Shown here in pieces: positions 1 through 35,102 of a stretch of DNA of 35,102 nt. Position 1 is the stretch's first letter, and each line of letters begins with the position of its first letter. Under the pieces are notes generated by a model. The model was not told where the DNA came from. It made no database searches and saw only the letters and a list, made by a program, of their open reading frames with translations. The DNA is from an uncultured Oscillochloris sp. (GTDB lineage: Bacteria > Chloroflexota > Chloroflexia > Chloroflexales > Chloroflexaceae): contig CAIWXH010000648.1 in assembly GCA_903916565.1 (NCBI GenBank), positions 1 to 35,102 on the forward strand, read 5' to 3'. Both the position numbers and the translations under genes were made by a program.

Positions 1-950
1 CCCTGACCTTGCCCCGGCTGCTGGCCCTGGGCCAATTGCGCCACGGCATCAGCTAGGCGCTCAAGTGCCTGGGTCGGCTCCGCGCTTGGTGGGGCGATGC
101 CCTCAGCGCTGGCGCGCACTTGGTCGGCGAGGGTCGGGTTCGCCTGGGCAAGCTGATCCGCCGCACTTTGCAGCGCCTGCGCCAGCTCGGCCCGCGCCTG
201 ATCCGAGAGGCCACCAGCCTGACTGGCGAGGTCGCGGAGGCTCTGGGCAGCGCCCGCCGTGTCGCCCCGGTCGAGCGCCTCGGCAGCGGGGCGGGTGACG
301 CTCTGGTCGCGCAGGGCGTTCGCCAGCGCCGCCGCCGCCGCCGCATCACCCGGCCCTGGCACGCCAACTTGGCTTTGCTCAGGGCTAGGCGGCTTGTTGG
401 GCGGAGGCGGGGGCGGCTCCTGTGGATCGCGCTTCACCGTGGCGGGGGCCGCAACCAAGGGCGGCAGCGGCTCCGCCGTTGTGGGTGGCCGGGCTGGCTC
501 GATCTCCCGTAAGATCAACAGGCCGACGAGCAGCGGCACCAGCGTCAGCACCAGGCTCAAATCAAGCCACGGAAAGCGCTGGTGGCTCATGATCTGGCGC
601 CGGATCTGGGCTAGGGTTCGCCGCGACTGTTCGTGGAGGTACGCGCCCACCCCTGCGGCCTGCGGGCTAACCTCAAGCGCCGTGGTCAGTTGCTCATGCA
701 GCCCGAAGCGCCGATCAAGGCGGCGTGCCACCTCGGTCGCAGCCATGCGTGGGCGCAGCACCAGCAACGACCCCAGGGCGATACAGCCCAGGGCCAGCGA
801 CATGATCCAGTTTGTGACGAGCGGCCAGCCCAACAGCAGGTGAAGTCCCACGACCACCGACAGGAGTGCGAGGGCAAGGCTGCTCGTCCTGAGCAAGAGG
901 CGCACCCCACGACGCGCCCAGCGGTCGCGTGCAAGTTGGTCAAGTTGCAT
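1..950 (-). CDS. DUF4175-like membrane/coiled-coil protein, 3'-partial at window start
   Basis: Open minus-strand frame from ATG at 950 (MQLDQLARDRWARRGVRLLLRTSSLALALLSVVVGLHLLLGWPLV...) to window edge with no stop; two N-terminal TM segments, a third TM, a Pro-rich linker and an Ala/Gln-rich coiled region. Not in the supplied ORF track, probably because it runs off the edge. Confidence 0.6.
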   Translation of the reverse strand, partial: MQLDQLARDRWARRGVRLLLRTSSLALALLSVVVGLHLLLGWPLVTNWIMSLALGCIALGSLLVLRPRMAATEVARRLDRRFGLHEQLTTALEVSPQAAGVGAYLHEQSRRTLAQIRRQIMSHQRFPWLDLSLVLTLVPLLVGLLILREIEPARPPTTAEPLPPLVAAPATVKRDPQEPPPPPPNKPPSPEQSQVGVPGPGDAAAAAALANALRDQSVTRPAAEALDRGDTAGAAQSLRDLASQAGGLSDQARAELAQALQSAADQLAQANPTLADQVRASAEGIAPPSAEPTQALERLADAVAQLAQGQQPGQGQ

Positions 951-1026
951 CTGGAGGGAGGTTGGCACACCTTCAGTATACCTGTGCGCGGAAAGCCGCG
1001 TCAAAGCCAAAAGCGTAGGCTCCCCG

Positions 1027-1136
1027 CCCGGTGGCTGAAGCCACGGGCTACGGGTACGAAGGCCGCCTGCGCGGCCTTGCTGAGCCTGCGAAGGCAGGCT
1101 TCGCAAATAAAGAGCCGGGGGCTTCAGCCCCCCGGA
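1027..1136. repeat. Intergenic cluster of palindromes (REP-like dispersed repeat)
   Basis: Consecutive inverted repeats: CCCGGTGGCTGAAGCCACGGGC, AAGGCCGCCTGCGCGGCCTT, AGCCTGCGAAGGCAGGCT, CCGGGGGCTTCAGCCCCCGG. Confidence 0.7.
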
Positions 1137-1174
1137 TTCCACAACCTGTGTAGGACTGCTATAGCACCCTCGGC

Positions 1175-2005
1175 TCAGCGCGTCAGCAGGCTCAGCACCA
1201 CGACCCGGTAGCGCCACTGCGCCCGCAGGCGTAGCCCCGCCATCCTCGCACGGCGGTTCAGCTCTTCCAGCGGCGGAAACGCGATTCCGCCAACACTCAG
1301 CACGCCCTGAAGTGCGCGTCCTGGGCCAGTCGTGCCTCGCGTCAGACACATCATCGCGCAGCGCCCGGTGGGGGCAAGCGTGCGCCGCAGTTCGCGCAGG
1401 GCCAAGTCAATCGCGCCAAGCTCATTCAGCGAGCCACCCATCGTCAGCACCGCCACCGTCCCTGCTGCAAAGGGCAGCGCCTGCGCCTTCGCCCGCACAA
1501 AGCTCACCCGCAGCCCCTCGGCCAGGGCGTAGGCGCGGGCCTGCCGGAGCATCGGCAGCGCGTGGTCAAGCCCAATCACGTGGCCCGCCGCCCCGCCTTG
1601 CGCCCGCGCCAAGGCCCGTGCGTACAGCCCGTTTGAGCAGGCCACATCAACGCAGAGGCCGCCCCGCTCGGGCGCGGCGAGCCCAACCAGGAGTGGCAGC
1701 TCGCGCTCATAGCCAAACGGCTCACCGGCGAGCAGCGTCAGAGCGTGTGGGCGCCACGCACGCTCGTAGCCCCACGCCGTCGGCGGCAGATAGTTCGTTA
1801 GTTGCACCAAGGTGGTGGGCATGTCCAGGGGGCCAAGCAGGTCGGCCACGCCCCGATCAATGCGATAGCGCACCCCGCACACGGGACAGCGCAGCCGCCC
1901 CGTGACGATCTCCCCATCGGTTGAGCGCCGCACCCGCCCCGCAAGCTCAAGCGGTGCATCAGGGTGCTGCGGGCACGTCAGATGTGCCAGCGCCTCAGCA
2001 TACAT
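1175..2005 (-). CDS. Class I SAM-dependent methyltransferase with N-terminal Trm112-like Cys motif
   Basis: 276 aa; CPQHP...CPVCGVRYRIDRGVADLL N-terminus, then LCVDVACSNGLYARALA SAM-binding motif. Confidence 0.8.
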   Translation of the reverse strand: MYAEALAHLTCPQHPDAPLELAGRVRRSTDGEIVTGRLRCPVCGVRYRIDRGVADLLGPLDMPTTLVQLTNYLPPTAWGYERAWRPHALTLLAGEPFGYERELPLLVGLAAPERGGLCVDVACSNGLYARALARAQGGAAGHVIGLDHALPMLRQARAYALAEGLRVSFVRAKAQALPFAAGTVAVLTMGGSLNELGAIDLALRELRRTLAPTGRCAMMCLTRGTTGPGRALQGVLSVGGIAFPPLEELNRRARMAGLRLRAQWRYRVVVLSLLTR

Positions 2006-2061
2006 GGAGGCGGGCCAACGTAACGCCTTGCGGCTTTGCGGCTTTGCGACTTTGGGGCTTT

Positions 2062-2155
2062 GACAAGGTTCGTAGCTACTTTACAGTTTGGGTACGCGCA
2101 GGGCTTTCTGCTGCGTTCGGCCTGAAACCTGAAACCCGACACCTGAAACCTTGTC
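2062..2155. repeat. MITE-like repeat, copy A (GACAAGGT...ACCTTGTC termini)
   Basis: GACAAGGTTCGTAGCTACTTTACAGTTT...GGCCTGAAACCTGAAACCCGACACCTGAAACCTTGTC; second copy at 7088-7174. Confidence 0.6.
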
Positions 2156-2169
2156 TTTGCGGCTACGCT

Positions 2170-3201
2170 TCACGCTTCGCAGCTCTCGCCGTGCTCTCTG
2201 GCGATGGGTTCCTCCATCGTCAGACCCTCCTCGATGACCGGCTCCTCAAGGCGGTGCTGCTCGACCAGTTCGAGAAAGAGATCGAGCAACGTCGGGTCCC
2301 AATCGTGGCCCCGGCCCTCGCGCAAGCGCCGCAGCGTCTCCTCAAGCCCCAGCGAGCGCCGATAGGGGCGGTCGGTCATCATCGCATCATAGGCATCGAC
2401 CACGGCGACAATGCGCGCCCCAAGCGGAATATGCTCACCACACAGGCCATGCGGGTAGCCCGAGCCGTCCCAGCGCTCGTGGTGGTGGCGGATAATCGGC
2501 GCAACCTCGGACGCAAAGCGCATCGGCTGGACGATCCGCGCCCCATATTCCGGGTGCCGCTTGATCTGCGCGTACTCCTCCGGGGTCAGCGCACCCGGTT
2601 TCCGCAGGATCGCGTCATCCACCGAAATTTTGCCAATATCGTGGAGCAGGCCACCGAACCGAATGGCCTTGATCTGTTCCTGGGGAACGCGTGCGGCCAG
2701 CGCCAGTTGCTCGCTGTAGCTCGCGAGTCGGCGGAGGTGGCCTTCGGTGTAGGCGTCCTTTGCCTCGACGGCCAGCGCCAGCATAAAGATCACGCGCTCG
2801 GTTCGCTCTAGCTGGTCGGTCAGGCGCTTGATCCGCAGTTGCGAACGGATACGCGCCCGCAGCAGGCTCTGATCAAAGGGCTTGGTAAGAAAATCGTCGG
2901 CCCCAACCTCAAGCCCCCGCTGCCGATGCTCCCGGTCATCCAGACCCGTCAGCATCGTCACGGGGATCAAGGCGGTCGCCTCGTTATCCTTCAGCCGCTG
3001 GCAGACGGCAAAGCCGTCGAGCTTCGGCATCGTCACATCGAGCAAGATGAGATCGGGAGCCTCGCGATCAACCGCTTCCAGCGCCTCAACGCCGTTGGTT
3101 GCCGTGATCGGAATGTAGTCGTCGCGCCGGAGGATGCGGACGAGCAGATCGAGGATCGCAGGATCATCATCCACAACCAAGATCTTGGCCGACACTTCCA
3201 T
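2170..3201 (-). CDS. Response regulator with HD-GYP phosphodiesterase-like domain
   Basis: Receiver domain (ILVVDDDPAILDLL, LLDVTMPKLDG) followed by HD (GLLHDIGKISVDD) and HHERWDGSGYPHGL motif. Confidence 0.92.
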   Translation of the reverse strand: MEVSAKILVVDDDPAILDLLVRILRRDDYIPITATNGVEALEAVDREAPDLILLDVTMPKLDGFAVCQRLKDNEATALIPVTMLTGLDDREHRQRGLEVGADDFLTKPFDQSLLRARIRSQLRIKRLTDQLERTERVIFMLALAVEAKDAYTEGHLRRLASYSEQLALAARVPQEQIKAIRFGGLLHDIGKISVDDAILRKPGALTPEEYAQIKRHPEYGARIVQPMRFASEVAPIIRHHHERWDGSGYPHGLCGEHIPLGARIVAVVDAYDAMMTDRPYRRSLGLEETLRRLREGRGHDWDPTLLDLFLELVEQHRLEEPVIEEGLTMEEPIAREHGESCEA

Positions 3202-3411
3202 CCCTTTCCCTGAGACGACCCGCCAGCGCGCTCGCGTCTGCTGGCCGATGAGCCTCGCCTTCAGTGCGCTATCGGAGTTCAGTGACAGAGCGCACGCGCC
3301 CCGTCGTATGGTTATGATAGCACTGCGATGGGATAGAAGTATAACACCGACTTAACCATTTTTGAATCAATGGTCAATTAAGATCTAAATAATTCAAGGC
3401 GCGGTTCGGGA

Positions 3412-3450
3412 GAATCAACAAGGGAGGGCATGGCCCTCCCTTGTTGATTC
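3412..3450 (-). terminator. Strong hairpin downstream of the HesB/ErpA gene
   Basis: 18-bp perfect inverted repeat GAATCAACAAGGGAGGGC-atg-GCCCTCCCTTGTTGATTC; no clear U-tract. Confidence 0.6.
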
Positions 3451-3464
3451 GCACCCGTACGAAG

Positions 3465-3902
3465 CTACGAGGCGCAGCCACCGCCACCGCCGCAGCCGCC
3501 ACCGGCCTCATCATCGGCCTCGGCATCGCCGCTAGTACGGAACGACTTACCGCAGCCGCAGCTTGACACGGCGTTGGGGTTGTCGATCTTAAAGCCGTTG
3601 TTGTTCAGTTCGTTAATATAGTCAATCGACGCGCCCGTGAGGTAGCCAGCGCTGATCGAGTCGACCACTACGCGCAGACCAGCCGCCGTGAACGTGCTGT
3701 CACCCTCGCGGGTTTCGTCGTCGAACGTCATCCCATACTCAAGACCCGAGCAGCCGCCGCCCGAGACGTAGACGCGCAGCGCATACCCATCAAGCTGCTT
3801 CTCACTCATCATCGCCTGCAAGTGGCTCGAAGCGGACTCGCTCACGCTCAGGATCGGCACTACCGGGGTCAGCTCGATCAGGGTGTGCTCCATGGTCGTC
3901 AT
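3465..3902 (-). CDS. erpA: Iron-sulfur cluster insertion protein (HesB/IscA/ErpA family)
   Basis: GGGCSGLEYGMTFD and SSCGCGKSF Cys motifs; Gly/Cys-rich C-terminal tail GGGCGGGGGCAS. Confidence 0.85.
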   Translation of the reverse strand: MTTMEHTLIELTPVVPILSVSESASSHLQAMMSEKQLDGYALRVYVSGGGCSGLEYGMTFDDETREGDSTFTAAGLRVVVDSISAGYLTGASIDYINELNNNGFKIDNPNAVSSCGCGKSFRTSGDAEADDEAGGGCGGGGGCAS

Positions 3903-3998
3903 AAGGCCAGTCCTCCCTAAGTCTTATCGTTTCGCCACAGCCCCGCCAGAGTCACGAACATTCTTCGTGCTTACTATAACAGACATCTTCCGAAAATA

Positions 3999-5789
3999 CT
4001 AGGTCAATCTATCCAAAAGACCCCCTGGGGGTATGACAACCACCCGGTCAATAACCATCACGGCGAACAGCAGCGCTAGGTAGAGCAGACTGTACGTGTA
4101 CAGCCCCCAGATGCTCGCTTGGTCGCCTTTGCGCCAGACAGCCCAGGCGTAGCGCATGAAGATCGCGCCCAGAACGCTCGCGCTGGCGAAATAAACCCAG
4201 CCCATCGCGCCAATCAGGGGCAGCACCAGGCTCAGGGCCACCAGCAGCGCCGAGTAAACCAGAATTTGCCAGCGGGTCTCGGTGGCACCAGCGACCACCG
4301 GCAGCATCGGCACGCCTGCCCGTGCGTAGTCCTGCTGCTTCACCAAGGCCAGCGCCCAGAAGTGCGGCGGCGTCCAGTAAAAGACGATGGCGAAGAGCAG
4401 CACCGCCGCGAGGCTCAGGTGCCCCGTCACCGCCGTCCAGCCCACCAGGGGCGGGATGGCCCCGGCTCCGCCGCCGATCACGACGTTCTGCCATGTGCTT
4501 CGCTTCAGCCATTGGGTGTAGATCCAGGCGTAATAGCCGATGCCGAGGGTGGAGCAGAACGCCGCCAGCGGCGTCGTAAAGACCAGCAGCACCACCACCG
4601 ACAGGGCGCTCAAGGTCAGGCCAAAGCGCAGCGCAGCGCGTTGCGAGATGCGTCCACTTGGCACTGGGCGGCGACTCGTGCGGCCCATGTTCAGATCAAT
4701 CTCACGGTCAAAGGCGCAGTTAATCGCGCCCGCGCCGCCCGCCGCGAGGTATCCGCCTACCATTGTCCAGCAGACCAACCCCAGCGACGGTGGGCCAGCC
4801 TCAGTGAGATACATCGCCGCCGCCGTTGTCACGAGCAGCAGCGCAATCACCTTGGGCTTCGTCAGGCTGAGATAGTCGCGCACCAGTGAAGGTGGTCGTG
4901 CTGCCTGCGCCATCGCTGGTGCGGGCACGCCCTGAATGTGTTCCGCTGCCAGCACCATGGCCGGTCGGCGCATTGTCACCACAGCCAGCGCCAGCGCAAC
5001 GCCCCAAAGCGTGGCGCTCAACCCCACGCTAAAGCCCGCCGCAGCGGGCGTCAGGAGCAAGAGCGGCACCTCGGCAATGGTTAGCAGCAGCACCCCCAGC
5101 GCCCCCATCAGCAGCACCCGGTCGTCGCGACGCACACGCCACATCTGCCCCAGCGTGCCCGCTGCCAGAAGTCCAACCATCGCCAGGGCACCGCCCGTAT
5201 TGGCTGGCAACAGCGTGGCGGCCAACACCGTGGGCGTCAGCGTCGCCTGTGCGCTCAGGGCCACGGCCAGCACGCCGGTTGCCCCCGCTGTCCACCAGGC
5301 CAACCCAGTCAGCCGTCCAGCCTCACGCGCTGCCCGCCCGCCCAGGCGCTCGATGGTGGCGGGCTGCGCCAAGGCGGCCCATGGCACCACCTGGCATGCC
5401 AGCACCAGCAGCGCCCCGCCTAAATGTGTCACATTGGCCGCAGCATAGAGTTGTAGCGCGACCATCATGGCGCCCACCGCCATCTGAATCAGCCCGAGCA
5501 GCGGAGCCGCCAGCAGCGGCAGACGCACCCAGCGGTCGGCCTCAGCGCTGCGCCATACCGTCACGGCCCCCAGCGTTACCAGCACCAGCGCCAGTAGCAC
5601 CAGCACCCGATGGGCCAACGCCACCCAGACCAGCGGCGTCATCGGTGCCATTAGGCTCTCGGTGCAGAGCGGCCACGTTGGGCAGCTTGATGCGCTGTTG
5701 GTGGCGCTGACCAGCCCGCCTGAGCTGATGACGGCTAGGGTCGCAAGCGATCCGGCGCGAACGAGGGTACGTAACCTAGTGCTGGACAT
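3999..5789 (-). CDS. ctaB: Fused heme A synthase (CtaA-like) / protoheme IX farnesyltransferase (CtaB)
   Basis: N-terminal multi-TM domain with CPTWPLC (COX15/CtaA-like); C-terminal UbiA prenyltransferase domain (NCAFDREIDLNMGRTSRRPVPSGRIS, YTQWLKRSTWQNVVIGGGAGAIPPLVGW). Start trimmed from ORF start 5900 to MSSTRLRTLVRAG at 5789. Confidence 0.88.
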   Translation of the reverse strand: MSSTRLRTLVRAGSLATLAVISSGGLVSATNSASSCPTWPLCTESLMAPMTPLVWVALAHRVLVLLALVLVTLGAVTVWRSAEADRWVRLPLLAAPLLGLIQMAVGAMMVALQLYAAANVTHLGGALLVLACQVVPWAALAQPATIERLGGRAAREAGRLTGLAWWTAGATGVLAVALSAQATLTPTVLAATLLPANTGGALAMVGLLAAGTLGQMWRVRRDDRVLLMGALGVLLLTIAEVPLLLLTPAAAGFSVGLSATLWGVALALAVVTMRRPAMVLAAEHIQGVPAPAMAQAARPPSLVRDYLSLTKPKVIALLLVTTAAAMYLTEAGPPSLGLVCWTMVGGYLAAGGAGAINCAFDREIDLNMGRTSRRPVPSGRISQRAALRFGLTLSALSVVVLLVFTTPLAAFCSTLGIGYYAWIYTQWLKRSTWQNVVIGGGAGAIPPLVGWTAVTGHLSLAAVLLFAIVFYWTPPHFWALALVKQQDYARAGVPMLPVVAGATETRWQILVYSALLVALSLVLPLIGAMGWVYFASASVLGAIFMRYAWAVWRKGDQASIWGLYTYSLLYLALLFAVMVIDRVVVIPPGGLLDRLT

Positions 5790-5833
5790 CCAGGAAACCT
5801 TTTGGCACGGGCAGGGGATCACGTTCCGCCGCG

Positions 5834-6046
5834 TTAGATCAGCGCGAGGTAGACACAATAGAGCAGCACGCCAGTCAGCACCGCCGTCGCCAGAGTCCAC
5901 GCCACTTCGGCGTCACCATGACCTCGTGGCGCATCGGTCGGCAGGCTCAGTTCACTCTTACGTAGGCGCCAGGCCGAGCGCACCAGCAGCGCCTGTCCAC
6001 CCACGAACACCGCGACAATCAGCCAGAATAGACCGTAGCTTACCAT
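5834..6046 (-). CDS. Small two-TM protein resembling the N-terminal TM hairpin of cytochrome oxidase subunit II, lacking a CuA domain
   Basis: SYGLFWLIVAVFVGGQALLV...GHGDAEVAWTLATAVLTGVLLYCVYLALI; EVAWT motif typical of the COX2 TM region; adjacent to ctaA-ctaB. Confidence 0.55.
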   Translation of the reverse strand: MVSYGLFWLIVAVFVGGQALLVRSAWRLRKSELSLPTDAPRGHGDAEVAWTLATAVLTGVLLYCVYLALI

Positions 6047-6112
6047 ACACAGCTTTGCACACCTTCCAAAATTGAGCATTTCAGCCTGACCGTTTGGCGT
6101 ATCCCCCACCGC

Positions 6113-6158
6113 GATGCCTTGCGGCTTTGCGGCTTTGCGCGAGATCTCCTCGGCGTTG
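6113..6158. repeat. 46-bp dispersed repeat (GATGCCTTGCGGCTTTGCGGCTTTGCGCGAGATCTCC[T/C]CGGCGTTG), forward copy
   Basis: Matches 27629-27674 in inverted orientation with one mismatch. Confidence 0.8.
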
Positions 6159-6200
6159 CAGTCTGCCCCTGATCCCTGAACCCTGACCCCTTGCTAGAAC

Positions 6201-7079
6201 TCAGCGCCCCACGAACTCTAGCTCGGCACCCCCAATCGTGATGCGGTCGCCGCTTTGTAAAGGCTGTGCCGTCCCAGGGCCAAGACTGCGCTCACCGATG
6301 CGGGCCGTCCCGTCAATCTCGGGCAATACCGCCAGCTCGAAGCCATCGCCTGCCCGGCGCACGACGGCGTGACGCCAGGCCACGCCTGCGTCAGGCAGGT
6401 AGAGATCATTGCCATCGTAGCGCCCAATACTCGTCGTGTCCGTTACCTCGCGCACCAATCCGGCTTGTTCGCCCCGTAGCACTCGCAGCTCACCTCGGGC
6501 AAACACCTGGCGGGCCAGCGGAATCAGGGCACCGATGCAGGCACCCACGATCACAAGGCCCAGGCCACCAATCCAGATCTGCGCCGAGCCACTGGTGGCG
6601 AGGAACAGCCGTGTGAGACCTTCGTAGAGCAGTCCGCCCACCAACCCGCCGGTTAGGCCGCCGACGACGGCGTATAGCGCACGCTGGGGCCGTCGGCTCA
6701 CCAACAGGTCGCCCGCGCCGATCAGCCCACCAAGCAGCATCCAGCTCAAGGTTCGCCCTTCCCAGTCCCCCTGAAGGGCCAGAAACGTCGCCTGAGCGGC
6801 CAGCATGCCAATGGCCCCCGCAAGCAACCCGGCCAACCCGCCCAGAATCCCGTCGCGTAGCGCACGGGCTGGCTTCCCCTTGACCATTGCCCCATCGGCT
6901 GCCGCCACCAGGGCACCCAGCGCCGTTCCGAGGCCACCGCCCACGAACAGCGCCGCGCCCCACATATCCCACGTCTGGGTCGCCACGCTCCCTACCACCC
7001 ACCAGCCCACCAGCCCGCCCAGCGCCCCAAAGATCGCCGAGTAGTAAATCTGTAGCGCCTTACTCATCATCGTCCTCAA
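6201..7079 (-). CDS. Gly-zipper multi-TM membrane protein with C-terminal FHA domain
   Basis: Repeated GGLVGG/GALGGLVG TM segments; C-terminal SIGRYDGNDLYLPDAGVAWRHAVVRRAGDGFELAVL...GDRITIGGAELEFVGR FHA pattern. Confidence 0.85.
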   Translation of the reverse strand: MRTMMSKALQIYYSAIFGALGGLVGWWVVGSVATQTWDMWGAALFVGGGLGTALGALVAAADGAMVKGKPARALRDGILGGLAGLLAGAIGMLAAQATFLALQGDWEGRTLSWMLLGGLIGAGDLLVSRRPQRALYAVVGGLTGGLVGGLLYEGLTRLFLATSGSAQIWIGGLGLVIVGACIGALIPLARQVFARGELRVLRGEQAGLVREVTDTTSIGRYDGNDLYLPDAGVAWRHAVVRRAGDGFELAVLPEIDGTARIGERSLGPGTAQPLQSGDRITIGGAELEFVGR

Positions 7080-7087
7080 TCGTCTAA

Positions 7088-7174
7088 GACAAGGTTCGTA
7101 GCAGCTTTACAGTTCTGGCTCATGCGTCGCTTGCTGCTGCGCTCGGCCTGAAACCCGACACCTGACACCTTGTC
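7088..7174. repeat. MITE-like repeat, copy B
   Basis: GACAAGGTTCGTAGCAGCTTTACAGTTC...GGCCTGAAACCCGACACCTGACACCTTGTC; overlaps the stop codon of the VWA gene by 1 nt. Confidence 0.6.
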
Positions 7175-8601
7175 TAACGCTGCTGACGCCGCTCAACGAC
7201 CGGCTCGCCACAATGCATGCAGAAGGGTGTCCCTGCCTCAACGGGTCGTCCGCACATATCGCAGAAGGTGCGCCGCTCGGATGTCGGGGCCGGCGCAATC
7301 GTCTGGGTTGTCCCACACGTCGAGCAGAAACGGGCCGTCGCCCGCAGGGGCGCGGCGCAGTTCATGCACCGTCGTTCCTCGGCGACAGCGGCAGTTGCTG
7401 ACACGGGCAGCAAAGCTGGCTCAGCGGTGCCCACGGGTAGCGTGAGCGTCGGCTCGGTGCCCAATCGTGGCTCAGGCGGCGCGATGGCGTGCGCGGGTGT
7501 AGCATTGACCTCGCCTGTCGGCGCAGCGCCCACATTCCTTCTGCGCCTCAGCCTGCCCGGCAGCACCAGCAGCACTGCCAGCGGCACCAGCAGGGCCACG
7601 CCCACCAGGGGATTCGCCGCTACATTAATGAGGTGTAGCTCGGTGTAGCTGCCAGTCGCCGTACTCGCCCCTACGCGCACCTGAATATTGCGCCGCGTCC
7701 CGTCGTAGAAAGGCCGTGGACTCACATAGGTCAGCCGATACTCGCGCTGCACGTCGCCCGCCAGACCCGTGTACAGCTCGGCCAGCGCATCGCTCTGCGG
7801 CGCGTAGAAGTAGCGCCCGCCAGTCGAGTCGGCGATCTGTCGGAGTACCGTCTCGTCAATCTCGTCGGTGGCGGAACTCGCCCGATTGCCCAAGCCCACC
7901 ACCGCCACCGGCTGTCCGGCGGTCTCAGCGTAGGCGATGGCTTCCGCAAGGGTGTGCTTGCTGCCAGACTCATCTGGGCACGTATCGAGCGGCAATGGCA
8001 CACGACAATCTTGTCCGTCGCTCAACACCAGTAGCAAGCGCCGCCCCGGCTCGTTCCGCAGCAGCTCGACCCCCGCCACGACCGCGTCGTAAAGGGCGGT
8101 GCCATTCTCCGGCTGCAACTTGCTGATTGCGTCGTTCAAGGCGGTGACATCTCCGCTGAACGGTTGTGCCACCTGTATATCTTCATTAAAGGCGACGACG
8201 GCAGCCCGGTCGCCTGGACGCAGCAGCTTAACAAAGGCGGTCGCGGCCTCACGCGCACCGTCAATCTTATGATTCTCGGCCATGCTGCCCGAGTGATCCA
8301 GCACCAGCACACTCGTCACGGCACCCGCGCCCGCGCCGCCAAAGGCGGTGATCGCCACCGGCGCACCGTCCTCGGTCACCGCGAACGCGCCGCTGTCCAG
8401 CCCCAGGCGCGGCTTTCCGCCCGCATCGGCCACCGAGACGTACAGGCTAAGCTTGGGGTACGCGCTTGCGTCAACTTGCTCAACACGGGTTACGCCGCCC
8501 GCCAGCGGGGGCGTCAACGGGCGCGCAAGGGCTGATGCAAGGATTAGGCTTATGACAACCAGGAGCATCAGCATGGCTGTCGGCAACAATACACGTCGCA
8601 T
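7174..8601 (-). CDS. VWA-domain protein with TM helix and two C-terminal zinc ribbons
   Basis: MIDAS DHSGSMAENHK; C-terminal CMNCAAPLRATARFCSTCG and CDMCGRPVEAGTPFCMHCG. Start trimmed to MRRVLLPTAMLMLL (signal/TM). Confidence 0.88.
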   Translation of the reverse strand: MRRVLLPTAMLMLLVVISLILASALARPLTPPLAGGVTRVEQVDASAYPKLSLYVSVADAGGKPRLGLDSGAFAVTEDGAPVAITAFGGAGAGAVTSVLVLDHSGSMAENHKIDGAREAATAFVKLLRPGDRAAVVAFNEDIQVAQPFSGDVTALNDAISKLQPENGTALYDAVVAGVELLRNEPGRRLLLVLSDGQDCRVPLPLDTCPDESGSKHTLAEAIAYAETAGQPVAVVGLGNRASSATDEIDETVLRQIADSTGGRYFYAPQSDALAELYTGLAGDVQREYRLTYVSPRPFYDGTRRNIQVRVGASTATGSYTELHLINVAANPLVGVALLVPLAVLLVLPGRLRRRRNVGAAPTGEVNATPAHAIAPPEPRLGTEPTLTLPVGTAEPALLPVSATAAVAEERRCMNCAAPLRATARFCSTCGTTQTIAPAPTSERRTFCDMCGRPVEAGTPFCMHCGEPVVERRQQR

Positions 8602-8761
8602 ACCAGACCTCCAGGGTTGTCTGCAATGCTCACTAGCCTTACAGACGCTGCGCGTATCCCAAAGGTTGCGATTCGGTTGTGGCCGTACCACCGAGCATGT
8701 GGTAAGGGTATTGCCGCACCAGCCGATAGCAATCCTACGCCAGTCACGTTGCAGCGCGGAT

Positions 8762-8791
8762 CGTCGGGGCGCAGCATGCTGCGCCCCGACG
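8762..8791. repeat. 30-bp perfect palindrome in the intergenic region
   Basis: CGTCGGGGCGCAGCATGCTGCGCCCCGACG; arms 15+15 with no spacer. Confidence 0.85.
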
Positions 8792-9146
8792 CCACGTCTC
8801 CGTACCATCGGCTTTACGACCCGGATCGGATTGTTCTCGCTCTCGCTTGTGTTGTTACCGGCGGCAGGTTGTCCATAAATGGTGTATTATGGGTCTATGT
8901 AGGCGCGTAGTGTTGCAAGCATAATGTGCCGCTTGTTACAAATCATACAAGACAGGGGCGGGATGTGATCGGCTACAGGTGCCAAAGTGCGGTTCCGGGC
9001 AACGGACAAATCCCGTCAAGAGCTTGTGCATTATACGTGCATGTAACAGAGTAACGCATTGCATCACGGGCTTGTGGTTGCCCTTTTTGCGTATTGTAGC
9101 GGCGTGACAACTGATTAGAGTGCTTCGTACACCCAGGTCGCTTTTA

Positions 9147-9175
9147 TTGACACCCCCCGATATTCGTGGTACTAT
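9147..9175 (+). promoter_or_regulatory. Sigma70-like promoter for the arsA-csmA operon
   Basis: TTGACA (9147-9152) - 17 nt - TACTAT (9170-9175), about 140 nt upstream of the ATG at 9326. Confidence 0.7.
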
Positions 9176-9325
9176 TCCGGCACAGCCATGAATAGTCTCG
9201 TTAGCACCCATCACTGTACATTTTTGCCATTTAAGCAAAAAACGCTGACCCGGCATGGGCCGGTTCTCTGGCTCTAGTACCCGCCTATATGTGTCGCTGA
9301 GCGCTCCGCTCCTGGAAAGGCTACG

Positions 9326-10525
9326 ATGCGAACCCTCATCTTTACGGGCAAAGGCGGCGTCGGCAAAACGAGCGTGGCTGCGTCCACTGCTCTGCGTGCG
9401 GCCGATATGGGTCTGCGTACCCTGGTGATGAGTACCGACCCGGCCCACAGTCTTGCTGACTCGCTCGATCTCGAAGGCCCGCTTGGTCCTGAGCCTGTGC
9501 GTGTAGCGCCTAACCTTGACGCCCTTGAGGTTAGTATTTACCACGATATCGAAAACAACTGGGGTATTGTGCGCGAGCACTTTTCGCAGTTGATGGCCGA
9601 GCAGGGCGTCGAAGGTATTCTCGCTGACGAGATGAGCGTTCTTCCTGGTATGGAGGAGGCGTTTCCGCTCCTTCGGATCAAGAAGCACAAAGATCAGGGC
9701 GATTATGATCTGCTCGTGATCGACTGTGCCCCTACTGGTGAGACGTTGCGCCTGCTCTCGGCGCCCGAGACCTTCAAGTGGGCGATGGGGATGCTGCGCG
9801 GGGCTGAGAAGTTTGTGATCAAGCCGCTCCTGCGGCCGATGAGCAAGATTAACCCCACGCTGAGCAAGATGATTGCCCCGACCGAAGTCTACGACGCGGT
9901 CGATGACATGTTCTCGCAGATGGTCGGCGTCACCGAGACACTCTCCAACCCGCTTGAGACTTCGGTGCGCTTGGTCATGAACCCCGAGAAGATGGTGATT
10001 AAGGAGAGCCAGCGTGCGCTCACCTATCTCTCCATGTATGGTATGACCGTTGACACGGTAGTGGTTAATAAAATCCTGCCGGTGGATCAGGACAGTGGGT
10101 ACCTCAATCACTGGAAGGACGTGCAGCAGCGCTATCTTCTGGATGTGCAGCACTCGTTCTCGCCGGTGCCGATTCGCCATGTGCCCTACTACGCCGAAGA
10201 GGTGGTGGGCCTGGTGAAGTTGCGGGCGATGGGGCTTGATATCTATGGCGATAGCGATCCTACGGCGATTGTTTACAAAGAGTCGCCGATGGACATCGCC
10301 AAGTTGCCTGATGGGACGTATCGCGTTAAGCTTAAGCTTCCCTTCGCTGACGTCAGTCAGCTTGATCTGTTTCAGAATGGCGATGAGTTGGTCATCCAGA
10401 TCGGCGACTTCCGCCGCATCATGACCCTGCCTACGAGCCTGGCGGGCCAGGAGGCAGGGCAGGCCGAGATGGAAGGTGACTGGCTTATTGTTCCGTTCTT
10501 TGCGGCGAGCGGCGTTCGCCGTTAG
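9326..10525 (+). CDS. ArsA/GET3-family ATPase with C-terminal HSP20-like domain (paralog 1)
   Basis: P-loop GKGGVGKTSVAAS, STDPAHSLADSL, DCAPTGETLRLLS; C-terminal YRVKLKLPFADVSQLDLFQNGDELVIQIGDFRR. Confidence 0.93.
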   Translation: MRTLIFTGKGGVGKTSVAASTALRAADMGLRTLVMSTDPAHSLADSLDLEGPLGPEPVRVAPNLDALEVSIYHDIENNWGIVREHFSQLMAEQGVEGILADEMSVLPGMEEAFPLLRIKKHKDQGDYDLLVIDCAPTGETLRLLSAPETFKWAMGMLRGAEKFVIKPLLRPMSKINPTLSKMIAPTEVYDAVDDMFSQMVGVTETLSNPLETSVRLVMNPEKMVIKESQRALTYLSMYGMTVDTVVVNKILPVDQDSGYLNHWKDVQQRYLLDVQHSFSPVPIRHVPYYAEEVVGLVKLRAMGLDIYGDSDPTAIVYKESPMDIAKLPDGTYRVKLKLPFADVSQLDLFQNGDELVIQIGDFRRIMTLPTSLAGQEAGQAEMEGDWLIVPFFAASGVRR

Positions 10526-10585
10526 CTCGCGCAGCTCGAGGGTGGCTTCCCCATTGCGCCCTCGGGGTCTTCCACTGGGGTCTAC

Positions 10586-10600
10586 CGGGGCTAAACCCCG
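10586..10600 (+). promoter_or_regulatory. Small hairpin in the arsA-csmA intergenic region
   Basis: CGGGG-ctaaa-CCCCG; no U-tract, so possibly a processing or stability element. Confidence 0.4.
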
Positions 10601-10628
10601 TAAGCCTATTAGGGTGTACGCTTAGGTT

Positions 10629-10636
10629 AAGGAGGT
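10629..10636 (+). promoter_or_regulatory. Strong Shine-Dalgarno for csmA
   Basis: AAGGAGGT, 6 nt upstream of the ATG at 10643. Confidence 0.75.
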
Positions 10637-10642
10637 GTACGG

Positions 10643-10885
10643 ATGGCCGTTACACGAGGCTGGTTCTCGGAGTCTGCGGGCACGGTCGCGCAGATCGGCG
10701 ACATCATGTTCCAGGGCCACTGGCAGTGGATCTCCAATCTGCTCCAGGGCACGTCGGCTGCGGTCGAGACCATCAACCGCAACGCTTACCCGGGCATTGC
10801 CCGCAGCGGCAGCGGTGAGGGTGTTTTCACCACTTCGGATGTGGGCTTCCGCCCGAAGCGCATTCGGTCGCGTTTCACTCGCTAG
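10643..10885 (+). CDS. csmA: Chlorosome baseplate bacteriochlorophyll a-binding protein CsmA
   Basis: 80 aa: GWFSESAGTVAQIGDIMFQGHWQWISNLLQGTSAAVETINRNAYPGIARSGSGEG...FRPKRIRSRFTR; the FQGHWQW core with its His recognised as Chloroflexaceae CsmA. Confidence 0.93.
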   Translation: MAVTRGWFSESAGTVAQIGDIMFQGHWQWISNLLQGTSAAVETINRNAYPGIARSGSGEGVFTTSDVGFRPKRIRSRFTR

Positions 10886-10898
10886 TAGTGAGCGGGGG

Positions 10899-10950
10899 AC
10901 TGGATACAGGGTACAGTCGCAACGCTCTGTATCTTGTATCCAGTTTTCTC
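10899..10950 (+). terminator. Rho-independent terminator/attenuator after csmA
   Basis: 18-bp stem ACTGGATACAGGGTACAG / CTGTATCTTGTATCCAGT (with two G.U pairs), 10-nt loop, then TTTTCTC. Confidence 0.8.
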
Positions 10951-10961
10951 TATCTTCGACC

Positions 10962-12191
10962 ATGATTAGTTTGCTTTACCACAGTCATACCGTCGTCCCC
11001 AATCATCTCACCGAACTCGAGGCGATGAGCCTGATCGAGTCCGATGAGCAGATTTTGATTGCCCTCGACGGTGTGTTGCTCGACGGCAATGGGCGTCGCC
11101 TGAGCGGTCCTACGCTCCACGACTATTGTCTGGTGACGAGTCTGCGTGTAATCCTTTGGGCACGCGACTATGGTCGCCACCTCTGCTGCGCCTTCCCGCT
11201 GGCTGAATTGACGACCGTTGAAGGGGCGGGGGTTGACCCGATCCATGCCCAGATCCAGCTGTCTTTTGCTGCCCCTGATGAGGACGATCAGCACTTCACC
11301 CTGACCCTGCTTCCACTCGCTAATCTCCAGGCCGCGCTGACCCTGTTACGTACGGCTAGTGAGACGGCACGCGAGTTGGCCGCCGAGGGTGTCGATTCAC
11401 GCGAGGCTGGTGTCGAGATTATGGCTGTTCTTGGCGAGCAGATCTATGGTCATGTCGATGGTCTGCGCCCCGGTGAGACCCCCTATCGCTGGCCCGGTGC
11501 CGCCGCTAGTCATAGTCAGCCCGTTAGCCCCGCCCCGGCCTTCGCCCATGACCCCGCCAGTTTGCCGCCTGGTCAGTTCTACACCGCTAGTCGCCTTGCG
11601 CGCTCAGCATGGGATACGCTCCGTCGCTCGATCCGTGAGGCCGATTTGCCGATTGAGCTGAATAGCGGTAGCCTGCGCGAGTTGACTGAGGCCGTCCGTG
11701 CCATCAATGAACTTGTGCATACGGTCGCTACGAATCCGAGCGCCCAGCAGATGGCTATGGCCTTTATCAATCGTAATCAGGGTGGCCCCGCTGCTCCCGC
11801 CGCTACCCCGCCTGAGACTGCCCAGCGCGGTACAACGCAGCGCCCGGTCACGCCAAGTTCGGCTCCCGCTGCGGCGGCTGGCGCTGCCGATGCGACGGCA
11901 AGCGCCTTCTATCACGAGATTCCCCTGCGCCGTCGTGGTGCCCCGCATCCCGGACAAGGTACGACCGAGCCTTCAGTTGAGCGACCCGTCGAGCCGACGC
12001 AGCATGGCTCTGGCGCGTACCAAGCCGACGCCCCCGTCCCTGACCGTCGCGAGATTCCGCTCCGTCGCCGTGGCCCGGATACGGTAGCCCCTCGACCGTT
12101 GGCTCATGGACACTTGCCCGCCGCAGTCAGCGGCTCGGGCGATGCTGGCCTAGACGACGGCTCGCCGACGCTCGATAACCGCCACCAGTAA
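10962..12191 (+). CDS. PH-like domain protein with disordered Pro/Ala-rich C-terminus (paralog A)
   Basis: N-terminus DEQILIALDGVLLDGNGRRLSGPTLHDYCLVTSLRVILWARDYG shares a motif with the 12256 ORF; C-terminal repeated EIPLRRRG. Start placed at ATG 10962, since the ORF-track start at 10635 overlaps csmA. Confidence 0.75.
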   Translation: MISLLYHSHTVVPNHLTELEAMSLIESDEQILIALDGVLLDGNGRRLSGPTLHDYCLVTSLRVILWARDYGRHLCCAFPLAELTTVEGAGVDPIHAQIQLSFAAPDEDDQHFTLTLLPLANLQAALTLLRTASETARELAAEGVDSREAGVEIMAVLGEQIYGHVDGLRPGETPYRWPGAAASHSQPVSPAPAFAHDPASLPPGQFYTASRLARSAWDTLRRSIREADLPIELNSGSLRELTEAVRAINELVHTVATNPSAQQMAMAFINRNQGGPAAPAATPPETAQRGTTQRPVTPSSAPAAAAGAADATASAFYHEIPLRRRGAPHPGQGTTEPSVERPVEPTQHGSGAYQADAPVPDRREIPLRRRGPDTVAPRPLAHGHLPAAVSGSGDAGLDDGSPTLDNRHQ

Positions 12192-12255
12192 CGACGCGCG
12201 TGCGTCATGGCACCTTGCCGCCACCAGTGGCAGTCAAACAGGCACTAGACAGGGA

Positions 12256-13749
12256 ATGACTATGAGCACTCGCCCGTATCTCGGCGTTAATGTTAACGCG
12301 GCCAGCGCCGATGAAGTGCGCGTTCGCGGACTGCTTGAGGATGGCGAAACGCTGCTTGCGCTCTTCGATGGCGTGCTGCTTGACCAAAATCGCCGCCGTG
12401 TCGGTGGCATTGCCCTCTCTGACTTTGTTATCCTCACTGATCGCCGCGTGATCACATGGGCGCGTGGCCTCTTTAACGATGCGGTCGATAGCTTCCCTTG
12501 GAAGGATGTCGATGTCGTGCAGGCCGAGACCTGGGATCCTTGGCACGGTCGAGTGCATCTGGCCTTCCGTCTACCTAGCATTGCGCCCCGCAAGCGCCGG
12601 ATCGCAGTTCAAGGTATGACTGAGGAGCCTGGTAGCGGCGAACGCTTGGTCATGAATACCCTTGACTATATGCCGGTCGATGATGTCGCCGTTTTTGCCC
12701 GCATGGTCGAGTTGGTAGGTGATCAGATCGTTAATGCGGTCGATAGCGCAGAGTTGATTGCCAATTTCTTCGCTGAGTTCCACCCCAGCGAGCGTGTGTC
12801 GCTTCAGTCGGTTTTCGATACGTCGCCTGAACCCACTGCCCCGGTGCCGGTGCCCGAACTGGTTGCCCAGAAGAGTGCGCGCAAGCGCTGGTGGCAGATT
12901 GGTCGCGCTGGCGAAGAGCAGCAGGAGTTGACGCCGCCCAGCGACTCGAGTAATTTGGTTTCCGCCTACGAGAGCCAGCGTCCTGGCGGTTCTAGCATCG
13001 TTTCCGGCACGCTCGTCGGCAACAATGCTCCGCCTGGGATGTCGGCTAGTGCTACGAACTCGATGCTGATCCAGATGTCTGACCAACTGGGCGTCTACGA
13101 GGTTAGTCGCACGCTGCGCCTTTTCCTTGAGGCACCTCGGCGCATGGCCCGCAGTATTCGCCGCGCTGGCGAGGCCGTGGGCGGAGCCACCGAGATGATG
13201 AGCGGCCTCCAGGACTCGCGGGTGCGGCGTAATGCGATGCGTGGCCTCTATATGTCTGTAGCGCACCAAGAGGCCCAGGGTGGCCCCATGGCGAGCATTG
13301 GCCCAGTCGTGCGGGCGGCGGTGCGTTTTGCCGAGCCGCTTGAGGAAGAGCAGGATCAGCAGCAGGCCTCGCGCCGCGTTCAGGTGCGCTCTAGTGTTAG
13401 GGGGCGCCGGCCCCCAACACCGGTCGAGACTGAGATTGATGAGGCGGCACAGCGGAATGACGAGCCGCGTCAGGCTCCTTCTTTGGTAGATCCGACCGCT
13501 ACCCCAACAGTGACTAGGCCCGACCCGCTGAAGCGCAGTATTAGTGTCCGTAAGGTTGCCCCCCCAACGAGCGAGGCACCCGAGGTGCCCGAAGTGCCCG
13601 AGGATCAGCCACAGCGGGTTGCCCCAGTGCGCCGTATCGCGGTCGGTCGGACGGGTAGTCAGGCCGCCGAACCTGTTCTTAACGGTAATGGCAGGGCAGT
13701 GGGCCAGCATAGCAACGGTGTCCATCGACCAGACGACGAGAATGCCTGA
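12256..13749 (+). CDS. PH-like domain protein with disordered C-terminus (paralog B)
   Basis: GETLLALFDGVLLDQNRRRVGGIALSDFVILTDRRVITWARGLFNDAVDSFPWKDVDVV resembles a bacterial PH/short-PH fold; paralogous to 10962-12191. Confidence 0.75.
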   Translation: MTMSTRPYLGVNVNAASADEVRVRGLLEDGETLLALFDGVLLDQNRRRVGGIALSDFVILTDRRVITWARGLFNDAVDSFPWKDVDVVQAETWDPWHGRVHLAFRLPSIAPRKRRIAVQGMTEEPGSGERLVMNTLDYMPVDDVAVFARMVELVGDQIVNAVDSAELIANFFAEFHPSERVSLQSVFDTSPEPTAPVPVPELVAQKSARKRWWQIGRAGEEQQELTPPSDSSNLVSAYESQRPGGSSIVSGTLVGNNAPPGMSASATNSMLIQMSDQLGVYEVSRTLRLFLEAPRRMARSIRRAGEAVGGATEMMSGLQDSRVRRNAMRGLYMSVAHQEAQGGPMASIGPVVRAAVRFAEPLEEEQDQQQASRRVQVRSSVRGRRPPTPVETEIDEAAQRNDEPRQAPSLVDPTATPTVTRPDPLKRSISVRKVAPPTSEAPEVPEVPEDQPQRVAPVRRIAVGRTGSQAAEPVLNGNGRAVGQHSNGVHRPDDENA

Positions 13750-13818
13750 GCTACGCTGTGTGATTGGTGTCGGGTCAGGTATCCTGGCATCAATCGTACA
13801 TCCTGATCGTATATCTAC

Positions 13819-15051
13819 ATGACGCGTGTCATTATCTACTCGGGTAAGGGCGGCACTGGCAAGACCACGATTTCGGCGTCTACGGCGACCCTGCTGGCGC
13901 GTTCTGGTCGCCGGACGCTGGTGCTTTCAAGCGACCCGGCCCACTCGCTCGCCGACGCAATCGGTGTGCCGATCAGCCGTGACCGGCCAACTGCCATCAT
14001 TCCAGGACTCTATGGCCTTGAAGTGGACACGACCTACGAGTGGCGCCATAACTTGGGCGGTTTCCAGCAATTTGTTGCCTCGACCTATTCGAACCGTGGG
14101 GTTGACCGCTCGACCGCAGCCGAGTTGGCTAATCAGCCCGGCCTCGATGAGATTCTTGCGCTCCAGCGGGTGATGGATGAGGCCCAGAGCGGGCGGTGGG
14201 ACGCAATTGTCCTTGATACGGCACCAACCGGTAATACCCTGCGCCTGCTCGCGTACCCTGAGATGATTATCGGCGGTGACGCGGGCAAGAAGTTCTTCCG
14301 GGTCTATCGCGGTCTAGCCAATATTGCTAGACCCTTTAAGCGCGACCTGCCGAACGACCGCTTCTTCGACGAGGTTGGTACGCTCCTTGAGCGTATGGAT
14401 CAGTTGGCGAATTTCTTGCTCAGCCCCGAGATCTCGTTGCGCCTCGTGCTCAATCCTGAGAAGTTACCGCTACTTGAGACCCGCCGCGCCTATACCTTCC
14501 TCAACCTCTACGGGATGATGGTTGATGCGGTCATGGTGAATAAGATTCTGCCCCGCCGCTCTGACCTTGGCCCCTACTTCGACTACTGGGTTAGTCTCCA
14601 GCGCGGCTATCTCCAAGAGATTGATGACAGCTTCGCACCCACGCCGATCTTCCGCACGGTGCTGCAGGAAGGCGAGCCAATTGGCATCCCGGCGCTTGAG
14701 GCGATTGGGCGGGCCACGTTTGGCGAGACCGATGCAGGCGCGTTGCTCTTCGACGAGCGGCCGATCTGGCTTGAGCAGTGGAATGAAGAGGGCGAACTAG
14801 GCAAGTACGAGCTGTGTATGAAGTTGCCCTTTGTCGAAGCGGGTGAGCCGTTTCAGCTCTCGCGCAGTGGCCCGGATCTTGGGGTGAGTGTCGGTCGCTT
14901 GCAGCGTACGATTGCCCTGCCCCGGATCCTCTATGACTGTGGGATGGGGCAACATCGTTACGAGAGCGGCGTGCTGCGCCTGGAGTTCCGAGAGGGTGAG
15001 GGCCTTACTCCCGCCGATGAGTCCGATGAACTGCGGGTTGAGGCCGCCTGA
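13819..15051 (+). CDS. ArsA/GET3-family ATPase with C-terminal HSP20-like domain (paralog 2)
   Basis: GKGGTGKTTISAS, SSDPAHSLADAI, DTAPTGNTLRLLA; C-terminal YELCMKLPFVEAGEPFQLSRSGPDLGVSVGRLQRTIALP. Confidence 0.93.
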   Translation: MTRVIIYSGKGGTGKTTISASTATLLARSGRRTLVLSSDPAHSLADAIGVPISRDRPTAIIPGLYGLEVDTTYEWRHNLGGFQQFVASTYSNRGVDRSTAAELANQPGLDEILALQRVMDEAQSGRWDAIVLDTAPTGNTLRLLAYPEMIIGGDAGKKFFRVYRGLANIARPFKRDLPNDRFFDEVGTLLERMDQLANFLLSPEISLRLVLNPEKLPLLETRRAYTFLNLYGMMVDAVMVNKILPRRSDLGPYFDYWVSLQRGYLQEIDDSFAPTPIFRTVLQEGEPIGIPALEAIGRATFGETDAGALLFDERPIWLEQWNEEGELGKYELCMKLPFVEAGEPFQLSRSGPDLGVSVGRLQRTIALPRILYDCGMGQHRYESGVLRLEFREGEGLTPADESDELRVEAA

Positions 15052-15108
15052 GGTGTTTCTCGTTTGTACCTTGCCAGGACTTGACGGGCTACGGCGTACG
15101 GACGGATC

Positions 15109-16218
15109 ATGCAAATCCTGATCTTCTCGGGTTACAACCAGATTCTTCAGAGCGCGGCAGCCGTGGCGACCGCCTGTCACGCCGCCCGGCGCGGCAAGCG
15201 CGTGTTGCTTGCCTCGGCTGGGCCAGCCCATCTCACTGGCGCAATGCTTGGGCAGAGCCTGGGTCCGCGCCCACTTGAGCTTGAGTCACATCTGGCTGCG
15301 TTGGAGATCAATTCGATTGAAGAGCTCGGGACGCTCTGGGATGCCACACGGGGCGGTATCCGTGGCGTGATGACCTCGCGCCTGCGTGAAATTGGCCCGG
15401 AAGAGTTGCCCGCCTTCCCTGGGATCGATGCGATTGGGGCGATTATTGTCGCCGACCGTGCCCGCAAGATGAATCGCTTTGACCTAATGGTTGTCGATGG
15501 GCCGATGCCCAATAGTCTGACCGGGGCGCTCTCGCTGCCCGATGCCTTGCGCTGGCTCACACGGCAGATCTTTGGCCTTGATCGTGGGCCTGGTCAGTCA
15601 CGTAGCTCGCAAGAGGCCGCGATTTTTCCTGCGGCGCTGATCGCACCATCGGCCCAGGCTCCGCTACAGAGTCTTCGTATCTACCTAGAGGATCAGCGTG
15701 CGAGCATTAGCACCGATACCGGTGCCCGCGTGCGGCTAGTCGCTACACCTGAAGAGCTAGCCTTGCCATCGGTGCGCGCTTCGCTTACGGCACTTGGCCT
15801 GTATGGCATGGCTTGTGATGAGTTACTTGTCATCGGTCAACCGGCTCAAGTTGATGATGTCTATCGTCACGAATTTTCACCCCAGACGAGTAAAGCCCGT
15901 CCCGTTCTACGGGTCAGTGAGTTGCCTAGTGCCCCAGCCATTCGTGATACCTGGGCGCTGCGCGGCGCAGCGCTCTATCGTGACGGTGACGTCTTCGACC
16001 ACACAAGCGCTGTGCGCTCCAGCGCACATGAGCGCGAGGTCAAGCTTTACATTCCCTTCCTTGATCCGAAGATGCTCGATATCGCACTCGCCAATGAGGA
16101 GGTGCTGGTGCGTCTCGGCACCCTCCGCCGCCATGTGCTGCTTCCCGGTATCGCGGCTGGAGGGCGCCTGCGGGCTAAGGTTGACCCCGACGAGGTGCTG
16201 CGACTCTGGATTGAGTAG
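15109..16218 (+). CDS. ArsA-family pseudo-ATPase (paralog 3, Walker A lost)
   Basis: Collinear with the other two (MQILIFSGYNQILQSAAAVATACHAARRGKRVLLASAGPAHLTGA...; LVATPEELALPSVRASLTALGLYGMACDELLVI; C-terminal HSP20-like VKLYIPFLDPKMLDIALANEEVLVRLGTLRRHVLLP), but the P-loop is replaced by GYNQILQS. Confidence 0.88.
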   Translation: MQILIFSGYNQILQSAAAVATACHAARRGKRVLLASAGPAHLTGAMLGQSLGPRPLELESHLAALEINSIEELGTLWDATRGGIRGVMTSRLREIGPEELPAFPGIDAIGAIIVADRARKMNRFDLMVVDGPMPNSLTGALSLPDALRWLTRQIFGLDRGPGQSRSSQEAAIFPAALIAPSAQAPLQSLRIYLEDQRASISTDTGARVRLVATPEELALPSVRASLTALGLYGMACDELLVIGQPAQVDDVYRHEFSPQTSKARPVLRVSELPSAPAIRDTWALRGAALYRDGDVFDHTSAVRSSAHEREVKLYIPFLDPKMLDIALANEEVLVRLGTLRRHVLLPGIAAGGRLRAKVDPDEVLRLWIE

Positions 16219-16284
16219 CGGTCGAGTATAGGTTATGGCGCTTGTGCAGTCGGCCAGGGTTACGACTTGCTACAGAGGCTAACG

Positions 16285-17289
16285 ATGGGCAGTTCAGTGC
16301 CGAACACAGCAGAGGTTGAGCGCCCGGCCCTCAACCTTCAGGCTGCTACCGAGAAATACCGAACGTACCGCGCTGAGGTCGATGCTCATCTGGCTGGACA
16401 CCTGAGCAGCACAGAGCGGGAGCGACTTGAGGCTGCGCTACGCCTGATGGACGAGGCGCGCTTTGTCGAGATCAACGGGGTTGTCCATCACTACATGGAT
16501 TATGGGCCACGCGATGGTGAACCCCTCGTGCTGATCCATGGTTGGGACTGCTCGTCGTATTGGTGGCATCATATTATTGATCCCCTGGTGGCCGTAGGGT
16601 ATCGCATTATCCTGTACGATCTGAAGGGCCATGGGTTCTCAGATAGCGACCCGCAGATGGGCTACCGAGTGGCCGACTTCAGCGATGATCTGAAGGCGCT
16701 AGGTGATGCCCTAAAACTGCCGGCGCACCACGTAGCAGCTTTCTCGCTGGGTGCCTTCGTAGCCCTGCACTATGCGGCGAACAACGCGGCGCGGGTGCGT
16801 TCACTGGTTTTCTTTAACTTCAGCCTGCTCACCTATAATGCAGTGGCCGCCGCCATGACCCCGGCGACGCTGGATTTCGTCTTCAACAAGATGCTCCGCC
16901 CCATCGAGAAGCGTGGGCTGTGGTGGATTCCGTATATCTACGCCCGGCTGGTGCTGTCCAAGAATGCCGCTTCGGTGAGCGATGTCAAGCTGGCGACCTT
17001 GAGCCTGCGCTGCTGCGATCCCCAGGCGATCCGCATCTCGGCGGAAGAGTTGGCCCGCCGCGATGTGCTTGACCCGTTGCCCGATCAGATGCGGCGCGTG
17101 CAACAGCCAACCCTGCTGGTGGCGGGGTCAGGTGACCCGATTATGCGCCCTCAAGATGGACGCAAGCTGATGCAGTTGGCGCCCCATGGTCAATACATTG
17201 AGGTGCCGCGCTGCGGTCACCTTATTCTGTTTGAGTTGCCCGATCAGGTGGTACAGATCTTGCGACTCTTTCTGCGTGAGGTTCGTTAG
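16285..17289 (+). CDS. Alpha/beta hydrolase
   Basis: LIHGWDCSSYWWHHIIDPLVAVGYRIILYDLKGHGFSDS; nucleophile elbow AFSLGAF; C-terminal CGHLILFELPDQV. TTG at 16267 is an alternative start. Confidence 0.85.
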   Translation: MGSSVPNTAEVERPALNLQAATEKYRTYRAEVDAHLAGHLSSTERERLEAALRLMDEARFVEINGVVHHYMDYGPRDGEPLVLIHGWDCSSYWWHHIIDPLVAVGYRIILYDLKGHGFSDSDPQMGYRVADFSDDLKALGDALKLPAHHVAAFSLGAFVALHYAANNAARVRSLVFFNFSLLTYNAVAAAMTPATLDFVFNKMLRPIEKRGLWWIPYIYARLVLSKNAASVSDVKLATLSLRCCDPQAIRISAEELARRDVLDPLPDQMRRVQQPTLLVAGSGDPIMRPQDGRKLMQLAPHGQYIEVPRCGHLILFELPDQVVQILRLFLREVR

Positions 17290-17385
17290 CGGTAACGGGT
17301 GGGCAGGGGGTGGCCTGCGATAGTGGCAAGCGTGCATTATGGCTTCAAATCGGCCTAGCACGGGTTCAGGTGAGGGAAGAAGGTT

Positions 17386-18270
17386 ATGCAGTTGCTCCTA
17401 CGCGCTAACGGCCAGCAAGCGGCAATTACGATGGAAAGCGCCGGTGATCAGGTGCTTGTGGTTGGTGAGCATCGTTACAAGCCAGTGCAGATAGCTCGTA
17501 AAGTGCGGCGTTACGCTACGCAGATGTGGGGTAGCGAGATCGGTTCCGAGATTCTGAGCGAGCGCCTCACCTTCGAGGCGCTTGATGGTGGACGCCCTAG
17601 CGGGCCTTGGACTGACAGCGGCAGTTTCTCGCCGCGTAGCGGTTCGTTTGTGAGCCTTGGCCGGTGGGACGAGGACAGCACGGTGGGCATCGCACTCCAC
17701 GAATTGGCGCACGAGATGCACCTGCGGCGGGGCGGCTACGACTTCTCCGACGGCGTGCTGCGCGAGGCCGTCTCGCTGCTTGCCGAGCGCGAGGCGGGCT
17801 TGATGCGGAGCTTCGAGCGCGAACCGTATCATACCGCGAGCCACTTGATCGCCCAACTCAGCGAGTTGCCCGCCTTTGGTAATCAGTCCTTTGTGAAGCG
17901 CTGGAACGAGCTCATGGATCTTACCAATGACGCGGCGCTGGCCGACTTGGTCAACTTCTACCTTGATAAGAGCGAGCGCCTCGGCTTTGATCGCTGGCTC
18001 AAGCGATTTACCGATAACCTTGAGCTGCGCGATGCCTTGTTGAGTAAGCTTGCGGTAACGAGCTTGCGCTACAGCCTTGAGTTGCGCCGTCAACTGATTG
18101 GGAATGTTGTGCGTTGCGGCGCAGAGATCACGCCCGACCAGATCGTCCGTGTGCTTGACTCGGTTGTCACGCTCGACCGGCGTTATCCGAACGATGACTT
18201 GGGCCGGATTATCGACTTTTGCTTTGCGCCACACGCTCGTCGGAAACGGCGGCTTTTTGCCTTCGGGTAA
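17386..18270 (+). CDS. Putative zincin-like metalloprotein (HExxH)
   Basis: VGIALHELAHEMHLRRGGYDFSDGVLREAVSLLAEREAGLM: HELAH plus a downstream Glu in REAVSLLAE. Confidence 0.65.
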   Translation: MQLLLRANGQQAAITMESAGDQVLVVGEHRYKPVQIARKVRRYATQMWGSEIGSEILSERLTFEALDGGRPSGPWTDSGSFSPRSGSFVSLGRWDEDSTVGIALHELAHEMHLRRGGYDFSDGVLREAVSLLAEREAGLMRSFEREPYHTASHLIAQLSELPAFGNQSFVKRWNELMDLTNDAALADLVNFYLDKSERLGFDRWLKRFTDNLELRDALLSKLAVTSLRYSLELRRQLIGNVVRCGAEITPDQIVRVLDSVVTLDRRYPNDDLGRIIDFCFAPHARRKRRLFAFG

Positions 18271-18327
18271 GGGTTTGCGTCTGGGCTTACGCGGTAACCC
18301 CCGCCTATGGAATGAGAGGACACCCCT

Positions 18328-19560
18328 ATGTCCAATTCAAGTTCGTACAGCTGGTTACCGAACTGGCTGCTCAAGTTCCTGAACCTTGATGACGAGCTAC
18401 CCAACTACGGCCCTAGCAGTAGTTACAGTAAAGCGTCGCCCGCGCCGCCGTCGTTGAGCTTCGCCGCATCGGTGCGCCCGGCGTCAACCTACACGCCCTC
18501 CGCGCAGTCGCCCTCTGCCTACGCTCAGGCCACCCCGTCTGAAGGGGGCGGTAGCTCACGCTTCGCCAGTTACCTCGGCACGCCGACCCCCGAGGAGGCG
18601 GTCAAGCGCTTCAGTTCGTTTCCGAGCGCCCCCCCCTCGGTGGCCTCGCCGCCGCATGAGAGCGGGCAGCGTCCCGCAGGGCCGCCCCCGCTTGCGCCTC
18701 GCCCGGTCACCTCGAATGGCGACATGTCCCTCCCCGGCGCGATTAGCGAGACGGTCGCGAATGGCTTTGTGCAGCCGATTGGTTTTGCGGTGCGCTCATT
18801 CGCCCGTGGTGCCTTGCCCCCGCAGGGTCTTGATCAGTTCAACCGTGAACTGGGCGCGACGATGACCGATGTCTGGAACTTTTACACCTACTGGATCCGC
18901 TTCGAGACTGATGACCTGTTCCAGATTGGTCGCGAGGCGTTTGACGCCGTGACCGGCCTGTTGCCATCGTTTGGCGAGAGTGTGGCTATCACGCAGCCGC
19001 GACGGATTAAGGTGACCCAGGCTGGCGATGCCGAGGCTGGGGTAAAGCGAACGACCCCGACTCCGCCGCCTACTCCGACAGCGGTCTTTAGTCGCACCGT
19101 GGCGGCTGATGCGGCGGTGGTGCCGCCTGCGAAGGATATTTCGGCTGAACGCACGGCGCGTGTGGCGAAAGAGACTGCGCCGATTGTTACGGATGTCGCC
19201 GAGACGACAACCAAGGTGACGGAAAGTGTGAAAGCGGAGATTGCCGCAAGTGCGCCGACGATCACGCCTGCGGCCGCAGCTTCGCCCGTAGCCCCGACGG
19301 TCACGCCTGCTGCTTCAGCTTCGCCCGTGGCCCCGACGGTCACGCCTGCTTCGCCCGTGGCCCCGCCGAAAGCGCCAATCCCCCCCCCGGCGGCGGCTCC
19401 AACCAGTGCCCCAAGCGCCTCGGCAGCAACCCCGCCCGCGACGCCTAGCAGTGGCGCGCGTCCTACGACACCTGGCAGCGGCTCGCGTCCTACGACACCC
19501 GGCAGCGGCTCGCGCCCCGGTGAGCAGTCGAAGGATCGGCGGGACAAAGGCCGGAAATAG
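18328..19560 (+). CDS. Pro/Ala-rich low-complexity protein of the chlorosome locus; candidate chlorosome-associated protein
   Basis: 410 aa; ordered core GAISETVANGFVQPIGFAVRSFARGALPPQGLDQFNRELGATMTDVWNFYTYWIRFETDDLF flanked by disordered segments and a repetitive basic C-terminus. Confidence 0.7.
   Translation: MSNSSSYSWLPNWLLKFLNLDDELPNYGPSSSYSKASPAPPSLSFAASVRPASTYTPSAQSPSAYAQATPSEGGGSSRFASYLGTPTPEEAVKRFSSFPSAPPSVASPPHESGQRPAGPPPLAPRPVTSNGDMSLPGAISETVANGFVQPIGFAVRSFARGALPPQGLDQFNRELGATMTDVWNFYTYWIRFETDDLFQIGREAFDAVTGLLPSFGESVAITQPRRIKVTQAGDAEAGVKRTTPTPPPTPTAVFSRTVAADAAVVPPAKDISAERTARVAKETAPIVTDVAETTTKVTESVKAEIAASAPTITPAAAASPVAPTVTPAASASPVAPTVTPASPVAPPKAPIPPPAAAPTSAPSASAATPPATPSSGARPTTPGSGSRPTTPGSGSRPGEQSKDRRDKGRK
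19258..19515 (+). repeat. In-frame degenerate tandem repeats in the C-terminal coding region
   Basis: Repeats of GCTTCGCCCGT[A/G]GCCCCGACGGTCACGCCTGC (SPVAPTVTPA) and CGTCCTACGACACC[T/C]GGCAGCGGCTCG (RPTTPGSGS); 9-nt C run at 19380-19388. Confidence 0.75.
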
Positions 19561-19633
19561 CCTTCAATTGTGCACCCTAGCGGTTGTGGTGCGCGGAGAG
19601 AACCTCCCTCCGCGCTTGGCAGGAGAGGCTCCA

Positions 19634-20383
19634 ATGCGCCGACCGATTGTGATTATTGGCGGCTGGCTTTCATCGCCGAGCGACTATGTACGCATGGCGC
19701 ATACCTTGGCCGCACCGCCCTACAACAACATCGTCTATATCACCGACATCGGGCGCACGATGTGGGCTTCGTTGCGCGATCCGGACTTCAATCCAGTGCT
19801 TGATGTACTCAGCCGCACCGTCGAACTAGCACTGAACGAGACGCAATCTGATCGCGTCCATCTGATTGGACATAGCGCCGGGGGGCGCGTTGCTCGGGCC
19901 TTTCTGGGCCATATCCCGTATAACGGCGTTCTCTATGACGGTCAGAGGGTGGTCGCGTCGCTGACCACCCTGGGCACGGCGCACACCTCCTACGAGATCT
20001 GGGTCAAGGGTTTCGCGAGCGTGGTCAATCAGCGCTATCCAGGTGCTTATTACCGCCATATCAGCTATCGTTCGGTGGCAGGGCACGGGGTTGAGGGGCG
20101 TCGTATCGCCAACCCAGAGCAGATGATCGCCTTTAAGTCGTATGAGGCCGGGTACGGCGATGGACATCAGAATGGCGATGGGGTTGTGCCGACGACAGGC
20201 TGCTATCTGGATGGCGCGGATAATCTTGTGCTGGAGGGTGCCCGCCACGCGCCCTACAATGCGCCGTTCACTTGGTACGGTGCCCACAAGGTCATTCCGC
20301 TGTGGTTCGGTTTTGATGAAGCGCAGGGGGCCAATGCTCCCGCCGAACGCCTTACGCAGCCCGAGATCAGCCGTCAGGTGTAG
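19634..20383 (+). CDS. Lipase-like alpha/beta hydrolase
   Basis: MRRPIVIIGGWLSSPSDYVRMAHTL...VHLIGHSAGGRVARAFLG (GHSAG elbow), late Asp/His region NGDGVVPTTG...EGARHAPYN. Start at ATG 19634. Confidence 0.85.
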   Translation: MRRPIVIIGGWLSSPSDYVRMAHTLAAPPYNNIVYITDIGRTMWASLRDPDFNPVLDVLSRTVELALNETQSDRVHLIGHSAGGRVARAFLGHIPYNGVLYDGQRVVASLTTLGTAHTSYEIWVKGFASVVNQRYPGAYYRHISYRSVAGHGVEGRRIANPEQMIAFKSYEAGYGDGHQNGDGVVPTTGCYLDGADNLVLEGARHAPYNAPFTWYGAHKVIPLWFGFDEAQGANAPAERLTQPEISRQV

Positions 20384-20437
20384 TTGCTCAATGCCCGTTC
20401 AGCGCGGGTGTCTGATCGTCGCTGACGGCACGGTTGT

Positions 20438-20465
20438 TTGAGCGAACAAGTTTTTGTACTATAAT
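20438..20465 (+). promoter_or_regulatory. Sigma70-like promoter immediately upstream of the structured RNA region
   Basis: TTGAGC (20438-20443) - 16 nt - TATAAT (20460-20465). Confidence 0.6.
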
Positions 20466-20474
20466 ACAAGCATA

Positions 20475-20900
20475 AAGTATCCGACCGGGTCAGTAACCCA
20501 CGGCGAACGCTCGTGGGCTTGAATTTCGGTTCAAGCTGGTGCTGACCAGTCTCAGCCACCAATCTTCGGGTTGACGGGGCTACGCGAGCGGCAAGCGTTC
20601 ACGACCTACCGGCGGGTGCGTTGCCAGCCTGCCGCGCTAGAACCTGGGCATCAACCAACGGTGGGGTACGCCGTGCATGTACTCTTGGGATAGTACCGAC
20701 CGCTCGCTTTAACGAGGCGAACGTACCCCGCAAGGGGAGTCCTTACGGGCAAACAGGTCTGACGGTCTTCCTGGGCTTTGCGGTCAAAAAGACCGTCACC
20801 AATCCGCCAAGCCCGTGTCACTAGGCGTTGAAGCGGGCTGAGGCTTGGCGGTTCTCCCAGTGCTGAAGCGGCTGGGTTTCCGCGCCTAAAGGCAAGCATT
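20475..20900 (+). ncRNA. Large structured RNA candidate; HEARO/OMEGA (IscB omega-RNA)-like hypothesis
   Basis: No convincing ORF; dense pairing: CCCACG/CGTGGG (20497/20512), CTTGAA-tttcgg-TTCAAG (20518-20535), GGTGCTGA/TCAGCcACC (20538-20560), CAATC-UUCG-GGTTG (20560-20573), GGGGTACG/CGTACCCC (20663/20722), GACGGTCTT/AAGACCGTC (20761/20789), CCGCCAAGCC/GGCTTGGCGG (20804/20842), CCCAG/CTGGG (20856/20872). Confidence 0.55.
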
Positions 20901-20902
20901 CT

Positions 20903-21184
20903 ATGCATATCAGCGATCCGAACAAGCCCAACTACGACTACCTGACTCGCTACGTGTGCGGGATCGAGCTTGATTTCGGTGTGCTGGAGTTCAAGGATCA
21001 CGGGATCTACCCGGATGTGCTTCGCGAGATCGGCTTCACCGATGTGGCGTTCGCCGAGCAGTACGACCACGTACTCTACCACAGGCGGTTAAGGTCTAGC
21101 GGCGGACGAGGCGGCAGGTACGAGTGGTTCGTGGCCGTGAACCTTACGTGCCGTGTTAGCATGGTCGGTGGCTATTTTGGGTAA
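20903..21184 (+). pseudogene. Truncated fragment resembling the C-terminus of a SAM-dependent methyltransferase
   Basis: HISDPNKPNYDYLTRYVCGIELDFGVLEFKDHGIYPDVLREIGFTDVAFAEQYDHVLYHRRLR resembles a methyltransferase C-terminal half; no SAM-binding N-terminus upstream, only the non-coding region. Confidence 0.4.
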
Positions 21185-21264
21185 GGTGTCTCCGGGAGGA
21201 TCGGCAGGAGCGTGTCGTCAGCCCTGCTCCCGCCCTGCACACTTCTCATATAAGGAGGTCAAGC

Positions 21265-21576
21265 ATGTCGGAAACCACAGGTGAGGTGCGGGTGCGTAAC
21301 GTTCGCACGAAACGCAGTGAGAACTTGGTGGAGTCCGCGCTGGAATTCGGCGGTGGTGCGCTGCGGATGGGCTTTTCGGTTCTAACCCTCCCCCTGTCGC
21401 TGCTGCCCCCGATCAGCCGCCAGCACATCCAGAATGCGACGAAGGAGTTCGCCTACGCTTTCGCGGGTCTGCCGGGCGAGCTTGTTGGGGTGGCGAGCAA
21501 GATTGTTGATGACTGGGCCGCCGATAGCGCAGCGGCCGATAAGAAGGCCCCGAAGGACGAACTGACTGCTGGCTAG
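21265..21576 (+). CDS. CsmM-like small chlorosome envelope protein candidate
   Basis: 103 aa (about 11 kDa): SENLVESALEFGGGALRMGFSVLTLPLSLLPPISRQHIQNATKEFAYAFAGLPGELVGVASKIVDDW; paralogous to the next ORF; SD AAGGAGG; position consistent with csmM-csmN. Confidence 0.65.
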   Translation: MSETTGEVRVRNVRTKRSENLVESALEFGGGALRMGFSVLTLPLSLLPPISRQHIQNATKEFAYAFAGLPGELVGVASKIVDDWAADSAAADKKAPKDELTAG

Positions 21577-21637
21577 GTGCGCTGCGCTGTCGCTGGTAGC
21601 CCTGTAGGGGCACGGACAGGGACGCCCCCAATGAGGA

Positions 21638-22078
21638 GTGTATTGTATGAGCGAGAATGCGAACACCACCCGCGCCGATGACGATGGCCTGTTCGAGATG
21701 GGCGTCAGGCTCGTGACCAGGGTGGTCCACACGGGCCTGAACGTCGTCTCATCTCCGCTGAGCATTTTGCCCCCCAATACGCGGGTGCGCGTGCGCCGTG
21801 GTATCGCTGAGTTGGCCCGTGGGGTCATTGCCCTGCCCAAGGAGTTGGCCGATATCTCTGAGCGTGTCGTTGATGACATCTTCAGCGGCACCCCCCCGAC
21901 CCTGCCCAGCACCGAGACGATCAGTAACCGCGCCCGCGCTTTCACTGAGCGGTTAGCTCGCGCCGCTAATGAGTTGGGCACTAGTGTCGGTCAGGTCGCT
22001 GGGCGTGCGGTCGATGGGGGCGAGCGCAGCGCCGCTAAGGTAGACGAGTGGGTCGAGAAGGCGCCTAAAACCCCCTAA
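21638..22078 (+). CDS. CsmN-like small chlorosome envelope protein candidate
   Basis: 146 aa: DDGLFEMGVRLVTRVVHTGLNVVSSPLSILPPNTRVRVRRGIAELARGVIALPKELADISERVVDDIFSG; shares the amphipathic core with 21265-21576 (P-LS-LPP, LP-EL, VDD). Confidence 0.65.
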   Translation: MYCMSENANTTRADDDGLFEMGVRLVTRVVHTGLNVVSSPLSILPPNTRVRVRRGIAELARGVIALPKELADISERVVDDIFSGTPPTLPSTETISNRARAFTERLARAANELGTSVGQVAGRAVDGGERSAAKVDEWVEKAPKTP

Positions 22079-22230
22079 CGCAGCGACTTGAGTGTGTCGG
22101 TGCATGCCGGGGAGCGTGGGCGAGTGAGCGAATGGGAGCATCCCTCCCGCCTATGCTCGCTCCTCTACGCTCTCTGGCGTGTGTAGTGGTCTTTTGCTTC
22201 TCCCCGCCTTGAACAAAACGGTTCATCTCT

Positions 22231-23403
22231 ATGCAGATCGTAATCCTGGGCGCGGGTTATGCCGGGCTTCGCGCCGCTATCGACCTTGATCACCTGTTAC
22301 GTGAGCGCAAGCGCACCGATACAGTCATTCTGGTTGATCAATTCCCTTACCACCAACTCGTCCAGGTGCTTCACCACACCGTCGCCTCGAATGCGCCTGT
22401 CCAGGATGCAATCTACGATCTGGCTGCGCTGCTACGCACAAGCGGGGTACGCTTTGTGCAGGGCCGTGCATCCAGGCTTGCGCTGCACGAGCGCCAAGTC
22501 GAGCTGGAGGACGGGCAGCGCTTGGCCTATGACCGTCTGGTGATCACCCTTGGCGCTGAGACAGCCTACCAGGTTCCTGGCGCACAAGCGCATACCCTTG
22601 ACCTGCGTACCTACGAGCATGCGTTGCGGCTGCGCGCCCACCTGATCGCCCAGTTTACCGCTGCGGCGAAGACGACTGACCCCAACGAGCAGCGTATTCT
22701 TTTGACCACTGCAATCGTCGGGGGGAGCTACACTGGCTGCCAGCTTGCAGGCGAGCTTGCCGCGTGGGTTGATGATCTCTGCCGTGAGACGGGCGCGCCC
22801 CGTACCCAGGTGCGGATCGCCCTGATCGAGCGCGGCCACCTGTTGCTACAGGAGTTTGGTTCGTGGGCGACCCGCGAGGCTGAACGCGCCCTTGATGCGC
22901 TGGGTGTGAGTGTCTATCTTGATACCGCCGTTGAGTCGGTCGAGCCGCAAACGCTGCGGGTTGAGGGTAAGCGGGTCTTGCGTGCCGCCACATTGGTCTG
23001 GGCCGCCGGTGTGAAGGGGCCCGACCTGCTGCGTGAGTCTGGTCTGCCGGTTGACGCCACTGGACATGTGCGTACCGACCGCTATCTGCGCGTCTTGGAG
23101 AACCCCCTGATCTTCGCCGCAGGTGACTGTGCGGCCATCCCTGACCTTGTCGAGGGTCAGGTGCCCGCAACCGCTTCGTATGCGATGCGCCAGGGCAGTC
23201 ACTTAGCCGAAACGCTGTTGGCAGAGATCGAGGGACGTTCGATTCGTACCTACGAACCCGTTAGGCTCGGTGGGCTCGTCTCGCTTGGCCCCGAGTATGC
23301 CGTTGGTAATCCGCTCGGTGTGCCCGTCAGCGGCTACCCGGCGGTGCTGATGAAGAAGGGTATCGAGAGTTGGTATCGCTCGACCCTGACCGTTAAGGCA
23401 TGA
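22231..23403 (+). CDS. NDH-2-like FAD/NAD(P)H-dependent oxidoreductase
   Basis: MQIVILGAGYAGLRAAIDL (FAD Rossmann), YDRLVITLGAET, VWAAGVKG, IFAAGDCAAIPD motifs typical of type II NADH dehydrogenases. Confidence 0.9.
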   Translation: MQIVILGAGYAGLRAAIDLDHLLRERKRTDTVILVDQFPYHQLVQVLHHTVASNAPVQDAIYDLAALLRTSGVRFVQGRASRLALHERQVELEDGQRLAYDRLVITLGAETAYQVPGAQAHTLDLRTYEHALRLRAHLIAQFTAAAKTTDPNEQRILLTTAIVGGSYTGCQLAGELAAWVDDLCRETGAPRTQVRIALIERGHLLLQEFGSWATREAERALDALGVSVYLDTAVESVEPQTLRVEGKRVLRAATLVWAAGVKGPDLLRESGLPVDATGHVRTDRYLRVLENPLIFAAGDCAAIPDLVEGQVPATASYAMRQGSHLAETLLAEIEGRSIRTYEPVRLGGLVSLGPEYAVGNPLGVPVSGYPAVLMKKGIESWYRSTLTVKA

Positions 23404-23444
23404 GGGGCTATGATAGTTTCTCTATTTACAACTTTCTAAACTAC

Positions 23445-23473
23445 TGGACATATATGGTAAGGTGCGTTATAAT
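23445..23473 (+). promoter_or_regulatory. Sigma70-like promoter upstream of the radical SAM pair
   Basis: TGGACA (23445-23450) - 17 nt - TATAAT (23468-23473). Confidence 0.7.
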
Positions 23474-23557
23474 TTCGGCAATCTTGCCCCAATCCGGCGT
23501 GTTCTGCGACCGGAGCAAGGCTCCAAACGTTCCCGTGCTGAGGATGAGGAGTAGTGT

Positions 23558-25108
23558 ATGAGTGGAACGCCGCAAGCTCGCCCGACCGGCGCTTTGCCGG
23601 TACCGCTCGGAACGTCAGACGAGCCTTCAGATCTCGCCCCGCTGCCCCCGCGCGTTCCGCTCCGTGACCCTGCCTCCATCCGTCCGCTGCGGATCCTCCT
23701 GATCACCCCTAAGGGGAAGAAAGAGGAGGACACGAGCCAGAAGGCGCTCTTCTCGATGGCGGTTGGCGTGTTGGTGAGCATCACCCCCGCCCAGCACGAG
23801 ATTGAGCTGGCCGACGAGATCTTCGGCGACGTGATCAACTATGGTGGTGGTTACGATCTGGTCGGCATCACCACGCGCACGCTGAACGCGACCAGAGCCT
23901 ACGAGATCGCCGACGTTTTCCGCACTCGCGGCACGCCAGTGATCCTCGGCGGCGTCCACGTCTCATTCAACTACGATGAGGCATTGGCCCACGCTGACTG
24001 TGTGGTCAGCGGCGAGGCCGAACACCTTTGGGCACCGCTGCTGCAAGATCTGGCCGACGGCAAGCTGCAGCGCCGCTACGAGTCAACGCATTATGCGCCG
24101 GTCAATGAAGTGCCGGTGATCGACTATGAGCGCATCTTCCGCTGTAGCAAGCGCGGCAAGGTCGATGGGCGCAAGTCAATCCCGATCTACATGACCCGTG
24201 GCTGCCCCTTCACCTGCTCGTTCTGCGTCACGCCCAACTTCACGGGGCGGCTCTACCGCACCCAGGAGCCGGAGGCCATTCGCCAGCAGATCGCCACGGC
24301 CAGGCGCGTCTGGTTCCGCGAGTCGCGTTACGGCAACAAGCCCTGGTTCATGTTCACTGACGAAAACCTGGGCGTGAATAAGCCGCGTATGTGGGAGATT
24401 ATGGAGGTGCTGGCCGAGTGCAATATTCGCTTCAGCAGCTTCATTAGTTTGAAGTTTCTCGACGATGCGAAGACCGTCGAGTTGCTGGTCAAGGCGGGTT
24501 GCGCGATGGCGATGGTCGGCTTTGAGTCGATCAACCAAGAGACGCTGAAGGCGTATAACAAAGGGCGCATCAACACCGCCGCCGACTACTCGCGGATTAT
24601 CAGCGATTGTCGGAAGGTCGGGCTGCCCATCCAGTGCAACTTCCTCGTCAATCCTGCGATTGACACCTACGAGGACATGGCCGCCACCATGAAGTTTGTG
24701 GTGGAGAATGCGCTGGTGATGCCGATCTACTCGATCCTCACGCCGTATCCAGGCACGCAGCTCTATATAGACTATAAGACGCAGGGTCTTGTCGTTGATG
24801 AGGACTGGGATAAGTACACGGCACATAATCTGGTGGTGCGCTGTGACCGCTATGACCCGTTCGAATACCAGATTAAGTATATGGAACACTTCCTGGGTAT
24901 GTTCACATGGCGGGCGAACATTCGCCGCGTGCGGATGAATAACAATAAGCTGATCACCACCGTGACCAGCCTGGCCTTTCGGCGCAACTTGCAAGACCAA
25001 CTGGAGAACTGCAAGACTGGGTCACGGCGGCCAGTCTCTCAGGAACACCTGCGCCGTCTTACCCCGGTTGTGGATGCGCCCGTCGAGTCTGTGGTTGGGA
25101 CACGTTAG
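23558..25108 (+). CDS. B12-binding-domain radical SAM protein (1)
   Basis: N-terminal cobalamin-binding-like domain (ILLITPKGK...GTPVILGGVHVSFNYDEALAHADCVVSGEAE); radical SAM RGCPFTCSFCVTP (CxxxCxxC). Confidence 0.92.
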   Translation: MSGTPQARPTGALPVPLGTSDEPSDLAPLPPRVPLRDPASIRPLRILLITPKGKKEEDTSQKALFSMAVGVLVSITPAQHEIELADEIFGDVINYGGGYDLVGITTRTLNATRAYEIADVFRTRGTPVILGGVHVSFNYDEALAHADCVVSGEAEHLWAPLLQDLADGKLQRRYESTHYAPVNEVPVIDYERIFRCSKRGKVDGRKSIPIYMTRGCPFTCSFCVTPNFTGRLYRTQEPEAIRQQIATARRVWFRESRYGNKPWFMFTDENLGVNKPRMWEIMEVLAECNIRFSSFISLKFLDDAKTVELLVKAGCAMAMVGFESINQETLKAYNKGRINTAADYSRIISDCRKVGLPIQCNFLVNPAIDTYEDMAATMKFVVENALVMPIYSILTPYPGTQLYIDYKTQGLVVDEDWDKYTAHNLVVRCDRYDPFEYQIKYMEHFLGMFTWRANIRRVRMNNNKLITTVTSLAFRRNLQDQLENCKTGSRRPVSQEHLRRLTPVVDAPVESVVGTR

Positions 25109-25129
25109 GCCAGCGAAGAGAGGACGCGG

Positions 25130-26515
25130 ATGAGCTCCCTGATTGAGTCGGAGACGATTGAGCAGACGCGCACGCCTTTCGTTGCCCCAACGAAGCGCAA
25201 GAAGTGGCTGGTCGTCCAGCCCAAGTCCGACACCCCCCTGATGGTCGATTCCGGCAAGGTGAGCATGCCGCTCAACTTGATGATGGTCGCCACCCAGGCC
25301 AAGAACCACTTCGCGATTGATTTTCTTGATGAGCGCATCGGTGATACCGTACCCGTGGATCTCTCGGAGTACGATGTGATCGCCATGACCTCGCGCACGC
25401 TCAACGCGAGGCGGGTCTACGCGCTTGGCGACCGGGCGCTGGCCCAGGGCAAGCAAGTCATCCTCGGCGGCGTTCACCCGACGATGATGGTCACTGAGGC
25501 GCTGCGGCACGCGACCTCGGTGGTCTTTGGAGAAATCGAGTCGATTTACGACGAGCTTACGCAGGACATCTACGAGCAGACGCTCAAGCCACTGTATAAG
25601 CCGGAGCCGACGGCGGGCTGGAAGCCGCTGACCGAGATGGCCCGCCCCGATTTCGCCTTTGCCCGTCGCTCGAAGCATACGAAGAACTACTCGGAGCGCT
25701 TGCCCCTGCTGGCCACGAAGGGTTGCCCGGTTGGCTGCAACTTCTGTTGTACGCCCCGTATCTACGGCAAGACCTTCCGCACCCGCGAGTCGGATCAGAT
25801 GATCGCCGAGATCAAAGCGCACCAAGATTTTGCCGGTCGCGAGAATCTGCGCTTCTCGTTTATGGATGACAATATCTGCTTCAAGCCCGCCTACGCCGAA
25901 GAGCTCTTCAATGCGCTGGTTGGTCTGGGCACGAAGTGGAATGCCAATATCTCGATGAACTTCCTGGAGAAGTCCGGGTTTGTCGATCTGGCGGCGCAGG
26001 CTGGCTGCGAGATGTTCAACGTTGGCTTCGAGTCGGTCTCGCCCGAGACGATCAAGTATGTCCATAAGGGCTCGAACCGCGTGGCGAACTATGAAGAGAT
26101 TGTCGCCAACGTGCATAAGCGCGGCATCGCCATCCAGGGCTACTTCATCTTTGGCTTCGACACCGACACTCCGAGCAGCTTTCAGCACACCTTCGACTTT
26201 ATTATGAAGAACCGGATCGAGTTCCCGGTCTTCACTATCGCCACGCCCTTCCCTGGTACCCCGTGGTACGAGGAGATGCTGCCACGGATCGTTCAGCACG
26301 ACTGGAACAAGTACGATACGTTCCACTATATGTACGAGCCGGAGAAGTTGCCTAAGGAGCAGTTTCTCAAGAATTTTATTAAGATCCAGCGTGCGATCTA
26401 TTCCTGGCCCGCGATTCTCCAGCGCCTCGGCCCTCGTAAGCCCGACTGGGTCTGGTTGGTCAATATCGCGATGCACCACTTTTCGCAGCGCCTCACGGTG
26501 GAGACATTCCTCTAG
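25130..26515 (+). CDS. B12-binding-domain radical SAM protein (2), paralog of the preceding gene
   Basis: KQVILGGVHPTMMVTEALRHATSVVFGEIE; KGCPVGCNFCCTPRIYGKTFRTR (CxxxCxxC). Confidence 0.92.
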   Translation: MSSLIESETIEQTRTPFVAPTKRKKWLVVQPKSDTPLMVDSGKVSMPLNLMMVATQAKNHFAIDFLDERIGDTVPVDLSEYDVIAMTSRTLNARRVYALGDRALAQGKQVILGGVHPTMMVTEALRHATSVVFGEIESIYDELTQDIYEQTLKPLYKPEPTAGWKPLTEMARPDFAFARRSKHTKNYSERLPLLATKGCPVGCNFCCTPRIYGKTFRTRESDQMIAEIKAHQDFAGRENLRFSFMDDNICFKPAYAEELFNALVGLGTKWNANISMNFLEKSGFVDLAAQAGCEMFNVGFESVSPETIKYVHKGSNRVANYEEIVANVHKRGIAIQGYFIFGFDTDTPSSFQHTFDFIMKNRIEFPVFTIATPFPGTPWYEEMLPRIVQHDWNKYDTFHYMYEPEKLPKEQFLKNFIKIQRAIYSWPAILQRLGPRKPDWVWLVNIAMHHFSQRLTVETFL

Positions 26516-26558
26516 GCGTGCAGACTCTTGGTTCAGTGGTAGCGACCCGCGTAGTTTG

Positions 26559-26582
26559 CCCCCTCCCGATTCTGGGAGGGGG
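26559..26582 (+). terminator. Hairpin downstream of the radical SAM pair
   Basis: CCCCCTCCC-gattct-GGGAGGGGG, 9-bp GC stem, short poly-T absent. Confidence 0.6.
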
Positions 26583-26702
26583 TCGTTGCATACAACATGC
26601 TACTTCAGCGTCTGATCAAAGCTGTGGTAAAATCGGGCGACGATCAACGGAAGAAGCGCTAAGCTAAGGGGGAGGGCTTGCCCCTTCCCACAACCAATCC
26701 CC

Positions 26703-27587
26703 ATGACAACGTATTCGATTACCGAGTGCTTCCTCGAAGGGCAGCACGGACCAATGCGCTACTGGGAGTCGGCCCCACGCCAGGGTGTTCCGGTGGTACT
26801 CATTCACGGCTACGGTGGGATGATCGAACACTGGCGTGCGGTGTCCAGGCCAATTGCCGCACGGCATAGTCTCTTCGCGCTTGACCTCTACTTTTTCGGC
26901 CAGTCAGAGATTCCTGCCCGTCCCCCTGACCGTCGGATGTGGGTTGAGCAGGTGGCGGAGTTGATCGCAACGGTTTGCCCCGCGCCTGTCGTAGTGGTTG
27001 GTCACTCGATGGGCGGCATGGTTGCGGCACAGTTGGCCCACGATTACCCCCATCTGGTGCGCGGTCTGGTCTTGGTGGCCTCCACTGGCCTCCGCGACCC
27101 GAACACGCAGCCCTCGCCGATTGACCAAGCGCTCTTCAGCGTGCTGCGAACTGGTGGCGTGGGCGAGCTTTTGGCCGACGCGCTGCCCGGCACTTGGGGC
27201 GCTCGCCAGTCGCTGACCGCAGCTTATTACCGCAAGGATCGGGTGACACCAGAGATGGTTGAGCAGTTCGCGGCCCCCTTGTTGCGCCCCGGTGGTGCCC
27301 GGGCCTACTTGGCCGTCAGCCGCAACTTTTCCCATCTCTCCCTTGAGATCGAACGGGGCGCGATCACGGCACCCGCCTTGCTGATTTGGGGGCAACACGA
27401 CCGCTCGGTGCCGCCCGCGCATGCGGAGCGCTTCAAACAGACATTGTTGCCCCAGGCCGAAATCGCCGTACTCGATGGGAGTGGACACTGCCCCTTTGAC
27501 GAGACGCCAGATGCCTTTCTGAATGTCTTGTTGCCCTGGATTGAGCGGATCACGACACAGCCCGCGATCACTCGTTCTACACCTTAG
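26703..27587 (+). CDS. Alpha/beta hydrolase
   Basis: VVLIHGYGGMIEHWRAV...VVVGHSMGGMVAAQLA; LLIWGQHDRSVPP; GSGHCPFDETPDAF. Confidence 0.9.
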   Translation: MTTYSITECFLEGQHGPMRYWESAPRQGVPVVLIHGYGGMIEHWRAVSRPIAARHSLFALDLYFFGQSEIPARPPDRRMWVEQVAELIATVCPAPVVVVGHSMGGMVAAQLAHDYPHLVRGLVLVASTGLRDPNTQPSPIDQALFSVLRTGGVGELLADALPGTWGARQSLTAAYYRKDRVTPEMVEQFAAPLLRPGGARAYLAVSRNFSHLSLEIERGAITAPALLIWGQHDRSVPPAHAERFKQTLLPQAEIAVLDGSGHCPFDETPDAFLNVLLPWIERITTQPAITRSTP

Positions 27588-27735
27588 GCATGGTTCAAAC
27601 GCACTTGACCGCCTGTGGTGGTTCCACGCAACGCCGGGGAGATCTCGCGCAAAGCCGCAAAGCCGCAAGGCATCTTTGTGATGGGGTGCTTCGAACTATC
27701 AAGCTGGATCACCCGATTCTGAACCATGCCTAAGG
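27582..27735. mobile_element. MITE-like element with 16-bp perfect terminal inverted repeats
   Basis: CCTTAGGCATGGTTCA (27582-27597) / TGAACCATGCCTAAGG (27720-27735); contains the dispersed 46-bp repeat; supplies the stop codon of the upstream hydrolase. Confidence 0.6.
27629..27674. repeat. 46-bp dispersed repeat, inverted copy
   Basis: Reverse complement of 6113-6158 with one mismatch. Confidence 0.8.
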
Positions 27736-27814
27736 CATGATGGGTCAAGCATACGACGATGGCGCGTAAACGAAGCGGCGGCTAGTGCCGCCTGCACAGA
27801 AAGGGGCAGACCCG

Positions 27815-28096
27815 ATGGCAGAGCGGCAGCGAACCCTCAGCGTGCGCGATGAGATTTACCTTCAGAGCACCAGCTTAGAGGTTTATATGGGGGCCGGGGC
27901 GGCCTTTCTCCTCGTCTTTACCGCTATCTTTATCTTTAGTATCAAGGCCCACGGCCTTGAGTGGCTCGTCTGGCCTGGGTTTCCCGCCGGTGCTGTGGCT
28001 GGCTACATCACCATGAGGTGGCTGGAGCGGCGCGAATTGGTACGCAAGCGCGCTGAGGTTGAGGCTGATCCGCGCACCGATGAAACGTATACGTAA
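27815..28096 (+). CDS. Small two-TM membrane protein
   Basis: MAERQRTLSVRDEIYLQSTSLEVYMGAGAAFLLVFTAIFIFSIKAHGLEWLVWPGFPAGAVAGYITMRWLERRE; start trimmed to ATG 27815. Confidence 0.65.
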   Translation: MAERQRTLSVRDEIYLQSTSLEVYMGAGAAFLLVFTAIFIFSIKAHGLEWLVWPGFPAGAVAGYITMRWLERRELVRKRAEVEADPRTDETYT

Positions 28097-28191
28097 TCCC
28101 CTTGTAGTCCTCCTGTCATCCTGAGAAGGTCGCCGTGGCCTGTGTGGCCGTTATTGTACACACAGCCACGCACCGCTCAGGAGACAGTCAG

Positions 28192-29262
28192 ATGCAGAAC
28201 CTCCGCGCCCTACGTCGCCACCGCTCGCTGACCTTCCTGGATCTCGCTACCCTCACTGGTATCCCCGCCCGTCAGATCGCCGAGGTTGAGTACGGCCTGC
28301 GCCAACTCGGCGTCGCCGAGTACGAGTCGTTGGCCTTCGTCCTTGGGCTGGAGCCGCACGATTTTACTGGTGCCCACAGACAGTTAAGCGCTGCGAGCGC
28401 CCCCGCGTGGACCACGCTGCCTCCCGTTGTTCGCCGCACGAGCCAGACCATAATCGTTGCCGCCCTAGCTACGGCGGTGGCAACAGGCTCGCTTGGCACC
28501 ATGGCCGAACAGTTGCCCCGTAGCGTGGCCCCCGTCTGGGCATTGGTCAGCATGGCGCTTACGACCGAGGGCGCTTGGAGTCGGCCTCTGGCACCCGATG
28601 CCCTAGCCCCGACGGGCGGGGCCGTTGCTTCAAGCGAGGTCGGCTCCGCCCGTGACGAGGCGACGCTTGTTTGGCAGCGGGCCTTGGTGAACCTGACCGA
28701 GCAGGCTGCGCTTCTGCGCGAGGCGGTGGCCCCGCCGATGCTTGTTGCGCCGATGCCCGCCGATGAGGTGGCCCCGGCACCCGCGCCAGTAATTGCGTCA
28801 CTGCCAGCCTTTATGCTTACGGAGCAAGGCCCGTTCGGCTGTCCGGTGAAGCCTGTTGAGGGCCGTGTGGTGCTAACGCAGGGCTATGGTGTGGGCAGCC
28901 ACGCGCCTGCTGAGTTTTGGGGTGCCGTTGATCTCGCGGTTGACGGCGATGGTGACGGCGATGCCGATGTCGCGTCGAGTTGGTACGTGCCCATTGTGGC
29001 AACCCACGACGGACAGGTTACGGTGAATCTCGACACCGACCCGGCGGGTAACCATGTCTGGGTCAACGCGCCAGACGACATTTGGCGCACCGGCTACTCA
29101 CATTTAGCGTTGGTGACGGTAATTAGCGGACAGTTCGTGCGGGCTGGCGAGCAGATTGGCCTGATGGGCAGCACCGGCAGGGCGACTGGCCCGCACCTTG
29201 ATTATCAGGTCTGGCGCGACGGGGCCAACATCGATCCGACGGCGCTGGTCGGGTGCCGCTAG
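28192..29262 (+). CDS. HTH (Xre-like) - TM - degenerate M23 (LytM-like) peptidase-domain protein
   Basis: N-terminus MQNLRALRRHRSLTFLDLATLTGIPARQIAEVEYGLRQLGVAEYESLAFVLGL; TM near TIIVAALATAVATGSLG; C-terminal GYSHLALVTVISGQFVRAGEQIGLMGSTGRATGPHLDYQVWRDG. Confidence 0.85.
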   Translation: MQNLRALRRHRSLTFLDLATLTGIPARQIAEVEYGLRQLGVAEYESLAFVLGLEPHDFTGAHRQLSAASAPAWTTLPPVVRRTSQTIIVAALATAVATGSLGTMAEQLPRSVAPVWALVSMALTTEGAWSRPLAPDALAPTGGAVASSEVGSARDEATLVWQRALVNLTEQAALLREAVAPPMLVAPMPADEVAPAPAPVIASLPAFMLTEQGPFGCPVKPVEGRVVLTQGYGVGSHAPAEFWGAVDLAVDGDGDGDADVASSWYVPIVATHDGQVTVNLDTDPAGNHVWVNAPDDIWRTGYSHLALVTVISGQFVRAGEQIGLMGSTGRATGPHLDYQVWRDGANIDPTALVGCR

Positions 29263-29264
29263 GT

Positions 29265-30020
29265 TCACCCACGCACGGTGCGCTGGAACATGTTCAGGGC
29301 CAGCCAAGTGCAGAGGGTGCCGAAGAGGCAGATCACGGCGACGCTGAGCGCCATGGGCAGGGTCGGCTCAGCCCCGAAGGCCAGCGTGCGTACGGCATCA
29401 ATGAGGTAGGTGGTCGGATTGAGCAGCACGACGACTTTCATCCAGCCCGGCAGCACCGTCAGCGGATAGAGGGCGTTCGAGGCGAAGAGCAGCGGCAGAT
29501 TCAAAAGAAAGATCATGCCGTGGTAGCCGGCAATCGAGCGCGAGACGGCGGCGACCGCCAGGGCCAACCCGCTGAAGCCAATTGCGAAGACGGCCAGCAG
29601 CAGCAGCGCAAAGAGCCAACCCAGGGGATTTAGCGCTAGGCGTGCGCCCATGAGGACGCCCACCACCAGCATGATGGCCGCTTGCACCATAGCCTTGGTG
29701 GCGGTGCTGGTGGCGCTGCCGAGCAGAATGCTGAGGCGCGGGATCGGTGCCGCCAGGTACTCTTTGAGGATGCCGCGCAGGCGCTCGTCAAGCATGACCA
29801 TGCCGCCGCCCACGGCCCCGCCCAGGGCGCTTAGGGCGACGATCCCCGGCAGGATATACGACATATAGTCGCGGCCCCCGACATCGCTGATCATCCCGCG
29901 CATGCCGACCCCGAAAAGTACCACCCAGAGTACCGACTGTAGCGCCAGGCCAATCAGTTCCTCGCGGTTGCGGAGGAACTTGAGCATGTGCTTGTTCCAG
30001 ATAACGTAGGTCGCGTGCAT
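29265..30020 (-). CDS. ABC-2 type transporter permease (DrrB-like)
   Basis: Six TM segments; DYMSYILPGIVALSALGGAVGGGMVMLDERLRGILKEYLAAPIPR. Confidence 0.92.
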   Translation of the reverse strand: MHATYVIWNKHMLKFLRNREELIGLALQSVLWVVLFGVGMRGMISDVGGRDYMSYILPGIVALSALGGAVGGGMVMLDERLRGILKEYLAAPIPRLSILLGSATSTATKAMVQAAIMLVVGVLMGARLALNPLGWLFALLLLAVFAIGFSGLALAVAAVSRSIAGYHGMIFLLNLPLLFASNALYPLTVLPGWMKVVVLLNPTTYLIDAVRTLAFGAEPTLPMALSVAVICLFGTLCTWLALNMFQRTVRG

Positions 30021-30032
30021 AGAGCGTGCTTT

Positions 30033-30980
30033 CTAGTCGCGTAGCGCGTGGCCGGTATGGTGCAGGAAAACGTCGCCTAAGCTGGGGCGCGCGACGGTGA
30101 CATCATCAATACGAAAGGCATTTCCGCTGGCAGCGCCAAGCACCTCGACGAGGCGGCGGCTGCCGCTGTCAACGTAGACCAGCACGACGCCACCCTCGGC
30201 GTCAGTCTCAACGCGATCAACAAAGGGCAGGCCGGCCATCACTGTGGCGAAATGCGCCCGGTCGCCCTGACCACGGACGCGGATGACATCGGCGCCAAGG
30301 GCGGCGACGAGCGCGTTCGGCTGGCCTTCGGCGACGATGCGCCCGTGATCGACGATACCGACCCGCCCAGCCAGCGCCTCCGCTTCATCCATGTAATGGG
30401 TGGTCAGCAGCAGCGACAGGCCGCGTGTGCGGTTCAGGTCGCGGATGTAGCCCCAGATGCCGACGCGATTCTGCGGGTCAAGACCCTGCGTTGGCTCGTC
30501 GAGAAAGAGCACCGCCGGCTCGGTCATCAGGCCACGCGCCAGTTCGAGGCGCCGTTTCATCCCGCCCGAGTAGGTGCGAACGCGCCGGTCAATGGCCTCG
30601 TTGAGCTGGACGAGGTCAACCAGTTCGCCGATGCGACGACGGCGCTCGGCGCTGGACTGGCGGTAGAGTTGGCCGTGGATGTCGAGTACCTCACGACCAG
30701 TGAGATCCTGGTCCACCGCGATGTCCTGAAAGGTGACGCCGATACATTGGCGCACCCGCTCAGCGGCGCGCACAACATCGTGTCCAGCCACGCGGGCCTC
30801 GCCAGCGGTGGGCTGAATGAGCGTGGTCAAGATATTAATCGTCGTGGTCTTACCGGCACCATTCGGCCCGAGCAGCGCAAAAATCGTGCCCGTCGGGACG
30901 GCCAGGTCAACCCCGTTGATCGCGGTCAGATCGCCATAGCGCTTGATGAGGCCACGGGCCTCAATCGCAAGCTCAGTCAT
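30033..30980 (-). CDS. ABC transporter ATP-binding protein (DrrA-like)
   Basis: Walker A GPNGAGKTTT, signature YSGGMKRRLELA, Walker B AVLFLDEPTQGLDP, H-loop LLLTTHYMDEAE. Confidence 0.95.
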   Translation of the reverse strand: MTELAIEARGLIKRYGDLTAINGVDLAVPTGTIFALLGPNGAGKTTTINILTTLIQPTAGEARVAGHDVVRAAERVRQCIGVTFQDIAVDQDLTGREVLDIHGQLYRQSSAERRRRIGELVDLVQLNEAIDRRVRTYSGGMKRRLELARGLMTEPAVLFLDEPTQGLDPQNRVGIWGYIRDLNRTRGLSLLLTTHYMDEAEALAGRVGIVDHGRIVAEGQPNALVAALGADVIRVRGQGDRAHFATVMAGLPFVDRVETDAEGGVVLVYVDSGSRRLVEVLGAASGNAFRIDDVTVARPSLGDVFLHHTGHALRD

Positions 30981-31088
30981 TGCAGCCTCGGGGGAATTTT
31001 AGATTGCAGATTTTGGAGTGCAGCTTTGCCACAACCGGACGCAGCGCGATCATTCAAACGGTCAAGCACCGTTGGCTCATGCGTCAGG

Positions 31089-31616
31089 CTAGGCCGGGTG
31101 CTTTGCGTCGGTAGGCTGGTCGGCAGCGATGAGCCGGTCGAGCCAGGCGAGTTCGGCGTCAACGTGAACGATGTGGTGTTCGATCACGGCGCGGTGGTCG
31201 GCGGGAAGTGCGGTCTGAAGTAGCTCAAGGCGGGCACGGTGGGTGATGATCGCCTCGTGGCGCACGCGCAACAGGCGGGTGACCTCGGCGGGCGGGAGGT
31301 GGTGCTGGAAGATAATGCCGATGTCTTCAGCGTAGATCGGGGGGGCGTAGGCGGTGAGGTTGTGGCGCAGGAGGTGCTGGAAGTAGGTCTCACCGGCAGG
31401 GGTGATGCGGTAGACATGGCGCTCGGGCCGATTACCAGCCCGCTCGACCTCCTCGCTGACATAGCCCTCGCGGCAGAGCTTGTCGAGCAGGTAATAGGCG
31501 GTCGAGCGCTTCAGATCGACACAGAAGGCCATTTGCTGGTCAATAAACTCGTTGATCTGATAGCCGTGCATCTCCTGATTACGCAGGAGGCCAAGTAGCA
31601 GCAGTTGCCGATCCAT
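31089..31616 (-). CDS. PadR-family transcriptional regulator
   Basis: MDRQLLLLGLLRNQEMHGYQINEFIDQQMAFCVDLKRSTAYYLLDKLCREGYVSEEVERAGNRPERHVYRITPAG; start trimmed to 31616; adjacent to the ABC exporter. Confidence 0.88.
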   Translation of the reverse strand: MDRQLLLLGLLRNQEMHGYQINEFIDQQMAFCVDLKRSTAYYLLDKLCREGYVSEEVERAGNRPERHVYRITPAGETYFQHLLRHNLTAYAPPIYAEDIGIIFQHHLPPAEVTRLLRVRHEAIITHRARLELLQTALPADHRAVIEHHIVHVDAELAWLDRLIAADQPTDAKHPA

Positions 31617-31721
31617 GTGCGCCGTTGTACCACCCATAGGCTGATTAGTCAAGCCTGAGTATAGCTGGCACGCCAAGTGCTGTCAACCGATTGGTGCCGA
31701 CTGGAGCTAGGCGCATGGTTG

Positions 31722-32414
31722 CTACGGCTTGGCCGGGAAGATGACAATCTTGCGGTTCTCGCCATCGCCGGAGCTTTCCGTATAGATCGTCTTATCCTCG
31801 CGCAAGGCCAAGTGGACAATGCGGCGCTCGTAGGCGGCCATCGGTTCAAGCATCATCGGGCGCCCGGTCTGCCGGACGCGCTCGGCCATCCGGCGGGCAA
31901 GCCCCTCAAGCGACTCTTGGCGGCGCTGGCGATAGTTGCCGACATCGACGACGATCTGGGGCCATTTCTGGACGCGGCGGCTGACCAGCAGATTGAGCAG
32001 GAACTGGAGCGAGCGGAGGGTTTCACCGCGACGACCAATCAGCAAGCCCATCGCCTCTTCATCAGCGCCCTCGACGTGCAGGGTGACGGTCTCCTCAATA
32101 TCGCCCTTTTGGCCGGGTACGCGGGTCACCACGGGGGTCACGTAGGCGTGGATGTCCATACGCTCAAGCAGGTCGTCGAGGATGCTTTGGGCAACGCTCT
32201 GAACCTCTTCGACGCCAGCCTTGTGTGGCGGGGTGGGTGCTGGTGCGGAATCCTCGTCATCATCGACGACGGTAACGCGAACAAGCGCCTCATCGCCCGA
32301 CTCGCCCGCATCCAGCACCGCGATCACCACCTCATCGCGGTCTTTGCCGAGTTGTGCGAGGGCAAGCTCGACGGCTTCCGCAACCGTGCGCGCGCTGATC
32401 TCGATGCTTTTCAT
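31722..32414 (-). CDS. jag: Jag/KhpB RNA-binding protein (KH + R3H domains)
   Basis: Jag_N MKSIEISARTVAEAVELALAQLGKDRDEV; KH LLIGRRGETLRSLQFLLNLLV; R3H MMLEPMAAYERRIVHLAL. Confidence 0.93.
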   Translation of the reverse strand: MKSIEISARTVAEAVELALAQLGKDRDEVVIAVLDAGESGDEALVRVTVVDDDEDSAPAPTPPHKAGVEEVQSVAQSILDDLLERMDIHAYVTPVVTRVPGQKGDIEETVTLHVEGADEEAMGLLIGRRGETLRSLQFLLNLLVSRRVQKWPQIVVDVGNYRQRRQESLEGLARRMAERVRQTGRPMMLEPMAAYERRIVHLALREDKTIYTESSGDGENRKIVIFPAKP

Positions 32415-32461
32415 GACAGTTCCTCTTAGGGCGTTAGTGTGAACAATAATGCTAAGGGCTG

Positions 32462-33499
32462 CTACTTCCGCTTGCGCGGGCGGCGCGGATTAACCGACCC
32501 TCGATCCTGACCACGCACCGCGTCAATGGCATCCTCAACGGGGTCATTGGCCATTGGCGCAGGCCCGTCAGCGATGGCAGCGGCGACAACCGGCTCTTTC
32601 GTCTCGGTCAGCGGGCGCATGACGCCCCAGAAATCGCTGCGGGTGACTGCCGGTGCTGCGGTGTCGCTCTCGGCACTTGCCCCAGCGGAAGCGGTGAGGC
32701 TGTTTGGCGTCCCCGAGGGCTTACCGTCGGGCGGCAGAAACTTGAGGTAGTTCGCCAGAGAACCCCAGCCACTGGTGAAGTACTGCTGGATGATGCCGAC
32801 CAAGCTGCTGACGACCCAATAGAGTACCGCGCCCTGCGGGAAGGTGAAGGCGATGTAGCCGAAGACGAGGGGCATAAACATCATCGTCTGGGTCATCGCC
32901 TTTTGCTGCGGGTCTTGGACGCGGGGCGTCGCCATCACGGTCTGAAGAAACTGAAAGAGGATCGAGCAGGTTGGCAGGATGAGGTAGATGAAACTGCCAG
33001 CGGATGTCCAGACCACATGGCCGGTCGCACCAAAGGAGGTGCCGCCAACCTCAATCAGCCCGAACAACTTTTGCGCGAAGATTGTCTTGATCGCATCGTT
33101 CTCAAGCCAAGCCAAAGCCCCAGGACTCAGGTTGACACGGCCCGCCTCGCCGCCGAAGAGGTGGTAGACCGCCTGATAGACCCCAAAGAAGATCGGCAAC
33201 TGGAGGAGAACCGGCAGACAGCCACCAACCGGGTTGATCTTTTGCTCCCGGTAGAGCTTCATCGTCTCTTCCTGGAGCTTCTGGGGATCTTTGCCGTGCT
33301 TACGCTGCAGCTCCTTGATCAGCGGCTGCAGTTCCTGCATCTTGCGGCTGGAGCGGATCGAGGTGAGCGTGAGCGGCAGAATGACCAGGCGGGCGGTGAC
33401 CGTGAACAGGATGATCCCGAGCGCGACATTGCCCGTAATTGATGAAAACCAGATCAGGGCCTGCTCAAGCAGACCGACAAACCAGGACCACAGCGGCAT
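32462..33499 (-). CDS. yidC: Membrane protein insertase YidC/Oxa1
   Basis: NVALGIILFTVTARLVILPLTLTSIRSSRKMQELQPLIKELQRKHGKDPQKLQEETMKLYREQKINPVGGCLPVLLQLPIF. Confidence 0.96.
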   Translation of the reverse strand: MPLWSWFVGLLEQALIWFSSITGNVALGIILFTVTARLVILPLTLTSIRSSRKMQELQPLIKELQRKHGKDPQKLQEETMKLYREQKINPVGGCLPVLLQLPIFFGVYQAVYHLFGGEAGRVNLSPGALAWLENDAIKTIFAQKLFGLIEVGGTSFGATGHVVWTSAGSFIYLILPTCSILFQFLQTVMATPRVQDPQQKAMTQTMMFMPLVFGYIAFTFPQGAVLYWVVSSLVGIIQQYFTSGWGSLANYLKFLPPDGKPSGTPNSLTASAGASAESDTAAPAVTRSDFWGVMRPLTETKEPVVAAAIADGPAPMANDPVEDAIDAVRGQDRGSVNPRRPRKRK

Positions 33500-33558
33500 A
33501 CGGTCTCCTCACGTTACGGGTCAGGTCAATAGGCGGGGGCATTGGGCGTGTCGTGGGT

Positions 33559-33936
33559 TTAGGGCGTCTCCTGCGCGCTTTCTGGGCTGGGCTGGGCCTG
33601 TCGCCAGAGCTGTGCCCGGCGCAGCAGTTGCTCGACTGCCTGTTGGATGGCCGTGAAGGGTGCGGCGAGTACGTCAGGGCCACGAACCACGAAGACGAGA
33701 TCATAGCCTGGGGTGATCGTTGGGAGGACAAGCCGAACGGCCTCGCGCACCCGCCGTTTCGCTCGATTCCGCCGTACCGCCGTGCCAAGGCGCTTGCCGA
33801 CGACAAAGCCGCAGCGGGTGCGACGGCGGCGCCCAGCGACGACGTTTAAGGTCAGGAGCGGCGTGGTGAGCGTACGCCCATCACGGCGCGCGCGCCGGAA
33901 CTGGTCGGGTCGGCGCAGCCTGTAGGCGCGTTTCAT
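33559..33936 (-). CDS. rnpA: Ribonuclease P protein component
   Basis: GFVVGKRLGTAVRRNRAKRRVREAVRL signature; between rpmH and yidC. Confidence 0.94.
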   Translation of the reverse strand: MKRAYRLRRPDQFRRARRDGRTLTTPLLTLNVVAGRRRRTRCGFVVGKRLGTAVRRNRAKRRVREAVRLVLPTITPGYDLVFVVRGPDVLAAPFTAIQQAVEQLLRRAQLWRQAQPSPESAQETP

Positions 33937-34031
33937 GCAGCCTGCCCTATGCGCTGAACAGGGTACAAGAGACAGTGCCGCTGACGTTCGCGCCGCTGTC
34001 CCCGTACCCTGTCGCTGCGTGTCGAGAATGA

Positions 34032-34208
34032 CTAGCGGTCGCCACGACGACCGGCGTCGCGGCGCTCATCGCTGACGGTGAGCTTGTAGCGACCCTTCAT
34101 CCGGCGGCGGCGCAGCACCTCGCGGCCATCCTTGGTCTCCATCCGAGACAGGAAGCCGTGCTTACGGCGGCGCGGGATGCGCTTCGGTTGCCAAGTACGC
34201 TTGGGCAT
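34032..34208 (-). CDS. rpmH: Ribosomal protein L34
   Basis: Manual translation: [58 protein letters not shown]; too short for the ORF track. Confidence 0.94.
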
Positions 34209-34370
34209 CGGGAGTATCTCCTCGTGGCATCCTGCGCCCGGCCTACTGACCGGGCGCAGAGCTTAGATCGTAGTTTTCAGGCAAACGTGGCCCATTATAG
34301 CGGTCGCGTTGCGCCGGTGTCAAATTGTGGCGGAGGGAGGCTGCACGCAGCACCCCTCCGCGCTTGGCGT

Positions 34371-35102
34371 CTACTCGTCGCGGCCAACCTGCTGAAGGGT
34401 GCGCTTGATCGCGTCGCGCTGGCCCCGATCCTGGGCCACCTCGCCCTCCCCCTCGATCTCCGGCTCATCCAGCTTGCCGCCCTTGCGGTCGCGCTTGGGT
34501 GCGGCGCTGCCGAACTTGGTGAGCAGATCCTCAAGGGTGGCATCGCCGACAAACTCCTCCTCGACATCCTCGGTCGAGTAGGTCTCGGCGGTCTGGGGGG
34601 CACCGCGACCACGGTCACGCTCGCGGCGCTCGCGGCGCTCGCGGTCGCGGTCACGGCCAGCCCGCGCCTCGGCGGCTGAGGCGAAGCGAGCGGCGGCGTT
34701 CTGGGCGGGCCGCTGCGCGGATGCGCCACCCGGCCCGGCTGAGGTGTAATCCTCGTCTTCGCTGGCGCTGCCGGGCTCTGGCTCTTCAAGGCGCATCGTC
34801 AGGCTGATGCGCTTGCTCTGCTGGTCAACCTCGATCACCCGCACCTGGATGTGGTCACCGACCTTAACCACGTCTTCGACCTTATTGACCCGGCTGGTCG
34901 AGAGGGCCGAGATGTGGACGAGGCCGTCGCGACCGACGCCGATGTCAACGAAGGCACCGAAGGGCGCGATACCGCTGACTGTGCCATCAAGGATCTGGCC
35001 CGGCTCAAGGCCCTGCATCTTCTGCGAACGCTGGGCGCGGCGCAGACTCAGGCTGATGCGGGTGCCCTCGGGGTCAACCTCTAGCACCTTGAACAGGAAG
35101 CG
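34371..35102 (-). CDS. S1 RNA-binding domain protein, 5'-partial at window end
   Basis: PGQILDGTVSGIAPFGAFVDIGVGRDGLVHISALSTSRVNKVEDVVKVGDHIQVRVIEVDQQSKRISLTMR S1 domain, then an RDRDRERRERRERDRGR charged tail; the frame continues past 35087. Confidence 0.88.
   Translation of the reverse strand, partial: RFLFKVLEVDPEGTRISLSLRRAQRSQKMQGLEPGQILDGTVSGIAPFGAFVDIGVGRDGLVHISALSTSRVNKVEDVVKVGDHIQVRVIEVDQQSKRISLTMRLEEPEPGSASEDEDYTSAGPGGASAQRPAQNAAARFASAAEARAGRDRDRERRERRERDRGRGAPQTAETYSTEDVEEEFVGDATLEDLLTKFGSAAPKRDRKGGKLDEPEIEGEGEVAQDRGQRDAIKRTLQQVGRDE

Follow-up and report, generated by a model that had tools for sequence, protein, structure and literature searches.

A HEARO-type RNA behind a bchU promoter in an uncultured Oscillochloris: probable fusion of a nuclease-less mobile element to a decayed host operon

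The HEARO RNA described here lies in a contig of an uncultured Oscillochloris sp. (35,102 nucleotides, hereafter called the window). It is, with high probability, the passenger leader RNA of a decayed pigment operon, assembled from three components: the promoter of the bacteriochlorophyllide methyltransferase gene bchU, an inserted mobile element that lacks a nuclease gene, and a deletion of about 0.9 kb that brought the two together. The evidence supports reading the junction of promoter and RNA as an accidental fusion, not as domestication. The features concerned are the following.

20438–20465, + strand: sigma-70-type promoter TTGAGC-N16-TATAAT, lying outside the element and interpreted as the promoter of the host's former bchU operon
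20454–20469, no strand assigned: palindrome TTGTACTATAATACAA, likely an operator, overlapping the -10 box and identical in nine genomes
20472–20488, + strand: predicted 5' segment of the RNA in the guide position (17 nt), former bchU leader DNA, from the predicted start to the element end
20489–20726, + strand: HEARO RNA (omegaRNA scaffold), Rfam RF02033, full model 1–211, 87.9 bits (cut-off 83)
20489–20902, + strand: nuclease-less IscB/HEARO-type mobile element, 414 bp, delimited by copies with the same ends and by a filled/empty pair at pnp
20834–20902, + strand: right end of the element, kept in copies and in IscB-bearing elements
20856–20876, + strand: hairpin in the right end
20888–20892, + strand: AAAGG, likely ribosome-binding site, 10 nt upstream of the host ATG
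20903–21082, + strand: bchU remnant (residues 292–351), frameshifted near its end; the host target motif is the ATG at its start, which reads ATGA in G002
21161–21184, + strand: what is left of the following pigment gene, of chlorophyll synthase type; by comparison with G001 and G002, its start codon is joined to its last codons (MVGGYFG)

The complete match to RF02033 supports the suggestion, made in a preliminary description of this DNA, that the RNA is of the omega-RNA type. That description had placed the first helix at 20497, behind a leader of about 25 nt. In the Rfam model, the outermost helix (GUCA...UGAC) begins at 20489, at the end of the element, which leaves a leader of 17 nt; the 27-nt string listed earlier corresponds to 20470–20496 and takes in 8 nt of scaffold. 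Across ten nuclease-less copies, 10 pairs have changed on both sides (3.4 after shuffling; 0–5 in slid controls). As these compensatory changes affect both sides of pairs, the RNA structure appears to have been maintained among these copies, which are related to one another, and the same changes point to use in trans, at least formerly. The copy in the window has one private pair-breaking change only, and its scaffold seems not to have visibly decayed. Thermodynamic folding of 20472–20726 gave z = -1.1, with the leader partly paired.

The limits of the element are set by its copies. The same genome holds three further full-length matches to 20489–20905 (78–85% identity) and four additional matches to the right end only. 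Full copies start with GTCAG, end with CATTCT or CACTCT and are followed by ATG; the further copies have the same ends and unrelated left flanks. At pnp, one copy is located exactly between the leader and the ATGA start codon, and the corresponding site is empty in G002 (...GGACACACGGAGGAATGTAGAGAGCT followed uninterrupted by ATGACAGAACG) and likewise in G001. This pair documents that the element inserted cleanly ahead of the target motif, with no duplication; hence, the element comprises the 414 bp from 20489 to 20902, and the ATG is host DNA. For the copy in the window, the right side alone is clean. An IscB element of G027 shares both the left end (88% of 33 nt) and the right end (87.5% of 80 nt), and the right end is also common to an IscB-bearing element of G005, so the element in the window derives from IscB-type elements but lacks the nuclease. 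No ORF of its own was found within it, and no matching element ends were found near the Y1 transposase loci of the genome. The right-end-only matches (L061, L062, L063 and L064) lie directly before start codons (e.g. that of transketolase); they are relics or the right ends of other elements, possibly retained as translation leaders.

Start codons are a recurrent neighbour of these elements. At 25 other right ends (including the four right-end-only matches), an ORF is read from the ATG or GTG of the junction, and 13 of these ORFs encode proteins whose Pfam domain is complete at the N terminus. These 13 include pnp, hemE, pufL, two ABC ATPases and the genes for a bifunctional nuclease and transketolase; five further junction ORFs are long and look like plausible gene starts, and another copy is found 14 nt ahead of the start of a gene identified as htpG by eye, from its sequence. 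In the window, 466 sites read [A/G]TGA, 217 of them ATGA, and eight of the 466 coincide with gene starts. On the assumption that all 28 genes of the window begin with ATGA, finding 13 of 25 right ends at gene starts still has p = 3e-6, a value to be read with the relatedness of these right ends in mind, which were found by end similarity and are not fully independent. The HEARO/IscB-type elements placed exactly at host start codons include those at L001, L002, L013, L024, L028, L087 and other loci, and they carry a likely ribosome-binding site in their right end. Insertion before ATGA or GTGA was reportedly noted already in the first description of HEARO by Weinberg in 2009.

Because the guides of IscB come from DNA outside the element, guide transcription depends on the insertion site. 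The pattern suggests that many copies may sit inside host transcripts and have their guides made by host promoters; the start-codon junctions and the exact pnp pair suggest guide transcription from the host promoter, with the likely ribosome-binding site of the element (AAAGG, about 10 nt upstream of the ATG in the conserved right end) sparing the gene. A wider proposal would be that, in Chloroflexales, the target motif of IscB-type elements is the start codon of a host gene (ATGA), so that they land between promoter and start codon, that the host promoter makes a guide-bearing omegaRNA while the right-end ribosome-binding site keeps the gene translated, and that even nuclease-less copies, including that in the window, provide expressed guides to a trans-acting IscB. 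We regard this proposal as tentative and rather doubtful. The copy in the window is itself an exception to the start-codon pattern, combining an internal target in bchU with a deletion.

The right junction of that copy falls at Met292 of the methyltransferase, where G002 has ATGA. The best structural relative of this methyltransferase, far ahead of the rest, is 1x19 (E 4.7e-100), which we take to be BchU, and on these comparisons the gene is bchU, encoding bacteriochlorophyllide methyltransferase. Of bchU, the genome retains residues 291–351 only (about 60 codons), and a search of the genome found no other bchU. The distance from the palindrome to ATGA is 925 bp in G002, compared with 19 bp from the palindrome to the element in the window, so bchU and its leader have lost approximately 906 bp on the left. 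The gene has been lost from G001 too. A change of antenna pigment would be expected to accompany the loss of bchU.

We propose that the 414-bp element would first have entered bchU just before the ATG(A) at codon 292, and that a later left-side deletion of about 0.9 kb would have removed the rest of the gene, bringing the omegaRNA to a position 24 bp behind the bchU promoter. We infer this order from the relatives; the deletion might have proceeded through the short repeat GTCA, common to the leader and the left end of the element (the leader of G001 has GGTCA, which could have paired with GTCAG of the element). Recombination between two copies of the element was also considered as the cause of the deletion and is disfavoured, given that the lost left site is without ATGA in G001 and G002.

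The promoter has a separate and older history. Its hexamers (TTGAGC, 20438–20443; TATAAT, 20460–20465) and their 16-nt spacer are exactly as first described. A scan of 2.3 kb for the consensus motif gave one site against a shuffle mean of 0.6, which is not significant alone, and the promoter is taken as real because of its conservation across relatives, not because of the bare motif count. Within the order Chloroflexales, the 16-mer TTGTACTATAATACAA with the -10 box is identical at the orthologous site in nine genomes (G000, G001, G002, G005, G013, G020, G024, G030 and G033). It occurs exactly once per genome in seven of the eight whole genomes scanned (reversed control, zero). In most carriers, a hexamer resembling the -35 box (TTGAGC, TTGAAC, TTGAAA or TTTACA) lies at the same spacing of 16 nt; G005 and G020 have the palindrome without it. 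This conservation rules out a chance promoter despite the non-significant motif count. In several genera, TTGTACTATAATACAA (20454–20469 in the window; L077–L083) is present a single time in each genome, ahead of the bchU operon.

In G002, G013 and G024, the methyltransferase gene follows directly; in G005, G030 and G033, a gene for a small membrane protein lies between; and in G001, the promoter is followed by a truncated start of bchU. The promoter was not found at the other copies of the element, the left flanks of which have nothing in common, and a promoter belonging to the element is thereby ruled out. Judged from these comparisons, it is the older host promoter of the bchU operon and not, as had been supposed, the RNA's own. 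The palindrome over the -10 box is likely the binding site of a pigment-gene regulator, and the promoter may have been kept for the genes at 21265–22078, the first of which is also found downstream in G001. Elsewhere in the window, tandem repeats of 39 and 27 bp (19255–19514) form a low-complexity tail of the ORF at 18328–19560, for which there was no Pfam match.

Transcription is expected to start near 20472, and with the element beginning at 20489 the predicted leader is therefore 17 nt long. The preliminary description was thus correct that the promoter is placed to give the RNA a 5' segment of guide length. In the solved structure of IsrB, the scaffold has a 20-nt guide on its 5' side (PMC9581776), and 24 nt is the guide length preferred by one HEARO nuclease (PMC9755519); thus, the leader is near a plausible guide length. 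The transcript would begin with 17 nt of former bchU leader, followed by the scaffold, the remainder of the element and what is left of the operon. Its layout would be that of an omegaRNA, with no evident guide target and no IscB at hand.

The suggested search for targets was carried out with the last 16 nt before the scaffold (20473–20488), and the genome held no other match with up to two mismatches. The best site with three mismatches (on C768) is followed by AGCG, which is no TAM. Among viral sequences, the segment had seven exact matches, none of them followed by NTGA, compared with eight for the reversed control, and on these two grounds the viral matches are due to chance. A functional OMEGA guide is recognized by a match to a target beside a TAM, and the genomic and viral searches yielded none. 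No IscB-family protein (RRXRR, PF14239) was found beside the RNA, as the preliminary description had it, or anywhere in the assembly; at 850 contigs and 97% completeness, the assembly may have missed an IscB element. The relatives served as positive control, and the same search found four IscB in the congener G001. Matches to the IscB model NF040563 in the genome covered the HNH part only, scored under the cut-off and were rejected.

Since its guide segment lacks an evident target and no IscB is available to it, the RNA most likely guides nothing and would be transcribed as the leader of the decayed operon. The alternative that it is a working trans-acting guide RNA (driven by the bchU promoter, loading into an IscB that is encoded elsewhere, unassembled or acquired from relatives, and directing it to a target outside the searched collections) appears unlikely. 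A leader of suitable length, the RNA structure maintained in nuclease-less copies and the presence of IscB and similar elements in the congener speak for it. Against it stand the missing IscB in a nearly complete assembly, the absence of further genomic matches at up to two mismatches, viral matches at control level without NTGA, and the origin of the guide segment, which is residual bchU leader and not the flank of a clean insertion.

Still less probable is an assembly artefact in which the promoter side was wrongly joined to the element side. The assembly is fragmented, and the break falls where a repeated element ends; however, the copies differ by at least 15%, which makes cross-assembly unlikely, no second bchU turned up, and the frameshift in the bchU remnant and the internal deletion in the next pigment gene are expected of real decay. 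There is only a very slight chance that the RNA was domesticated as a regulatory RNA under the regulator of the pigment operon, as the preliminary description had considered: the operator-like palindrome conserved over the -10 box and the scaffold without visible decay would fit, but the same RNA recurs in other nuclease-less mobile copies, its proximity to the promoter results from the loss of about 906 bp and not from visible selection, the arrangement occurs in this genome alone (behind this promoter, eight relatives have host genes and no HEARO), the adjoining pigment genes are decaying, and no guide target was found.

The copy in the window thus illustrates how a deletion can fuse an element to an unrelated promoter and create a guide-like RNA without a target, and it cautions against naming lone omegaRNAs domesticated. 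Compared with the HEARO/omegaRNA of IscB elements (RF02033; PMC9755519, PMC9581776), the locus agrees in the full model match and in a guide position 5' of the scaffold. The ATG after the element is likewise what the NTGA-type target motifs of IsrB/IscB would predict. It differs in that the element is without an IscB or IsrB gene, none having been found in the genome, and in a left flank that does not derive from a clean insertion. In IscB-bearing genomes such as that of Ktedonobacter, lone omegaRNA loci have no neighbouring nuclease gene. The omegaRNA in the window likewise has no adjoining nuclease gene; unlike those loci, it belongs to a genome in which no nuclease was found, and its promoter can be traced to a host operon. 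Finally, the element resembles nuclease-less (MITE-like) derivatives of IS200/IS605-type elements in being short, in having no ORF of its own, in its several copies and in ends common to IscB-bearing elements of relatives (G027 and G005), and is set apart from them by its possession of a whole guide-RNA scaffold.

Follow-up and report, generated by a model that had tools for sequence, protein, structure and literature searches.

An ORF-less HEARO/omega-RNA mobile element at the bchU locus of an uncultured Oscillochloris sp.

A 414-bp segment of the window, the 35,102-nucleotide stretch of DNA analysed here, is an ORF-less mobile element built around a HEARO/omega-RNA. It is known in kind, and its layout is lineage-specific. 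It is very probably a non-autonomous, MITE-like element of the ISC type (IscB-associated IS200/IS605) which carries a guide RNA only and is probably an orphan in its present genome. The following features were recognized at the locus.

20438-20465, + strand: host bchU promoter, TTGAGC-16-TATAAT, overlapping the palindrome TTGTACTATAATACAA (promoter scan and comparison with congeners)
20473-20488, + strand: predicted guide, 16 nt of host flank, TAAAGTATCCGACCGG (from the promoter position and the HEARO start)
20489-20902, + strand: whole ORF-less mobile element (span common to the three other copies in the genome, which have unrelated flanks, and ten-copy alignment)
20489-20726, + strand: HEARO/omega-RNA core (RF02033 match and covariation)
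20497-20517, + strand: left-end hairpin CCCACGGC..GCTCGTGGG (kept in all copies; 88% identity with iscB elements over the first 33 bp)
20727-20840, + strand: 3' extension of the RNA with the conserved hairpin GACGGTCTT...AAGACCGTC (covarying alignment columns 287-323 and 300-311)
20841-20902, + strand: right end, hairpin CCCAG..CTGGG followed by GCCTAAAGGC (common to the iscB element of another genus; the hairpin covaries)
20903-21184, + strand: bchU remnant, a 93-aa ORF whose first ~60 codons are the BchU C-terminus (TIGR02716 255-305, E 1e-18)

Identification and extent of the element

Positions 20489-20726 of the forward strand were matched by Infernal to the Rfam family HEARO (RF02033) with 87.9 bits against a gathering cut-off of 83, over the full length of the model (1-211 of 211). 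This is the sole Rfam family in the 35-kb window, where a search for other families at a low threshold gave chance-level matches only. RF02033 matches 65% of the 5' UTRs of HEARO nucleases (PMC9755519).

The conserved unit exceeds the HEARO match. When 20440-20910 was compared with the genome of the window (G000) by blastn, three further copies were found with 78-85% identity, each covering 20488/20489-20905, and the four HEARO copies of this genome are located at unrelated sites. Flank alignment revealed constant ends, GTCAGTA on the left and GCATTCT (GCACTCT in one copy) followed by ATG on the right. Because the ends are constant across the copies in the genome and the sequence outside them is unrelated, the unit is delimited as 20489-20902. 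The antisense ORF over the element matched no protein family in Pfam or NCBIfam, and tblastn of IscB gave nothing significant in the element; the reading as a decayed protein was rejected on these grounds.

No iscB gene adjoins the element, and the search of G000 for PF14239 (iscB) gave no match, although this assembly is fragmented into 850 contigs and absence is not proof. The same search detected PF14239 in 11 of the 41 genomes of the family, four times in the congener G001 (MAG Oscillochloris Ja1-D5_bin-794), and the iscB genes of the family were found beside other HEAROs. An earlier note, made from the letters alone, had proposed a large structured RNA at 20475-20900 free of any credible ORF, and had suggested by resemblance a stand-alone copy of a HEARO or omega-RNA. 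All of these proposals are upheld, with four ORF-less copies now recognized in the genome.

Structure and covariation of the RNA

An alignment of ten ORF-less copies, drawn from four genomes, gave a consensus of 115 pairs in RNAalifold. In this consensus 96.6% of cells are paired, a value favoured by the derivation of the structure from the same sequences, and changes on both sides of a pair are the better evidence. Such two-sided changes are seen at 21 pairs, against 8.5 +/- 1.8 in shuffled alignments (0 of 500 reach 21) and 1-5 in slid controls, and this covariation across homologous copies confirms the structured RNA. Some of the covarying pairs lie beyond the Rfam model, in the 3' extension (columns 287-323 and 300-311), whose hairpin GACGGTCTT...AAGACCGTC is outside the model, and in the right-end hairpin (388-429). 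The folding energy of the single sequence is weak (z = -1.93).

Eight helices had been read by eye, and the alignment sustains five of them as conserved or covarying: CCCACG/CGTGGG, CTTGAA/TTCAAG, CAATC/GGTTG, GACGGTCTT/AAGACCGTC, and the right-end CCCAG/CTGGG. The other three are unsupported by the other copies; GGTGCTGA/TCAGCCACC conflicts with a helix between columns 1-10 and 53-61 of the alignment, which is better conserved, and neither GGGGTACG/CGTACCCC nor the outer CCGCCAAGCC/GGCTTGGCGG is kept in the other copies.

The bchU locus and its promoter

In G002 (MAG Chloroflexales W4_Combined_metabat2_035), the gene order is hydrolase, intact bchU, and bchK. The window matches this genome up to 20470 and resumes from 20903, and about 0.9 kb of bchU is replaced by the element. 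The remnant, which begins directly after the element, is 45-76% identical to the intact BchU of relatives. The description of the insertion as lying between genes was thus incomplete, as the element stands in for the bchU leader and roughly 254 codons from the start of the BchU profile.

The sequence TTTTTGTACTATAATACAAG constitutes the bchU promoter region in G002 and is also present upstream of the deleted bchU in G001; it is therefore host sequence. A promoter borne by the element was rejected, since this promoter is common to congeners that have no element there. What had been taken for the RNA's own promoter is the conserved host bchU promoter, outside the element. The palindrome TTGTACTATAATACAA (20454-20469) over the -10 box is possibly an operator; it is conserved ahead of bchU at eight or more loci of the Chloroflexaceae.

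Positions 20471-20488 can be aligned gap-free with the leader of G002, but only 10 of these 18 positions are identical, so the left junction probably, though not certainly, lies in the bchU leader. At the internal bchU site, G002 has ATGA (ATGAACATC) and the window has ATGC. As a candidate for the empty site, G002 has an intact bchU, but the window has additionally lost ~0.9 kb there. Insertion at the internal ATG may have been followed by loss on the left side, or insertion in the leader by loss on the right side.

A second BchU was not found in G000, where the search gave only two weak matches of methyltransferase type. Since only the 3' end of bchU is left and a further copy was not detected, BChl d may be produced in this organism in place of BChl c. 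The neighbouring bchK is also lost (21101-21184); its start ATGG is joined to its last internal ATGG (MVGGYFG), an ATG-to-ATG deletion, and the bchK paralogs left in G000 are only 29-64% identical. G001 lost bchU separately (L108, G001:C1185:400-4400); the breakpoints fall in a GCCTAG repeat, and the site contains no element.

The guide prediction assumes a transcription start some seven bases past TATAAT, in which case the RNA would carry 16 nt of host sequence ahead of the HEARO. This 5' flank differs in every copy. For the predicted guide of the window copy, no second target with up to 3 mismatches plus NTG was found in G000. For IsrB, both a guide segment and a TAM, NTGA or NTG, have been demonstrated (PMC9581776).

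Insertion sites and start codons

Related right ends were found at 75 loci, of which four had no nearby NTG and were left out. The bases after the remaining 71 are ATGA (58), GTGA (11), ATGC (1), and ATGG (1); NTG was sought within eight bases and is partly built into these counts, which does not apply to the A at the fourth base or to the lack of TTG. The 69 ends followed by ATGA or GTGA agree with the TAM of IsrB (PMC9581776). The right junction in the window itself is ATGC, not NTGA.

At 42 of the 71 ends an ORF of 80 codons or more starts, as compared with 29% of the NTGA sites across these stretches (binomial p 1.3e-7, which is optimistic as the 71 ends are kin to one another). Profile alignment indicated true starts for rho (residue 1 to profile position 1), hemE (5 to 2), an AraG-like ATPase (4 to 4), and pnp (13 to 2). 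Right ends of the family are located directly upstream of the start codons of transketolase, rho, hemE, and pnp (L010, L226, L044, and L118).

AAGG is observed 5-13 nt upstream of NTG in 70 of the 71 related ends, a conservation that is partly by construction, as AAGG belongs to the conserved end used to collect the loci. In the window, AAAGG lies ~10 nt upstream of the right junction. It is hypothesized that AAGG acts as a ribosome-binding site and that insertion at start codons could be a strategy of these elements.

Related elements and transposases

ORF-less copies of the window type were found in G000, G001, G047, and G049, and the last three genomes also carry iscB, beside other HEAROs. 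Besides G000, three genomes of two genera share the ORF-less layout together with the 3' extension, and this lineage and its extension are well supported. A 1,612-bp iscB element from another genus (G040:C1) is 88% identical to the ORF-less elements over the left 33 bp and 87.5% over the right 80 bp. Because its ends match those of this 1.6-kb iscB element, the window element is regarded as a MITE-like derivative.

G001 also contains micro-elements of 53-75 bp with the same ends, in which one left hairpin is fused to the right end (L113:1037-1091, L114, and L116). Right-half remnants were observed in G013 and G052, and right-half copies without a left end, with the extension hairpin kept, in genus g12 (L127 and L128).

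The three Y1 proteins of G000 resemble the REP-associated family more than IS200, and a canonical IS200 transposase was not found in this genome, where Y1 proteins of the REP-associated type were the only ones detected. The Y1 loci of related genomes gave just weak similarity at the left end and were rejected as the source of a transposase with the same ends. A matching Y1 transposase may have been lost, or may be supplied by another element.

Proposed explanation and alternatives

The element consists of a left end, a HEARO/omega-RNA with its structured 3' extension, and a right end, with nothing else between them. Comparison of the copies places insertion immediately 5' of NTGA. Mobilisation would be by a Y1 transposase acting in trans. 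Transcription would start from a promoter in the host flank, here that of bchU, and produce an omega-RNA with host flank as its 5' guide. Together with IscB supplied in trans, this RNA may direct cleavage of a site that the element has left or that lacks it (flank plus NTGA), and such cutting would lead to retention or spread of the element. The most likely function, as judged from sequence, is that of a trans-acting guide RNA for IscB, orphaned in G000; other ORF-less copies may likewise use IscB in trans. The window copy is probably an orphan because neither iscB nor a canonical IS200 transposase was found in the genome, and its function in the present cell is doubtful because no IscB was found there.

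The weak folding energy, taken alone, might point to a different large ncRNA family or to chance folding. This reading was already refuted by the full-length HEARO match, the covariation, and the conserved ends, and its probability is negligible. Far more serious, and only somewhat short of an even chance, is the view that the segment is a dead relic, an omega-RNA copy neither usefully transcribed nor used by IscB and kept as near-harmless. Consistent with this are the absence of a detected iscB in the genome, the HEARO score of 87.9 bits, which is the lowest of the four copies, the target site ATGC, and the broken bchU next to it. It is opposed by the conserved promoter just upstream and by the recurrence of the ORF-less layout and 3' extension in three other genomes of two genera with compensatory changes, which indicate that the lineage was under selection as RNA. 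The relic view is compatible with the MITE-like guide-RNA element as far as the past is concerned, and differs from it on present use only.

Alternatively, the host might have co-opted the RNA to regulate the adjoining gene or to serve as its leader, as the conserved palindromic promoter above the element, the related ends at start codons, and AAGG near ATG could suggest. The gene behind the element is a truncated bchU remnant, however, and the insertion sites differ between genomes, which makes this alternative quite improbable. An extended form of the MITE-like reading is offered more tentatively and is rather unlikely to hold in full: guide-RNA-only transposons would land between the leader and the start codon of a gene, supply AAGG as a new ribosome-binding site, be transcribed from the promoter of that gene and thereby acquire its leader as guide, and parasitise IscB in trans. 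Its directly observed parts are insertion 5' of NTGA, enrichment at gene starts, the spacing of AAGG, and covariation.

These observations show omega-RNAs spreading without the nuclease, as small mobile elements in their own right, and their conserved 3' extension is absent from the existing HEARO model. Start-codon sites and the supplied AAGG may be the reason why such insertions are tolerated. The bchU case links an omega-RNA element to the loss of a chlorosome-pigment gene, and the IscB proteins of the sister genomes make the use of IscB in trans by ORF-less copies directly testable.

Comparison with known systems

The window element shares with the HEARO (RF02033) omega-RNA of IscB the full-length model match; host flank lies at the position of a 5' guide, and NTG follows the insertion on the 3' side, here as ATGC rather than NTGA. 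It differs in that iscB neither adjoins it nor was found in its genome, and in that the ORF is replaced by an extension of ~175 nt that includes a covarying hairpin and the right end of the transposon. The iscB element G040:C1 has the same left end (88% over 33 bp) and right end (87.5% over 80 bp), but encodes IscB between them.

Non-autonomous IS200/IS605 derivatives of the MITE type keep the two terminal hairpins and have no transposase. The window element resembles them in both respects and in its several copies, which include the versions of 53-75 bp, whereas it retains a complete guide RNA. Stand-alone omega-RNAs were reportedly described along with IscB by Altae-Tran and colleagues in 2021. 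Those are likewise HEARO copies without an adjacent nuclease gene, while the elements described here form a defined lineage in Chloroflexales, with fixed ends and a 3' extension.
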